Below, piece by piece: positions 1 through 64,000 of a stretch of 64,000 nt of DNA (its first letter is position 1; every line of letters starts with the position of its first letter). The notes below the pieces were generated by a model that searched no databases, was not told the DNA's origin, and worked only from the letters and a program-made list of their open reading frames with translations. This DNA comes from Candidatus Nitrosopelagicus sp. (GTDB lineage: Archaea > Thermoproteota > Nitrososphaeria > Nitrososphaerales > Nitrosopumilaceae), in assembly GCA_028345575.1 (NCBI GenBank), contig JAOMDR010000001.1, positions 1 through 64,000 on the forward strand. The letters are read 5' to 3'. The position numbers were made by a program, and so were the translations under genes.

Positions 1-417
1 TTCTGCACGTGTAACAATCATTGTTTGTGTAATTCCAGGTAGAGTTAATTGTGTTCCAAGTGCTGCTGCAGATGCCAAAAATGATGTAACACCAGGTACG
101 ACAATTGATTCTACATCTTTTTTTTCTAGATTATCAATCTGTTCTCTAATTGCACCATAAATTGCAGGGTCACCATCATGTAATCTAACTACGGTTTTTC
201 CTTTTTTTGAATTTTTTAAAAGTAAATCAAATATTTCTTCACGAACAAGTTTTGCTGCATCATGTTTTTTGCCTTTTTTATTAAATTTTAGAATCTCAGG
301 AGGAATCAATGAACCTGAGTAAACGATTACATCTGCCTTTTGAACCAATTTTTTTGCCTTTATAGTGATTAAATCGGGGTCACCAGGACCGCAACCAACA
401 AAATATACCTTAGACAC
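1..417 (-). CDS. cbiF: Cobalt-precorrin-4 C11-methyltransferase (CbiF/CobM family), C-terminus cut by window edge
   Basis: Minus-strand reading from a GTG at 415-417 gives MSKVYFVGCGPGDPDLITIKAKKLVQKADVIVYSGSLIPPEIL..., the SAM-dependent tetrapyrrole methylase GxGPGDPDL motif; runs off position 1. Confidence 0.8.
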   Translation of the reverse strand, partial: MSKVYFVGCGPGDPDLITIKAKKLVQKADVIVYSGSLIPPEILKFNKKGKKHDAAKLVREEIFDLLLKNSKKGKTVVRLHDGDPAIYGAIREQIDNLEKKDVESIVVPGVTSFLASAAALGTQLTLPGITQTMIVTRAE

Positions 418-1132
418 GTTTTATCACCAAAATTGAAAAGTATTTTGTAGTTAAAGTATCATCATTTACATCACCTAGTCTTAATTTTCTAATAATTTCT
501 TTGTCTGTACCTAAATCTTGACCAATTGCAAATATAGAATCCTCTGGAAATCCAGACTCTCTAACTAGTTCAATCACTTGATCAAAATATCTACCGTCTT
601 TAAGAAATACCAATACCTCAGAATTCTTTGCAATTTCTTTAACTGAACTTAAATCATAACAAGAGGGAATAATTGAAACTTTTTCTGCCCCTTCAGCTAT
701 ACTTATTCCAACTTTAGATGCAAAGGTGAACATCGAAACAATTCCAGGTATTACTGTAATCTTCATTTCAGGATGTTTTTTACTAATTTCTCGGTGCATG
801 TAGATCCATGTGCTGTAAAGATATGGATCGCCAACCGTTAGATAAACAACATTTTTTCCTGACAAAACTTTTTCTGCCATAATTTTTGAATTTTCTTTCC
901 AGTGTGCTTCAAGAATATCTTTATCTTTAGTCATCGGAAAAATCAGTTTTACAATTTCTTGATTTTTTGATTTATCAATTAAAGTGTTAACAACTGATAG
1001 AGCAATACTAGGTCTATCTTCTGCTGATGCGGGACACATTATCATATCAGCATCTTGAATTGCTTTTACTGCTTTTACAGTAAGTAAATCTGGATCGCCA
1101 GGACCGACTCCAATTCCAGTTAATTGAGACAT
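410..1132 (-). CDS. cbiL: Precorrin-2 / cobalt-precorrin-2 C20-methyltransferase
   Basis: GIGVGPGDPDLLTVKAVKAIQDADMIMCP motif; adjacent to cbiF and cbiT. Confidence 0.85.
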   Translation of the reverse strand: MSQLTGIGVGPGDPDLLTVKAVKAIQDADMIMCPASAEDRPSIALSVVNTLIDKSKNQEIVKLIFPMTKDKDILEAHWKENSKIMAEKVLSGKNVVYLTVGDPYLYSTWIYMHREISKKHPEMKITVIPGIVSMFTFASKVGISIAEGAEKVSIIPSCYDLSSVKEIAKNSEVLVFLKDGRYFDQVIELVRESGFPEDSIFAIGQDLGTDKEIIRKLRLGDVNDDTLTTKYFSILVIKRV

Positions 1133-1168
1133 AAGAAAGATGATTTTGTTCCCAATTAAAAAGCTAGA

Positions 1169-1759
1169 TTATTTTTTTGTAGCAGAGATAACACTGACCG
1201 GGTTTCGTGCAAGCATCATTGTGCCTGTTTTGGTCTTTCGACTCTTTCCAATTGTAATTTGTGTGATATCGATTGATTCAAAGTCTAATTTTTCAATTGT
1301 CTTCAATACAGAATAGAGTGTTTCAATTAAAATAACACCAATTACAATTCTTCCGCCAGATTTGATTTTATCTTGACATAATTCTACTATATCTTTTGTA
1401 TCACCACCTGTTCCACCAATAAATACAGTATCTGCTTGAGGAAGTTCTGAAATTTTTTCTTTAGCGTTTCCTTCAATTAATCTATAATTTGAGATTCCAA
1501 ATTTTTTTAAATTTTTTTCTGTCAGTTCAATTGCATTAGAATCAATGTCAACGCCAATTATCTTACCTGATTCTTCAACTTGAATTGCAGCTTCTACTGT
1601 TACAGAGCCACTACCACATCCAATGTCTAAAACAGTTTGTCCTACAGAAAGTCTACCTTTACTAATTTGTATAGCACGAATCTCTTCTTTAGTAATTGGT
1701 ACAGACTCTGTTCTTTCAAATTCTTCATCTGGAATTCCAGGAGTTTTTGATTTCCACAT
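1169..1759 (-). CDS. cbiT: Cobalt-precorrin-6B C15-methyltransferase (decarboxylating)
   Basis: GIPDEEFERTESVPITKEEIRAIQISK ... VLDIGCGSGSVTVEAA, CbiT-type class I methyltransferase. Confidence 0.85.
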   Translation of the reverse strand: MWKSKTPGIPDEEFERTESVPITKEEIRAIQISKGRLSVGQTVLDIGCGSGSVTVEAAIQVEESGKIIGVDIDSNAIELTEKNLKKFGISNYRLIEGNAKEKISELPQADTVFIGGTGGDTKDIVELCQDKIKSGGRIVIGVILIETLYSVLKTIEKLDFESIDITQITIGKSRKTKTGTMMLARNPVSVISATKK

Positions 1760-1766
1760 TTTGTAA

Positions 1767-2333
1767 TTATAGACCAGGAATCATTGATGGACTGGTGGTA
1801 GCATTAACTACTGTGTAAGTAAATATCCAAATGAATAGATACATGAATACAAAACTGCCTATTCCAGTTGTAACGTATTTTTTCCTATTTGCAATTCTAA
1901 TTTTCCAAGACTTGGCAATTATTGCAGTTGCGATAAATAACATAATCATAAAAACAATTGATGTCCAACGTTTTTCTTCAACATCGGCAATATCTTCAAA
2001 TGCAAATGTTGCTATAATACCACCAGCAATTGCAACAGCAATTCTTAACCAAAATAATCTATCTGTAAGTTTTTTTGTTGCAGATTTATCCATTGGGTCT
2101 TCGGTAGGATCAGGTTTAGGATCAAGTTTAGATTCAGATTCAGTTTCTTCTGCAGATCCTGTTGCTTCGGCAATTGCTTTTTTCTCATCTTCTGTTGCTT
2201 CAATTTCAGGAAGATCGTCATTTTCATCCTTAGGATCTGGTTTATCTGCTGAAAATTTCTTTTTTTTGAACTTTGCCATTTGAATTTCTTGAGTTGACTC
2301 AGAAATGCCTCGTTTAAAATCTTTGGCAGTCAC
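1767..2333 (-). CDS. Hypothetical membrane protein with acidic N-terminal region
   Basis: ORF with charged N-terminus and about three hydrophobic segments at the C-terminal half. Confidence 0.6.
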   Translation of the reverse strand: MTAKDFKRGISESTQEIQMAKFKKKKFSADKPDPKDENDDLPEIEATEDEKKAIAEATGSAEETESESKLDPKPDPTEDPMDKSATKKLTDRLFWLRIAVAIAGGIIATFAFEDIADVEEKRWTSIVFMIMLFIATAIIAKSWKIRIANRKKYVTTGIGSFVFMYLFIWIFTYTVVNATTSPSMIPGL

Positions 2334-2377
2334 TAGGCAATAGTAAGAGTATAATTTCCAGAAAAATTTGCAATACC

Positions 2378-4306
2378 ATGACTCTTGCGGGAATTGAATT
2401 AGTATATCTGGTAGATGACATTGGAGAAAAGACTAGTGGATACTATGCAAGTAATATTTGGGGAATAAATCGAAATAGTCTTTTATTCAAATTACATCAT
2501 ACAACAAAACCAGACATAATGTTAATGGTTTCTAGTATAGGAATGTGGATTACAGATAAGAAAATTGATACAATTGAACCAAATAAAATGTTAAGACGAT
2601 TACGTGGCGATCTTTTACGAGCAAAACTAACAAAAATTGAACAAATTGGTACTGAAAGAATTGCTTACTTTACATTTACAAATTTTGAAAAGGAGTTTAT
2701 CCTAATTGTAGAATTTTTTGGAGATGGAAATATTATTTTATGTAATGGCGATAAAAAAATTCTAGCACTTTTACATTCAATTGATGTAAGACATAGACAA
2801 CTTCGTGTAGGATTAGATTACATTCCACCTCCAGAAGATGGATTAGATATTTTAAATTTAACAAAAGAATCATTTAGAGAGTTATTTTCTTCTAGTGGAA
2901 TTGGAAAAACTATAGGTAGAGGATTAGGTTTACCAAAAAAATATGTTGAAGAAATAATTAGATTATCAGGAATTGATTCTAAAAAACCAAGTAATGAAAT
3001 TACAGATGATGAATTTGAGGCATTATTTGAAATTATTACATCAACTCTTTCTAAAGTAACAAAAGGTCCACATGATCCATCTGTAATAATTGAAGATAAT
3101 GTACATGATGCATATCCAATAAGATTTTCAGATGATAACCTGAATGCAAAAAAAGTAGATAGTTTTAATGAAGGATTAGATATAGTATTTACTGAAGAAA
3201 TTTTAGAAAAAGGAAAATCATTATTCAGTAGTCCTGCTGACAAAAAAATAGAATCATTAGAAACAACATTAGCTGAACAAAAAAATGCAATTAATGTAGT
3301 AATAGAAAAATCAAAAGTAATAGCAGATGTAGCAAATTTACTTTTTACAATGACATCTCAAGGTCAACATAATGTTAGAGATGAAAGTATCACCAGTTCA
3401 CTAAAAGAAAAAAATGCAGAAATAATTAGTGAGAAGGGAATTTCATACATGAAGATTAATGAATCAAAAATAAGAGTAGACCCTGATTCATCTCTTCCAA
3501 CAATTGCTTCAAAATTATTTGACGAGTCAAAGAAACAAAAAGGTGCGGTAAAATCAATTGAAAAATTAATGAAGAAAACAGAAGAGAAATTAGAAAAAAC
3601 AATTGAAAAAGGAGAAATTGCAAAAGGTTCTGTCGGATTCAAAGAAATAAGAAAGAAAAGTTGGTATGAGAGGTACAGATGGTTTTTCACATCAGACGGA
3701 GTTTTAGCAGTTGGAGGAAGAGACAGCTCATCAAATAGTGCAATAATTAGAAAATATTTAGAAAAAAACGATAAGGTCTTTCATGCAGAAGTTCATGGTT
3801 CACCGTTCTTTTTGCTAAAAGCAGAAGATGAGGAATTACTACCATTAAGTTTGGAAGAAGTTGCACACGCAACAGTTTGTTTTAGTCGTGCATGGCAAAT
3901 ATCTGCATATGGAATGAGTAGTTTTTGGGTTAATCCAGATCAAGTGAAAAAAGGTGCACCGACAGGACAATCAATGGCTAAAGGTTCATTCATGATTAAT
4001 GGTACAAGAAATTTTATCAAAGTTTCATCACTAAAACTTGCAGTTGGAATTTTTAAAGAAGATGAAGATTATTTGCTAGTTTGCGGACCACCAGAACCAA
4101 TTAAGAAAAAATGTTTGTGTTATGCAGTAATTGAACCTGGTGGCTCAACAATGTCAGATATTTCAAAAAAAATTAGAGCAGAATTTGATAAAACAGATGA
4201 AGGATTTAAAAAAATATTTTTGATCGATGATTATGTTAGAGCACTACCAACGGGTTCAAGTAAAGTTACAGAAACTGGTTCAAGTAAAGTTACAGAAACT
4301 AATTAA
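2378..4306 (+). CDS. NEMF/Rqc2/RqcH-like (FbpA-DUF814) ribosome quality-control protein
   Basis: Long ORF with N-terminal NFACT-N-like region, coiled coil, and C-terminal 'KSWYERYRWFFTSDGVLAVGGRDSSSNSAIIRKYLEKNDKVFHAEVHGSPF' NFACT-R/DUF814 motif. Confidence 0.9.
   Translation: MTLAGIELVYLVDDIGEKTSGYYASNIWGINRNSLLFKLHHTTKPDIMLMVSSIGMWITDKKIDTIEPNKMLRRLRGDLLRAKLTKIEQIGTERIAYFTFTNFEKEFILIVEFFGDGNIILCNGDKKILALLHSIDVRHRQLRVGLDYIPPPEDGLDILNLTKESFRELFSSSGIGKTIGRGLGLPKKYVEEIIRLSGIDSKKPSNEITDDEFEALFEIITSTLSKVTKGPHDPSVIIEDNVHDAYPIRFSDDNLNAKKVDSFNEGLDIVFTEEILEKGKSLFSSPADKKIESLETTLAEQKNAINVVIEKSKVIADVANLLFTMTSQGQHNVRDESITSSLKEKNAEIISEKGISYMKINESKIRVDPDSSLPTIASKLFDESKKQKGAVKSIEKLMKKTEEKLEKTIEKGEIAKGSVGFKEIRKKSWYERYRWFFTSDGVLAVGGRDSSSNSAIIRKYLEKNDKVFHAEVHGSPFFLLKAEDEELLPLSLEEVAHATVCFSRAWQISAYGMSSFWVNPDQVKKGAPTGQSMAKGSFMINGTRNFIKVSSLKLAVGIFKEDEDYLLVCGPPEPIKKKCLCYAVIEPGGSTMSDISKKIRAEFDKTDEGFKKIFLIDDYVRALPTGSSKVTETGSSKVTETN
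4253..4300 (+). repeat. Perfect 24-bp tandem duplication (GGTTCAAGTAAAGTTACAGAAACT x2) at the 3' end of the Rqc2-like gene
   Basis: 4253-4276 and 4277-4300 identical; encodes GSSKVTETGSSKVTET. Confidence 0.95.
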
Positions 4307-4686
4307 TTAAAAATATTTTCAGATTTTGTATCAACCGTAATTTTATTACCATCTTGTATAGAATCAAATTCTTCATTGGATACTACAATCATTGGAATAT
4401 TTGCAAGTGCACAACCTGATGCAACAGTTAGATCTGCTTTTGTACATATCATTGCAACAGGTGCAGAATTATTAGATTTTAATGAATAAATTGTATATGC
4501 ACCAACACTACTTCCAATACCATGTGGAAATACTAGTATAGTATCTTTGATTGATTTTTCAAAAATATCATATTTTTCATCACGAATTGTACCTGTTTTT
4601 TTATCAACAGCACCAAGAAAATTAATTGGACTAGTAGTTTTTAGAACTGTTCCCTGTGCCGTTCCTTGAACAATTATTTTACTCAT
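4303..4686 (-). CDS. Aconitase X swivel/small subunit (DUF126), putative phosphomevalonate dehydratase small subunit
   Basis: VLVFPHGIGSSVGAYTIYSLKSNNSAPVAMIC typical DUF126; overlaps the partner gene by 4 nt. Confidence 0.85.
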   Translation of the reverse strand: MSKIIVQGTAQGTVLKTTSPINFLGAVDKKTGTIRDEKYDIFEKSIKDTILVFPHGIGSSVGAYTIYSLKSNNSAPVAMICTKADLTVASGCALANIPMIVVSNEEFDSIQDGNKITVDTKSENIFN

Positions 4687-5924
4687 TTTGTTTCATCCTC
4701 AATAATTTTTGCAAGTGGTTTTAGGTTTACGTCTACACCTGTAGAATTTTTCAAATAGTACGCACCTTTTATGGAATTAGTAGTAATTGCATCAGTTTCA
4801 TTAGTATCAATCAATGGTGTAAGACATGTACAACAATCAGATAAAATTTCTCCTCCTGCTCTTTCAATTTCATTGATGTAATCAAGAGCACGTGCTTGTT
4901 CTTGTATAGCTCTTGAACAAAATATCATGCAACGCTTTTCAAATGATTTTCCTTTTAGCATTTTTGATAAGTCAGATATTTCTTCTAATCCTAATTGAGG
5001 ACTTCCAAGAGTGATAATATCGCCTTTTTCTGCAGTGTTTAATTCATCAAAGACTTCATTCATCTCTTCTTTTCCAAAATCAACTTTCTCAGATGTTGTA
5101 TCTTCAGTATCAACAAATTGGAATTTAGCGCATGTACCTGAAGTGCCCATTCCTCCACACAAGGCTTTACAGCTACGTCGGTTTGGTTGTGAGACTCCTG
5201 ATATGTTAACAGATGTATCACCAACTTTTCCTGCAAAAAACCCAAGCATTCCAAAATCTAGTTCACTTGGATTATCCATTTTCATTCGTATCGTCATTGG
5301 AGTTGAAATGTTATCTTTTCGTAAATCAGAATATGGAGATTTTCCAGTTATTGCGCTTGCTAATGCACTAAATGCACTTTCTTTGTTTGTTTTTAGACCA
5401 CCAAGTGAGTTTGCAAAGATTGCAGCATTACTTTCAGCAAATGAAACTTGAGTGTTTTTTTCTGGTAAATCAAAAATATCATATGGCGTGCATGAAAATG
5501 TTGGTTCAACTCCCATCCTAATGTAAGAATCACGAATACTTGCTTGTTTTTTGATAAATTCATCATCAATGTGATTAAATTCAGAGATGCGATCAAAATC
5601 AATTCCCATTGGATTAACAGTTGCTTTAACCTTAACACGAGCATCTTTACTTAATTCTCGAAGAAACTGTTCGCCAGCATCACCAATTGTATTATAATTA
5701 ACACCTGAAAGATGTGCCCATGTTATAGGAATGAGTTTTTCTGCATTGGTTGCCTCACCTGTAGCAACTAGAATTCGGTATGCAGTTTGTAATGTATCAC
5801 CATGTTCACCATTTAATGCAGCTTTTTCTTCAGAAGTTAACTCCATAATCATTACATAGGTTTTACAGATATAAGACTTGTATTGTAACAACCACGTATG
5901 AAAAAAATTCTTAATGGAATGCAC
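4683..5924 (-). CDS. Aconitase X catalytic subunit (DUF521), putative phosphomevalonate dehydratase large subunit; real start probably at the internal MIMELTSEEKAAL
   Basis: ELTSEEKAALNGEHGDTLQTAYRILVATGEATNAEKLIPITWAHLSGVNYNTIGDAG is characteristic; annotated N-terminus overlaps the divergent nth gene, so an internal start is likelier. Confidence 0.85.
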   Translation of the reverse strand: MHSIKNFFHTWLLQYKSYICKTYVMIMELTSEEKAALNGEHGDTLQTAYRILVATGEATNAEKLIPITWAHLSGVNYNTIGDAGEQFLRELSKDARVKVKATVNPMGIDFDRISEFNHIDDEFIKKQASIRDSYIRMGVEPTFSCTPYDIFDLPEKNTQVSFAESNAAIFANSLGGLKTNKESAFSALASAITGKSPYSDLRKDNISTPMTIRMKMDNPSELDFGMLGFFAGKVGDTSVNISGVSQPNRRSCKALCGGMGTSGTCAKFQFVDTEDTTSEKVDFGKEEMNEVFDELNTAEKGDIITLGSPQLGLEEISDLSKMLKGKSFEKRCMIFCSRAIQEQARALDYINEIERAGGEILSDCCTCLTPLIDTNETDAITTNSIKGAYYLKNSTGVDVNLKPLAKIIEDETK

Positions 5925-6551
5925 AAAACAATGAATTCAGTAAAAACTCCAAGAATTACTGCATTAAGAGATCTACATGATGCCGAAGACCATGGGCCAT
6001 TTAGTATTTTGATTGGAACAATCTTATCTGCAAGAACAAAAGATGAATCAACTACAAGAATTGTCAAAGATTTATTCAAAGTATACAAAAATGCACGACA
6101 ATTATCAAAAGCTAAATTAAAAGATGTAGAGAAAATTATTAAATCAATAGGGTTCTATCATGTAAAAGCAGAACGTATTATCGAGGTTGCAAAAATTATT
6201 GATTCAAAGTATAAAGGAAAAGTCCCTGATGATTTAGAAAAACTAGTTGAATTACCAGGAGTTGGAAGAAAAACCGCAAATTGTGTACTAGTTTATGCAT
6301 ATGAAATTCCTGCAATCCCAGTAGACATTCATGTTCATAGAATTTCAAATAGAATTGGACTAGTCAAAACAAAAACACCTGAAGAAACAGAGTTTGCGTT
6401 AATGAAAAAAGTCCCAAAAAAATATTGGCTTGATGTGAATGATACATTTGTAATGTATGGTCAAAATATTTGCAAACCAATTTCACCAATGTGTGAAGTT
6501 TGTAAAATAAGAAATGGGTGTGAATATTATAAAACTAATTCCGCTTCTTAG
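5898..6551 (+). CDS. nth: Endonuclease III
   Basis: HhH-GPD 'LPGVGRKTANCVLVYAY...PVDIHVHRISNRIGLV' and C-terminal Cys cluster C-x6-C-x2-C-x5-C. Confidence 0.93.
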   Translation: MKKILNGMHKTMNSVKTPRITALRDLHDAEDHGPFSILIGTILSARTKDESTTRIVKDLFKVYKNARQLSKAKLKDVEKIIKSIGFYHVKAERIIEVAKIIDSKYKGKVPDDLEKLVELPGVGRKTANCVLVYAYEIPAIPVDIHVHRISNRIGLVKTKTPEETEFALMKKVPKKYWLDVNDTFVMYGQNICKPISPMCEVCKIRNGCEYYKTNSAS

Positions 6552-7206
6552 TGAAGAGTAAGAATGCTACTATAATACCTAGACACCCAACTACATAAAA
6601 CGGAAACATGTGCAATGGACCTTCTTTTGGATCACCAGAAAGAACTTCAAAATTTAGAAATCCTGCAACAGTAGCAGGTGGATCCTGTGAACCTTTCAAG
6701 CCCCAAACAGAGTATGAGTTTATTGCAAATCCTTCTACATCTAGATTTGTAATTACAATTCTTTCTCCATTGTTGATAGTTAATCCGGCGGTATCAGCAT
6801 ATGCTAAGATAACCTTTCCAGTTCCAGGCCAACCTCTGTCAAGTTTGTCATGAACAACCACATATCCTTCCTCAGGAAGTTTAATTGCAACCCAAAATGG
6901 TCTATCAGGAATTGCGCCCATTCCTATTTCTATGAATTTATCTTCAATATTTGCATCATACAATCTTACTACTGCAACACCATCAGGATTACCATATAGT
7001 AATTCATTTTGTAAATTTACTTGCCACGTTGTATGATGAAGTTCATCAAGTGGAATTATTTCTGCATCTCGTGCAGGCAAATTGAACTCATCCCAATTAA
7101 TATCAAATTTTGCAACAGAAAGTGATTCATTTGGTGTTTCCCATTGTCCAAATGCAGGAAAGACCATTAAAGATGCAAAAAAGATTATAGAAATTTTATA
7201 TTTCAT
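6535..7206 (-). CDS. Hypothetical secreted/membrane-anchored protein
   Basis: N-terminal signal-like segment, C-terminal TM plus KKRN tail. Confidence 0.6.
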   Translation of the reverse strand: MKYKISIIFFASLMVFPAFGQWETPNESLSVAKFDINWDEFNLPARDAEIIPLDELHHTTWQVNLQNELLYGNPDGVAVVRLYDANIEDKFIEIGMGAIPDRPFWVAIKLPEEGYVVVHDKLDRGWPGTGKVILAYADTAGLTINNGERIVITNLDVEGFAINSYSVWGLKGSQDPPATVAGFLNFEVLSGDPKEGPLHMFPFYVVGCLGIIVAFLLFTKKRN

Positions 7207-7236
7207 ATTCTAAATTTTCCAGATCTTGATAAAAAG

Positions 7237-8364
7237 CTACTCAACAAATGGTTTATCATAATCAATGATTACTTTAGCAACTTCAGGTCTTAAGATGAAT
7301 TCTGATGGAGATTCACCATTGTTAATCATCTCTCTCATTTTTGTACCAGAAATTTGTTCTCTATATTCTGGAGCACAAGGACAAACATTTGGATTTGTAA
7401 ATGTAAGACATTTTTTACAGTAAAAGAATGCTGGGAAAAAGATTGGTTCTATCTCAAGTTCAGGATAATCATCAAATATTTTGTGTGCTGCAAATGGATC
7501 ATAGAATTTTCCAACGCCTGCATGGTCTCTTCCTATAATGATGTGTGTACATCCATAGTTTTGACGCATGATTGCATGATGAATTGCTTCTCTAGGTCCT
7601 GCATATTTCATTTCTGTATGTAGAGTTGCTAGTTGACATTTATTTTCTGGATAGTATTTTTCAATCATTGTTTCATATGCTTTTACAATAATTTCATCTT
7701 TAAAATCACCAGATTTTTTCTTTCCAATGAGTGGATTTACAAAAACACCATCACGTGTTGTTATTGCAGTTTTTTGTAACATTTCATGTGCAACATGTGG
7801 AGGATTTCGAGTTTGAAATGCGACTATTGTTTTCCATCCTATTTTTTCAAATAACTCTCTTGTTTGTGTTGGAGTCATTCTATGTTTTCGAATTTCAGTC
7901 TCATTTTGTCTTTGAATATAATCAATTTTTCCGCCAACAAGAAAATCTTTCATTGAGTTAGTTTTTGCAACACCTGGATGAGATTCATCGTTTGTTCCAT
8001 AAACTCCATTCATGGTATTTTGTTTATCATAAGAGTAGACATCTTCTACATGTAAAATTGCAATTCCTATTCCATCTGGATTTTTAAGTAATACATTACC
8101 TGCATCTTTCATTTTTTTACCAGTGTCATCATCAACATCGAGAACAGTTGGCATAGTCCATGCCATACCATTTGCTAGTCTTCCTTTTGAAATAACAGAT
8201 TCAAAATCTTGTTGATTAAGAAATCCTTCTAGTGGTGAGAATATTCCATCTGCAATATTTTCTACATCATTAGCTAAATCTGCAGAAATATCAATTGACA
8301 TTAATCCTGATGGATCAACATCTTTTACTCGATTTACTAACTTTCCACCGTGTGCATTAATCAA
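7237..8364 (-). CDS. sat: Sulfate adenylyltransferase
   Basis: [13 protein letters not shown] (QTRNPxHxxHE), [27 protein letters not shown] and [13 protein letters not shown] motifs. Confidence 0.95.
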
Positions 8365-8389
8365 TATGAATCAGTTTTGTATGATTAAT

Positions 8390-9109
8390 TTAATTGTCGT
8401 GATTCATGTGGAGACCACATTCTTTGTTTGTGTCGTTTTCCCACCACCAACGACCAGCTCTTATGTCTTCACCGATCTTAATTGGTCTAGTACATGGCTC
8501 ACAACCAATACTAGGATACCCCTGATCAAGTAATTTGTTGTAAGGACAATTGTTTGATTTTACATAATCCCATGTTTGATCATAAGTCCAGTCAACAAGT
8601 GGATTAACTTTCACAATATCTCCATGCATTTCATCAATTTCAAGCATTTTAGCTGCAGAACGATTTTGGTTTTGATCATTTCTAAGACCAGTAATCCAGC
8701 CGTCAAGTGTTGCAAGCATTTTATTCATAGGATGAACTTTTCGTATACCACAACATAGTTTTCTGTTATCAATACTGTCATAGAAACAGTTTAGACCTTT
8801 TTCTTTAACCATTTTTTCAACTTCGTTTTGATCAGGAAATAATTTTTCAATTTTTGTATTATACTGTTTTTCGACCGCATCCATTACATCAAAAGTTTCT
8901 TGAGGTAATCTTCCCGTTTCAAGTGTGAACAATCTAGAATTTGAATTAATTTTGAACATCATATCAACAATTGCTGCATCTTCTGCACCAAAACTAGATG
9001 CTTTTGCTAGTTTGGGATGAAGATTATCAAACGCCCATTTCAAACAGTCCTCAGGGGTAGACAAAGTATTGTTTACATCATCTAATTCCCGCTGACTAAA
9101 TTTTCCCAT
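8390..9109 (-). CDS. cysH: APS/PAPS reductase (CysH family; Cys pattern of the [4Fe-4S] APS-reductase type)
   Basis: ASSFGAEDAAIVDM PP-loop-like, KLCCGIRK and GCEPCTR motifs. Confidence 0.9.
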   Translation of the reverse strand: MGKFSQRELDDVNNTLSTPEDCLKWAFDNLHPKLAKASSFGAEDAAIVDMMFKINSNSRLFTLETGRLPQETFDVMDAVEKQYNTKIEKLFPDQNEVEKMVKEKGLNCFYDSIDNRKLCCGIRKVHPMNKMLATLDGWITGLRNDQNQNRSAAKMLEIDEMHGDIVKVNPLVDWTYDQTWDYVKSNNCPYNKLLDQGYPSIGCEPCTRPIKIGEDIRAGRWWWENDTNKECGLHMNHDN

Positions 9110-9205
9110 GAGTTTGATTACATAATCAACTATTATAATTATATCAAAATTAGCTCAAGTTAAGAGATATTGTAAAATATAAACTCCTTAGAAATAACAA
9201 ATTAG

Positions 9206-10324
9206 ATGACAGAAGATACTCTAGTGGTTGTTTATCCATCATTATTTGCTGAAAATAAAATTAATCAACTTATAGAAAATATTAAAAAAATTTTAAAGAC
9301 AAAAGATTTAAAATTTGGTAAAATTACTAGAGATGATTTTTTAATTTGTGTTAAAGCAGATGATCCAGTTTTCGTATCAAGTGCAATTGCATTATTATTT
9401 GGTGTAAAACAAATTGTAATTGCAAAAAAAATTAAAAATGATTTTAAAACAATTGTATCACAGGTTGGTGAAATTGGTTCTAATCTTCTTTTGAAAGGTG
9501 AAAAATTTTATGTTAAAGCAGATGGGCATGCAAAAGGATTTGTTATAAAAGATTTAGAGTTAGCTGCAACATCAACATTAATACAAAAAAATCAAAAAAT
9601 TTCTGCTAAACCGGGTACAGAATTAAAACATGATAAATTATTACAAATTTATGTTACAAAATCAAATGCTTATGTCTGTATTTTTGTAGATGAAGGATTA
9701 GGTGGAACTGTAAATAATTCTCAATTACAGAAATCAATTTGTTGTGTAACAGATGAGTTTTCAGCAGTAAATTGTCTTGAGACAATCAAACAAGGATTTG
9801 AGGTAAAACTTTTGGTTTGTTATGAAACACGTGAAGATGCAATACATTTAGTGAAAATTATAGACAAAATACTTCCTAGAATGTTGAGATCAGAAATAGA
9901 ACTAGAATTTCATAAAATATCAAAATTTGGTAAAAATTCAGAAGATGTATTATCAAAGAATACCCTCATCACCAACATTCTAATTAAATCTGCAAAAGAA
10001 AAGAAGATTTCTCACATATCACTTTCAGCTTCACCGTTAATTTATCCGTCAAGATATGTTGAAACATTACAAAAGAGAATTTTTAGTGCAGGCATGATTC
10101 CACATATTCCATTGTCTGGAATTGATTCAGAAATCATGAAAAATGCAAAAGAAATTGGAATGGAAAAATATATTTCAAAAATTGAAAAATTTCTAAAAAT
10201 TGATTTAGTAAAATCTAACAAAAAAGCAAGTAAAAATGAAAAGACAACAAAGAAAATTATCAAGATTAAGTTGGGACCAAATAATGTTCACACTATATTG
10301 GACTCCTTAGAAATTGAACATTGA
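9206..10324 (+). CDS. THUMP-domain ThiI-related protein lacking a recognisable PP-loop
   Basis: THUMP-like N-terminal half (FYVKADGHAKGF...KPGTELKHDKLLQIYVTKSNAYVCIFVDEGLGGTVN); C-terminal half ThiI-like but SGGxDS replaced by CYETREDA. Confidence 0.7.
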   Translation: MTEDTLVVVYPSLFAENKINQLIENIKKILKTKDLKFGKITRDDFLICVKADDPVFVSSAIALLFGVKQIVIAKKIKNDFKTIVSQVGEIGSNLLLKGEKFYVKADGHAKGFVIKDLELAATSTLIQKNQKISAKPGTELKHDKLLQIYVTKSNAYVCIFVDEGLGGTVNNSQLQKSICCVTDEFSAVNCLETIKQGFEVKLLVCYETREDAIHLVKIIDKILPRMLRSEIELEFHKISKFGKNSEDVLSKNTLITNILIKSAKEKKISHISLSASPLIYPSRYVETLQKRIFSAGMIPHIPLSGIDSEIMKNAKEIGMEKYISKIEKFLKIDLVKSNKKASKNEKTTKKIIKIKLGPNNVHTILDSLEIEH

Positions 10325-10355
10325 AAATTTAAACGGGAATTTTGAGTAAAGAGAC

Positions 10356-11585
10356 ATGGCAAAGATAGGACAATTCATCTATCCGTGGGGAAATGGCCAT
10401 TATTCTAGAATGATGAGATTGAATGAAAAATTAAAAGAAATAGGTAATAATGAATTTCATTATTTTAGTAAAGGCGATATTTATGAAAAATTACTAGAAA
10501 AATTTCCTAATGAAAAGGAAAACATTCACGAAGTTTTGATGCCTACACCAATTGATGGTAAATTTGGACCAAGTTTAACAAAATCTATGCTAAATTTTCT
10601 ATTACCAGTAGAGGAGAATAAACCGCTTGTAACACAAATTTCAAGTTATTTGAAAGACGAAGCTAAATTGTATAACAAAATTGGATTTGATTTAGTAATT
10701 AATGATGGAGATATGGGTTCGAATGTATTAGCACAACGACGAAATATCACAAGTTTGTTCGTTACCAATCAGTTCAAACCAAAATTATGGAAATCAAGAA
10801 TATATTTCAAACCAGCGTTAGAGTTTGTTGCAAAGCAAATTTCCAAAGCAACTAAAATTCTTGTGGCAGATTCTGAACCACCATATACAATGTGTGAATA
10901 TAATCTAAATTTTACAAAAGAAGTTGAAGAAAAAGTGGTCTATGTTGGACATTTTACGAATGAAAAAAAAATTGAGAAGAGTGAGAAAAGTGATTTAGAA
11001 AAATTAGTTGTAGATTCAGTTTATGGTTATTGGATGAGAACTGGAAACAAGTCAACTAATGATGGAACAGGTGAAAGATATGAAGAAGCATTTCATCAAT
11101 CAGAGATGAAAGATGAGAAAAGAATCGTCTCTCATGCAAGAAATGATTCAGGTATTGATAGGGTTTTAGACAGAGATGGAAAAGAATATTCTATATCAGA
11201 GGCATATGAAAAGAAAATAGATTGGATCCAAATTGATAAAGGATTTCTTTCTGAGCAAGAAAAAGAAACTGTTTTGAATTTGTGCAAATATTCAGTAGTA
11301 AATGGTTCCCATACAGTAATGGGAGAAATTCTAGGCAGTCATGCAAAACCAATAATTGGAATTCCAATTTACGATGAACATACAAATCAGATTGAATGGG
11401 TAAAAGAAAAAAAATTAGGACTTTTTGCTCGAAATAGAGTCCAAATAGCAGAAGCGATAAGAGAAATGCATGAAAATTATGAAGAAATTACAGATTCAGT
11501 TAAGGAATTTTCAAGAAACTTCAACGGTAATGGCGTCAGCAATACAACAAAAATTGCATCAGAAATTTTAGAAGACAAAAAATAA
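10356..11585 (+). CDS. Glycosyltransferase of GT-B / MGT-like family
   Basis: Begins GQFIYPWGNGHYSRMMRL; C-terminal VNGSHTVMGEILGSHAKPIIGIPIYDEHTNQIEWVKEKKLG donor-site signature. Confidence 0.75.
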   Translation: MAKIGQFIYPWGNGHYSRMMRLNEKLKEIGNNEFHYFSKGDIYEKLLEKFPNEKENIHEVLMPTPIDGKFGPSLTKSMLNFLLPVEENKPLVTQISSYLKDEAKLYNKIGFDLVINDGDMGSNVLAQRRNITSLFVTNQFKPKLWKSRIYFKPALEFVAKQISKATKILVADSEPPYTMCEYNLNFTKEVEEKVVYVGHFTNEKKIEKSEKSDLEKLVVDSVYGYWMRTGNKSTNDGTGERYEEAFHQSEMKDEKRIVSHARNDSGIDRVLDRDGKEYSISEAYEKKIDWIQIDKGFLSEQEKETVLNLCKYSVVNGSHTVMGEILGSHAKPIIGIPIYDEHTNQIEWVKEKKLGLFARNRVQIAEAIREMHENYEEITDSVKEFSRNFNGNGVSNTTKIASEILEDKK

Positions 11586-11604
11586 TAGCTTTCAAAAACT
11601 AACA

Positions 11605-11684
11605 GAGATGTACTGGTGCGCGGTTGTCGATGGGCGAACTGACCGCAAGGGATGAAGAGTTAATCCGCGCATCAGTCATTTTTT
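11605..11684 (+). ncRNA. Candidate structured small RNA (12-bp closing stem, K-turn-like internal motif, GNRA loop, T-run at 3' end)
   Basis: 11612-11623 ACTGGTGCGCGG pairs with 11665-11676 CCGCGCATCAGT (11 Watson-Crick pairs + 1 G.U); 65-nt core about 57% GC in an AT-rich intergenic region; T6 at 11679-11684; AT-rich TATA-like tract about 25 nt upstream. Confidence 0.6.
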
Positions 11685-11698
11685 AGATCTAAAAAATG
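11677..11698. repeat. Perfect 22-bp palindrome CATTTTTTAGATCTAAAAAATG
   Basis: Sequence equals its own reverse complement; directly follows the structured RNA candidate. Confidence 0.95.
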
Positions 11699-11736
11699 AG
11701 GCAACACTCTTATGTAAAAATAGAAGGAAATCGATA

Positions 11737-12078
11737 TTGGTAAACTGCCCTGAATGCGTAAGTAGAGAAGTAGCTAAAAAAAGGAAACAGCTAGAGGCAG
11801 ATTTTAAGGCTGAAGAACAAGAAGAAGGTTTTGAATTTAGAGCACCACCATACAGAGAAATGGAAGATGAAATTGATTTTGAGGAATTAGGTCTAATAAT
11901 GAAGTTAGATCCTGCAACAAAGCACTTCATTTGTAAAAGATGTGGTCTCTATGCAACAAGAGAGCAGGTTAGTGATATTAGATACAAATTATCTCGTAAA
12001 GAAAGCACAAAATCAGATAAACAGTATGATTATCTAGATTGGTGGCAAAAAAGCAAAAAAGATAAAAACGAAGAATAA
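11737..12078 (+). CDS. Small zinc-binding hypothetical protein
   Basis: CPEC near N-terminus and CKRCG near C-terminus with acidic spacer. Confidence 0.65.
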   Translation: MVNCPECVSREVAKKRKQLEADFKAEEQEEGFEFRAPPYREMEDEIDFEELGLIMKLDPATKHFICKRCGLYATREQVSDIRYKLSRKESTKSDKQYDYLDWWQKSKKDKNEE

Positions 12079-12091
12079 TTTTTGATGAAAA

Positions 12092-12457
12092 ATGGCTAAA
12101 AAAAAGGACGAAGTTCCAGAAGATATCAATAAAGAATTAGAATCACCAAAATTTGGAAAACCAAAATCACTAACAAATAGTGGTTATGTTTTAGATATCA
12201 ATGAAAAAGATAAGAAAGTTGATCTACAACTGTATGAATCAGTACAAGGAACATCAATCATTGAAGGGCTAAATCTTTCAAAGGATGTAAAATTAAATGA
12301 TTTACAAAAAGGCGTCGTATGTGAATTCAAACTAAATGAAATGAAAGCTAAACTAAGTAAAAAAACAGTGGATTATCTTGCAGAACAAGGAATCAATCTT
12401 ACTGAAATAATTCAATACGAATTAGCTGAAATAAAAATTACAGACGAAAATGCCTAA
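12092..12457 (+). CDS. Hypothetical protein
   Basis: Intact ORF in a tight colinear pair with the preceding ORF. Confidence 0.55.
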   Translation: MAKKKDEVPEDINKELESPKFGKPKSLTNSGYVLDINEKDKKVDLQLYESVQGTSIIEGLNLSKDVKLNDLQKGVVCEFKLNEMKAKLSKKTVDYLAEQGINLTEIIQYELAEIKITDENA

Positions 12458-13254
12458 GAATCTCTTTTATCAAGCTGTTTTCTAAATCTATTTCCAATTA
12501 TTGGATTAATTAAAAATGGAAATGTTTGTTTAAACCAGATTCCGATTCGTACGAATGATGGAACGACAATTTCTAATCTAGATGAATCTGATGCCTTGAT
12601 GATTGCTTTTGCAACAGTTTCAGAACTTAAGGAAATTCCAGTTGCAAATTTTGTAAAATTTTTGAATGATGGATGATCAAATAAGCTAGTTCTAACCATT
12701 ATTGGACTTACAACAGTTACTCCAACATTAGTTTCATAAAGTTCGTGGTGTAACCCTTCAGAAAATCCTAGCATTGCAAATTTTGTTGCACAATATGATG
12801 CAATACCAGGCACCCCAAAGCTTCCTCCAACTGATGCCACATTTACCATATGACCAGAATTTTGTTTTAGAAAATGTGGCAGAAAATATTTGGTACAATT
12901 TATCATACCAAAATAGTTGGTTTGCATTTGAGATTCAATATCTTCAATAGATAATTCCTCCACTTTGCCATAAATTACGAATCCTGCATTATTTACTAGT
13001 ACATCAATTTTAGAGAATATTTCAATTACTTTTTCAGACATTTGCTTTACTTGTTCTTTATCAGACACATCACAAACCTGTACTAGAATTTTTGTAGAAT
13101 ATTTTGAAAGTTTTTTCTCAACTTGCTCTAGCTTTTCTTTTCTTCTTGCAACAAGCACGATATTTGCTCCTTTTTTAGCAAATTGTTCAGCTGCTGCTTC
13201 ACCAATTCCACTAGATGCACCAGTAATTACTACAACTTTATTTTTAAAATTCAT
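12454..13254 (-). CDS. Short-chain dehydrogenase/reductase
   Basis: VVITGASSGIGEAAA, NNAG, YCATKFA motifs. Confidence 0.93.
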   Translation of the reverse strand: MNFKNKVVVITGASSGIGEAAAEQFAKKGANIVLVARRKEKLEQVEKKLSKYSTKILVQVCDVSDKEQVKQMSEKVIEIFSKIDVLVNNAGFVIYGKVEELSIEDIESQMQTNYFGMINCTKYFLPHFLKQNSGHMVNVASVGGSFGVPGIASYCATKFAMLGFSEGLHHELYETNVGVTVVSPIMVRTSLFDHPSFKNFTKFATGISLSSETVAKAIIKASDSSRLEIVVPSFVRIGIWFKQTFPFLINPIIGNRFRKQLDKRDS

Positions 13255-13257
13255 TGT

Positions 13258-14274
13258 TCATGCAGAATTTGGTTTACTGATTTTACTTAATGCTAATTTT
13301 ACCAACAAGATCCATGTAACAGCAATTGGTACATAATATGTGGCTATTCTCCATCCAATTACAGCGTTCCATTGAAGTGGATCAACATCTGCAGATAAAT
13401 TAAAAGGATCTAAGTTATTCAAATAAGCAATTATTCCAAATTCTGCTAATCCTGAACCACCAACTGTAATTGGAAGATTAGCAATTGCATTTGCGCCCAT
13501 TACTGCCATAATTGAATCAAAGAATTCTACTGCAAAACCTACACCATCAGCAATTATTAAAAATGAAACTCCATAACATATCCAAGATACAATTGATACA
13601 AAAAATCCTACAATGAATACTTTTTTTGATTTGCTAGAATGAAGATTTTCTCTACTCATCACACAAACATCTTCAATCCAACCATTGGTTTGTTTAACAT
13701 ATTTTTCTCCACGTTCTTTTCCTAGTGTAGTAACAATGTATGAAATTACTCTAGGAAGTGTGAATGTACGTTTTGATGACATGAAGAATAAAACAATCCA
13801 TAATCCTGTAATTGGAACAGCGGTTCCTAAAACTACGGCTCCAACAACATATGCACCGTACATTAATGCAAGAATTCCTGCTAGAATTGAAAGTACACCT
13901 GCAGCAAACACTTCAGTTACAATATCTAATAATGCAACCCATGATGCTTTTGATGTTGGTATTCCTTTTTTTGTCATGTAATAGATGACTGCAAACTCTG
14001 CTCCAACAAACATTGGAGTTGTAAATTTGATAAACTCACTACCAACACGCATTGCAGTTAGACGTTTTATTGAATCAAATGGACCAAGAAAAGTTCGTGC
14101 AATGTATGCAAGCTTTAATCCTTGTAATCCTAATTTTGTCATTATTGCTAAAACGGCTAATGCGAAAGGTATAGCCCCTATTGCAAAGATATCTTCCGCT
14201 TCAATGTCAAATTGGACAGCAATTATGATGATTGGTATGAGGGTAACAGGAATTACTGCTAGTCTCCAGTTCAT
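13258..14274 (-). CDS. Flippase-like/UPF0104 (LPG synthase TM-type) integral membrane protein
   Basis: Polytopic; 'ITVGGSGLAEFGIIAYL' conserved C-terminal motif. Confidence 0.75.
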   Translation of the reverse strand: MNWRLAVIPVTLIPIIIIAVQFDIEAEDIFAIGAIPFALAVLAIMTKLGLQGLKLAYIARTFLGPFDSIKRLTAMRVGSEFIKFTTPMFVGAEFAVIYYMTKKGIPTSKASWVALLDIVTEVFAAGVLSILAGILALMYGAYVVGAVVLGTAVPITGLWIVLFFMSSKRTFTLPRVISYIVTTLGKERGEKYVKQTNGWIEDVCVMSRENLHSSKSKKVFIVGFFVSIVSWICYGVSFLIIADGVGFAVEFFDSIMAVMGANAIANLPITVGGSGLAEFGIIAYLNNLDPFNLSADVDPLQWNAVIGWRIATYYVPIAVTWILLVKLALSKISKPNSA

Positions 14275-14332
14275 TGCTCAATTTTTAAGAGATTCAAATA
14301 TAAGCGAATAAAAAAGAATTTTTGTCGAACCA

Positions 14333-15091
14333 TTGAAAGTTATTTTTGTTACAGGCACAGCAGGGGCAGGAAAGTCGTTACTGACTTCAAAACTCAAGGA
14401 ATATTATGCAAAAAATGCCACATTTCCAATTACACTGAATCTAGATCCAGGGGTAGCAAGTTTGCCATATTCACCAGATATCGATGTCAGAGATTACATT
14501 GATCTCAATTCATTGATGGAACAATATGAGTTAGGATCAAATGGCTCTTTGATAATGGCAAATGATTTGATTGCTACAAAAATTGATGATATACAAAAAG
14601 AAGCAGATACAATTAATCCGGATTATCTGATTGTTGATACACCCGGACAGATTGAATTATTTGCATACAGACAGAGCGGTCCATTTTTTGTAAATGAGTT
14701 TATTGCAGAAGAAAAAATGAACTTGTTTTTGTTTGACGGGACAATGGTTTCAACTCCAAATAATTTTGTATCACTAACATTATTGTCAACATCAATAAGG
14801 TTACGTCTAGGATTGCCAACAGTTAATGTAATTACCAAAACAGACTTGATACAAGAAAAATTAGAAAAAGTGTTAAGCTGGTCAGGAACAGACTCGCAGT
14901 TAGAGGCAGATTTGGCGGGAGAAGTAAATGGAGATACATTTTCTCTAATATCAGACATGTTAACAAGTTTGAATAGACATGATTTTCAACAGGATTTGAT
15001 TCCAGTTTCTAATGCAACAGGAGATGGAATGGTAAATCTGCAAAGTGCATTAAGCAGAACTATTAACTTGGGCGAAGAAATAGAAGATTAA
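14333..15091 (+). CDS. GPN-loop GTPase
   Basis: GTAGAGKSLL P-loop; TTG start; GPN-like switch region; overlaps thrB start by one base. Confidence 0.88.
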   Translation: MKVIFVTGTAGAGKSLLTSKLKEYYAKNATFPITLNLDPGVASLPYSPDIDVRDYIDLNSLMEQYELGSNGSLIMANDLIATKIDDIQKEADTINPDYLIVDTPGQIELFAYRQSGPFFVNEFIAEEKMNLFLFDGTMVSTPNNFVSLTLLSTSIRLRLGLPTVNVITKTDLIQEKLEKVLSWSGTDSQLEADLAGEVNGDTFSLISDMLTSLNRHDFQQDLIPVSNATGDGMVNLQSALSRTINLGEEIED

Positions 15092-16011
15092 TGGTAAAAT
15101 CAGTATCTGTACGTGCTCCTTGCTCTACTGCAAATTTAGGTCCAGGATTTGACGTATTTGGTATGGCATTAGATGCATTATACGATAATGTTGTTCTAAC
15201 AAAGAAAGGAAAAGGAATTGTCATAGTTAGTTCAGATGATATTCCATTGAATCCATCAAAAAATACTGCAGGATTAGTTGTATCTGCAATGAGGAAAAAA
15301 TTTAAGATAAAAGATGGCATAGAAATTAAAATAAATAAAAATATACCAGCAGGATATGGAATGGGAAGTAGTGCAGCATCAGCTTCTGCATGTGCAATAG
15401 GTATTAACAAATTATATAATTTGAAATTAACTGATGCAGAACTAGTTGAGTTTGCTGGAATTGGTGAAAAAGCTAGCGCAGGTACAATACATTATGATAA
15501 TGTTGCAGCATCAGCATTAGGTGGATTTGTGATAGTCAAGACAAAACCTTTGCAAGTTGTAAAAATGCAACCCCCAAATGACCTAGTTTTGTGTGTAGCG
15601 GTGCCAAAATTGAAGGTTCCAGCAAAAAAAACTAAAGTTTCAAGAGGAGCTATTCCAAAAAAAGTTTCTTTATCAGACATGGTGAAAAATATCTCAAATG
15701 CATCAGCATTAGTTGCAGGTTTTTCAGAAAAAAATTCAGAATTAATTGGAAGATCAGTACAAGATGTAATTGTCGAACCAGCAAGAAAACATATGATTCC
15801 AGGATTCGATAAGGTGAAAAAAAATGCGTTAGCTGCAGGTGCATATGGAGTAACAATCAGCGGTGCAGGACCATCAGTGGTAGCATTTACAGATAAAAAA
15901 CATGATTCAAAGAAAATTTCTAATGCAATGAAAAGAGGATTCAAAGATTCAAGAAAAGAATCTACAGTTTTTGTTTGTAAACCAAGCAAAGGCCCAGTAA
16001 TCAGAAGGTAA
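15091..16011 (+). CDS. thrB: Homoserine kinase
   Basis: PCSTANLGPGFDVFGMALD and PAGYGMGSSAASASA GHMP motifs. Confidence 0.93.
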   Translation: MVKSVSVRAPCSTANLGPGFDVFGMALDALYDNVVLTKKGKGIVIVSSDDIPLNPSKNTAGLVVSAMRKKFKIKDGIEIKINKNIPAGYGMGSSAASASACAIGINKLYNLKLTDAELVEFAGIGEKASAGTIHYDNVAASALGGFVIVKTKPLQVVKMQPPNDLVLCVAVPKLKVPAKKTKVSRGAIPKKVSLSDMVKNISNASALVAGFSEKNSELIGRSVQDVIVEPARKHMIPGFDKVKKNALAAGAYGVTISGAGPSVVAFTDKKHDSKKISNAMKRGFKDSRKESTVFVCKPSKGPVIRR

Positions 16012-16014
16012 AAA

Positions 16015-16689
16015 ATGAAAAGAGCAGTTATCATTCTAAGCGGAGGTTTAGATTCAGCATGCATGATGTCATATTTAAAAAAAGGATACCAGTTGTATGG
16101 AATTACATTTGCATACGGTCAAAGAGCGTCTGAGGAGATAAAGGCTGCAAAGCGTGTAGCAAAATTACTCAAACTAAAAGAGCATAAAATTCTCGACATT
16201 GGCTTCATGAAGGAGTTGTATGGAGACAGCAATGTTTTAACAAATACGAAGAAAAAGATGCCTAGTAAGTTCGAATATTCTATTGTTGTCCCTATCAGAA
16301 ATGCAATATTTCTTTCAATTGCCACAGCATGGGCATTTACTCTAAATGCAGAATTGGTTGCGTATGGAGCACAAAAAGGAGATACACAATACCCAGATTG
16401 TAGACCCGAATTTACTAGAAAAATACAATCTGCATTAAATCAAGGTGAATATGATGGAATTAAAAATAAAATTAGAAAGGAGATTAAAATTTGGTCTCCA
16501 TATTCAGAAAATATTTCGAAAAGTGATTTAATAAAAAAAGGCTACAAGGTTTTAGGAAATGAAATTTTCAAGACATGGAGCTGTTATCTAAGCGGCGAAA
16601 TGCAATGTGGAAAATGTGAATCTTGCAATAATAGGAAAATTGCATTTGAGAAAGCAAAGATTACAGATAAGACAAAATATTTAAAATAA
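16015..16689 (+). CDS. queC: 7-cyano-7-deazaguanine synthase (preQ0)
   Basis: AVIILSGGLDSACMM, YGQRASEEI, CGKCESCNNRK zinc site. Confidence 0.92.
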   Translation: MKRAVIILSGGLDSACMMSYLKKGYQLYGITFAYGQRASEEIKAAKRVAKLLKLKEHKILDIGFMKELYGDSNVLTNTKKKMPSKFEYSIVVPIRNAIFLSIATAWAFTLNAELVAYGAQKGDTQYPDCRPEFTRKIQSALNQGEYDGIKNKIRKEIKIWSPYSENISKSDLIKKGYKVLGNEIFKTWSCYLSGEMQCGKCESCNNRKIAFEKAKITDKTKYLK

Positions 16690-16691
16690 AA

Positions 16692-17006
16692 TTAGAGTAT
16701 TTTTCTTTTTAAAACAAATCTACGAGCGCCCATATACCATCCAGCAAAGATTGCACCTACTATTCCCCAAAATATCCAATTAAGTGAGCCTTGATTAACA
16801 GTTTCTTCGTCTGCCATACTACAGTCGGTTATTTGTGATGTTTGTTCACATTCCCATCCATAAGACATCACAGAATCTTCAAAGAATGGGTTGACTTGCC
16901 ATGAAATAACTATTGCAATTGCAATTACTATTGCAAATTCAATAATAGACCAGGAGAAAAATGGCCATGATTCACCTGGAACGTGTATGTTATTTCTTGC
17001 AGGCAT
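16692..17006 (-). CDS. Hypothetical membrane protein
   Basis: Two hydrophobic segments. Confidence 0.55.
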   Translation of the reverse strand: MPARNNIHVPGESWPFFSWSIIEFAIVIAIAIVISWQVNPFFEDSVMSYGWECEQTSQITDCSMADEETVNQGSLNWIFWGIVGAIFAGWYMGARRFVLKRKIL

Positions 17007-17052
17007 GATGAATTTCTAATTAGGGGATTATTTAATTTTTGATAGAAGATTA

Positions 17053-17589
17053 CTAGTGGCTCATAGCTTTTAGCAGCTCTTCTTTGGTCTTTTGATCCTC
17101 AAATGTACCTCTAAATGCCGATGTTGTAACTTTGGCATCATTTTTGACGCCTCTCATCTTCATACATAGATGTTCAGCATCTGCTACAACTGCAACTCCT
17201 TTTACACCCTGAGCATAAAGTTCATCTGCAATATTTTTGGTAATTCTTTCTTGGATTTGGAGTCTCTTTGAGAATTTTTCAACAACTCGAACTAGTTTAG
17301 AAATACCAAAGACTCGGCCATTTGGTACATATGCAATTTGAATAGTTCCATAAAATGGTAACATGTGGTGTTCACACATTGAATAAAATTGAATATTTTT
17401 TGCAACTACTGTTTCAGAATCTTCAGAAAATTGTACAGACAATTCAGAATCAGAATCATAGCCTCCAAATATTTCACTATATGCGTCAGCAATTCGTCTA
17501 GGAGTATCCTTTAGACCCTCTCTAGTAGGATCTTCACCGATTTCAATGATTAGTTCACGTACTAATTTTTTAACACGCTCTTTATCCAT
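17053..17589 (-). CDS. folE: GTP cyclohydrolase I
   Basis: EDPTREGLKDTPRRIADAYSEIFGGY; FYSMCEHHMLPFYG; ERITKNIADEL. Confidence 0.95.
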   Translation of the reverse strand: MDKERVKKLVRELIIEIGEDPTREGLKDTPRRIADAYSEIFGGYDSDSELSVQFSEDSETVVAKNIQFYSMCEHHMLPFYGTIQIAYVPNGRVFGISKLVRVVEKFSKRLQIQERITKNIADELYAQGVKGVAVVADAEHLCMKMRGVKNDAKVTTSAFRGTFEDQKTKEELLKAMSH

Positions 17590-17643
17590 GTGATCATTTG
17601 GTTTGAAAGGTTATTTTAAAGGATGTGAATTTCTTAGGCACAG

Positions 17644-17841
17644 TTATTCTTGAATAATTATTTCCTTTTTGTAGAACATGCCTGAGATCATAAAGACTAC
17701 ACCTAATATTCCAATTAAAGATCCAACAAATTCAATTGTTGATACCACTCCTTCAGCAAGAGGTGCTATGAGTATAGCTATGAATGCTCCAAAAATTACC
17801 ATTGGTAACCCAACACCAAAAATGATTGCTTTTGAAGTCAT
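17644..17841 (-). CDS. Hypothetical small membrane protein
   Basis: Two predicted TM stretches. Confidence 0.5.
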   Translation of the reverse strand: MTSKAIIFGVGLPMVIFGAFIAILIAPLAEGVVSTIEFVGSLIGILGVVFMISGMFYKKEIIIQE

Positions 17842-17873
17842 AAAGAAAAACGGGATTGAAATCTATATGAAGT

Positions 17874-18965
17874 TTATGTTGACTCTTGTACAAGTTTCTC
17901 TGCTTTTGTTAGGAGTTGATCTATTAACTGCAATTTTGAGTTAATTTTTCGTTCAGAATCATCTAGATTATTTCGTACATTATCAATAACGGAAATCGCT
18001 TTTTCTACATAATATAATGCAGCGTTACTTCCTTTTACATCAGAATGAAGTAATTTTGCTCTTGTCTCAAATTGTGCAAGTTCAGATGTGATTCTTTGTT
18101 TTTGAGATAATTGTATTTGATCAACATCAATTTGTTGTAAATTATTCTTTTCGATTTCTTCGATATCATTGTGAATTGTTATGACTATTCTGATTTGCTT
18201 TGTAATTTGAGATGTGGAATTTGAAGAAATTAGTTGAATTTTTGAGTTCTCTAACATGTTAACATAATCTAGTAACCCAGAAGTTTTTGCTTGAACAATT
18301 AATGTATTAATTCTATCAACATATTTTTCTGCCAATGCCTGTGCACGGATTATCTTATTTTTTTCATTGATTGATTGAAGTGATTTATAGATTTCAAGTC
18401 CTTTCAAAGCAATCTGATCAATTGTTTGTTTTGCTTTGTCACTTTCACCTTGTTGATTATTTTGTTTTGCAAGAGATATGAGACTCTTCATTTCTGAAAA
18501 GTCAACATCTGCTCCAATTTTATCAGATATTTGTTGAAGTCTTTGATAATTCATTTCATATCTTTTGATAATCTGAGAATGATCTGGTAATGCTGCATCT
18601 TGTGCTTTATTTTCAGCAATTTGGTTTAGCATTTGGCTGATTTGTTTGATTTTACTCATAGATGATATGAAATGTTCTCTTGCAGATTTTACATCTCCAT
18701 TTTCGATTGCAGTTGATAATTGATCAATCTCATAGGTACTTTTGTTGTAAATTTCTAGTACGGCTTGTCTGTTTTTCCAGTCTTGAGTGTTTGAATTTTC
18801 CATCTCATCAATATTGTGTTTAATGTAACGCTTTGCTTTTTCAGCAATATTCAACATGTAATCTAAATCTGATTCAGCTTCAACTTGCATAGCTGATGTC
18901 GGTAACAAAAGACCAGCAAAGGCAAAAATTGCAATTGTACCATAAATTTTATTCATTTTTGTCAT
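17874..18965 (-). CDS. Secreted/lipid-exposed coiled-coil hypothetical protein
   Basis: N-terminal signal peptide (IYGTIAIFAFAGLLLPTSAMQVEAES) and long helical body. Confidence 0.65.
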   Translation of the reverse strand: MTKMNKIYGTIAIFAFAGLLLPTSAMQVEAESDLDYMLNIAEKAKRYIKHNIDEMENSNTQDWKNRQAVLEIYNKSTYEIDQLSTAIENGDVKSAREHFISSMSKIKQISQMLNQIAENKAQDAALPDHSQIIKRYEMNYQRLQQISDKIGADVDFSEMKSLISLAKQNNQQGESDKAKQTIDQIALKGLEIYKSLQSINEKNKIIRAQALAEKYVDRINTLIVQAKTSGLLDYVNMLENSKIQLISSNSTSQITKQIRIVITIHNDIEEIEKNNLQQIDVDQIQLSQKQRITSELAQFETRAKLLHSDVKGSNAALYYVEKAISVIDNVRNNLDDSERKINSKLQLIDQLLTKAEKLVQEST

Positions 18966-19971
18966 CCTCTACGTTTGTTAATTTTATGAGGTTTTGTTGG
19001 TCTTTTTTAGTGATTTCAATTAATTCATATCTTTCTAATCTTTTTACTGCTCTCCACATTGTTGTTCTAGGTAAGAGGAATTTTTTCCTAAGATCACTTT
19101 CTAATGCACTACCACCATTTTCATGAATAAATTTGATTATCTGTTTATCGTCTTCTCTGAGATCTGGCATTTCTAGAACTTTTTCAATATTGAAAGGCTC
19201 ATTCTTTTCTAAAACCGTGGTCTGAGAAGCTGAAACAATTTGTTTTGGTTTATTTTTCATCTTTACTGCGATTGTAGTTATAACAGCAATTGCTACAACA
19301 GCCCCACCTACAACATACACCATAGAATTATCACCTTCTGGTGTAGGAGTTTCTTCAGTTGGTAAAACTTGGGACGATTCTGCGACTGCTAAAAAATATG
19401 TAATTTCGGCAACTCCACTAGGGAGTAAAATTTTGGTTCTTTCAGAATCGACATTCATGTCAATAGGAAATGTTGACATGCCTACAATGACAGAGTTTTC
19501 TGGCATTACTACATTGAATTCAACTGGAGAATCTATCTCAAATGACCACATTTTTCCATCTTTTGAAATTAGCGAATAAGTATCATAATTAATCAGAATG
19601 TTTGAAGACCCCAGCGTCTCAACTTGTAAAATATTTCTTTCAGATTGTGTAGTTAAAGGAAATCCATTTTCATCTTCTGCTACAAGATTTTCTAGAGAAT
19701 CACCATAAAGTGAAACTTCAGTATCAGGAAGAAATGGATCAGATTCTAAAGAATAAGTAACATGCGTAGAACCATCAGGAAAAAGAAAGAAATCGAGGGT
19801 TCGAGTTGAGCCAAAAGAGTGCTGTAGCGGTACGGACATTGCAAGCAGAATTAGGACGAAAGCTGCCATGTGTACGCGGGCCATCAAAATCAGGGCTTCG
19901 GTTGGGCTTAAAAGCATTCCATCATTCTTGGAATCTTCCAACCAACCACAGCAAGCTGACTCTTGGTTCAA
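18949..19971 (-). CDS. Membrane-anchored wHTH transcription-regulator-like protein (signal/ectodomain-TM-wHTH); likely start at internal MARVHMAAF (about 19884)
   Basis: N-terminal signal segment, beta-rich ectodomain, TM 'VYVVGGAVVAIAVITTIAV', C-terminal wHTH 'DKQIIKFIHENGGSALESDLRKKFLLPRTTMWRAVKRLERYELIEI'. Confidence 0.8.
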   Translation of the reverse strand: MNQESACCGWLEDSKNDGMLLSPTEALILMARVHMAAFVLILLAMSVPLQHSFGSTRTLDFFLFPDGSTHVTYSLESDPFLPDTEVSLYGDSLENLVAEDENGFPLTTQSERNILQVETLGSSNILINYDTYSLISKDGKMWSFEIDSPVEFNVVMPENSVIVGMSTFPIDMNVDSERTKILLPSGVAEITYFLAVAESSQVLPTEETPTPEGDNSMVYVVGGAVVAIAVITTIAVKMKNKPKQIVSASQTTVLEKNEPFNIEKVLEMPDLREDDKQIIKFIHENGGSALESDLRKKFLLPRTTMWRAVKRLERYELIEITKKDQQNLIKLTNVEDDKNE

Positions 19972-19973
19972 TT

Positions 19974-20261
19974 CTAATACCTCAGATTCATCGAATTTAG
20001 GAGGTTTTGGAAGTTCTTGAATTCATCAAAGAATTTTAGACCTTTTTCAGTTATCATGAATTTGCGATTTCTATCATCACGTCTTGTTTCGACTAAACCT
20101 GCATTGATCAATTTTTCACATTTATCAAGAACGGCATAGTGAGATAGGTTTGCTCTTCTGGAGATTGCAGACACAATGACGCCCTGCTGGCCTCCATTCA
20201 TGGTAACATCTAAGATGTCTCCCATTATTCCCATTTCGGATCTGTATTGTTGTTTTGACAT
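19974..20261 (-). CDS. Winged-helix transcriptional regulator
   Basis: IVSAISRRANLSHYAVLDKCEKLINAGLVETRRDDRNRKFMITEKGLKFFDEF. Confidence 0.85.
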   Translation of the reverse strand: MSKQQYRSEMGIMGDILDVTMNGGQQGVIVSAISRRANLSHYAVLDKCEKLINAGLVETRRDDRNRKFMITEKGLKFFDEFKNFQNLLNSMNLRY

Positions 20262-20467
20262 GGTCTAGTTTAGGATCTAGAGCTTTATGAGGAACATTTT
20301 GAAATGTCACAGCGGAACGCATAGCGGAACGGGTTTGAAACGGCTAAAAATCGACTAAAAATGGCAATTTTGGTGAAAGTTGTTGAAAATTGTATTTTTT
20401 CGTATGTGTAAAATGTGCGTAAAATTCGTCCGTTCATCTTTTTATTTGAGGAAAATGAAGTTAATTC

Positions 20468-20947
20468 GTGACTGGATTATTAGGTTCTTCCAAAGAAGAC
20501 GAAGGCGGCGAAATGATGGAAGAAAGACCAGCTGAATCTATGCCTGAACCACCTCAAGAAATGGGTCAATCAGACTCAGATATTGGAATTTCATCATTGA
20601 TGAACAAGCGGGCAAAATTAGAAGAGGCTATCGATTATGTTGGAGGCTTGATTGCAAACCTCAAAGAAAAAAGAACTAATCTTGAAAAAGAGATTGAAGA
20701 AGAATCAGTAGACATTAAAAATTTAAAAGAAAAATTAATGAAAGTTAGTGATTATATCGATGAAGAGACACGTGGAATAGAACATCTAACTCAAAAAAGA
20801 AATACAGTTGAAAATGAAGCAGATGAGGTAGGCACTCTAATCTCTTCAATGAGAGAGAAACTATCAGGTATAGACAAAATCATCGATGACGAAGGAAAAA
20901 GAATTACTAGTTTCAAAGAGTCACGAGATAAATCTTCTAGTTTCTAG
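20468..20947 (+). CDS. Coiled-coil hypothetical protein
   Basis: GTG-start ORF; heptad-rich KEKRTNLEKEIEEESVDIKNLKEKLM. Confidence 0.6.
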   Translation: MTGLLGSSKEDEGGEMMEERPAESMPEPPQEMGQSDSDIGISSLMNKRAKLEEAIDYVGGLIANLKEKRTNLEKEIEEESVDIKNLKEKLMKVSDYIDEETRGIEHLTQKRNTVENEADEVGTLISSMREKLSGIDKIIDDEGKRITSFKESRDKSSSF

Positions 20948-20952
20948 AGAAT

Positions 20953-21663
20953 CTACATAAATTTTGATTCAGAAGTTGGAATATCAAATTGCTCCATTCC
21001 AGTTGATGGTACTGAAGGGAACTGTTCTCCTGATTGTGATTCTGCGACTGCTGCTGCTTCTGCTAAGATACTATCAGATTCGGCGTTTGTTGATTCTTCA
21101 ACTCCGAAGGATGATCCGCTGCTGCTGAAGGTTTCAGTCATTAGTCCACCTAACATCTCAGTCATTCTACCAATCTCTTGATCTGCACCTGGCATGAATT
21201 TGACAAGTGATGATTTGAGTCCGTTCATGAGACCGATTGTTGGCATCAATGTGGTGACTGTATCGCCCAAGTCGTGGAAGGTTGTTAATCTTAATTCAAT
21301 TCTTTCTAATCCCATTTTGGCATTAGACATTATTTTGTTAACTTTACGAACTTCTACTAGTTCATTTGATAATACTTTACTTGAATAGGTGTCGTGTGCT
21401 TGTTGAGCAGCGACAATTTTTTGGAAAATTTTCTGATCTCTTTCTTGAAGTTTTTGGCACATACCATCAAGTTTTCCGATTTGAGCCTGTAATCGTTTTA
21501 CAGCCATTTCGACTCTTGGTTTTAGTGATCCTTTTGGTTTGAGAGTATCACCAAGTTTGTCCATGAAGCTTTGCTTCTGAGGAGCTGCCCATTTGTCTTG
21601 GAAACTTGCCATGCGTACTGTTTTGAAATATGTTATTAATTTCCGGTGTGAATAATGGTTCAC
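20953..21663 (-). CDS. cdvB: ESCRT-III/Snf7-like cell-division protein, CdvB paralogue (likely start MASFQDKW, about 21612)
   Basis: KGSLKPRVEMAVKRLQAQIGKLDGMCQKLQERDQKIFQKIVAAQQAHDTYSSKVLSNELVEVRKVNKIM is CdvB/Snf7-like. Confidence 0.85.
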   Translation of the reverse strand: MNHYSHRKLITYFKTVRMASFQDKWAAPQKQSFMDKLGDTLKPKGSLKPRVEMAVKRLQAQIGKLDGMCQKLQERDQKIFQKIVAAQQAHDTYSSKVLSNELVEVRKVNKIMSNAKMGLERIELRLTTFHDLGDTVTTLMPTIGLMNGLKSSLVKFMPGADQEIGRMTEMLGGLMTETFSSSGSSFGVEESTNAESDSILAEAAAVAESQSGEQFPSVPSTGMEQFDIPTSESKFM

Positions 21664-21730
21664 AAATTATAGAAATTGTATGACTAGAATTAACAAAATG
21701 ACTATAATCTGGGAAATTCATGCCTAAATT

Positions 21731-22228
21731 ATGAACAAAACACTCATCGCGGGAGGAATAGTAGCTGTTGCCATTGTGGTTTCAATGGCATATGGTGCTC
21801 AAATGAATCCAGGCGGAAATGAGGAAAAACGTGCAGATTCAGAGATTTGGAATTTCCGTTTTTCAGGACCAGAATTTCATGATATTGCTTCACATCAATT
21901 CGCACCAATATCATTAGACAAAAATGTTCCATACAAATTCGAGTTCGTACCTATGGGAGATTCACCAGAACGTCTGAGAATAACTGTGGGCGGAGACGGA
22001 CATGGAGTTCGAGTATTCTCTGAAGAATTTATCTTAGAAAGAGAATTGGTTGATACTGGAATCTCAAAATACTATACGTGGGATTATTCTGGAGACAAAT
22101 ATTTTGAAATTTCCGATCTGCAATGCAAGAATCAGAATATGTGTAATTATGATTTAATGGTTCAAAGATATGGCAATCTAAAGGGCTCAGTCAGTATTTC
22201 ATTGATTGCGATAGACAGAAGCATCTAG
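21731..22228 (+). CDS. Hypothetical secreted/membrane-anchored protein
   Basis: N-terminal hydrophobic anchor. Confidence 0.6.
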   Translation: MNKTLIAGGIVAVAIVVSMAYGAQMNPGGNEEKRADSEIWNFRFSGPEFHDIASHQFAPISLDKNVPYKFEFVPMGDSPERLRITVGGDGHGVRVFSEEFILERELVDTGISKYYTWDYSGDKYFEISDLQCKNQNMCNYDLMVQRYGNLKGSVSISLIAIDRSI

Positions 22229-22239
22229 GCTGAATAAAT

Positions 22240-22366
22240 GGGGGCGTGGCCCTTCGGCAAAGCAATGTGAGATTCCCTCACTTGTCAGCATCTATGTGCA
22301 TTAACTCTATTTTCTGCTCTGCAGGACCACGCAAGTCTAATCGATAGGATTTACATCCTTCCGCAT
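22240..22366 (-). ncRNA. Candidate structured RNA, probably minus strand
   Basis: GCGTGGCC (22244-22251) pairs with GG-A-CCACGC (22324-22332); CAA-T-GTGAG/CTCAC-TTG hairpin (about 22263-22284); on minus strand AGGAU-GUAA-AUCCU GNRA hairpin (about 22346-22359); minus-strand TTAAATAT box about 24 nt upstream of GCGGAAGG; noncoding and GC-rich relative to surroundings. Confidence 0.5.
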
Positions 22367-22459
22367 TAATTACCGTATGTTATAATCATATTTAAGAGAT
22401 TTGACAAATTATTACAAAAAAAACTAGTGTTTTTTGAAAATTATTATTGATTCAATCTA

Positions 22460-22927
22460 TTGTTAATTATAGAAGGTCAAATAATCAGGGACATGACAAT
22501 AGAGGACGATAAGAAGAAGGGCGGATTATCATTATTTGCAAAACATGCAGTTCAGTTTTACATCGTTGGTGCAACCGGTGTTATAGTAAATTTAGGAATT
22601 TTATACCTTCTAACAGATATCGGAGGATTCTGGTATGTTGCATCTCAAATTATAGCAATCTCAGTTTCAATTACCACAAATTTCTTTTTCAATAGATATT
22701 GGACATTTGGTAGTTTCGTAAAAGATAAACGAAATTCAGTGATGTATATCAAATTCCTCATAGTTAGCGCAATTGGAATGGCAATTCAATTAGGAATTAC
22801 AGTAACTCTAGTAGAAAGTAGTGCATTTTATCATATGTATGGTGCAGGAATTGGAATTGCAGTCGCCAGTGCCATAAATTACGTCCTAAATAGAAGAGTT
22901 ACCTTTGGAATAAAGTTCAAGAATTAA
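22460..22927 (+). CDS. GtrA-like membrane protein (probable start MTIEDDKKKGG, about 22493)
   Basis: Four TM segments with FFFNRYWTFG ... NYVLNRRVTFG signature. Confidence 0.85.
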   Translation: MLIIEGQIIRDMTIEDDKKKGGLSLFAKHAVQFYIVGATGVIVNLGILYLLTDIGGFWYVASQIIAISVSITTNFFFNRYWTFGSFVKDKRNSVMYIKFLIVSAIGMAIQLGITVTLVESSAFYHMYGAGIGIAVASAINYVLNRRVTFGIKFKN

Positions 22928-22954
22928 ATTTGATGAGAACAAAGTGATTTTATC

Positions 22955-23182
22955 ATGAATGCTAGGAAAAAACAGAGAATTGAGATAATTGGGCTTCTAG
23001 TAGGAGTCTGGTTTATTTTATCACTTCCACTTCCATGGCTGATAACAACACCCGATGTAGCACAGCAACAACTATTGATTATAGTTCAAATGACTGGATT
23101 GATATCAGTTCCATTTGTTGGTTTAGCCATAGCATGGACTCTAAAGCCAGAATTAGCAAATAGAGATTTGAAGAATGATTAG
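22955..23182 (+). CDS. Hypothetical small membrane protein
   Basis: Two TM stretches; overlaps next ORF start. Confidence 0.5.
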   Translation: MNARKKQRIEIIGLLVGVWFILSLPLPWLITTPDVAQQQLLIIVQMTGLISVPFVGLAIAWTLKPELANRDLKND

Positions 23183-23993
23183 TGAATTACCGTTTAAATC
23201 AAGTCTGCCTGAATTAGGAAAAATTATTGATGGAATAGTAAAAGCTGGTGAAAAGGTAATTGAGGTTTATGAAACTGATTTCTCAACTGAAAAAAAAGAT
23301 GATGACTCACCAATAACTCAAGCAGATATTGAGAGTAACAAAATTCTAAAGGAGGTTTTGGGAGAAACTGGAATTACTATTTTATCTGAGGAAGATGTAG
23401 ATGATAAAAAAAGATTATCAAATGATAAGATTTGGATAATTGATCCGCTAGATGGAACCACGGATTTTGTAAACAGGACAGGAGAGTTTACAATAATGGT
23501 AGGATTAGTTGAAAAACAAAAATCTGTTTTGGGTCTAATTTATTGGCCTACCAAAAAGAAGATGTATTTGGCTGAATCAGGAAAAGGAGCTTTTCGTCAT
23601 GACGAGGAGTGGGAGAAAATTGAGACTACAATGATGTCAGAAATACAAAATTGTCATGCTTTAGTCAGTAGACATCATCTTTCAGAAAAGGAGAAAAAGT
23701 TGTTGGATGAAATGGAAATTTCAGTTGTTACAAGTATTGGAAGCTCGCTAAAAGTAACAGAGATTGCATCTGGAGATGCCGAAATTTACATGACTACCAC
23801 AAACAAGATGAAACAGTGGGATACCTGTGCCTCTAATTGTATAATTTCCGAGGCCGGTGGAAAGATGACCGATATTTCAGGCAAGGAAATGGTATACAAT
23901 ACAGAATCAGTGAATCATGAAAATGGTGTTTTAGTTACAAATGGATTAATTCATCAAGATGCGTTAAATGCAATTTCTAGATTAGATTCTTAG
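23175..23993 (+). CDS. cysQ: Inositol-monophosphatase family phosphatase, CysQ-like 3'(2'),5'-bisphosphate nucleotidase
   Basis: SPITQADIESNK, SEED, WIIDPLDGTTDFVNRTGEFT, QWDTCASNCIISEAGG; adjacent to cysC. Confidence 0.82.
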   Translation: MISELPFKSSLPELGKIIDGIVKAGEKVIEVYETDFSTEKKDDDSPITQADIESNKILKEVLGETGITILSEEDVDDKKRLSNDKIWIIDPLDGTTDFVNRTGEFTIMVGLVEKQKSVLGLIYWPTKKKMYLAESGKGAFRHDEEWEKIETTMMSEIQNCHALVSRHHLSEKEKKLLDEMEISVVTSIGSSLKVTEIASGDAEIYMTTTNKMKQWDTCASNCIISEAGGKMTDISGKEMVYNTESVNHENGVLVTNGLIHQDALNAISRLDS

Positions 23994-24534
23994 ATTTTAA
24001 AAATTCTAGTACTTCTGCAGCACTCTCATCAAGTGATTTGTTCTCAGTATCTAGAACTAAATCTGCATTGTCTGGTGCCTCATATGGGTCGTCAATTCCT
24101 GTAAATCCCTTAATCTCTCCAGAACGGGCTTTTGCATACATTCCTTTGACATCACGTTCTTCACATTGTGCTAATGAAGCATTGACATAAACTTCAAAGA
24201 ATTTTGTGTCATCACCAATAATCTCTTTTGCGTTTGCACGATTCTCCTTGTATGGGCTGATTAATGATACACCCATTGGAACATTGTGTTTTAGAAGTAG
24301 TTTTGACAAATGAGCAACTCTTCTGTTATGCTCATCTCTTGCCTCTTTTGAGAAGTCTTTTGGAGAGAACCATTCTCTTAGTTCATCACCATCTAAAATG
24401 GCTAGATTTGGTATGGTTTCAGCAAGTTTTCTTACTATGGTGGTTTTACCTGAACAAGGCAATCCGGTCATCCATAAACAAAAGGCCATGTAAATGGCAG
24501 AGAAATTACCGCTTAAGAATGTTATTTTGCCCAA
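23977..24534 (-). CDS. cysC: Adenylylsulfate kinase
   Basis: WMTGLPCSGKTTIVRKLAE, LDGDELREWFSPKDFSKEARDEHNRRVAHLSKLL. Confidence 0.92.
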   Translation of the reverse strand: MGKITFLSGNFSAIYMAFCLWMTGLPCSGKTTIVRKLAETIPNLAILDGDELREWFSPKDFSKEARDEHNRRVAHLSKLLLKHNVPMGVSLISPYKENRANAKEIIGDDTKFFEVYVNASLAQCEERDVKGMYAKARSGEIKGFTGIDDPYEAPDNADLVLDTENKSLDESAAEVLEFLKSKNLI

Positions 24535-25061
24535 TCTTGGGATTCTAGATAATCAATATCTTCTAAAAGAGAGGTAACCTTTTCTGCAATTGCAGATATA
24601 GACTGGAACTGCTCAAACATTTCTTGTTCTTCTTCTCTTGAGAGAATTTCTTTTTCTGCTTTTTCAAAAAATGCTTCTTCTCTTTTCATGTGTTCTATTA
24701 GAAATGTCGAATATACACTCAAAAATCTAGCAACCGGTTCACGTTTGTCTTGACCTTCTTTCCATAATTTGAGATTTTTTGAAATTGATCTTGCTATATT
24801 TCTGCTAAATTCATGTTCAATTAACAATTCACGAATTTCTTTATTCAGATGATCGTATGTTGCAACACATGGAAAGTATGAACCTTCTTCTCTTGTAAAA
24901 TGCACAGAATCTAAAAATTCTGCAATTAGAAAATTAATCTTATCAATATCAGAAAATGGAATATCTACTCCATCGTACAATGCTTTGTATGATTTTGTGA
25001 TTACTTTTTCAAGACGTAAAATATCTTGATGTTCATTTCGTAGAAATTCACTAGCACTCAT
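24522..25061 (-). CDS. Hemerythrin HHE-domain protein
   Basis: EHQDILRLE...FTREEGSYFPC...IEHEFSRNI...FLIEHMKREEAFF spacing of His/Glu ligands. Confidence 0.75.
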   Translation of the reverse strand: MSASEFLRNEHQDILRLEKVITKSYKALYDGVDIPFSDIDKINFLIAEFLDSVHFTREEGSYFPCVATYDHLNKEIRELLIEHEFSRNIARSISKNLKLWKEGQDKREPVARFLSVYSTFLIEHMKREEAFFEKAEKEILSREEEQEMFEQFQSISAIAEKVTSLLEDIDYLESQDWAK

Positions 25062-25065
25062 AATT

Positions 25066-25164
25066 CTAATTTTTTTTCTTGGAGAAAATGGATTTTATTT
25101 TTTCTTTATAGATATCAAGTTCCATCTTGAGGTTTTGAACCATTTCGTCAGATTTATCGCCCAT
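25066..25164 (-). CDS. Very short ORF (32 aa), possible microprotein
   Basis: ATG GGC GAT AAA ... reads MGDKSDEMVQNLKMELDIYKEKIKSIFSKKKN*; below the ORF-track length cutoff. Confidence 0.35.
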   Translation of the reverse strand: MGDKSDEMVQNLKMELDIYKEKIKSIFSKKKN

Positions 25165-25198
25165 GAAAATTATAGAAATTTCAGATTTTTAAAGAGAT

Positions 25199-25531
25199 CT
25201 ATACGCCTAATGTTTCAGATTTTGAGATGTCTAGATTGACCTTATCTCCAACAGATAATCCAAGCTGCTTGTATTCGTGCATGTCTAGTTTGATCGATGT
25301 TGTTCCTGGTGCTGCACCGCCCATCATACCTGGCATTCCACCACCAGAGATCATTTTATTTAGATTTTTCATCATGTCATCCATGTTGGAAAATCCCATA
25401 ACATTTGTTGTAGATGGGTTTGGAGGCTGATTTCCTTCTGCCATATCTTTGGCTAAAGAAAGAGTAACAAGAACATATGGTGCACCGTCCGGGGCTGCAT
25501 CAATTCTCATAACTACAAATTCTTTTCTCAT
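25199..25531 (-). CDS. Hypothetical protein, conserved-looking
   Basis: Intact ORF MRKEFVVMRIDAAPDGAPYVLVTLSLAKDMAEG...GDKVNLDISKSETLGV. Confidence 0.6.
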   Translation of the reverse strand: MRKEFVVMRIDAAPDGAPYVLVTLSLAKDMAEGNQPPNPSTTNVMGFSNMDDMMKNLNKMISGGGMPGMMGGAAPGTTSIKLDMHEYKQLGLSVGDKVNLDISKSETLGV

Positions 25532-25557
25532 ATCATTTACCTGTAAAAATCCATATT

Positions 25558-26934
25558 TTAACTATTCATGTTTTTCATTTTTTGGTCTTTAATTTCATTT
25601 AGTTCGTCTTCGAAAAAGAATTTATCTTCAAAAGCAGGTTTTAGATCATCAAGCCATATTGCATTTTCATCATATTTTGCAAAGAATGGACGGTTTACCC
25701 ACTCTGGATTTCGTCCCTGAAGCATTCTCAGTACAATAACTTTAGTCCCATTTATTTCAGAAACTCCATCAATCTGAACTTTTCCAGGAGTAGCAGACAT
25801 ACTTGGACCTCTAACTGTTCTTCCTAATCCGCTTACTTTTTGAATTGCATGTTGGAAAATTTGATGTGCTTTGACTAGTGGTATTCCAAAGTAATGCTGT
25901 GCTCCAGTATCTCTTACAACAAACATGTAATATGGAATACAACCAAGCTCTACTTGTTTCTGCCACATTTGAGCCCACATATCTGCATCATCATTAATGT
26001 TAGTAAGAAGTGGAGATTGGGTTCTAATTTGAGCACCTGTCTCTCGAACATTTTTGATTGCAAGTTTTACAGCACCTGTTTTTAATTCTGCTAAATGGTT
26101 GAAATGCCCCATTATTGCAAGATGAACCCCTTTTGAGTTTACTCGTCTAAATGTTTCAAGTGTTTCTTCAGCATCATCATCAGAGATGAATTTGTATGGC
26201 CAATAAGATAAGGCCTTTGTTCCAATTCGAATTGTTTTAAGATTTGGTAAATCTGCATCTAAAATTTTATCAATATATGTAGAAAATATTTTTGCCGGCA
26301 TAATCATAGGATCTCCTCCAGTAAACAAAATATCTGAAATTTCGGGATGTTCTTTTACATATTGTGCTAAATCATCTCCTTCTTGCATCGCAAATTTCAT
26401 TTCATCCATACCAACGAATTGTGGCCATCTAAAACAAAAGCTACAATATGCATGACAAGTTTGTCCTTGACTTGGGAAAAAGAGAGTTGTTTCTTTGTAT
26501 TTATGCTGCATTCCATAAAGTTTAGTTCCGTCTTTTAACATTGGAACATTTAGCTCCATTTGACCAGCTGGATGTGGGTTTAATTGTAAACGAATTTTAT
26601 TTGCCATATCTCGAAGTTCCTTTCCAGATGAATTATTTTTTAAAGTTGAGGCCATCATTTCATAATGCTCTGGTTTGAGCATGCCTTTTTGTGGAAATGT
26701 TAGATTGAACATTGAATCACCTGGCACATTATCCCAGTCAATTAATTGCTCAATTACGTAATTATTTGCCTTGAAAGGTAAAACATGTCCAACTACCTCC
26801 ATTTCAAAAATTTGTTCTTCTGTGAAATTTTCAATTTGTGGAATTTTCCTTAGATTTGAAAGCGTGTATGACTTGATCTTTGGTGAAGAATCTATTGTCC
26901 AGATCGATTCTTGTTGATTACTTGTTTGAGCCAT
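25558..26934 (-). CDS. KamA-family radical SAM protein (lysine 2,3-aminomutase-like)
   Basis: CHAYCSFCFRWPQFVG (CxxxCxxC), DILFTGGDPMIMP motifs. Confidence 0.85.
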   Translation of the reverse strand: MAQTSNQQESIWTIDSSPKIKSYTLSNLRKIPQIENFTEEQIFEMEVVGHVLPFKANNYVIEQLIDWDNVPGDSMFNLTFPQKGMLKPEHYEMMASTLKNNSSGKELRDMANKIRLQLNPHPAGQMELNVPMLKDGTKLYGMQHKYKETTLFFPSQGQTCHAYCSFCFRWPQFVGMDEMKFAMQEGDDLAQYVKEHPEISDILFTGGDPMIMPAKIFSTYIDKILDADLPNLKTIRIGTKALSYWPYKFISDDDAEETLETFRRVNSKGVHLAIMGHFNHLAELKTGAVKLAIKNVRETGAQIRTQSPLLTNINDDADMWAQMWQKQVELGCIPYYMFVVRDTGAQHYFGIPLVKAHQIFQHAIQKVSGLGRTVRGPSMSATPGKVQIDGVSEINGTKVIVLRMLQGRNPEWVNRPFFAKYDENAIWLDDLKPAFEDKFFFEDELNEIKDQKMKNMNS

Positions 26935-27092
26935 TCCATAATTACAATAAATCCTCTGTTAAACTTTAGGATCTGACATTTACGAAGAGATTATGCCTGA
27001 AAATGCATATTTTTGAAAAAAATTGACAGTTTTTTTAAAACTTGACGACAAATCTACTAACTTAAGTTTAGGATTCTCAAAAAATATTAGAG

Positions 27093-28835
27093 ATGGCAGA
27101 AGAAATTAGTGAGATTTCAGTTGGGCAATTTGATACAGTATCACAGTTGATCGCATCATCAGTATCTTTGCAATTAGCGGTAATTGGACTGATAATCGGA
27201 ATTATTGTGATTAGTGTAGTTTATAGAAAATTTTCATTTTGGATTAAAACTCAAAAATTCAACCATACAAGACCACATGTTGCAAGGTTTGCAAGAAAAA
27301 TAATTTTACCATTTTTAGCAATTGCTTTAATTTCATCTGTAAACATGTACATTCAAGTTTTTGAATTATTTGATGAAGAGTCAACAGTTATGCAAATAGA
27401 AGGAGAGCTAGCACCTAGTGAAATTTTTGCAAAAATGTTAAACACATTGAACATTTTGGTTATAGGATATACAATTTCACAGTTAGTTCCAATAGCATTA
27501 ACAAAACGCGATAGTTCACGTCTTGAACGTGAAGATTTTGAAGCCTGGAGAGAAATGAGAGGATTTCCAGATGATGCTGACGATTTATTTCATAAATTAT
27601 ACAAATGGATTCCACCAAAACAAAAACCAGATGACCTAACTGAAGAAGAATTCAATAGTTATTTGCAAACTGACGAAGGAATACAATACTTAGAGAACTT
27701 CCGGACGTCAAGGGGAGCCCCAATTGGAAGTTATGAAAAAAATTCTAAAGAACCTTATGAAAAATGGAAAAAATCTGAACGAAAAAAATATCAGTCATAC
27801 TTTGAAGCTTGTGTAACAGGAAAGAATGTATCTGGAAGGAAATTATTTCCAGGCGTATTACCTGAGGAGATTTACCCAATAGATATTTGGAGAGAACAAA
27901 AAAGAAATTCAGGTTTTGAATCAATAATTTCAGGAAACAAACCACCAGGACACTCACGTAAACAAAAAGAAGGGGTTCCAAAATCTGCAAAACAGGTTTT
28001 ACCAATTTTAATTTTTGTTGGAGTATTAGTTGGAGTAGTATCATGGTGGGAAGTAGATTTGATAGTGCTAGCAACTGCAACAGGAGGACTTGCTTTTGGT
28101 GTTGGATTAGCATTAAAAGAAACTTTAGAAAATTACTTTTCATATATTCTTATCAGAAAAGATAAGGTTGTCAAAGAAGGAGACAGAATACAATTACAAA
28201 GTGGATATAATGGATATGTGCATAAAATTACACCAAGAGTCACATACATCCGTCATGGATTAAATGAATCAGTTGCAATTATTCCTACACGACAATTAGT
28301 TAGTGCAGAAATAATTAATTATACAAAAGAAATCAAACTTGTTCCTGCAGTAGTAAATGTTGGTGTATCATATCTGAATAATCCAAGGCAAGTTACATCA
28401 ATTTTAGTCAAAGTTGGGAAACGTGCTATGATTGAAGCTACAGATGCAAGAGGAAGACATCTTGTAAGACAAAATAGATGTCCATATCTTGAAGAAAACA
28501 AACCTAGCTGTGGATGTGACAAGGATATTCATGTGGATGTAACGCAACCAGTTGTACGATTTGACAAGTTCAATGATTCGTCTTTGGATTTTTCAATGTG
28601 GGTTTACGTAAGAGATTATGGTGCACAATTCAAGACAAAAAGCGATATGCGTCTGATTATGTATGAAGAATTCAAGAAATATGATATTAGAATACCATGG
28701 CCAATACGTACAGTTTACCAAGGGGATGAAAAACGTGAAGAACAGGAAATTAATCAACTAGATTCCAAGCGTAATGAAGTGATGGACGAGTATGGATTAG
28801 GTGATTTAGGTCGTGGTGAAGCAGGAGATGAATAG
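27093..28835 (+). CDS. Mechanosensitive ion channel (MscS family)
   Basis: GLAFGVGLALKETLENYFSYILIRKDKVVKEGDRIQLQSGYNGYVHKITPRVTYIRHGLNESVAIIPTRQL. Confidence 0.9.
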   Translation: MAEEISEISVGQFDTVSQLIASSVSLQLAVIGLIIGIIVISVVYRKFSFWIKTQKFNHTRPHVARFARKIILPFLAIALISSVNMYIQVFELFDEESTVMQIEGELAPSEIFAKMLNTLNILVIGYTISQLVPIALTKRDSSRLEREDFEAWREMRGFPDDADDLFHKLYKWIPPKQKPDDLTEEEFNSYLQTDEGIQYLENFRTSRGAPIGSYEKNSKEPYEKWKKSERKKYQSYFEACVTGKNVSGRKLFPGVLPEEIYPIDIWREQKRNSGFESIISGNKPPGHSRKQKEGVPKSAKQVLPILIFVGVLVGVVSWWEVDLIVLATATGGLAFGVGLALKETLENYFSYILIRKDKVVKEGDRIQLQSGYNGYVHKITPRVTYIRHGLNESVAIIPTRQLVSAEIINYTKEIKLVPAVVNVGVSYLNNPRQVTSILVKVGKRAMIEATDARGRHLVRQNRCPYLEENKPSCGCDKDIHVDVTQPVVRFDKFNDSSLDFSMWVYVRDYGAQFKTKSDMRLIMYEEFKKYDIRIPWPIRTVYQGDEKREEQEINQLDSKRNEVMDEYGLGDLGRGEAGDE

Positions 28836-28872
28836 TAATGATTAATTTATTTGAAAAAATTCAAAACGCATA

Positions 28873-29484
28873 TTGAAAGATATTATCAAATTCATTTTAA
28901 AGAATTCAATAATTTTTGCAATAGTCTCACTTGTGTTTTCGATGATTGGTGCCTTCTTTCCTGAGAGTGAATTCACATTTGTGATTGGAAATCCGCTTGT
29001 AGTGAGTAGCATTACGTATGAACATGTGTTAGGTCATATTTTTTGGGGCGCAGTAATTGGGTTGGGAACATTAAGTATTAGATACATCATTTTAGGTGGA
29101 AGTTTTGCAATTTTCTTAGATTCGGATCATTTACTACAATTTTTGGATATAGAGTTAGTTTCAAGAATGAGTCATTCAATTCCATTTGCAGTAATTATAT
29201 CTATAGTATTTTTTGTAATTATACGAGGAAAAGATATTAGAATTTGTGCTGTTGCATTTGGTGCGGTTTTATCACATATTGCGTTTGATGTTTTCTTAGC
29301 AGATGTTTTACTTGATTCAGCCACAGAATTTCCATTGTTTTCACCATTTACATTTGAAACAGTATCATTACAGGGATTAGATTGGCTCGGAATACAGATT
29401 ATGGGGGTTAGCATAGTGGCAATTACAAGCTATTTTTTCAAAAGAAAGGAGATTAAAGTTAAGAATACGCTTACGAAAACTTAA
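28873..29484 (+). CDS. Membrane-bound metal-dependent hydrolase-like protein
   Basis: EHVLGHIFWGAVIG...FLDSDHLLQF...MSHSIPF...LSHIAFDV His/Asp pattern in TM helices. Confidence 0.65.
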   Translation: MKDIIKFILKNSIIFAIVSLVFSMIGAFFPESEFTFVIGNPLVVSSITYEHVLGHIFWGAVIGLGTLSIRYIILGGSFAIFLDSDHLLQFLDIELVSRMSHSIPFAVIISIVFFVIIRGKDIRICAVAFGAVLSHIAFDVFLADVLLDSATEFPLFSPFTFETVSLQGLDWLGIQIMGVSIVAITSYFFKRKEIKVKNTLTKT

Positions 29485-29509
29485 GAATCCGTTTTGATTC
29501 GTTGATTTA

Positions 29510-30385
29510 ATGACAAAATTTACAGTTGTTGGCGGAGATGCATCATCTGATTTAGCTAAAAGAATTGCTAGAAAATTAAAATCACCCTATATCAAGACTG
29601 AGAAGAAAATATTTCCTGATGGAGAAAGTAAAATAACAATTAATCAAATTCCAAAAAAAAGTATAGTTGTTGTTGTTCAATCAACTAACCCCCCAGTTGA
29701 TTCAAATCTTTTAGAATTATTGAGTATTGTTTCAAAGGTACAAAAATTTTCTTCAAAAGTGTATGCAGTGATTCCTTACATGGGATATGCAAGACAAGAT
29801 AGAGAATTTCTTGGTGGGGAGATAATCACTATCGGTGTAGTTGGAAAATTACTCAAAGCAGCAGGTGTAAAGAAAATCCTCACAGTTGACATTCATAGTA
29901 AATTAGCATTAAAAGAATTAAAAATTCCATCAGAAAATGTTTCTGCAATGGAAGTACTAGTCAAACATTTTAAGAAAATGAAAATGAAAGATCCGTTGGT
30001 TGTATCTCCAGATTTAGGGGGTAAAGAAAGAGCTGGAAAATTTTCTAATCTTTTGAAAACAGATTTCATTGCATTGAAAAAACATAGAGATAGAAAAACT
30101 GGAAAAGTGAATATTCTTTCTGGTAAAGTTGATGTGAAAAATAGAGATTTAATTCTGGTAGATGATATGGTTAGTACTGGCGGAAGTATTGTTAAAGCAA
30201 CCCAATTTTTAAAGAAACAAAAATGCAGGCGTGTTTTTGTTGCATGTACGCATGCATTATTGGTTAATAATGCAACAAAAAAGATCAAAAATGCAGGTGT
30301 TACTCAAATTATTAGCACAAACACCATACCTGGTGAATCAGCAAAAGTAGATGTATCAAGAGTTATTTCTGATGCATTGAGATGA
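29510..30385 (+). CDS. prs: Ribose-phosphate pyrophosphokinase
   Basis: FPDGESKI, YMGYARQDREF, DIHSKLALKEL, LVDDMVSTGGSIVKA. Confidence 0.95.
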   Translation: MTKFTVVGGDASSDLAKRIARKLKSPYIKTEKKIFPDGESKITINQIPKKSIVVVVQSTNPPVDSNLLELLSIVSKVQKFSSKVYAVIPYMGYARQDREFLGGEIITIGVVGKLLKAAGVKKILTVDIHSKLALKELKIPSENVSAMEVLVKHFKKMKMKDPLVVSPDLGGKERAGKFSNLLKTDFIALKKHRDRKTGKVNILSGKVDVKNRDLILVDDMVSTGGSIVKATQFLKKQKCRRVFVACTHALLVNNATKKIKNAGVTQIISTNTIPGESAKVDVSRVISDALR

Positions 30386-30395
30386 AAATAACATT

Positions 30396-31292
30396 ATGAA
30401 AATAGTTTATCTTGGAACTTCGGCTGCTGCACCGACAGTTGATCGTTCATTAACATGCATTTGTCTTGTTCGTGAAAATGAAGTTTTGATGTTTGATGCG
30501 GGAGAAGGAGCCCAAGTTGCATATTTGAAAGCAGGTTTACCGTGGAATAAAAAAATGAAAATATTTGTCACACATCTACATGGAGATCATTGTTTGGGTG
30601 TCTTGGGTCTTTTACAAACAATGTCATTACAAAAGAGAACAGAAGCTGTTGAGATTTACGGCCCAGCTGGAATTGAAGAATTCATTACTGCAAATATCAA
30701 AGTATTAAATTTTGGATTACCATTTCCTGTTTTTATAACAATTGTAAATGAAGGTAATGTTGTTAACGAAAAAGATTATCAGATAAATTGTTGTGAGGCA
30801 CAACACGGAATTACTGCGTATTCATATTGTTTTGAAGAAAATGAAAGAGCTGGTGTATTTTATCCAGAAAAAGCAAAAGAGTTAGGAATTCCGGAAGGGA
30901 AATTATGGCAGGAGTTACAAAATGGCAATTCCGTAGAAGTAGAGGGTAAAAAAATTAACTCATCACAGGTAACAGGTGAAAAAAGACCGGGTAAGAAAAT
31001 TGGAATTTCAGGTGATACACGTCCTACTGAAAAATTACTAGCATTTTTTAAAAATAGTGACTACATGAGCTTTGATTGTACATTTTCATATGAACTAAAA
31101 GATAGAGCAATTGAGACAAATCATTCAACAGCAAAAGAAGCAGCAGAATTGGCAAAAAATGCAAATGTAAAAAATCTCATTTTAACACACTTTTCAGCAA
31201 GATATAATGACGAATCAATTTTGCTAAATGAAGCAAAACAGATTCATGAATCAGTTATAGCTGCAAAAGATCTACTTGAAATTGAGATTTAG
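30396..31292 (+). CDS. rnz: Ribonuclease Z (tRNA 3' endonuclease)
   Basis: LGTSAAAPTVDRSLTC, FDAGEGAQVA, FVTHLHGDHCLGVLGLLQTM, NHSTAKEAAELA, LTHFSARY. Confidence 0.93.
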   Translation: MKIVYLGTSAAAPTVDRSLTCICLVRENEVLMFDAGEGAQVAYLKAGLPWNKKMKIFVTHLHGDHCLGVLGLLQTMSLQKRTEAVEIYGPAGIEEFITANIKVLNFGLPFPVFITIVNEGNVVNEKDYQINCCEAQHGITAYSYCFEENERAGVFYPEKAKELGIPEGKLWQELQNGNSVEVEGKKINSSQVTGEKRPGKKIGISGDTRPTEKLLAFFKNSDYMSFDCTFSYELKDRAIETNHSTAKEAAELAKNANVKNLILTHFSARYNDESILLNEAKQIHESVIAAKDLLEIEI

Positions 31293-31293
31293 A

Positions 31294-31581
31294 TTATTCA
31301 TCAAATTTTAAAAAGTCAATCTCAGGGATTTCTGTTTCATCGATAGTGTTTTCAACTTGACCTGCAACATCTACTACTGTATCTCCTGCCTTTAATCCAA
31401 CATCATACAATGTATCACCGACTTGGCTTGTATGCTGATTGTATTCCTTAATGTTAGTGGCATCTGCAACTAATGCATCAAGAACTAATGTACCTGCAGG
31501 AAATTGACTCATTGTTTCAGGTAAGAATAAAATTCCACCAGCTACCAATACTGCGCCAATTATTGCTAATTGTATTTTCAT
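31294..31581 (-). CDS. Hypothetical secreted protein
   Basis: N-terminal signal segment. Confidence 0.5.
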   Translation of the reverse strand: MKIQLAIIGAVLVAGGILFLPETMSQFPAGTLVLDALVADATNIKEYNQHTSQVGDTLYDVGLKAGDTVVDVAGQVENTIDETEIPEIDFLKFDE

Positions 31582-31658
31582 AACAAATGCTGTAAAAATC
31601 GATTTTTCATAACTGAGCTAAAAAAAAGCTCTCAAAATGGATAGAAATAGCTAGTTGT

Positions 31659-32042
31659 CTAATTTGTGATAGAATCAATTACTTGTTCTATGTCGTTTGA
31701 GCGTAAAATTATCTTAATTGGGCCTAAAGATGATTCGTTTGCTTCACTGCATAATGCTACAGCATTTACAAATGCTGCTTGTTTATTGAGATAAAACCAA
31801 GTGGAGTCACCGTCACTGTTTTTTTTAAGAATACGTTGATAGGTGTTTTTAGTGTTTTTTTCATGAATTGATTTTGAAATTTGGGATAGAATTGAAAAAT
31901 TATTTGTTTTTCCACTAATTTCTGTATCAGATATTTCTAATTCTATTTCAGGAAAAATGTTATTTATTGCAGATTTTACTTTTTCAGGATCTTCAGATGG
32001 ATTGATTTGACAGAAAATTTGAATTGTTGTTTTTTGATTCAT
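31659..32042 (-). CDS. UPF0201/DUF54-like RNA-binding-domain protein
   Basis: Short alpha/beta ORF in the classical archaeal pairing with an UPF0200 kinase downstream. Confidence 0.65.
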   Translation of the reverse strand: MNQKTTIQIFCQINPSEDPEKVKSAINNIFPEIELEISDTEISGKTNNFSILSQISKSIHEKNTKNTYQRILKKNSDGDSTWFYLNKQAAFVNAVALCSEANESSLGPIKIILRSNDIEQVIDSITN

Positions 32043-32590
32043 TATTCAATCCACTTTTGAAAGATTTTAACTGCAGATTTTACCATTTCTTCAATTGTTA
32101 CATTGTTATTTTCAATTGATTCATCAGCAAGTCCAATAATTTCTTCTAACCCAACACCAATTTCACGATTATCACGTTCTTCAAATTTTTCTCTTGTTAA
32201 TGGATCATCCGACCTTTTACGCTCACGGAGAAAATTGAATCTTGTATCAGCAGATGCGTTTACAGCTAAAAGTTTTACATTTCCAGTTTCTTTTAGAACA
32301 TTAATTTCATGTGTTGAACGTATACCGTCAATAATTATAATTTCATGTGTTGAGTTTTCAATAGAATTTTTAAGTAATTTTGCAATTGCACCTGGTCCAT
32401 TTTTTTCACGTAAATCTAACATAAGTTTACCAAGATTCTCACCTGTAGGTTCCAAATCTAGTCTTTTGGCCTCAGCTCTAACACCATCACCAAGGCTAAA
32501 TGTTTCATAACCACCTTCTTTTAATTTTGAAACAATAGTTGATTTTCCTGCACCAGGCATTCCAGTTAAACAAACAACTAGTTTTGACAC
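32042..32590 (-). CDS. UPF0200 / dephospho-CoA-kinase-like P-loop nucleotide kinase
   Basis: VVCLTGMPGAGKSTIVSKLKEGGYETFSLGDGVRAEA. Confidence 0.85.
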   Translation of the reverse strand: MSKLVVCLTGMPGAGKSTIVSKLKEGGYETFSLGDGVRAEAKRLDLEPTGENLGKLMLDLREKNGPGAIAKLLKNSIENSTHEIIIIDGIRSTHEINVLKETGNVKLLAVNASADTRFNFLRERKRSDDPLTREKFEERDNREIGVGLEEIIGLADESIENNNVTIEEMVKSAVKIFQKWIE

Positions 32591-32654
32591 AGATTATTTT
32601 TGAATGACTAGTCTATGAAGGTAGCGATAAATAATTACTAATGTTTTATTTTTC

Positions 32655-33194
32655 ATGAGAGTTTTTGTAGCAGTTGAAATTTCTAATGACGAAATTTTGA
32701 AGAATATTCAAACATTTGAAAAAAATATTCAGATTGATGCAAAACCTACAAAAATTGATCAGATTCATTTTACTTTAAAATTTTTAGGAGAAATTGATGA
32801 AAGTAAATGTGAACAAGTAAAAGATATTGTTAAGAAAATATCATTTTCTTCTTTTGATTTATCGTTGAAAGGTGTAGGCGGATTTCCAAATTTAAAAAAT
32901 CCACGAGTAATCTGGATTGGAATCGATGAAAATGGTGCAGAGAAATTAACCGCTATAGCAAATGAAATAGGAATAAAATTAACATCGTTGGGTTTTGAAA
33001 ATGATAAAAAATTCAAACCTCACTTGACAATTTTTAGGGTAAAAAATAAAATTAACGACATTTCAGTCATGATGAAAGATTATCAGACTATTGATTTTGG
33101 TACACAAACTGTATCAAAAATCAAAGTAAAAAGAAGTGTTTTAAGTCCAAAGGGGTCAGAATATTCAGATTTACTGGAGGTTAATGCAAAATGA
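32655..33194 (+). CDS. thpR: RNA 2',3'-cyclic phosphodiesterase (ThpR/LigT)
   Basis: RVFVAVEI; IHFTLKFLGEI and KPHLTIFRV paired HxT motifs. Confidence 0.92.
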   Translation: MRVFVAVEISNDEILKNIQTFEKNIQIDAKPTKIDQIHFTLKFLGEIDESKCEQVKDIVKKISFSSFDLSLKGVGGFPNLKNPRVIWIGIDENGAEKLTAIANEIGIKLTSLGFENDKKFKPHLTIFRVKNKINDISVMMKDYQTIDFGTQTVSKIKVKRSVLSPKGSEYSDLLEVNAK

Positions 33195-34531
33195 AAAGCG
33201 ATATCATAAAAAAATCAAAACAAATAGCAATTCCAAACAACATACTAAGAAAAAAAGTGGATAAAATTGCAAATCAGGTCTTTAGTCTAGTAAATAAAGA
33301 AACTGAGAAACAAAAAGCGGTCGTGTCAGTACATTTTGGAGGTTCATATGCAAAAGAAACGTGGACTCCAGAAAAAATTGATATTGATATTTTTGTAAAA
33401 TTTAAAAAAACAACAACTGAAAAAAATTTTGAAACGATTGGTAAAAAAATTGGATTTGATTCACTAAAAAAATTCAAGCCATATGTAAGATATTCAGAAC
33501 ATCCATTTGTTGAAGCAGACATTGATGGAGTAGGAGTTAATGTTGTACCGTGTTATGACATTAAAAAAGGAGAATGGAAAAGTGCAGCTGATAGATCAAC
33601 ATTTCATACAGAGTTTATGAGCGAAAAACTAACGGGTTCAATGAAAGATGACATTAGAGTTTTAAAATGTTTTTTAAAAATTAATAGAATGTATGGAGCA
33701 GAGATTGCAAAGCAGGGATTCAGTGGTTATGTTTGTGAAGTTTTAGTTTACTATCTTGGTAGCTTTGAAAATGTCTTAAAGAAAATTGCAAAATTGCAAA
33801 ATAATGAAATGATTGGAGAATCTCCAAGAAAATTTGAATCTTCAATAGTAATAATTGATCCAATAGACAGGAATAGAAATCTTGGAGCTGCAATATCAAT
33901 TCAAAATGTTACAAATTTCATTTTAATTGCTAGAAATTTCTTAAAGAAGAATTCAATTTCATACTTTAAAGAAAAATCAAAAATTAAGATTCCTACTGAA
34001 ATTGTAAAAAATTTACTAATTGTGAATTTTACATACAAAAAAAGGAGCGATGACATTGTTTATGGGCAAATTAAGCGTGCATCTAGCTCAATTGAATCCC
34101 AAATGATCAATGAGGGATTTAATGTTCTTAGAAATGATGCTATAGCATATGATGAAACCAAAGCTAGTTTGTTGTTCTTACTAGAATCACTAACCATATC
34201 AAAAAATGAAATAAGAACAGGGCCGGATGTGTTTTCTGGTGAGTTTGCAACTAAATTTATCAATATTAATTCCAAAAAATCAAAATTAATGTGGACAGAT
34301 AAGGAAGGAAAATTACAATCATTACAAACTCGAAGATATGAAAATGCCAAAACATACCTTAATGATTTAATTAAAAATCATATTGGACAATCAGGAATTC
34401 CAAAGGGATTAAGAAATGATTTCAAAAAGGGATTTAAGATAACAAGTGGAAAAGACAAACAAAGCAAATCTGTTAAAAAGAGCATTTCAAAACTGATAAC
34501 TACTGATGACACAGCATTTTCAACCAATTAG
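33191..34531 (+). CDS. cca: Archaeal CCA-adding tRNA nucleotidyltransferase
   Basis: HFGGSYAKETWTPEKIDIDIFVKF, class I CCA enzyme GS...DIDIF. Confidence 0.93.
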   Translation: MKSDIIKKSKQIAIPNNILRKKVDKIANQVFSLVNKETEKQKAVVSVHFGGSYAKETWTPEKIDIDIFVKFKKTTTEKNFETIGKKIGFDSLKKFKPYVRYSEHPFVEADIDGVGVNVVPCYDIKKGEWKSAADRSTFHTEFMSEKLTGSMKDDIRVLKCFLKINRMYGAEIAKQGFSGYVCEVLVYYLGSFENVLKKIAKLQNNEMIGESPRKFESSIVIIDPIDRNRNLGAAISIQNVTNFILIARNFLKKNSISYFKEKSKIKIPTEIVKNLLIVNFTYKKRSDDIVYGQIKRASSSIESQMINEGFNVLRNDAIAYDETKASLLFLLESLTISKNEIRTGPDVFSGEFATKFININSKKSKLMWTDKEGKLQSLQTRRYENAKTYLNDLIKNHIGQSGIPKGLRNDFKKGFKITSGKDKQSKSVKKSISKLITTDDTAFSTN

Positions 34532-35873
34532 CGTTTTCAATAAAGAACCTTACAAAAAAATTCTAGCATTTCCAGAGGGAAAACAAACAGAGATTAAAAA
34601 ACGACTAACAGAATTAAAAAAATTAGGAATTTCTCATGTTTCATTCACCGGACCATTACAAATTGAAAAGTGTCAGATTCTTGGAAAGGGGTATGTGGGA
34701 ATGGTTGTTCTTGCAAAAAAAGATAAGAATGTCGTAGCGTTAAAAATTCGAAGAATTGATTCTCCAAGGAAAAATATGGCAAATGAAGCCAAATTACTTA
34801 AAATTGCAAATAAAATTGATGTAGGTCCAAAGTTTATCAAAAATTCAAAAAATTTTTTGATAATGGAGTACATTGAAGGTGAGAAAATTATTGATTGGGC
34901 AAAAAAGCCTGAAACAAAATCAGAAGAAATTCGTTTAGTATTGAATAATGTTTTGAGAGAATGTTATCTTTTAGATAATATAGGATTAGATCATGGAGAA
35001 CTAAGTACAATAGACAAACATGTAATTGTTGGAAAAAATAAAAATACAATTATTGATTTTGAGAGTTCAAGTACTAATAGAAAACCATCCAATGTAACAG
35101 GTGCAACGCAAGCAATTTTTATTGGAACAGGATTGGCAAAAATTATTCAAAAAAAAATAAATTTACTAACAAAATTAAAGATAATTAATCTAACTAGAGA
35201 ATACAAAAAAAATCCAACAGCAAAAAACTTTGAAAATATTACTATTGGATTAAAATTACAAACCGCAGGTAAATATGAAAAAGAGGTTTCATCTTTGTAT
35301 TTAGATAAAAAACTTGAACCATTGATAAGAAAAATTGGTCCATGTACAATGAGAATTACAAAAAACTCGTACCAAACACTTGTGGAGGCAATAATCTATC
35401 AACAATTATCAGAAGCATCTGCCACAGCAATTACAAAGAGATTTCTAAAACTTTACAAAAAATTTCCGACTCCAGAACAGGTTATGAATACAAATGATAA
35501 AAAATTAAAAGATACAGGAATTTCAGGCACAAAAATCAATTACATTAAAGGATTATCAAAACAGATTATTCAAAAAGAAATTGATTTTAGAAAAATTTCG
35601 AAATTAAAAGATGAACAAGTAATTGAAGAGTTAACAAAAATCAAAGGAATTGGAAATTGGACGGCACAAATCTATCTAATGTTCTGTTTACAAAGAAAAG
35701 ATGTTTTTCCAGTAGGAGATTTAGGAATACAAAAAGGAATTAGAGACTTGTTTTCATTAAAAGAACTGCCTAATCCAAAAATTATGGAAAAATTTTCTGC
35801 TAGATGGAAACCAAATCGCAGTATTGCGTGTTGGTATATTTGGAAAAGTCAGAGAATAAATTCTATAGGCTAA
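34506..35873 (+). CDS. Two-domain fusion: N-terminal Bud32/RIO-like protein kinase domain + C-terminal AlkA-type HhH-GPD DNA glycosylase
   Basis: Kinase: LGKGYVGMVVLAKKDKNVVALKIRR, LIMEYIEG, LDHGELS, TIIDFESS. Glycosylase: YQTLVEAIIYQQLSEASATAITKRF, KLKDTGISGTKINYIKGL, LTKIKGIGNWTAQIYLMFCLQRKDVFPVGDLGIQKGI. Confidence 0.85.
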   Translation: MTQHFQPISVFNKEPYKKILAFPEGKQTEIKKRLTELKKLGISHVSFTGPLQIEKCQILGKGYVGMVVLAKKDKNVVALKIRRIDSPRKNMANEAKLLKIANKIDVGPKFIKNSKNFLIMEYIEGEKIIDWAKKPETKSEEIRLVLNNVLRECYLLDNIGLDHGELSTIDKHVIVGKNKNTIIDFESSSTNRKPSNVTGATQAIFIGTGLAKIIQKKINLLTKLKIINLTREYKKNPTAKNFENITIGLKLQTAGKYEKEVSSLYLDKKLEPLIRKIGPCTMRITKNSYQTLVEAIIYQQLSEASATAITKRFLKLYKKFPTPEQVMNTNDKKLKDTGISGTKINYIKGLSKQIIQKEIDFRKISKLKDEQVIEELTKIKGIGNWTAQIYLMFCLQRKDVFPVGDLGIQKGIRDLFSLKELPNPKIMEKFSARWKPNRSIACWYIWKSQRINSIG

Positions 35874-35917
35874 AAATCAGTAGAGATTTGACCTTTCATG
35901 CATGAAATAATTAAATC

Positions 35918-36151
35918 GTGGTGAGACAAAATGAGTGTATGGGTACATGTTCTATCTGTAAGAAAATTTGTGCAACAGATAGTGATCATCTACACTGTGT
36001 AGAAAAAAGACGAATTGAATTAGAAAATTTACAAGTAAAAGATAGTATAACTGAAAAATTGGATTTAGGAAAAGATACTAACAATATGGGTAAGGAAATC
36101 AAAGCGCTCTTAGGACATATGAATAGAGAAAAAGATACTAAATCTGAATAA
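35918..36151 (+). CDS. Hypothetical small Cys-containing protein
   Basis: MGTCSICKKICATDSDHLHCVEKRR. Confidence 0.5.
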   Translation: MVRQNECMGTCSICKKICATDSDHLHCVEKRRIELENLQVKDSITEKLDLGKDTNNMGKEIKALLGHMNREKDTKSE

Positions 36152-36892
36152 TTATACTTCTTGCGTAGTTGGTCTTATTAGAATTTCATTCACGTTCATG
36201 TGATTTGGTGCTTCTAGTGCAAAAATAATTGCATTTGAAATATCTTCAGCTTGTAAACCTTCCATTTCTTTATGTTTATCAACAAATGCTTGTAATGATT
36301 GTTCAGTAATTGTGTTGGTTAATTCAGTTTGTACAACTCCAGGTTCAATACTGGTAACTCGAATATTTTTTCGTACAGAAAGTTCTTGTCTCAATCCTTC
36401 TGTAAATGCGGCTACTGCGAATTTTGTAGCACAATATACACTTCCAGCAGGGAAAACGACTCTTCCTGCAACTGATGAAATATTTACAATATGACCTGAT
36501 TTTTTCTCAACCAATGTAGGAACTACTGCTGCAGTGCAATAAAGAACACCTTTGATGTTTACATCTACCATTCTATCCCATTCATCAATTTTTAGAGATT
36601 TTACAAAACTAAGAGGCATTAATCCGGCATTATTTATCAGAACATCAACTGTTCCATACTTTTCAATAGCTTGTTTAACTAAATTATCACAATCAGATTT
36701 TTTGGTAACATCTGTTTCACAAATAATAATTTCACCACCATCTTCAGTAATTTCTTTTTTCAAAGTTTCTAATCTATCTAATCTTCTTGCTCCAGCAACT
36801 ATTTTTGCGCCCTTTTTTGCAAGTGCTTTAGCAGTTGAATATCCAATTCCGCTAGATGCGCCGGTAATTACTACAACTTTATCTTGTATCAA
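36152..36892 (-). CDS. Short-chain dehydrogenase/reductase
   Basis: VVITGASSGIGYSTAKALAKKGA, NNAGLMP, YCATKFAV. Confidence 0.93.
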   Translation of the reverse strand: MIQDKVVVITGASSGIGYSTAKALAKKGAKIVAGARRLDRLETLKKEITEDGGEIIICETDVTKKSDCDNLVKQAIEKYGTVDVLINNAGLMPLSFVKSLKIDEWDRMVDVNIKGVLYCTAAVVPTLVEKKSGHIVNISSVAGRVVFPAGSVYCATKFAVAAFTEGLRQELSVRKNIRVTSIEPGVVQTELTNTITEQSLQAFVDKHKEMEGLQAEDISNAIIFALEAPNHMNVNEILIRPTTQEV

Positions 36893-36954
36893 AGCTGAAT
36901 TTTATGAATTTCGTTATGACTAAAAATGTTACGTGATTTAGATAAAAAGAAGAG

Positions 36955-37095
36955 TTAGCAGTCGTGCCCGCCACAACCGCATCCACTGTGAGTCTCGGTA
37001 CCTTGAGACGCACTTGGTCTACATTTGGAACATTTGTCTCCTCCATCTGCTGAGAAAAATCCAATTCCACATGTTACACATTTCATGCTTGCCAT
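36955..37095 (-). CDS. 46-aa small zinc-ribbon protein, missed by the ORF track
   Basis: Direct translation MASMKCVTCGIGFFSADGGDKCSKCRPSASQGTETHSGCGCGGHDC*; two CxxC knuckles plus Cys/Gly/His tail. Confidence 0.7.
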   Translation of the reverse strand: MASMKCVTCGIGFFSADGGDKCSKCRPSASQGTETHSGCGCGGHDC

Positions 37096-37125
37096 ACAAA
37101 TTCTCAATATTGTGAGTATTTTATG

Positions 37126-37656
37126 CTATCCGTTCATTCCTTGAGCGGTTTCAATCATCCACATTTCAACAATACCACCAATCAACAATAATGCAACGAC
37201 AATACCAATTTCAATTGAAATAATCAGTTTATCACTTTTAATTTGATTCCAATTTTTTTGAAATACATCTTTTGCAAGTAACGTACTGCGTGACATTGCA
37301 AGTGAATAGGACGCCATCTCCATCAATCCAAATGGTGTCAAAAGAATAGCTAGCGGGTTTAGTTGTGCTACTTGAGCATTTGAAGCTGCTATAGCTGAAT
37401 ATGCAAATCCTGTTGAATAAGCAGAAAACAATCCCCAAGCTACACCAAAACCTGGAATAAACATCGGTAATGCTATTGTTGTATTATGTACAAAGATACC
37501 AATTCCATCTATAGTATCAATAATTTCTTCAAAGAAACTCATTACTTCTTCAATTTCTTCTTCAGTAGGCTCACTTGTTACAGCAGAACCACCATATACG
37601 ACTGTGAAAATTGCTGTAAATATGAAAAATAATATTATTCGTTTCATTGTTAACAT
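37126..37656 (-). CDS. Stage II sporulation protein M-like (DUF95) membrane protein
   Basis: Multi-TM; FIPGFGVAWGLFSAYSTGFAYSA...LLTPFGLMEMASYSLAMSRS. Confidence 0.7.
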   Translation of the reverse strand: MLTMKRIILFFIFTAIFTVVYGGSAVTSEPTEEEIEEVMSFFEEIIDTIDGIGIFVHNTTIALPMFIPGFGVAWGLFSAYSTGFAYSAIAASNAQVAQLNPLAILLTPFGLMEMASYSLAMSRSTLLAKDVFQKNWNQIKSDKLIISIEIGIVVALLLIGGIVEMWMIETAQGMNG

Positions 37657-37732
37657 GGTGCACGTTTAATCGATCTATATTTGAGGTTTTGTTGTAAAAC
37701 AGATTTAATTAAAACTCTAATCACTATTTGGA

Positions 37733-39208
37733 ATGGACGAAGAAATTTCCTCAGCTGTTAGTTATGCGTTGAATAAAGGATTTCAGATCCATCCAGATGC
37801 ACTTGAAATTCTACATAAAATTGATGTTAAGGAATTGGCTCAGATTATCAAAGATGTAGTTAAAGAAAAGACAAAACAAAAGCAGTTTTTGATAAATGAA
37901 GAAGATTTTGAGATTTATCTAGGAATAAAAGATGATGAGGAACATCAGGTGGAGTTTGAGATTTTATCAGACCCTACCAGCAAAATAACATCTGCAGAAG
38001 GTGTTGAGGGATATGGAAAATTATTTGCTAGTAGATTTAACAAATTAAAACAGATAATGTCTGATAGACCAGAATCAAAAAAGGTCAAAGATATCGAATC
38101 TGTCAAATCAATCACAAAAAATGATGATGAATTATTCGTATGGGGATTGGTTTCAGATAGAAAATCAGATAGAAACATCACAAAAATCACTCTAGAAGAC
38201 CCTACCAGTTCAATGGAGATAGTGGTTTTTGAAGGAGACTTGAAAGATACCGCAGATACTTTGCTCATGGACCAATTTGCAATGTTTAAGATAGTTCCTG
38301 CCAAAAATGGTGGATTTTTTGCAAAAGAGATTCTTCTTCCAGACATACCAGAACATACCACAAATCGCTCAAAAACTGAGACTTATGCTGTATTTTTATC
38401 AGATTTACATGTTGGAAGTAAGTTCTTCATGGAAGAAGAGCTATCAGAATTTATCAAATGGATTTCAAGTGCAGACCCAATAGCCAGAAAAATTAGATTC
38501 GTCGTTGTGGGAGGAGATTTAATTGATGGAGTTGGTGTTTTCCCAGGTCAAGAAAAGATACTAAATCAAACAACAACAGAAGGGCAATTACAAAAAACGT
38601 TTGAGGTTTTAGATAAGATACCAAAGCACATCAAGGTCTTTTTGATATCTGGAAATCATGATGCAGGAAGAAAGGCTCTTCCACAACCGGCAATCCCAAA
38701 GATGTACAATTCAGAATTATGGGATAGGGAAAATTTCTTCATGTTAGGAAATCCATCAATGGTTTCATTAAACGGAGTTAAGGTTTTGATGTATCATGGC
38801 CAATCAATAGATGATGTGGTCAGAACCACACCTGGAGTTAGTTATGACAAGCCGGCTGCTGTAATGAGACATTTTCTTAAAGCCAGACATATGAGCCCGA
38901 TTTACGGAAGTAGAACTCCAATCGCCCCAGAAACAGAAGATATGATGGTAATTGATGATATTCCAGACATCTTCCATTCGGGGCATGTTCATTTTGTGGG
39001 ACTTGATATGTACAAAGGGGTATTGATAGTCAATTCGGGTGCTTGGCAAAGACAGACAGATTTCCAGGAAAGTGTTGGAATTACACCTACCCCTGGAATG
39101 GCCATTATAGTAAATCTACAAACAATGAAGGTTTACCAAAAAGATTTTCGTGTTCAAGAATCAGACTTTATTGAACCAAAACATGCAGAGCCACAACAAC
39201 TCAGTTAG
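37733..39208 (+). CDS. polB: DNA polymerase D small subunit DP1
   Basis: AVFLSDLHVGSKFF, VVVGGDLIDGVGVFPGQE, ISGNHDAGRKALPQPAI, HSGHVHFVG calcineurin-type exonuclease motifs. Confidence 0.95.
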   Translation: MDEEISSAVSYALNKGFQIHPDALEILHKIDVKELAQIIKDVVKEKTKQKQFLINEEDFEIYLGIKDDEEHQVEFEILSDPTSKITSAEGVEGYGKLFASRFNKLKQIMSDRPESKKVKDIESVKSITKNDDELFVWGLVSDRKSDRNITKITLEDPTSSMEIVVFEGDLKDTADTLLMDQFAMFKIVPAKNGGFFAKEILLPDIPEHTTNRSKTETYAVFLSDLHVGSKFFMEEELSEFIKWISSADPIARKIRFVVVGGDLIDGVGVFPGQEKILNQTTTEGQLQKTFEVLDKIPKHIKVFLISGNHDAGRKALPQPAIPKMYNSELWDRENFFMLGNPSMVSLNGVKVLMYHGQSIDDVVRTTPGVSYDKPAAVMRHFLKARHMSPIYGSRTPIAPETEDMMVIDDIPDIFHSGHVHFVGLDMYKGVLIVNSGAWQRQTDFQESVGITPTPGMAIIVNLQTMKVYQKDFRVQESDFIEPKHAEPQQLS

Positions 39209-40560
39209 AGAATATCTTGTAGTAGCATCTCATCTTTGAAGGTAGTTTTTACCATATCTGGTGAGACTGTAATTCTGAATTTCTTTGTGTTTCCATGTGT
39301 TCCCTGGTGGACGATTCTACCGGCAATGATTCCTGACATTTCTATCTCACTTAACATTTGAGTGACTCTTCTTTGAGTGAGCTCTTTTTGGCGAATATCT
39401 TTACAGAGATTTTTGTATGTTGAATATACTTCTCCTGTGGATATCTCTGATGATTTCATAATTGCTAAAATTAGTAACTTTTCATGTAATGGGTAGGAGC
39501 GAAGTGCTACAACCTCTTTGTTTTCCTCAATCTTTTCTGCTGCCATTCTGATATGATCTTCAGAGACGGTTGGCATTTGGGTTCTTTCTGCTATCTCGGC
39601 TGCTACTCGAAGAAGGTCTAATGCACGTCTAGCATCTCCTGATTCTCTTCCAGCCATAGCAGAACAGAGGTTTAATGCTGCATCTGAGACTATGTTTTGT
39701 TCAAATGCCACCTCAATTCGAGCATCCAATATCTCTTTGATTTGTGGTAGATTGTAATTTGTGAATATGACTTCTTCCTCACTCAAACTGCTAATTACAC
39801 GTGGGTCTAGTCTTTCTTTGAAGGTGAGATCATTTGACACACCAATTAGTGTTAATGAGCCTGTGGTTAATCGCTCGTTTGCTCTGGTAATTTGATAAAG
39901 AACATCTTTGCCTGTTTTTTGGATTAATTCTGCCAAGTAATCAATCTCATCAATTACGAATACTGCGTTTGTTTCGTTCTTGTCTAAGACGTAGAGAATT
40001 CTGTTAAATACTTCGCTTATTGATAGGCCCGTACTTGGAAGCCACATCTTCTCATCGTTGGTTTTTTGACTTCCTAGGCCTAATTGTCTTCCAAAGGAGA
40101 CCAATAGTCCGTATAGGGTTGTCTCTTGTTTTGCGTTTGTATATGCTAGTTTAATTGGAAATGATCCCTCTTCAACCCTTTTTTGGATTTTTGAGAGTAC
40201 TTTCTTGATTACCAGAGTCTTGCCTGTTCCAGGCTTGCCATACACCAGTAAGTTTGATGGTCTTGATTCCATTAAAATTGGAAGTAAAGATTGAGTAATT
40301 TTTTCCTGCTCAGGGTCCCTGTGAAGTATCTGATTAGGCATGAATGTAAAGTGAAGTACGTCTCTATTTTTGATTAGAGTTTTGCCGTTTTGGGCTGCAT
40401 CTAAAAGACGGTCAATTGGATCGATTGTGGTTGTACTCATGTTGAGATCATATTGTATTTCAAAACAACAGTTCAACTGATCTTTTTGAAAAACTTCACA
40501 AGACTGATCGTTCTTGTTGACTCTTCTCAGATCGATAGGATCGCTCCCAGACACCTTCAT
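39205..40560 (-). CDS. cdc6: Orc1/Cdc6 origin-recognition protein (probable start MSTTTIDPIDRLLD at 40440)
   Basis: LLVYGKPGTGKTLVIKKVL Walker A, AVFVIDEIDYL Walker B, GRESGDARRALDLLRVAAEIAE, C-terminal wHTH. Confidence 0.95.
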   Translation of the reverse strand: MKVSGSDPIDLRRVNKNDQSCEVFQKDQLNCCFEIQYDLNMSTTTIDPIDRLLDAAQNGKTLIKNRDVLHFTFMPNQILHRDPEQEKITQSLLPILMESRPSNLLVYGKPGTGKTLVIKKVLSKIQKRVEEGSFPIKLAYTNAKQETTLYGLLVSFGRQLGLGSQKTNDEKMWLPSTGLSISEVFNRILYVLDKNETNAVFVIDEIDYLAELIQKTGKDVLYQITRANERLTTGSLTLIGVSNDLTFKERLDPRVISSLSEEEVIFTNYNLPQIKEILDARIEVAFEQNIVSDAALNLCSAMAGRESGDARRALDLLRVAAEIAERTQMPTVSEDHIRMAAEKIEENKEVVALRSYPLHEKLLILAIMKSSEISTGEVYSTYKNLCKDIRQKELTQRRVTQMLSEIEMSGIIAGRIVHQGTHGNTKKFRITVSPDMVKTTFKDEMLLQDIL

Positions 40561-40792
40561 TTCTAATGATAAACTAGATTGTATAATAAAATAAAATAAA
40601 ATTAGTATGAATATGAATTCTCATTTTAAAAAAATTAGAAAAGGTAACACTGGAAAGATAGGTGTGTGGGATATCAAAAAATAAAAATAAAAAATGAAAT
40701 TTGTGAGGGAATTTTACGAAAAATCTAAAATGCTTGGGGATAGTTAACAACTGTTAAGGACGTGTTAAGAAAAGTGAAAAGAAGCCCATTTT

Positions 40793-40820
40793 ACCCCTTA
40801 ATTTCCAGTCTAGGCGTGAA
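40793..40820 (+). repeat. ORB-like repeat copy 1 (ACCCCTTAATTTCCAGTCTAGGCGTGAA)
   Basis: Identical to 40854-40881; contains ACCCCTT and TTCCAG elements resembling archaeal origin recognition boxes. Confidence 0.85.
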
Positions 40821-40853
40821 GATGGCTGTTAACATTGTTAATATGATAAAATC

Positions 40854-40881
40854 ACCCCTTAATTTCCAGTCTAGGCGTGAA
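40854..40881 (+). repeat. ORB-like repeat copy 2
   Basis: Perfect 28-nt direct repeat, 61 bp start-to-start from copy 1. Confidence 0.85.
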
Positions 40882-40913
40882 ATATCCCCAAATTTGGAGG
40901 GTATAGGAGATGG

Positions 40914-40930
40914 TTTTGTTAATAACAAAA
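40914..40930. repeat. Inverted repeat TTTTGTTA-A-TAACAAAA within the origin region
   Basis: Perfect 8-bp arms with 1-nt centre. Confidence 0.85.
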
Positions 40931-41033
40931 AAACACTCAGGCGTGGGCTAGGCAGTCAATGTTAACAAACCTGTTAGTTAACAAATCTCAGAAGATCAGT
41001 TGATGAGTTAAGGTTGGATCCTTATTGATCTGA

Positions 41034-41435
41034 ATGGCAGGAAAAAGAATTAGAATAGATCTAGAGGACAAGGATGGGGCCAAATACAAGTTCAACTTGG
41101 AGGGTAACATCAATCGTGATAAAGTCCTCAAAATTTTCGATTTACTAGACTTGATGAATATTGAAGAAACCGCAGACAACCCTGGGGTAGAGTCAGTTGG
41201 AGGTAAGATATGGCATATAGTAGACAAATACTACCCAACCGGTAAATTCACATCTTCAGACATACTAGAGAAATATGAGGATGAATACAACCAACCAATC
41301 AAACTTAGCGTAATTTCGACATATTTGGCCAGATTTACCTCTAAAAACAAGGTTGAAAGAGCCAAAAAAGGCAGAGAATGGGCTTATCACACTCTAAAAC
41401 TCACAAATACCGCCCCAAAACTTTCAGAAAACTAA
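41034..41435 (+). CDS. Origin-adjacent wHTH-like protein
   Basis: GKIWHIVDKYYPTGKFTSSDILEKYEDEYNQPIKLSVISTYLARFTSKNKVERAKKGREWAYHTLKL resembles wHTH. Confidence 0.7.
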   Translation: MAGKRIRIDLEDKDGAKYKFNLEGNINRDKVLKIFDLLDLMNIEETADNPGVESVGGKIWHIVDKYYPTGKFTSSDILEKYEDEYNQPIKLSVISTYLARFTSKNKVERAKKGREWAYHTLKLTNTAPKLSEN

Positions 41436-41590
41436 GAAATACGCACTTTTCGGACCACTAAATGGTCTCCTTCCAGGCCTATTTTGAGGTAATCACCCTT
41501 CTGCATCTCTAAATATCGTCTAAATTGCTTAGGTATGGAGATGGTTCCACCTGATGTTATCTTTACTAATTCTTCAGGAACCTCACTCAT
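41432..41590 (-). CDS. 52-aa AbrB/SpoVT (swapped-hairpin) DNA-binding protein, missed by the ORF track
   Basis: Direct translation MSEVPEELVKITSGGTISIPKQFRRYLEMQKGDYLKIGLEGDHLVVRKVRIS*. Confidence 0.82.
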   Translation of the reverse strand: MSEVPEELVKITSGGTISIPKQFRRYLEMQKGDYLKIGLEGDHLVVRKVRIS

Positions 41591-41606
41591 ATCATAATAT
41601 ATGATA
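41590..41606. promoter_or_regulatory. Inverted repeat TATCAT-AATAT-ATGATA at the start of the AbrB-like gene (candidate operator)
   Basis: 6-bp perfect arms; related TATCATA element at 41638-41644. Confidence 0.4.
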
Positions 41607-41754
41607 AACTAGTATTAATTAATTATGTTTATTATTATATCATAAATTACAATAGAAAATATGAGTAAAACCATCAAAAAATCAACATCTCAAACACAAT
41701 TCAACAAAGTCAAAAAACCTTTCAGATCATGAAAATTACCTTAATTTTATCCAA

Positions 41755-42348
41755 CTAGGAGGTCTGTGGGGCTATAGTTTGTGTTGCTGCACCTGATCCA
41801 GACAACCTGGAACGGCCAGTTTGGGTAATTGAGTAGCTGTATGGCTTTGCGTTGGTGTTTCTCTCCACCAACCCATCATCAGACATTTTCTTCATTGTCC
41901 TCGAAATATGCTCTCTACTCTTACCTAGTGTGATTTGAATATCACGTGATGTGCGTGACCTGTCTGTGATTAGTCTCAATACTACCTCAACAATATCACC
42001 ACTACTCATGTTAGGTGTTCTTTCTACTCTAGGCTGAACTGGAGTCTGCTCAGGCACAACTTGGACCTGTTTCTCCACAACTTGGACCGGTTTTTCCTCA
42101 TTTCTTACAACATTTTGTGGTATTTGTTGAGAAAAGCTAAGATTTTCCAAGTCAATTGCATCTAATTTAATTTTAAGATCAATTAACTGTCTTTCATAGA
42201 ACTCTAAACGCTCTGAATCTGCCTTTGTTTGGTCGTTAGAGGCTGAAACTGCCTTTAATTTAAAATAAATGAATAGTGTGAATAATCCGCCTATGAAGGC
42301 CAATATGAGACCGAATATCACATCTAAGTCTGGAATCTCAACTAACAT
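41755..42348 (-). CDS. TM-anchored coiled-coil wHTH protein
   Basis: N-terminal TM (VIFGLILAFIGGLFTLFIYF), coiled coil, P/V/E-rich linker, MarR-like wHTH GDIVEVVLRLITDRSRTSRDIQITLGKSREHISRTMKKMSDDGLVERN. Confidence 0.8.
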   Translation of the reverse strand: MLVEIPDLDVIFGLILAFIGGLFTLFIYFKLKAVSASNDQTKADSERLEFYERQLIDLKIKLDAIDLENLSFSQQIPQNVVRNEEKPVQVVEKQVQVVPEQTPVQPRVERTPNMSSGDIVEVVLRLITDRSRTSRDIQITLGKSREHISRTMKKMSDDGLVERNTNAKPYSYSITQTGRSRLSGSGAATQTIAPQTS

Positions 42349-42462
42349 GACATATCATGAGGAATTTGTGATTTATCGTGATAGGACAACATTATTTCAC
42401 ACTTAGAGTAACCAAAACATCATCACACTATTACACAAGAAATATTCCTCACAGGCACAAAA

Positions 42463-42825
42463 TCACATTGCTGTAGTCTGCTTGACTACACGCTCTATCA
42501 CACTAATGATTTCTTGTTCCTTCTCAGGGAAAACATCACCATCTTTTATCACACTCATTCGTTCGGAGAGTTGTGATATTACATCAATATCATCAGGCAA
42601 AACCACGCCTAGTATGCCTAGAACTATGAATGAATAATACAAGCCTGAAAGCTTATCCCTGGACTGAGAAACCTGCCTGTAATAGGCGCCTTTAGTCATA
42701 GTAAATTCGACATCAGAAAGATTCTTTGATTTTAAAATAATTTCAATTTGCCTCTCTGTAAACAGTGATTTTTTGATGATTTCCTTTAAAATATTAGAAA
42801 AATTAGAATTACTAGGGTCGCTCAT
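42463..42825 (-). CDS. Small HTH-like hypothetical protein
   Basis: LFTERQIEIILKSKNLSDVEFTMTKGAYYRQVSQSRDKLSGLYYSFIVLGILG HTH-like. Confidence 0.6.
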   Translation of the reverse strand: MSDPSNSNFSNILKEIIKKSLFTERQIEIILKSKNLSDVEFTMTKGAYYRQVSQSRDKLSGLYYSFIVLGILGVVLPDDIDVISQLSERMSVIKDGDVFPEKEQEIISVIERVVKQTTAM

Positions 42826-42889
42826 AGCTATACAAATCTGTATACCGATACTTGAATAAAACTTAAAGGGTCATCATTAAACGTGAAGC

Positions 42890-43630
42890 ATGACTGGAAA
42901 AGTAGAAGAATTACTCATTTCTGAGCGTAAAAAATCACCATTACTATTCGTATTAATTGATTCAGAGGTATCTCAGATAGATTCTGCTGTAAAACTAGCC
43001 AAAGATGTTGAAGAAATAGGTGCAGCATCAATACTAGTAGGAGGTTCATCTGCAACTGATCAGATGGAGATGGCCGAGGTAGTCAAAAACCTCAAAAGCG
43101 CAGTAAATATTCCAATTATTCTATTTCCTGGTAACATTACCGGAGTTGTGCCTCAGGCAGACGCTATACTGTTTAGTTCCTTAATGAACTCTGAGAACCC
43201 ATATTACATTACACAGGCACAAGCCCTTGGTGCTCCAAACGTCCTCAAATTCGGCTTAGAACCTCTCCCAACATCATATTTAGTGATTGGAGAAGGAACA
43301 TCTGCCTGGTTTGTAGGTAATGTTAGAGGAATACCATTTGATAAGCCGAAAATCGCAGCTGCATACTCTTTAGCAGCCCAATTCTTTGGTATGAGATTTG
43401 TCTATTTGGAGGCAGGCTCTGGTGCAAAAACCAACGTAACTCCTGAAATGGTTGCAACTGTGAGAAAGGTCTTTCAAGGATTTTTAATCGTAGGTGGAGG
43501 CATTCGTGATGCTCAAACCGCAAAATCATTGACTGATGCAGGGGCAGATGCTTTGGTAATTGGAACCCTTCTTGAGGATAGTAAGAACTTGGAAAAACTA
43601 ACCGAAATAGCCAAAGCCATCAAAAACTAA
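42890..43630 (+). CDS. Geranylgeranylglyceryl phosphate synthase
   Basis: PLLFVLIDSE..., ILVGGSSATDQMEM, VNIPIILFPGNITGV, YLEAGSGA, LIVGGGIRDAQTAKSLTDAGADALVIGT. Confidence 0.92.
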   Translation: MTGKVEELLISERKKSPLLFVLIDSEVSQIDSAVKLAKDVEEIGAASILVGGSSATDQMEMAEVVKNLKSAVNIPIILFPGNITGVVPQADAILFSSLMNSENPYYITQAQALGAPNVLKFGLEPLPTSYLVIGEGTSAWFVGNVRGIPFDKPKIAAAYSLAAQFFGMRFVYLEAGSGAKTNVTPEMVATVRKVFQGFLIVGGGIRDAQTAKSLTDAGADALVIGTLLEDSKNLEKLTEIAKAIKN

Positions 43631-43638
43631 CCTTCTAC

Positions 43639-46600
43639 ATGTCTACTACCGCAAATTATCTTAAAGAAATCAAGGTTCCTCAAAATTACTCTGATTACTA
43701 TGAAGAACTATCACAACAGGTCTACAAGGAGTTTGAGAGGGCAGCAGACGCAAAATCAACGCTTTTAGACTCTTCTGGAATAATAGAGCCGAAAATCGCA
43801 TTTGATCTGGCGGAACGAGTAGCTAAAATGCATGATATTGACATTTCTACACCACTTCGTGAGTTATTAGATAAAACCGGAAAAGAAAACGCTGCTTTGA
43901 TAATGTCAAAGGAGATAGCATTAGGAAAGTATCAATCTCCAAATGCAAGTTTAGAGGATAAATTAGATCATGCAGTTAGAGTTGGGTTAGCTATTGTAAC
44001 AGAAGGTGTGACAATTGCTCCCTTACAAGGAATTAGTGAAATTAAAATTAAAAATAACAAAGATGGTTCTCAGTATCTTTCTGTATCTATTGCGGGACCA
44101 ATGAGGTCTGCAGGAGGAACTGAATCTGCTGTTACCATGTTAATTGCTGATCACGTGAGACGTGCAGTTGGACTCGAAAAATATCAAGCAGATTGTTTTG
44201 ATGATGAGACTGGAAGATTTGTAGAAGAGTTGCGAATCTATGAAAGTGAAGCAAAACAAAGTTTTCAATTTCACGTATCTGATGATGACATCAAAACTGT
44301 GATTTCTAATTTACCTGTTGAACTTGAAGGAGAAGGAACAGACCCCGATGAAGTAGTCAATCATCGTAACATGACTCGAATTAAAACAGACAGAGTAAGA
44401 GGCGGTGCACTACGTGTACTAAATGATGGATTAATTGGAAGATCAAAAAAACTCCTAAAACGAATTGAGAAGTACAACTTGGAAGGTTGGGAGTGGCTAA
44501 ACGATGTTCAAGGTGCTGTTCAAAAAGGTGAATCTGGTGATGATGCATCTGAAAAACGTATGAGAGAAGTCATTACTGGGCGTTCCGTACTATCAATGCC
44601 AAACAAGATTGGAGGTTTTCGACTCAGATATGGACGTGCATGCAACACAGGTTTTGCTAGCGTTGGACTACATCCAGTGATTGCTGAAATCTTAGATCAT
44701 ACTATTGCTGTAGGAACACAAATCAAACTTGACAAACCAAGTAAAGGCGCAACTGTAGCCTTTGTTGACTCACTTGAGACGCCTATTGTCAGACTAAAAG
44801 GAGGCGATGTAGTCAAAATTCAAGATACAGAACACGGAATTCAGATTAAAAATGATATTGAAAAGATTCTGCATCTAGGTGATATTCTAATAACATTTGG
44901 TGACTTTTTGGAAAATAATGCAGAATTAATCCCAACTCCAATGGTGGAAGAGGTTTGGGCTGAATATCTTAAAGCAAAACTTTCCAAACATGACGAAAGA
45001 CTCGAATTTCTAACAAAGACTCCTACATTTGTTGATGCCATATTACTTTCAAAAGAACTGAAAATTCCATTACACCCAAAATTTCTTTACTACTGGGATT
45101 TTATCACAACAAAAGAGCTTGAGAAAATCTCAAACCCAATCTTAAAATCAGAAAATGAAATTCATTATGAAATTTCAACAAAACAAATTCTTGAAAATTT
45201 AGGAATCCCACATAAGGTTACAGATGATAAAATCATTATTTCTGGAATAGATGTTCAAATCTTAAACCACCTTATTTTTGGTACTACCTTAAATTTTGAT
45301 ACCACCAAATCTGTTTTAGAACTGTTAACAGAAACCACTGGAATTGAAATAAAGAATAAATTTTCAAAGTCAATTGGTGTTAGAATTGGAAGACCTGAAA
45401 AGGCTGCACCACGTCTAATGAAACCGCCAGTTCATGTACTATTTCCTGTTGCAGAAAAAGGTGGCATTACTAGAGATATTTTGAAAGCCGCTGTTGCATC
45501 AGAATCATTTTTTACGAATCTGAATAATCGTCGTTGCACAAATTGTAATATTCCATCAATTGGAATTGTTTGTTCAAAATGTGGTAATAAAACTACAAAA
45601 TTTTACATCTGCAGAATTTGTAAAGATGAATTAGAAACACCACATTGTGAGAAATGTAAAAGAGATGCAAATGGATTTTCTTACAAACAGTTCCCACTAA
45701 AACAGAATTTGATGGCAGCACAAGAAAAACTTGGAATACGTGCAAAAGCACCATTCAAAGGCGTTGATAAATTAATCAATCAGGAAAAAATCCCAGAACC
45801 TCTAGAAAAAGGGCTAATTAGACAAAAGTTTGGTTTATCTACCTTCAAAGATGGTACTGTTAGATTTGATGCTACAAACTCACCTTTGACACACTTCAAA
45901 CTCTCCTGGATAGGAACAACAGTCGAGCAAATCACAAAACTTGGATATGAAAATGATATTGATGGAAATCCAATCACAAATGATGAGCAATTAATTGAAT
46001 TAAAGATGCAAGATGTGATCATTCCTCTTGAAAGTGCCGAATATCTGGTAAATGTTTCAAAGTATATTGATTTTGAACTGCAGAAATTTTTTGGGAAACA
46101 ACCATTTTACAATCTAAAAGATACACAGGATTTGTTAGGTCATTTAGTTATTGGCCTTGCACCACATACCTCTGTAGGAATTACCGGACGACTAATTGGT
46201 TATACGAAAACCCACGTATGTTTTGCTAGTCCAATTTGGCATTCTGCAAAAAGAAGAGACGCAGATGGTGATGCAGATTCTGTCATGTTATTACTAGATG
46301 CATTATTGAACTTCTCAAGACAGTTCTTGTCTGATAAGATTGGAGGATTAATGGATGCGCCATTACTAATTCAACCAATAGTTTTACCACATGAGGCACA
46401 AACACAAGCACATAACTTTGAGGTAGCAAAAGAATTCCCACTCGAATTTTATGAATCATCATTAAATAATGAAAAATCAGGTGATATCAAAAATATTGAA
46501 ACTTTAGCTATGCGAAAAGATACTGGTGATGAAAATATTTTCTATGATCATTTCTTCACTCACAACACAACAACACTAACTACATCAAAATCACGAAGCG

Positions 46601-47016
46601 CATATTCCACACTTGAATCAATGGTTGACAAGCTTGACTTGCAAATTAGAAATGCAGACATTATCAATGCAGTTGAGACAAGAGATATTGTTTCATATCT
46701 AATACAAACACATCTTATTCCTGATATTATGGGAAACATTCGTGCATATGCAAAACAAAAATTCCGTTGTACTGCATGTGGTGCAAAGTATAGACGAATG
46801 CCGTTACTTCAAAAATGTACTTGTGGTCACAAGTTATTACAAACAATTACTCGGCCATCAATTGAAAAATATCTCCCATTGGCAAAGAAACTAGTCACAA
46901 AATATGACGTGGATCCATATCTGAAAGGAAGAATCATGACTTTGTCTGATGAAATTGAACTACTCTTTGGAAAAGGTGATGGTTCACAACAACTACTAAC
47001 TGATTTTGTAAATTAA
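43639..47016 (+). CDS. polC: DNA polymerase D large subunit DP2 (no intein visible)
   Basis: SIAGPMRSAGGTESAVTMLIADHVRR, GRACNTGFASVGLHP, RIGRPEKAAPRLMKPPVHVLFP, KRRDADGDADSVMLLLDALLNFS, zinc clusters. Confidence 0.97.
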   Translation: MSTTANYLKEIKVPQNYSDYYEELSQQVYKEFERAADAKSTLLDSSGIIEPKIAFDLAERVAKMHDIDISTPLRELLDKTGKENAALIMSKEIALGKYQSPNASLEDKLDHAVRVGLAIVTEGVTIAPLQGISEIKIKNNKDGSQYLSVSIAGPMRSAGGTESAVTMLIADHVRRAVGLEKYQADCFDDETGRFVEELRIYESEAKQSFQFHVSDDDIKTVISNLPVELEGEGTDPDEVVNHRNMTRIKTDRVRGGALRVLNDGLIGRSKKLLKRIEKYNLEGWEWLNDVQGAVQKGESGDDASEKRMREVITGRSVLSMPNKIGGFRLRYGRACNTGFASVGLHPVIAEILDHTIAVGTQIKLDKPSKGATVAFVDSLETPIVRLKGGDVVKIQDTEHGIQIKNDIEKILHLGDILITFGDFLENNAELIPTPMVEEVWAEYLKAKLSKHDERLEFLTKTPTFVDAILLSKELKIPLHPKFLYYWDFITTKELEKISNPILKSENEIHYEISTKQILENLGIPHKVTDDKIIISGIDVQILNHLIFGTTLNFDTTKSVLELLTETTGIEIKNKFSKSIGVRIGRPEKAAPRLMKPPVHVLFPVAEKGGITRDILKAAVASESFFTNLNNRRCTNCNIPSIGIVCSKCGNKTTKFYICRICKDELETPHCEKCKRDANGFSYKQFPLKQNLMAAQEKLGIRAKAPFKGVDKLINQEKIPEPLEKGLIRQKFGLSTFKDGTVRFDATNSPLTHFKLSWIGTTVEQITKLGYENDIDGNPITNDEQLIELKMQDVIIPLESAEYLVNVSKYIDFELQKFFGKQPFYNLKDTQDLLGHLVIGLAPHTSVGITGRLIGYTKTHVCFASPIWHSAKRRDADGDADSVMLLLDALLNFSRQFLSDKIGGLMDAPLLIQPIVLPHEAQTQAHNFEVAKEFPLEFYESSLNNEKSGDIKNIETLAMRKDTGDENIFYDHFFTHNTTTLTTSKSRSAYSTLESMVDKLDLQIRNADIINAVETRDIVSYLIQTHLIPDIMGNIRAYAKQKFRCTACGAKYRRMPLLQKCTCGHKLLQTITRPSIEKYLPLAKKLVTKYDVDPYLKGRIMTLSDEIELLFGKGDGSQQLLTDFVN

Positions 47017-48332
47017 CGTAATTTTACGTATTCGTAGGCACCGAGTTTGTTATCAAAACAGTATTGTGTCTTTTTGAAATCTGTTTTGAATTCTTTAACA
47101 TGTGCTGCAATTTCTCCTGCATTTTTTTTATCAACAACAACCTGTTTCAACAAAGATGCAATCTCTTTCATTTCAGATTCCTTCATACCTAAACGGGTAA
47201 TCTCAGATGTTCCTAAACGAATTCCACCTGGATGCATATAGTGACGACCTGCTTTCAAATCTCCAGGAATTAATTGACGATTAACAATGATGTTTGCTTT
47301 TTCTAAATCAGCTTCAATTGTTCCACCATCACCATAATCTAAAACATTAACAACTGTTTGGTGTGATTCTGTGTAACCTCTCTTTTCACCTAGCACTTTG
47401 AATCCTACATTGTTTAATTCTGAGGCTAATGCTTTTGCATTTTTAATTGTCTGCTCTGCATAATCTTTTCCAAACTCTAAAGCTTCGGCAAATGCAACTG
47501 CCTTTGCACCCATGTGATGAATGTGATGACTGCTTGTTAATCCTGGGAACATTGCTTTTTTGATTGGTTCTGCATGTTCTTCAGATCCTAAAACTAATCC
47601 TCCTTGTGGTCCGAACAAAGTTTTATGAGTACTCATTGTCATCGTGTCTGTTCCTTCTCTGAGTGGGTCTTGGAATTTTCCACCAGCAATTAATCCTGCA
47701 ACGTGTGCAGCATCATAATTGATATGCATGCCATGACCTTTTAGAAATTCAGCTAATTCTTTTACTGGATGTGGAAATAAAAATACCGAACCACCAAACA
47801 TTGCAATCTTTGGTAGTTTTCCTTGTGATTTCAAATCTTCAACTTTAGCTTTTGTTTTATCAACATCTAATGTCATTTCTTCTGGATCAAATGCAAAGAA
47901 CTCAATATCTAATCCATGTACTAATCCTGCAGTTCCTGAATGTTCTTTTTTACCATGTGAAATGTGACCTCCCGCAGGAATTGATGATGCAATCATGACA
48001 TCACCTGGATTTGAATAAGCAGAATAAATTGCCAAGTTTGCTACGACACCAGAAACACTTCTTACATCTGCAAACTCTGCATCAAATAATTTTTGTGCCA
48101 ACTCCATACATTGAATTTCAACCTCATCGATGTAGGTACATCCTGCATAGACTCGCTCACCTGGCCAACCTTCGGCATATCTATTACCAAAATCTGACAT
48201 TACAGCTTCTCTGACCGCTGGGCTAGGAATATTCTCACTAGCAATTAATGGAATAGAGTTCTCAAACCATTCATGATGTTTTTCAAGACTGGTGAAAATC
48301 TTATCATACGATTCTTTGTTTGAATCAGCCAT
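47013..48332 (-). CDS. glyA: Serine hydroxymethyltransferase
   Basis: IPLIASENIPSPAVREAVMSDFGNRYAEGWPG...HKTLFGPQGG. Confidence 0.93.
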   Translation of the reverse strand: MADSNKESYDKIFTSLEKHHEWFENSIPLIASENIPSPAVREAVMSDFGNRYAEGWPGERVYAGCTYIDEVEIQCMELAQKLFDAEFADVRSVSGVVANLAIYSAYSNPGDVMIASSIPAGGHISHGKKEHSGTAGLVHGLDIEFFAFDPEEMTLDVDKTKAKVEDLKSQGKLPKIAMFGGSVFLFPHPVKELAEFLKGHGMHINYDAAHVAGLIAGGKFQDPLREGTDTMTMSTHKTLFGPQGGLVLGSEEHAEPIKKAMFPGLTSSHHIHHMGAKAVAFAEALEFGKDYAEQTIKNAKALASELNNVGFKVLGEKRGYTESHQTVVNVLDYGDGGTIEADLEKANIIVNRQLIPGDLKAGRHYMHPGGIRLGTSEITRLGMKESEMKEIASLLKQVVVDKKNAGEIAAHVKEFKTDFKKTQYCFDNKLGAYEYVKLR

Positions 48333-48404
48333 GATTTTGAACTTGATTTTCCTAATTTAAGAACAGCGATCTTTCTTCTAATTTTCTAGAAAAACAAGAA
48401 GCTA

Positions 48405-48414
48405 GCTATATATT
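48405..48414 (+). promoter_or_regulatory. Putative TATA box of thermosome gene
   Basis: gctatatatt about 25-30 nt upstream of the ATG at 48437, consistent with leaderless or short-leader transcription. Confidence 0.5.
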
Positions 48415-48436
48415 TTGAAAATTGATGTTTTGATCT

Positions 48437-50131
48437 ATGGCAGCACAAACTCCAAAAGGCAACATGCCGGTTGTAGTTCTCAAAGATGACGCAAGTCAGG
48501 TAAAGGGAAGAGAAGCCCAAAAAAACAATATTGCAGCTGCCAAAATTATAGCCGAAATTGTTCATACTAGTCTAGGTCCAAAAGGAATGGACAAAATGCT
48601 TGTAGACTCTTTAGGCGATGTTACAATTACAAATGATGGTGCAACAATTCTAAAAGAAATTGATGTGCAACATCCAGCAGCAAAAATGCTAGTTGAGATT
48701 TCAAAAACTACTGATAATGAAGTAGGTGATGGAACCACATCTGCAGTTGTATTGGCTGGTGCATTACTAGAACATGCTGAAGAACTAGTCTTACAAGACG
48801 TTCACCCAACAATTATTGTTGACGGATACAGAAAAGCAGGAAGAAAAGCAAAAGAGTTCCTAGATCAAATTGCAGACAAAGTTGAACCAACTGATAATGG
48901 AATTTTATTAAAAATTGCAAAAACTTCTATGCAAACTAAACTAGTTAGAAAAGATTCTGAACAACTAGGAGATATGATTGTCAAAGCAGTAAAAGCAGTT
49001 GCAGAAAAGAACGGTGAAAAATATGTTGTTGACATTGATGATATTAAAGTAGAAAAGAAAGCAGGCGGTTCAATCAAAGATTCTAGAATAATTCAAGGTA
49101 TTGTTTTGGATAAGGAAATTGTTCACTCTGGAATGCCAAAGAAAATTACAGAAGGAAAAATTGCACTCTTAAATGCAGCATTAGAAATTAACAAAACTGA
49201 AACTGATGCAAAAATTAATATTTCAAATCCACAACAAATGAAAGCATTTTTGGATGAAGAAAACAAAATGCTCAAAACAATGGTTGACAAAGTTATTGGC
49301 TCTGGTGCAAATGTTGTATTGTGTCAAAAAGGAATTGATGACATGGCACAACATTACTTATCAAAAGCAGGTATCCTAGCAGTAAGACGTGTAAAAGAAA
49401 GTGATTTATCAAAACTTGCAAAAGCAACCGGTGCAAGAATTGTAACTAACTTAGATGATTTATTTGAAAGAGATTTGGGTTCTGCATCATCAATTCAAGA
49501 AAAGAAAGTTGAAGAAGACAAATGGGTATTTGTTGAAGGTTGTAAACATCCAAAATCTGTAACATTACTACTTCGTGCTGGCTCACAAAGAGTTGTAGAT
49601 GAAGTAGAACGTTCAGTTCATGATTCATTAATGGTTGTAAGAGATGTAATGGAATTACCATCTATAGTAGCAGGTGGTGGTGCACCAGAAACATTTGCAG
49701 CCACAAAAATTAGAAGTTGGGCAAAATCACTTCAAGGTCGTGAACAACTAGCAGCAGAAAAATTTGCAGAAGCATTAGAATCAATTCCTTTAGCATTATC
49801 TGAAAACGCAGGTATGGATCCAATTGACACACTTACTCACTTACGTGCAAAACAAATCAAAGGTGAAAAATGGACTGGAATTGATGTTATGAAAGGTAAA
49901 GTTGGTAATTTGAAATCAACTGATATCATTGAACCATTAGCAGTTAAACACCAAATTGTTTCAGCAGCAACAGAGGCAGCATGTATGATTTTAAGAATTG
50001 ATGATGTTATTGCAACTGCAAAATCTGCAGGACCTCCACCAGGAGCAGAAGGCGGAATGCCTGATATGGGTGGAATGGGTGGAATGCCAGGTATGGGAGG
50101 CATGGGAATGCCACCTGGAATGGGAATGTAG
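48437..50131 (+). CDS. Thermosome (group II chaperonin) subunit
   Basis: [44 protein letters not shown]...[28 protein letters not shown] tail. Confidence 0.97.
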
Positions 50132-50174
50132 ATTAGTAAAAATTTTAATCAATACAATTTCAATCTAGATTATC

Positions 50175-50564
50175 ATGGTAAAGCACAGAAGATTTTCTGA
50201 TAAACCAAAAGAAGATTCTACTAAAAACGAAGAAAAAATAGAACTTCAAGAACAAGAAGTTTCATCAGAAAAAACCTCTTTTGATTTAAAATCAATTCTA
50301 TTATCTGGAACAAAATATGCATACATTATAGGAGCTGTTGCTTTACTTTCTGGAATTTTTACTCCATTAACTTTAGGTGTAGAAATTGAAGCTGTAATTT
50401 TTGGAATGCTTTCGATCTTTTTGGGTCTTGCAGGTGGAATAGTGATTTTTCTGGGAATTAAATACCAAAAATTTACAATAATGATGGTTTGTGGTGGATT
50501 AGGAATGATGTTTGCTTCTTTAATTCTAATTTACGAATCAACTAATCATTCGTTAATTAACTAA
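50175..50564 (+). CDS. Hypothetical membrane protein
   Basis: Three to four TM segments after charged N-terminus. Confidence 0.55.
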   Translation: MVKHRRFSDKPKEDSTKNEEKIELQEQEVSSEKTSFDLKSILLSGTKYAYIIGAVALLSGIFTPLTLGVEIEAVIFGMLSIFLGLAGGIVIFLGIKYQKFTIMMVCGGLGMMFASLILIYESTNHSLIN

Positions 50565-50565
50565 C

Positions 50566-52026
50566 TTAAACATCAAAGTAGAGATAAAATTCGTGTGGGT
50601 GTGGTCTAATTGCAATTTCTCTGTGATCTCTTCTTTCCAATTCAATAATTTTATCTAAAACTTCATTTGAGAAAATTGGATTTAGGAATTTTCTATCACT
50701 TTCCAATTCATCAAGTGCTCTTCCAAGGTTTGCAGGTAACGTGTCAATTCCATGTTTCTTCCTTTCTGATTTTGTCATTTTGTAAATATCTTCTTTTACA
50801 GGATCACCCGGTTCTGTTTTCTTTTTAATTCCATCTAGTCCTGCAGCTAAGACAGCTGAAAATACAAGATACGGATTAGATGCTGGATCCGGTACACGAT
50901 ATTCCATTCTTTTCATATATGCATATTTTTCTCCCTTAAAATGACCAGGAATTCTAATTGTTGCAGAACGGTTACTTGAACTCCATGCAATGTAAACTGG
51001 TGCTTCATAACCTGGAACTAATCTATGGTACGAGTTTGTTGTTGGGTTTGTAATTGCAGTTAGTGCTTTTGCATGTTCCATTACTCCCCCACAGAAATAA
51101 CGTCCAGTTTGACTTAATTCTAATTCTTCATCTTTGTCATAAAATGTATTTTCATCTTTTTTCCATAAACTGACATTGGTGTGCATTCCAGAACCTGCAT
51201 CCATTGATATTGGTTTTGGCATCATTGTTGCAACTTTGCCAAACTGTTGTGCAACATTTCTTACAACATATTTGTACGATTGTGCACCATCAGCAGAATT
51301 AGTCATTAAATCATATTTTATATCAATTTCACATTGTCCTGCTGTTGCTACTTCATGATGATGATTATCACATAAAATACCAAAATTGTCATTCAAAACA
51401 TCTACGCATTCATTTCTAAATTCTGCAAGAGTATCTGACGGGGTGCTTGGGTAATATCCTTCTTGTAATCCCATAGGGTATCCAGTTCCTTCTTGACTCC
51501 ATGGTGATTCAGATGATTCGATTGAATATGATTGACCTTTGTATGGTGTTAAAACATCCCAGTGTACCTTATCAAACACAAAAAATTCTACTTCAGGTCC
51601 CCAATTGCTAAAATCAAATCCCTGTGTCCTAACATATTTCTCTGCTTTTTGGCAAATTCCTCGAGGATCACTTTCAAGACGTCCTCTTCCTCCGCCCCAG
51701 TATACATCACATAACAATCTTGCAGTTTTTTTCTCTTTTACCCATGGAATTATTGCAAAGGTGCTTGGGTCTGGTTTTAGTATCAAGTCAGAATCTGCAA
51801 TGTCGGTAAATCCAACTATTGATGAACCATCTAATTTTGGTAATCCATCCTCCATTTGCTCAGGAGTAAATGTATTTGCTGAGATTGTAGTATGATGAAA
51901 TCTACCTGTTAGACCTGTAAATTGAAGATCTATGAATTTGATATCCTCATGTTTTATTCTAGAGAATACCTCGTCAGATGAATATTTTACTTGTGTGGCT
52001 TTACCACCTATTACTTTGTACGGCAA
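50566..52026 (-). CDS. glnA: Glutamine synthetase
   Basis: LDGSSIVGF, GPEVEFFVFD, GSGMHTNVSLWK, NPTTNSYHRLVPGYEAPVYIAWSSSNRSATIRIP. Confidence 0.96.
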   Translation of the reverse strand: MPYKVIGGKATQVKYSSDEVFSRIKHEDIKFIDLQFTGLTGRFHHTTISANTFTPEQMEDGLPKLDGSSIVGFTDIADSDLILKPDPSTFAIIPWVKEKKTARLLCDVYWGGGRGRLESDPRGICQKAEKYVRTQGFDFSNWGPEVEFFVFDKVHWDVLTPYKGQSYSIESSESPWSQEGTGYPMGLQEGYYPSTPSDTLAEFRNECVDVLNDNFGILCDNHHHEVATAGQCEIDIKYDLMTNSADGAQSYKYVVRNVAQQFGKVATMMPKPISMDAGSGMHTNVSLWKKDENTFYDKDEELELSQTGRYFCGGVMEHAKALTAITNPTTNSYHRLVPGYEAPVYIAWSSSNRSATIRIPGHFKGEKYAYMKRMEYRVPDPASNPYLVFSAVLAAGLDGIKKKTEPGDPVKEDIYKMTKSERKKHGIDTLPANLGRALDELESDRKFLNPIFSNEVLDKIIELERRDHREIAIRPHPHEFYLYFDV

Positions 52027-52084
52027 TTTTCTACTTCAAGCTAAAAGAATTAAACGTACCATTTAAGATTAACTTTGTATTAAA

Positions 52085-52642
52085 ATGTCAACTCTTGAAT
52101 CACTAGATCTAAAAAATCTCCATGTAATTGTCATGCAAGAATTTCAAACTGATGATATACAGGAGCTTAGCACAGATTTTTTCAGAAATTTATCAAACTT
52201 TATTGGAAAATTAAAAAATGAAGAATATGATGGAATTGAAAAGAAAACAAAAAATGATATTATTTCAACTGCTACAAATCTAACTAAACTCTTAATAAAT
52301 AAAAGACTAGAAAAAATCTCAAAATCCCCGACTACATCTTATAGTATCCTAAGTGATGAAGAAAAATTTGTTATTGATTCAAACGACGAAATGAATGAGC
52401 GTAAAGACATGATAATCTCTGGAATAATTAATGGAAAGTCAAAATTTCTAGAAAATACTTCCACAAAACACAAAATAAAACCTGTAACGGTGAGATTTGT
52501 AAAAGAATTTGATGAAATAGTAGGAGTTGATTTAGAAAAATATGGTCCATTCAAGCCTGAAGATATAGCAACAATTCCTAATGAAAATGCGCAAGCTTTA
52601 ATTTCAAATGGAATTGCATTAAAGATTAGAATAGAAGAATAA
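52085..52642 (+). CDS. GINS complex subunit (Gins51/Sld5-Psf1 type)
   Basis: A-domain-like helical N-terminus and C-terminal B-domain VTVRFVKEFDEIVGVDLEKYGPFKPEDIATIPNENAQALISNGIALKI. Confidence 0.85.
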   Translation: MSTLESLDLKNLHVIVMQEFQTDDIQELSTDFFRNLSNFIGKLKNEEYDGIEKKTKNDIISTATNLTKLLINKRLEKISKSPTTSYSILSDEEKFVIDSNDEMNERKDMIISGIINGKSKFLENTSTKHKIKPVTVRFVKEFDEIVGVDLEKYGPFKPEDIATIPNENAQALISNGIALKIRIEE

Positions 52643-52643
52643 C

Positions 52644-52958
52644 ATGTCTCATCCCGGTTCAGTTGATATAATTGATTTTTTAGCTTTTACAATTTATCCT
52701 TTCATAGCTCTTGGTCTAATTGAATTAATCAGCAGAGGAATAAAACTTTCATCATGGAAAAAATTATCTACACAAGGAATTGCAATGATAATTTTGTCTA
52801 TTGTTTATGTTGTTTTCCCTGCAATGATTGTTACACAAGAAAATAATGTTCATGTTGAACCATTATGGATGTCTATTTTAGTTATGCTTGCACTAGCTGT
52901 TACATTATTTTTTCAAGCTAGACGTTCAAAACTTGATCCTACTAAAGCAGATTATTGA
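52644..52958 (+). CDS. Hypothetical membrane protein
   Basis: Three TM segments. Confidence 0.55.
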   Translation: MSHPGSVDIIDFLAFTIYPFIALGLIELISRGIKLSSWKKLSTQGIAMIILSIVYVVFPAMIVTQENNVHVEPLWMSILVMLALAVTLFFQARRSKLDPTKADY

Positions 52959-52959
52959 T

Positions 52960-53181
52960 CTAACGAAATCTTCCAAAAAACTTTTTGAATTTACTGGAAC
53001 CTGGTCCTCCATCTCTGATTACTTTTTTTTCACCAAACTTTTTTGCTCTTATCACTGTTAATTTTACGCAACGATGATCTTCTGGAAGTCTATGTTCATC
53101 ACAAAATGGATCTTTACAATATGTGCACTCAAACGGAATATCTACCATGTCGCCACAATATGCACAATTTTCTGGTTTCAT
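52960..53181 (-). CDS. AN1-type zinc-finger protein
   Basis: CAYCGDMVDIPFECTYCKDPFCDEHRLPEDHRC. Confidence 0.85.
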   Translation of the reverse strand: MKPENCAYCGDMVDIPFECTYCKDPFCDEHRLPEDHRCVKLTVIRAKKFGEKKVIRDGGPGSSKFKKFFGRFR

Positions 53182-53211
53182 AATATCAAATAGATTTTTT
53201 CTCTAATAAAT

Positions 53212-53640
53212 TTACAACATTTTCTCTAATGCTGTAAATGTGCTGATAACACAAACTCTATACTTTTCGAATTTTGTAGTTGAATTTGTATGAGATGTAC
53301 CAAGATAATCTAATTCTCTGATATTGTTTCCAATCGCTTTTTCATCAGGTTTCAATCTGTGTGCATATCTATTTCTTATACTATTAATCAAGCGAACATT
53401 TTTCTTTACGTTGCCTTTTAGTAGACCTGATTTTTCTAGTATCAAGTATTTTTGTGTCCACATAATCATTGGATCATCTAATGCTTCTAAAGGAATATTG
53501 AATTTCTTTTCTAATATTTTCTCTAACATCCTTTCGATACAGACTTGTCCAACTAGAAACAACTCATGTACGTTATCTACTTCTAATATTTTCTCTAATT
53601 CTTTTTTTGATGGTGCCCACATTGGTGCTTTTTTACCCAT
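53212..53640 (-). CDS. HEPN-like hypothetical protein
   Basis: Helical ORF with SIRNRYAHRL, matching the R-x4-H HEPN motif. Confidence 0.5.
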   Translation of the reverse strand: MGKKAPMWAPSKKELEKILEVDNVHELFLVGQVCIERMLEKILEKKFNIPLEALDDPMIMWTQKYLILEKSGLLKGNVKKNVRLINSIRNRYAHRLKPDEKAIGNNIRELDYLGTSHTNSTTKFEKYRVCVISTFTALEKML

Positions 53641-53642
53641 GA

Positions 53643-54341
53643 CTATTCAAAATTGATATACGATTCAAGTGTTGCTTGATTAAATACCATTACGGAGAGG
53701 TCTGAAAACTCTTTGTCTTCTAATTGATCGACCATCCCTTCAAAACTAGTCTCATTTTCTGTAGTTATTGATTCATAGACATGTACTTTCATCTTCGATG
53801 TATCAAATCCATTTTTTTTCAAATATTTTGCAATCTCAGATTGCATGAAGTGTTTCTCTGGAACTTTTGGCCATGGTCTTGGAACAAGTATAACACTGTA
53901 TCCATCAATCAATGCTTTTTGTAATTCTAATTTCTTCTCTTCTATTGATGTTGAAATATGCATCGTAATCACTTTTGACTTGTCAGTTGGAACTTTTGCA
54001 CGTGATGCAGCAACCTGTGTTGAGCTAATGCCCGGAATTATTTCAACTTCATCATAAATTTCAATTAATCTATCTACAACTTCAGATTCTGAAAAATTGA
54101 CATCACCTGTGAATGGAACTAGTATTGTATGATTATCTTCTTTAGCAATTTTTTGATATGCCTCTTCTTGATTCTGCATTGTTACTTCAAGTATTTTTTT
54201 GTCGTTAACATATTCTTGAATTGTTTTTATTGTGTAACCATATCCAATCACAACATCACATTGTGATATTGCTTCTTTTACTATATCTGTAACATATTTT
54301 GGCGAACCTGGACCTACACCTACTGCAAAAACTTTATTCAT
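53643..54341 (-). CDS. cbiE: Cobalt-precorrin-7 C5-methyltransferase
   Basis: FAVGVGPGSPKYVTDIVKEAISQCDVVIGYGYT; VPFTGDVNFSESE. Confidence 0.82.
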   Translation of the reverse strand: MNKVFAVGVGPGSPKYVTDIVKEAISQCDVVIGYGYTIKTIQEYVNDKKILEVTMQNQEEAYQKIAKEDNHTILVPFTGDVNFSESEVVDRLIEIYDEVEIIPGISSTQVAASRAKVPTDKSKVITMHISTSIEEKKLELQKALIDGYSVILVPRPWPKVPEKHFMQSEIAKYLKKNGFDTSKMKVHVYESITTENETSFEGMVDQLEDKEFSDLSVMVFNQATLESYINFE

Positions 54342-54342
54342 T

Positions 54343-54846
54343 TTATTTTGTAACTCGTTGTTTTGATTTAATGAACTCTATACATGGTTTCCAATCAACA
54401 CTAAGATATTTTGTAGGATCTTTTATTGGATATTTTACCCAGTCTTGAACAATTGAAAAATCATACTTTTTCTCTTTACCATCTTCAATTGCTTTTATTG
54501 ATAATACACTACCCCATGTTTTTTCTTCTTCCCCAATTTCTAAAATATTATCAAATGTGATTTTACTGATATGTTTTCTCTTAACTTCTTCTAAATCAAC
54601 CTGTAAATCTTTTTCCTCATATCCATCTAATTTTTCAGTCATTGTATTTTTATTTTGTAATAACGTAACAATCTGTCTTTTACTTGCTGCACCCCACCAT
54701 TTTTTCATTCTTTCGGTTCTTTTCAGAAATATGAAGTGATTATCTGTTAATAGCAACATTCCTTCTTTTCCTCCAACACCAAAAAATGACTTTGATTCTC
54801 TCCAAACAGACATTAAATGTGTATGAATTTTTTCATCAAATTCCAT
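54343..54846 (-). CDS. Hypothetical protein (PH-like?)
   Basis: Intact ORF between cbiE and a divergent cyclophilin gene. Confidence 0.5.
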   Translation of the reverse strand: MEFDEKIHTHLMSVWRESKSFFGVGGKEGMLLLTDNHFIFLKRTERMKKWWGAASKRQIVTLLQNKNTMTEKLDGYEEKDLQVDLEEVKRKHISKITFDNILEIGEEEKTWGSVLSIKAIEDGKEKKYDFSIVQDWVKYPIKDPTKYLSVDWKPCIEFIKSKQRVTK

Positions 54847-54921
54847 AGAACAACTTGAAAAATGGATCGTTAAAAGTCAATTGCAGATCTAATTTTTATT
54901 ATACATATAATTTTCACATTC

Positions 54922-56532
54922 ATGAACGGAAAATTCTTTTCTATACTTTTTACATTATTGATAATTACCATCACTCCTCATGCTTTTGCAGAATATGAGG
55001 ATACAATTGTAGTATTAGAGACTGATTCTGGACGATTAATTATAGAATTTTTCCCTCAATTTGCACCAAACCATGTTGAAAATTTTGTAACATTGTCTGA
55101 AGATGGATTTTACACAGGAACTATTTTTCATCGTATAATTGAAGGGTTTATGATACAAGGTGGTGATCCTAAATCCGCAGATGATTCAGCATCAATGTCT
55201 GAATGGGGAACAGGTGATCCTGGTTACTCCATTGACGCAGAATTTAACAATATTGAACATAAACGAGGAATAGTTTCAATGGCACGTTCTGCAGATCCTA
55301 ATAGTGCAGGTTCACAATTTTTCATTGTTCACAAGGATTCAAACTTTCTTGATGGGCAATATACTGTATTTGGTAGAATTTTAACAGATGAAAGTTTTGA
55401 AACGCTAGATAGAATTGCAACAATGAATACTGCCCCAAATGACCAACCAATGGATGCATGGAAAGCTATCATAAAAAATGTTCAAGTTATAGATCGTTCT
55501 GAATTATCAAATTTACCAGAATATGTAACCCCAGTAACTACTGATGAAGGAAATGCTCTCATAGCTCCTACGACAAGTCAACCAAACTCTTTTCCTGAGT
55601 ATGGATTATCTTTCACATCTCCTGCAGGTTGGTTAGTTCAAACACCTCCACCATCCGGTACTAGTCCGGACATAGTTGTAGTTGGTCCAAAAACATCTAC
55701 ATCAGCTCCTGCGGTATCTTTTGCCATTACTCGTCAAGATGTTACAATTGACGAAGCAATAAATGGACTGAGACAACAAGTTACTCCTATGATCGAAACA
55801 GGAGCATTATCAATTGTAAGTGAAGAAGGTACTCAAATTAAAGGAAATGATGCATACCATCTAAAAGCAATTGGTCATTTTGAAAATAGAGAAGGGATAG
55901 AAATGAACATTGGTTTTTCAACTCTTCTAATAAAAGTAGATGATATGTTTTACACTGTTCAATATACAAATAATTTAGAAAGTCATGATAGACAATCTAA
56001 TTATTATGATGACATTGTAAATTCGATAGAGTTCACTAACATTGATTTTGCAAAAGTTCCTGTTGGAACTGATTCTTCATTGTCAGATGACACCAATGTA
56101 CAGAATGATCCTACTGGTGGTTATTCAGGTACATTAGATACTCAAGAAGAAGGTGGCGGATGTCTAATCGCAACTGCAGCATTTGGTTCTGAAATGGCAC
56201 CACAAGTTCAATTCTTAAGAGAAATTAGAGATAACACAGTAATGACAACACAATCCGGTACAGCATTCATGACCGGCTTCAACCAATTCTACTACTCTTT
56301 CTCACCAGCAGTTGCTGACTTAGAAAGAGAAAACCCAGTCTTCAAAGAAGCAGTCAAAGTTACACTAACTCCAATGTTAACATCACTAACATTACTCAAC
56401 TATGTTGAAGTTGATACAGAAGAAGAGATGCTAGGATACGGAATTAGTATAATCCTACTTAACATCGGAATGTACTTTGTAGCACCGGCAGCAGCAATCG
56501 TTGCAATAAAGAATAGAATTAAACAACAATAA
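54922..56532 (+). CDS. Secreted cyclophilin-type peptidyl-prolyl isomerase with PsbP-like middle region and C-terminal CFI-box module
   Basis: Signal peptide; FFPQFAPNHVENFVTLSEDGFYTGTIFHRIIEGFMIQGGDP...RGIVSMARSADPNSAGSQFFIVH; CLIATAAFGSEMAPQVQFLREIRDNTVM. Confidence 0.9.
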   Translation: MNGKFFSILFTLLIITITPHAFAEYEDTIVVLETDSGRLIIEFFPQFAPNHVENFVTLSEDGFYTGTIFHRIIEGFMIQGGDPKSADDSASMSEWGTGDPGYSIDAEFNNIEHKRGIVSMARSADPNSAGSQFFIVHKDSNFLDGQYTVFGRILTDESFETLDRIATMNTAPNDQPMDAWKAIIKNVQVIDRSELSNLPEYVTPVTTDEGNALIAPTTSQPNSFPEYGLSFTSPAGWLVQTPPPSGTSPDIVVVGPKTSTSAPAVSFAITRQDVTIDEAINGLRQQVTPMIETGALSIVSEEGTQIKGNDAYHLKAIGHFENREGIEMNIGFSTLLIKVDDMFYTVQYTNNLESHDRQSNYYDDIVNSIEFTNIDFAKVPVGTDSSLSDDTNVQNDPTGGYSGTLDTQEEGGGCLIATAAFGSEMAPQVQFLREIRDNTVMTTQSGTAFMTGFNQFYYSFSPAVADLERENPVFKEAVKVTLTPMLTSLTLLNYVEVDTEEEMLGYGISIILLNIGMYFVAPAAAIVAIKNRIKQQ

Positions 56533-58147
56533 GACCAATTTTTATCAAAAATTCAATTCCTGTTGCAAATGTTTTATCATCAATCTGTCCTTTTGCCCAC
56601 CATCCAGCGTTAGTTTTGATCCATTCAGGAACATTAGATTCAACCATTGATTCAGTTTCAATAACTGGAACAACAATAATTTGTTCTTTTATCAAAAATT
56701 CAATTCCATCAATAAATGCGGAGTCTGGTATTTCTCCATCTGCCCACCATCCAGCATTATTTTTCACCCAATTAGGTACTTGATAATCCGATTTTACAGT
56801 AGATTTTCTATCTACAATTAACGGAAATTCCATATTTGCAACTTTACTTCCATCTAATTTTTCAAATTTTAAAATAATTAATCCGGACACATCTGATGGA
56901 ATATTCCATTCAAAATCATTTTTGTTTGATGGCCTGCTTTCATTTGATTTGTTATCCGAACTTACATTACTCTTTGAGAAAATTTTTTCATCATTATGGA
57001 ATATTTTTAATTCGTAAGGTACTGAAATTGGTCTATCTTTCAAAAATGTATCTAAAATATCATAACGTATTACTGTATATTCTCCAGATCTTAATTCTTT
57101 AGTCCACCACAAATTAACTTTAAACTGACCATTTTCTGTTACACCTGATAACGGTAAATCACTTTCAGGATTTACTGTCATTGTAATTTTATTTTCACTA
57201 AACTCATTGTTTGAAAAAATTTCTTGTAACTCTTTTTGACTCACCACAATATGTACAATTCTATCGTCAGATGAAAAATCATCAATGTTAATCATTGATT
57301 CAGGTAAGTCAAGTCCATTTAATGTTGCAACATACTTTGCAACTAAAAGATCACCAAATGTTTTTGGTACTAGAACTTCTTCATGTATGACGGTTGTTTG
57401 ATCAATAGTTTCTTGATTCCATTCAAATGGAAATGAAAATGTAATCTCTTTTGTCTCAAAATTATAATCAAATTCTGTTATTTGATCAAAAAATGTAACA
57501 ATTCCTAACTCCTGTTTACCATAGTTAACATCATTAATTTCATATCGTGTTGTTTCTTCTATTGAAATTCCAAGTTCATAATATGGGGGATCAGTTAAAA
57601 CATTATCGTAACTATTAATTGTAATTACTGAAATTTCAAACTCATACAATCCTCCATTTTCAAAAATTTCTCCTTCAAAGTTATACTGTTCACTTGCCAA
57701 TCCAAAAAATGACGCAAACGTTTCACGCTCCATTACTTGCACTTGTTCATTATCCGATGGTGTTAGATTCATTATCAGTACGCCGTCATCTCGTTGAAAT
57801 GTTTCACTAATTATGACATTACCACTTTTGATTAAATTAACTTGGAATGTAACATTATCAATTGGTTTTACTTCGTTTGATTCAACGTACGTGAAAGTTT
57901 CAAAAAAGTCAATTGAAATTTGTCTGATTCCTTTTTCTTCTCCATCTACATCAGTGTAAATTGTTGATGAGTTTACTTCGAGTGTTCCTTCAACTACAAA
58001 TGGTTCATCTCCAAGACCATCATACATTACAATCGTCACTGGAGGCATTGTCTCAGATCCAAGGCCATGTCCATAGGAATCTGAAATATGTCCTACAACT
58101 AGTATCCCCAAAAGAAAAACTGGAATTACCAGAAATTTGGAATTCAT
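56519..58147 (-). CDS. Secreted hypothetical protein with two C-terminal 'W(V/I)KxNAGWWAxGxIxDxxFxxGIEFLIK' repeats
   Basis: Signal peptide and repeats VPNWVKNNAGWWADGEIPDSAFIDGIEFLIKEQIIVV / VPEWIKTNAGWWAKGQIDDKTFATGIEFLIKIGLIVV. Confidence 0.8.
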   Translation of the reverse strand: MNSKFLVIPVFLLGILVVGHISDSYGHGLGSETMPPVTIVMYDGLGDEPFVVEGTLEVNSSTIYTDVDGEEKGIRQISIDFFETFTYVESNEVKPIDNVTFQVNLIKSGNVIISETFQRDDGVLIMNLTPSDNEQVQVMERETFASFFGLASEQYNFEGEIFENGGLYEFEISVITINSYDNVLTDPPYYELGISIEETTRYEINDVNYGKQELGIVTFFDQITEFDYNFETKEITFSFPFEWNQETIDQTTVIHEEVLVPKTFGDLLVAKYVATLNGLDLPESMINIDDFSSDDRIVHIVVSQKELQEIFSNNEFSENKITMTVNPESDLPLSGVTENGQFKVNLWWTKELRSGEYTVIRYDILDTFLKDRPISVPYELKIFHNDEKIFSKSNVSSDNKSNESRPSNKNDFEWNIPSDVSGLIILKFEKLDGSKVANMEFPLIVDRKSTVKSDYQVPNWVKNNAGWWADGEIPDSAFIDGIEFLIKEQIIVVPVIETESMVESNVPEWIKTNAGWWAKGQIDDKTFATGIEFLIKIGLIVV

Positions 58148-58260
58148 ACCATTATTCGATCATTTCTATAATTAACTGATATTACATAATCATCTCAGGC
58201 TCGGTTTAGGCATGAATAAACAATTAGGATTATAAACTAATTCTGTAATGGGTATACATT

Positions 58261-59172
58261 ATGGTTAATCAAGGCGCCTCAAAAGATGCTTGTCCACGTT
58301 GTGTCAAAGGCAAAATGGTCACAGATAATGAATCTGGCGAAATGTTTTGCTCCAAGTGTGGTTTTGTAATGTCAGAAAAACTACAAGAATCTGGTCCTGA
58401 ATGGCGTTCCTTTACACAAGATGAACATGGTGACAGAGCAAGAGCTGGTGCACCTACATCATTAACAATGCATGACATGGGTCTTGCAACTGTAATTAAT
58501 CCTGTAAACAAAGATGCATCTGGTAAACCACTTACTGCATCAATGAAAAATACAATTGAAAGATTAAGAACATGGGACAGTAGAAGTCAAGTTCATGAAC
58601 CAGTTGATAGAAACTTTAGACAAGCATTCAGTGAACTAAATAGATTAAAAGATAAACTCGCAATTTCAGAATCTGTTGTTGAAAAAGCAGCTTACATTTA
58701 TCGTAAAGCACTAGACAAAGGTCTTGTAAGAGGACGTTCAATCTCTGCATTAATGGCATCTGCATTGTATGCTGCATGTCGTGATACAGAAACACCAAGA
58801 AATCTTAAAGACGTTGAAATTGCTGCAAACATCAAAAGAAAAGATATCGCACGTTGTTATCGTTTACTTGTAAAAGAATTAGATCTAAAAATGCCTGTTA
58901 CTGATTCAGTACAGTGTGTTGCAAGAATTGCAAGTAAAATTGGTATTGCAGAAAAAACAAAACGTTATGCAATCAAGGTCTTAAAAATTGCACAAGATAA
59001 TGAAGCATCTGCTGGAAAAGATCCAATGGGATTAGCAGCAGCAGCACTATACCTATCATGTGTCAAAAATGGTGAAGATAAAACACAACGTGACATTGCA
59101 GAAGCTGCAAATGTTACTGAAGTTACAATCCGAAACCGCTACAAAGGCTTAAAAGAATCTATAGACGTATAA
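58261..59172 (+). CDS. tfb: Transcription initiation factor B (TFB/TFIIB)
   Basis: N-terminal zinc ribbon CPRC...CSKCG, B-finger, two cyclin repeats. Confidence 0.96.
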   Translation: MVNQGASKDACPRCVKGKMVTDNESGEMFCSKCGFVMSEKLQESGPEWRSFTQDEHGDRARAGAPTSLTMHDMGLATVINPVNKDASGKPLTASMKNTIERLRTWDSRSQVHEPVDRNFRQAFSELNRLKDKLAISESVVEKAAYIYRKALDKGLVRGRSISALMASALYAACRDTETPRNLKDVEIAANIKRKDIARCYRLLVKELDLKMPVTDSVQCVARIASKIGIAEKTKRYAIKVLKIAQDNEASAGKDPMGLAAAALYLSCVKNGEDKTQRDIAEAANVTEVTIRNRYKGLKESIDV

Positions 59173-59177
59173 AGCAA

Positions 59178-60641
59178 TTATTTATCTTTTGTTTCTGTAA
59201 CAAATCCACCTGAACCTTCTGGTGGTGGAATTTTCTTTGCTCCGCCTAATCCAATTGTTGTAATTATCACAGATGTTAGTATGATGAAAAATATTATCTG
59301 TGGATAGGCTTCACCATTTTGCAATCCCATTGTAAGCGGTATTGTAGCTAGTACCGCAGCAGCTAATCCTCTTGGAATCATTACAGATGTAACTTTCTTA
59401 TCTAATCTAGAAAATCCGCGCACAAGCGCTGTATGCGTGATAATGATTCTTCCAACGTAAATCGCCACCGCCGCTATTACTCCAAATATTACATATTCAA
59501 TTTGACCAAAGCTTGCTAGTAGTCCTACGAAGACGAAGAAGAACGCTCTAACAATGAATGTAACCTGACTGTGAAGTGAGTTATCTATGGTATGCTCTGG
59601 CAGTTTAATTCGTAATTTTTTGAGCAGATATTTTTTGTTTCCAAGCATTAATCCAAATACAAGTGCTGTTAATGCTCCAGATTCTCCAAATGAGTTTGCC
59701 AAGAAGAATAGTAAAAACAAAACACCTAGTGTGAGCATGTAGTTGTGCTGTGCATTACTTAACTTGGAAATGATAAACATCCATGGAATTCCTACTCCGA
59801 ATCCAAGTATCAAACCGACAGCAATTGCTCTTCCAAGTGTTTCACCTAAAAGATCGATACTGAATGAACCTGATAGTACCGCTTCAAACAAAATGAATGC
59901 AACAATTGTTGATAAAATATCAGTTAACGCAGATTCAAAACTTAACATTGATTTTGCTTTGTCTGAAATTCTCAGTTTTCTGACCAAACCAAAAACAATG
60001 ATCGAGCTACTACCCCCCACTATAGTTCCAAGTAATATGCTGTCAAGCCATTCCCATCCTAAACCGTAATGGGCAAATGTTCCAACAGTTCCAACAGCTG
60101 CTGCAAATCCCAAAACTACAAGAATAACTGAAAAGTGTGCAGTCTTTAGAATTTGTCCAATCTTTAGATTATATCCGCCATCAAACATGATGATGATTAA
60201 TGCAAGTGCTGCAAAGTATGGAACGATTTCTATAACCGCGGCTGGTTGTACAATTCCAATTACCGGTCCAATCATAACTCCTAGTATCATCAAAAATGCA
60301 ATGTCTGGAATTCCAGTCTTTTTGAAAAATGCCTCACCTAGCACACCTAAAATAATTACAACACTTGCTGCAAGTAACAAAATTGGAGCAGATGCAATGA
60401 GCGAACCTTCTCCCATCGAAATCTCACCTATGAAACTTTGAATGTTTGCTAATCCATTCAGTATGATTTCCATGCCTGGATAATCGGAATCAACTTCCGG
60501 AAGCGGATTTCTCTCAAAATATGATCTGACTAAATCTCGAGCATTAGACTCTGCTAGCGCATCAGTATCGATTCTTGACAAAAACCCATCTTTGAACAGG
60601 TTTTGAAACTCCTCGAAAATACTCAGAAAAATCAAATTCAT
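59178..60641 (-). CDS. CPA-family Na+/H+ antiporter
   Basis: 12-TM-like; IVGGSSSIIVFGLVRKL, SFESALTDILSTIVAFILFEAVL. Confidence 0.88.
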   Translation of the reverse strand: MNLIFLSIFEEFQNLFKDGFLSRIDTDALAESNARDLVRSYFERNPLPEVDSDYPGMEIILNGLANIQSFIGEISMGEGSLIASAPILLLAASVVIILGVLGEAFFKKTGIPDIAFLMILGVMIGPVIGIVQPAAVIEIVPYFAALALIIIMFDGGYNLKIGQILKTAHFSVILVVLGFAAAVGTVGTFAHYGLGWEWLDSILLGTIVGGSSSIIVFGLVRKLRISDKAKSMLSFESALTDILSTIVAFILFEAVLSGSFSIDLLGETLGRAIAVGLILGFGVGIPWMFIISKLSNAQHNYMLTLGVLFLLFFLANSFGESGALTALVFGLMLGNKKYLLKKLRIKLPEHTIDNSLHSQVTFIVRAFFFVFVGLLASFGQIEYVIFGVIAAVAIYVGRIIITHTALVRGFSRLDKKVTSVMIPRGLAAAVLATIPLTMGLQNGEAYPQIIFFIILTSVIITTIGLGGAKKIPPPEGSGGFVTETKDK

Positions 60642-60685
60642 GATATTTCAGCCTCATTAATGCTAATTTAAGATTGCATTATGAA

Positions 60686-61342
60686 TTATCTAGAAATCTG
60701 AGCACGCAATTTTTCATATGCTCTTGGGGCATCCTCTTCTTTGAGGACTATAACCAGGCCATCTTGTGTGAATAAGGCATCTGCCATATCGATTCCATTA
60801 TAATGCAAGATTTCAGTCACAAATGCCATAACATCAGAGCGACTATGATTCTCTGGAACTGCCACCTTGATTTTTGCCAATCCAGAATTGAATTGATTCT
60901 CTCTTGGCAAGGACTGAAAATGTCGTCTAACTCTGTCGCTATCTTCAGCTAAAATTCTAAACGAATCTCCAAATCTGAAAAACTCAGAATCTGTAAACTC
61001 TTTGTGGAACTCATTCAGCATCTTTGCCATCTCATCTCCTGCATCAGTCATATTCCATGATAGGCCCATAATTCCATCAGTTAGGGTTAATCTGGCATCT
61101 TTTAGAACCGGATCATCTATCATTTCATCTGTGGTCTCAAAAGAGTCAGCGTATCGCTTTATGGCAACTACTATGGTGTTGAGGTTCACAGGACCTCCCA
61201 TTGTTTTTTCAACATCAGCCTGAATTTTGACCGCTAATGCTGTAAAGTTAATCACATCCATTTTCATGCAGTCGTAAATTGAGCGGTTTCTAGTAATGAT
61301 TTCACGCACAACTTCAGGCATGGAAACACCGCTAGTTCTCAT
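60686..61342 (-). CDS. Hypothetical regulator with C-terminal ACT-like domain
   Basis: C-terminus AKIKVAVPENHSRSDVMAFVTEILHYNGIDMADALFTQDGLVIVLKEEDAPRAYEKL resembles ACT fold. Confidence 0.55.
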   Translation of the reverse strand: MRTSGVSMPEVVREIITRNRSIYDCMKMDVINFTALAVKIQADVEKTMGGPVNLNTIVVAIKRYADSFETTDEMIDDPVLKDARLTLTDGIMGLSWNMTDAGDEMAKMLNEFHKEFTDSEFFRFGDSFRILAEDSDRVRRHFQSLPRENQFNSGLAKIKVAVPENHSRSDVMAFVTEILHYNGIDMADALFTQDGLVIVLKEEDAPRAYEKLRAQISR

Positions 61343-61429
61343 AGAGTGTAATATATGAACAGATATAATAACATTATGTAATTTTAGATCGCTATTGTAA
61401 GTATATTCATGAATAGAAAATAAAACTTA

Positions 61430-61455
61430 TATAATGTCATACCTATTACATTATA
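61430..61455. promoter_or_regulatory. Perfect inverted repeat TATAATGT-N10-ACATTATA overlapping the hsp20 TATA region
   Basis: 8-bp perfect arms at 61430-61437 and 61448-61455; another ACATTAT at 61371-61377. Confidence 0.6.
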
Positions 61456-61464
61456 GAGGTAAAT

Positions 61465-61998
61465 ATGACAACGTTTAACAACGAAATCAATAGAATCTTC
61501 AAAGAAATGTCACGCTCCTTTGGAAGTGTAGATGACATCTTTGAGGCTCTACAAAACACTAACGGGGTTTCTGGTCCAGTCTACTACGGTTATACCATGA
61601 CCGTTGGACCTGATGGAAAACCCGTTATCCAAGAGTACGGAAATGTCAAGCCAGACACTTTACCTACTACAGACGCTTGTGGATGTGACAACCAACCACA
61701 AGTAGCTACTGCCGAGAAAAGAGAACCTCTGATAGACACCTTGGTTGACGACAAGGAACAAACTCTCAAGATTGTTGCCGAGATGCCAGGTGTTGAAAAG
61801 ACCGATGTGAAAGTCTTTGTGGATGAAGATATTGTCCACATCGATGCCAAGCATGGCGAAAAAGACTACCATGTTAATGTCCCAATTCCTCACAAGGTCG
61901 ATTCAGATTCTCCAAAAGCTACATACACAAACGGCATCCTTGAACTAACCTTCAATTTGGATACCAAACCAAGCGGTAGATCTGTAGACGTACTCTAA
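61465..61998 (+). CDS. Small heat-shock protein Hsp20/alpha-crystallin
   Basis: LKIVAEMPGVEKTDVKVFVDEDIVHIDAKHGEKDYHVNVPIP...ATYTNGILELTF. Confidence 0.92.
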   Translation: MTTFNNEINRIFKEMSRSFGSVDDIFEALQNTNGVSGPVYYGYTMTVGPDGKPVIQEYGNVKPDTLPTTDACGCDNQPQVATAEKREPLIDTLVDDKEQTLKIVAEMPGVEKTDVKVFVDEDIVHIDAKHGEKDYHVNVPIPHKVDSDSPKATYTNGILELTFNLDTKPSGRSVDVL

Positions 61999-62039
61999 TT
62001 CCTTTTTTTCTAATTTTTGTTCCTAGAATAGGCTATTTT

Positions 62040-62231
62040 CTATCCAGAATTGATGAACACTTTCGAGTTTGACACTGATATCATCTCAATCATCTTAATT
62101 GGAATACTTTCTCTTTCTGATGCCTCTTTCATCTCATCATGATGCATCTCGTTCAGATGCTTTAGAAACTCTTCTTCTTCGATATCGTTTTTCTTAAAAT
62201 CACAAGATGGGTAAACACAATTGAAATTCAA
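62040..62231 (-). CDS. Small C2H2-like hypothetical protein
   Basis: NFNCVYPSCDFKKNDIEEEEFLKHLNEMHHDEM: C-x4-C-x13-H-x5-H-like spacing. Confidence 0.6.
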   Translation of the reverse strand: MNFNCVYPSCDFKKNDIEEEEFLKHLNEMHHDEMKEASERESIPIKMIEMISVSNSKVFINSG

Positions 62232-62264
62232 TAATTTTTTAGTAGATTATTTGTATAAAAATGA

Positions 62265-62690
62265 CTAATATCTTCCGCGTCCACGGTCGTCTCTTGCTGG
62301 TTTGTGGTCTTGGAAACAATCGTTACAATAAACTGGTTTATCTCCGCTTGGTTTGAATGGAACTTGACATTCTTTACCGCAATCTCCACATGTTGCGTCA
62401 TGCATCTCTCTTGGTGGTCTGTCTCTTCCAAATCTTCCTCCACCACGGCTATTTCTACCATATCCGCCTGCTCCGCGTCCACGGTCGTCTCTACCTCTAC
62501 CATATCCGCCACCGCCGCGTCCGCCAAATCGGCCTCCGCCACGGTCGTCTCTTGCTGGTTTGTGGTCTTGGAAACAATCGTTACAATAAACTGGTTTGTC
62601 ATTACGAGGCTCAAATGGAACCTGGCAATCTTTACCGCAATCTCCACATGTTGCGTCGTGCATTTCTCGTGGTGGTCTATCGTAACCCAT
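62265..62690 (-). CDS. Duplicated CxxC zinc-domain protein with RGG-rich linker
   Basis: REMHDATCGDCGK(D/E)CQVPF(E/K)P...DKPVYCNDCFQDHKPARDDRG occurs twice, separated by RGGG/GYGRGRDDRG linker. Confidence 0.85.
   Translation of the reverse strand: MGYDRPPREMHDATCGDCGKDCQVPFEPRNDKPVYCNDCFQDHKPARDDRGGGRFGGRGGGGYGRGRDDRGRGAGGYGRNSRGGGRFGRDRPPREMHDATCGDCGKECQVPFKPSGDKPVYCNDCFQDHKPARDDRGRGRY
62281..62339. repeat. 59-bp perfect direct repeat, copy 1
   Basis: Identical to 62539-62597; 258 bp (86 codons) apart. Confidence 0.9.
62539..62597. repeat. 59-bp perfect direct repeat, copy 2
   Basis: Identical to 62281-62339. Confidence 0.9.
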
Positions 62691-62767
62691 AATCTTTCTG
62701 AACTTCCACTACATTTCCCCTAATTATACTAAGGGATCAAATTTCAAATTAGACTTAAACATACAAA

Positions 62768-63076
62768 ATGCCTTCATTTGACATGCGATTTTTTGGTAAA
62801 TCAAAAGAGGAGAAAATGGCTGAGGCACAGGCAAAGCAGGCGCTAAAAAATGGCAAGTCTCTAAAACAGGTTCTTACCGCTCTAAAAGAAAATCGTGACC
62901 AGATTGAGAAAAGTACAGGCAGAAGACCTGACATCGATGATACAACAAAACTCTTCATGCAAAAAGTACTCAATGTCTGGATATCTGAAGGTCGAGATAT
63001 TGATGATGAAAAGTTCTGGGACGCAGTTGATTACAATAAACAGTTTGATTATCCGGTTGAATACTATGAAAGATAA
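62768..63076 (+). CDS. Hypothetical protein
   Basis: Intact ORF, charged helical. Confidence 0.6.
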   Translation: MPSFDMRFFGKSKEEKMAEAQAKQALKNGKSLKQVLTALKENRDQIEKSTGRRPDIDDTTKLFMQKVLNVWISEGRDIDDEKFWDAVDYNKQFDYPVEYYER

Positions 63077-63088
63077 TTTTCTAGAAAA

Positions 63089-63250
63089 TTAACAGTTTGG
63101 ACAACTAGGACCCGTGTCCTTTTTGGCCTTACCATGAGCCTTTACCATATGTCTCATCAATCTATCTGTGGCAGCAAAATTCATTCCACAAATTCGGCAT
63201 AATGTACCTGTTATGACTACTTCTTTTCCTTTATTTCCAAATAGACCCAT
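63089..63250 (-). CDS. 53-aa C2H2 zinc-finger protein, missed by the ORF track
   Basis: Direct translation MGLFGNKGKEVVITGTLCRICGMNFAATDRLMRHMVKAHGKAKKDTGPSCPNC*; CxxC-x12-H-x4-H. Confidence 0.75.
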   Translation of the reverse strand: MGLFGNKGKEVVITGTLCRICGMNFAATDRLMRHMVKAHGKAKKDTGPSCPNC

Positions 63251-63312
63251 GATGCAATTCTAAAAAAATTGATTAAAAAATGTTTTTTTGAAAACAAAAA
63301 GAGAGAGTGGGT

Positions 63313-63672
63313 CTATGGTTCCACTACTGCTAGCTTTTCATAGATTCTGTCGTAGTATCCATTTTTGTCGCTAGCTGGTGCGTAAAATTCTGCGGAAATT
63401 ACATCACCAACGCTTGCTGAACAATCACTTACTACGACTGAGTTACCCATCTGGGATTCACCAACACATCCGTAGTCGGTCACTGCAATCACAGTAATTT
63501 GTTCTGCGTATTCTGTTGGCATCCAGTTCCACGGAGCAAGCAATAGTGTTAGGATTACGGCTATTCCTGCTACAGCCAAGCCTACCATTGCTATCCGCGA
63601 TATACTTTCGCTTCTGAGTGATGTTTGTTGCATTTTCCTCACTGTACTTACGCGCTCAGAACATATAACCAA
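63313..63672 (-). CDS. Hypothetical membrane-anchored protein
   Basis: Single N-terminal TM segment. Confidence 0.5.
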   Translation of the reverse strand: MVICSERVSTVRKMQQTSLRSESISRIAMVGLAVAGIAVILTLLLAPWNWMPTEYAEQITVIAVTDYGCVGESQMGNSVVVSDCSASVGDVISAEFYAPASDKNGYYDRIYEKLAVVEP

Positions 63673-63699
63673 GTGCTAAAAATAACAACTAGTGGTAAT

Positions 63700-64000
63700 T
63701 TAATTAACTAATGCCATTGCTCTGACAGGTGAGCCTGTCGCATTTTTGAGTTTTAACGGTGCTACAATTAGATGAAATTTTTCTGAATGAATTTTATCAA
63801 GATTTGTTAAATTCTCTACAATCAAGATGTCACTTTTTGCTAAAACACGATGAACAGAAAACTTTTCATCTTTTCCTAAATCAATACTAGGTGAATCAAT
63901 CCCAACTAGATTGATTTTTTTTGATACTAGGTATTTTGCAGCAGATACTGCTAATCCTGGATTTTTCATAAAATATGATTTCTTGTTTAGATTTTTCTGC
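63700..64000 (-). CDS. Cyclase/kynurenine-formamidase-like protein, N-terminus beyond window
   Basis: Frame stays open to position 64000 (QKNLNKKSYFMKNPGLAVSAAKYLVSKKINLVGIDSPSIDLG...KFHLIVAPLKLKNATGSPVRAMALVN). Confidence 0.75.
   Translation of the reverse strand, partial: QKNLNKKSYFMKNPGLAVSAAKYLVSKKINLVGIDSPSIDLGKDEKFSVHRVLAKSDILIVENLTNLDKIHSEKFHLIVAPLKLKNATGSPVRAMALVN

Follow-up and report, generated by a model that had tools for sequence, protein, structure and literature searches.

Archaeal origins of the Orc1/Cdc6 type are exemplified by Sulfolobus oriC1, Pyrococcus oriC and Haloarcula oriC1, in which an initiator gene lies adjacent to several ORBs carrying a G-string, arranged in opposed orientation around an AT-rich spacer. 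The published common ORB motif reads TCCA[CG]T[TG]GAAA[TC][GA]AAGGGGT (PMC4164010), and the opposed arrangement is a known one that predicts MCM loading between the elements (PMC6742236; PMC12141716). Sulfolobus additionally possesses a non-ORB motif, ucm (ATTATACAAAC as read from the oligonucleotide), which occurs as a single site and is bound by UBP via beta-hairpins; UBP occurs only in Sulfolobales and Desulfurococcales, and the 2025 study of this protein asks whether more divergent archaea possess analogous origin proteins (PMC12141716).

Ammonia-oxidising archaea are among the ocean's most abundant cells, and the sequence anatomy of their origins is little described in the texts covered here. 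For N. maritimus, the passages available in later papers report a single replication origin (Pelve 2013, cited in PMC4010727; PMC5333045), an origin was predicted by Ori-Finder 2 (PMC4164010), and ORB repeats beside cdc are mentioned (PMC5797428). Here, we describe a locus from a Nitrosopelagicus-like thaumarchaeon, located within a window of 64,000 nt. With the N. maritimus oriC (Pelve 2013; Ori-Finder 2/DoriC) it shares the position beside cdc6 and the gene of a small protein, P0002, as well as the ORB pair and a single origin. It also shares with Sulfolobus oriC1, Pyrococcus oriC and Haloarcula oriC1 the features named above. The origin is thus not new in kind and is well supported as a member of the Orc1/Cdc6-ORB group, whereas a half-replaced ORB and, above all, the pairing of a repeated TGTKAA box with P0002 set it apart as a variant.

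The interval beside cdc6

The interval between cdc6 and the P0002 gene is very probably the chromosomal replication origin of this organism and of the Orc1/Cdc6-ORB kind, as already proposed by the first-pass annotation. Its boundary required one correction: the long cdc6 reading frame listed by the program (start at 40560) was rejected as an over-extension, and since the conserved start lies at 40440, the true intergenic interval covers 593 bp (Table 1). Genes for replication proteins (cdc6, DP1 and DP2) are clustered around it. The best solved relatives of the initiator P0001 are Sulfolobus Cdc6-1 (2qby_A) and an Aeropyrum protein (2v1u), and cdc6 was detected in 183/201 family genomes.

Table 1. 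Features in and around the interval, given as positions in the 64,000-nt window.
Feature	Position	Strand	Basis or remark
DNA polymerase D small subunit (DP1)	37733-39208	+	NF003118 above cut-off
cdc6/orc1, Orc1-1 type initiator (P0001, 411 aa)	39205-40440	-	TIGR02928, Cdc6_C/Cdc6_lid
Very probable oriC, whole interval from cdc6 to the winged-helix gene (593 bp)	40441-41033	.	genus/family footprint, skew extremum
ORB-A, weaker ORB-like element, reverse complement TTAGAAATGAAGGTGTCTGGG	40546-40566	-	near-invariant in genus
ORB-B, inverted ORB-like element ACACTGGAAAGATAGGTGTGTGGG	40647-40670	+	conserved in genus
AT-rich, poorly conserved spacer with opposed ORBs on either side	40671-40741	.	AT ~0.7
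Three TGTTAA boxes, AGTTAACAACTGTTAAGGACGTGTTAAG	40742-40769	.	near-invariant, 33 sequences, 19 genera
ORB-C, first 28-mer copy	40793-40820	-	repeat pair, conserved
Palindromic double box TTAACATTGTTAA in the ORB-C/ORB-D gap	40829-40841	.	family-conserved
ORB-D, second 28-mer copy	40854-40881	-	repeat pair, conserved
Box TTGTTAATAACAA	40916-40928	.	TTGTTAA conserved at position
ORB extension motif, twice, without ORB core	about 40937-40956 (AGGCGTGGGCTAGGCA = 40939-40954)	.	consensus CTAGGCGTGGnCTAGGCA
Two boxes, TGTTAACAAACC and AGTTAACAAAT	40960-40986	.	among the interval's most conserved positions
P0002, origin-linked predicted winged-helix protein (133 aa)	41034-41435	+	candidate TGTKAA box reader
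DNA polymerase D large subunit (DP2)	43639-47016	+	NF003103 above cut-off

The most conspicuous element is the 28-mer ACCCCTTAATTTCCAGTCTAGGCGTGAA, which had been noticed as a perfect pair and is indeed found in two identical copies on one strand with a start-to-start distance of 61 bp. No third copy was found in the window at up to three mismatches, none occurred outside the pair in the 1.10-Mb draft genome, and 100 dinucleotide shuffles produced 0 occurrences. Besides this pair (ORB-C and ORB-D), the interval harbours two elements that had escaped attention, ORB-A and the inverted ORB-B, giving four ORBs in the order A (reverse), B (forward), AT-rich spacer, C (reverse) and D (reverse). ORB-A and ORB-B are weaker matches than ORB-C and ORB-D. 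The AT-rich tract described earlier as preceding the repeats was recovered with an AT fraction of 0.72-0.85 across about 40561-40710; within the genus, both the sequence and the length of the spacer between ORB-B and ORB-C drift, and we infer that this spacer is a candidate unwinding element.

Base skew, suggested before as a check, was analysed in a closed relative of the same genus (G019; 1,232,128 bp, the size of Ca. N. brevis CN25; assembled from stretches) using circular detrended cumulative curves. The GC skew of this genome peaks at 1,227,924 and reaches its minimum half a genome away at 613,015, with that of the AT skew at 613,032. Its origin lies at about 1,231,855-1,232,128 and continues across the contig start, which places the skew peak within ~4 kb, and the observed GC skew range was reached by 0/5000 block shuffles. 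Genome-wide, the only matches to the ORB core at up to three mismatches are its two ORBs. On the candidate's own 128-kb contig, the slope of the GC skew changes from +16.9/kb left of 40.9 kb to -18.0/kb right of it, and the maximum is broad, spanning 40-50 kb. Three hallmarks of an Orc1/Cdc6 origin were found here, namely the adjacent initiator gene, several ORBs of opposed polarity with an AT-rich spacer between them (ORB-B on the plus strand, ORB-C and ORB-D on the minus strand) and a base-skew extremum at the site, the latter in both G019 and the own contig. As the candidate's own genome is an 86%-complete draft, it may hold a second origin.

In both the whole window and G019, the origin sits at the maximum and not at the minimum of the cumulative GC skew; the leading strand is therefore rich in C, the reverse of what most bacteria show.

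By analogy with the described systems, Orc1/Cdc6 from the adjacent gene would bind the four ORBs as oriented monomers. ORB-B and ORB-C, opposed over the AT-rich spacer, would form the site of MCM loading and DNA opening, and ORB-D would repeat ORB-C about six helical turns away.

Form and conservation of the ORBs

Read as its reverse complement, the 28-mer is CTGGAAATTAAGGGGT, and the corresponding family consensus is TTCACGCCTRGAGTGGAAATAAAGGGGT. Comparison with the published common ORB (PMC4164010) revealed a canonical right half, TGGAAAnnAAGGGGT with its G-string, and a left half that departs from the TCCA of the dyad, with TRGA in Nitrosopumilaceae and TTCCA in a sister family of the same order (f3). 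In f3, the pair is fully canonical (TTCCAATGGAAATGAAGGGGT in locus L107, spacing 60-62 bp); the family-specific change is therefore the replacement of the left half-site, with GCCTRGA taking the place of TTCCA. Judged by its sequence, the Nitrosopumilaceae repeat is a lineage-specific ORB. The first-pass annotation was right in calling it such a variant with a CTAGGCGTGA extension, as sister families carry canonical TTCCARTGGAAATRAAGGGGT ORBs in an equal paired arrangement. Compared to Sulfolobus oriC1, Pyrococcus oriC and Haloarcula oriC1, the present origin thus differs in having GCCTRGA for TTCCA plus a CGTGAA extension, and also in its four elements and its array of TGTTAA boxes.

The search for these repeats beside cdc6 in relatives, proposed earlier, returned the same repeats and further supports the assignment as oriC. 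Nearly all loci sampled, from 21 genera of the family, contain the pair upstream of cdc6 in fixed orientation and 61-62 bp apart. A strict pattern for the pair gave exactly one match each in 67/121 family genomes (16/22 genera), among them a genome of 1,645,259 bp, the size of N. maritimus SCM1, and the reversed control pattern gave 0 matches; because the pattern is strict, genomes that it misses do not represent absences. An element in the same orientation as ORB-A is present in most other genera, and a counterpart of ORB-B (~RGAGTGGAAATANAGGTGTGTGGG) in nearly all of them.

In one subclade of the genus (L033, L035-L037 and L039), ORB-C is degenerate and an additional ORB lies 38 bp past ORB-D. 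The Cdc6 proteins of the same five loci form a long branch (0.53) next to the remaining members of the genus, and it looks like initiator and replicator are changing together in this subclade. Loci of g1 with 61-62% Cdc6 were considered as replacements and dismissed, since the tree places them, on a long branch, by other g1 sequences.

The ORB extension motif also occurs without an ORB core. The partial copy AGGCGTG noted previously is present at 40939 and belongs to a motif, CYAGGCRTG, that is found twice at about 40937-40956, is conserved in the family and may be a separate binding site.

The TGTKAA box array

TGTTAA or its complement TTAACA occurs 10 times in the 593-bp interval versus 0.78 expected from the contig, making this the densest window of the contig (next 5) and TGTTAA the most enriched 6-mer of the interval relative to the rest of the 64-kb window. 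In G019, the origin is likewise the sole top window for TGTTAA genome-wide (11; next 5). This array was absent from the first-pass annotation, which had picked up one member as TTTTGTTAATAACAAAA at 40914-40930; that element is present, and its core TTGTTA-A-TAACAA is conserved. A second palindrome reported there, CCAAATTTGG, was correctly placed at 40888-40897 and is probably incidental, as it is not conserved even inside the genus; we therefore rejected it as a functional element.

In 33 sequences from 19 genera, the position of the boxes relative to the ORBs is fixed, and boxes and ORBs are equally invariant. Between ORB-C and ORB-D, the double box reads TTAACANTGTKAA in 62 of the 67 family genomes with the strict pair pattern, 35 of which show the perfect palindrome TTAACANTGTTAA; in a locus of another family (L282), TTCACAATGTGAA is located exactly between the two ORBs. 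Across the class, TGTKAA is enriched in all families tested (f2-f9), weakly so in f8. A first reading that f4 and f9 lack boxes was overturned, as the boxes there read TGTGAA, which is the top enriched 6-mer of their origins (15 vs 1.1 expected). These results show that a TGTKAA(C) array interleaved with the ORBs is a conserved, origin-specific second element.

A literature search for TGTTAAC at archaeal origins returned nothing relevant, and neither the half-replaced ORB nor the box/P0002 pair, nor, for the published N. maritimus oriC, this box class or a role of P0002, was found described in the sources covered, which do not include the primary N. maritimus mapping paper. The second motif is apparently undescribed, and its pairing with P0002 appears to be new.

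P0002 and its relation to the boxes

P0002 is present in 138/151 genomes of the class, usually beside cdc6, and was detected by profile in 128/201 genomes of the phylum. Outside the class, 18/40 examined P0002 genomes (11 families) carry it divergent from cdc6 at a distance of about 590-860 bp. The joint absence of P0002 and the Orc1-1 cdc6 from 11/12 class genomes was not taken to indicate co-loss, since these genes neighbour each other and the genomes are mostly incomplete. The AlphaFold model (mean pLDDT 77) combines a beta-beta-alpha part with a winged helix, and invariant residues fall in the recognition helix (STYLxR) and the wing (R, W, Y). Foldseek ranked winged-helix repressors highest, with no match below E 0.001, and the P0002 profile matched none of the PDB chains at E 0.1. 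Against MecI/BlaI (PF03965), the protein scores 19.7 bits, below the gathering cut-off of 22.6, and 13/26 relatives match this family at E <0.01. P0002 shares a predicted fold and a weak profile match with MecI/BlaI and ArsR repressors, from which it differs by staying below the Pfam cut-off, by Foldseek values above 0.001 and by its place beside an origin.

Whether the boxes go with P0002 was analysed by ranking all 6-mers in the 700 bp upstream of Orc1-1-type cdc6 genes. In 16 P0002-adjacent loci outside the class, where this region is also P0002's own upstream region, TGTGAA/TTCACA was the top 6-mer and outranked the ORB 6-mers (67 vs 7.3 expected; 16/16 loci). It ranked second in 12 loci with P0002 elsewhere (22 vs 4.65 expected; 8/12 loci). 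In 21 Orc1-1-type loci from genomes without detectable P0002, TGTKAA was found 9 times versus 15 expected and TGTGAA was unenriched; Cdc6 alone thus does not require the boxes. The GC content differs between the compared sets, and because families share ancestry, the linkage may reflect few independent events.

Since both promoters lie in the interval and some boxes fall within ~75 bp of the P0002 start, the region could in principle be a mere divergent promoter, with the repeats as operators for autoregulation of cdc6 and its neighbour and the origin elsewhere. The skew extremum at the interval, the canonical ORB pairs of sister families and the published N. maritimus origin with ORB repeats beside cdc make this highly improbable. 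A narrower version, in which the TGTKAA boxes alone are a self-regulatory P0002 operator without a role in replication, draws on the proximity of boxes to the P0002 start and on the resemblance of its fold to MecI/BlaI and ArsR repressors. We consider it unlikely, as the boxes are interleaved with the ORBs at fixed phase and are enriched upstream of cdc6 in several genomes with P0002 elsewhere (L352, L354, L357, L372). Moreover, in f2 P0002 lies ~2.9 kb from cdc6 with genes between; the region upstream of P0002 is free of boxes there, whereas those beside cdc6 are retained, an arrangement that favours assigning them to the origin.

The boxes might instead be bound by another protein, such as a nucleoid protein or Cdc6 itself, with P0002 as a bystander held by synteny. 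Distribution data cannot name the binder, families are non-independent samples, and in f15, f36 and f38 P0002 is present without clear box enrichment; the P0002-less loci without boxes and a linkage that spans several classes speak against this explanation, which we likewise regard as rather improbable. Our tentative reading, drawn from their co-occurrence, is that P0002 itself binds the boxes. The palindromic double site and the repressor-like fold suggest that it would do so as a dimer, and it could modulate opening, MCM placement or the timing of initiation, and perhaps its own and cdc6 transcription.

Extended with equal caution, the origins of Nitrososphaeria and several related Thermoproteota could be two-component, with ORBs and Orc1/Cdc6 on one side and a TGTKAAC array and an ancient origin-linked P0002 family on the other. 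If true, such a pairing would represent a second origin-binding system of archaea that is separate from both ucm/UBP and WhiP. As with ucm/UBP, a small and lineage-specific DNA-binding protein apparently recognises an origin motif other than the ORB, and the boxes are partly placed within the ORB-flanked spacer. In contrast to the single ucm site, TGTKAA is multi-copy and also found between and outside the ORBs, and P0002 is a predicted winged helix where UBP employs beta-hairpins. Boxes and P0002 together provide a concrete candidate with which to approach the question of analogous origin proteins.

In f15 (L404-L407) and f38 (L415-L418), cdc6 lies tens of kb from P0002 or on another contig. 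AGGGGT ORB-like elements are found upstream of P0002 at nearly fixed distances, about -222 in both families and also -307 and -412 in f38; here, it may be P0002 and not cdc6 that the origin accompanies.

Both edges of the origin (40446-40539 and 40994-41030) are rich in GATC, with 8 sites in 593 bp versus 1.5 expected, and include the inverted pair TCAACTGATCTT (40473) and AAGATCAGTTGA (40992), which is conserved in the genus. A Dam-type signal was dropped as an explanation, as G019 has windows with 9-10 GATC elsewhere. Directly after P0002, a small open reading frame on the minus strand (MSEVPEELVKITSGGTISIPKQFRRYLEMQKGDYLKIGLEGDHLVVRKVRIS, 41436-41590) resembles AbrB/MazE by eye.
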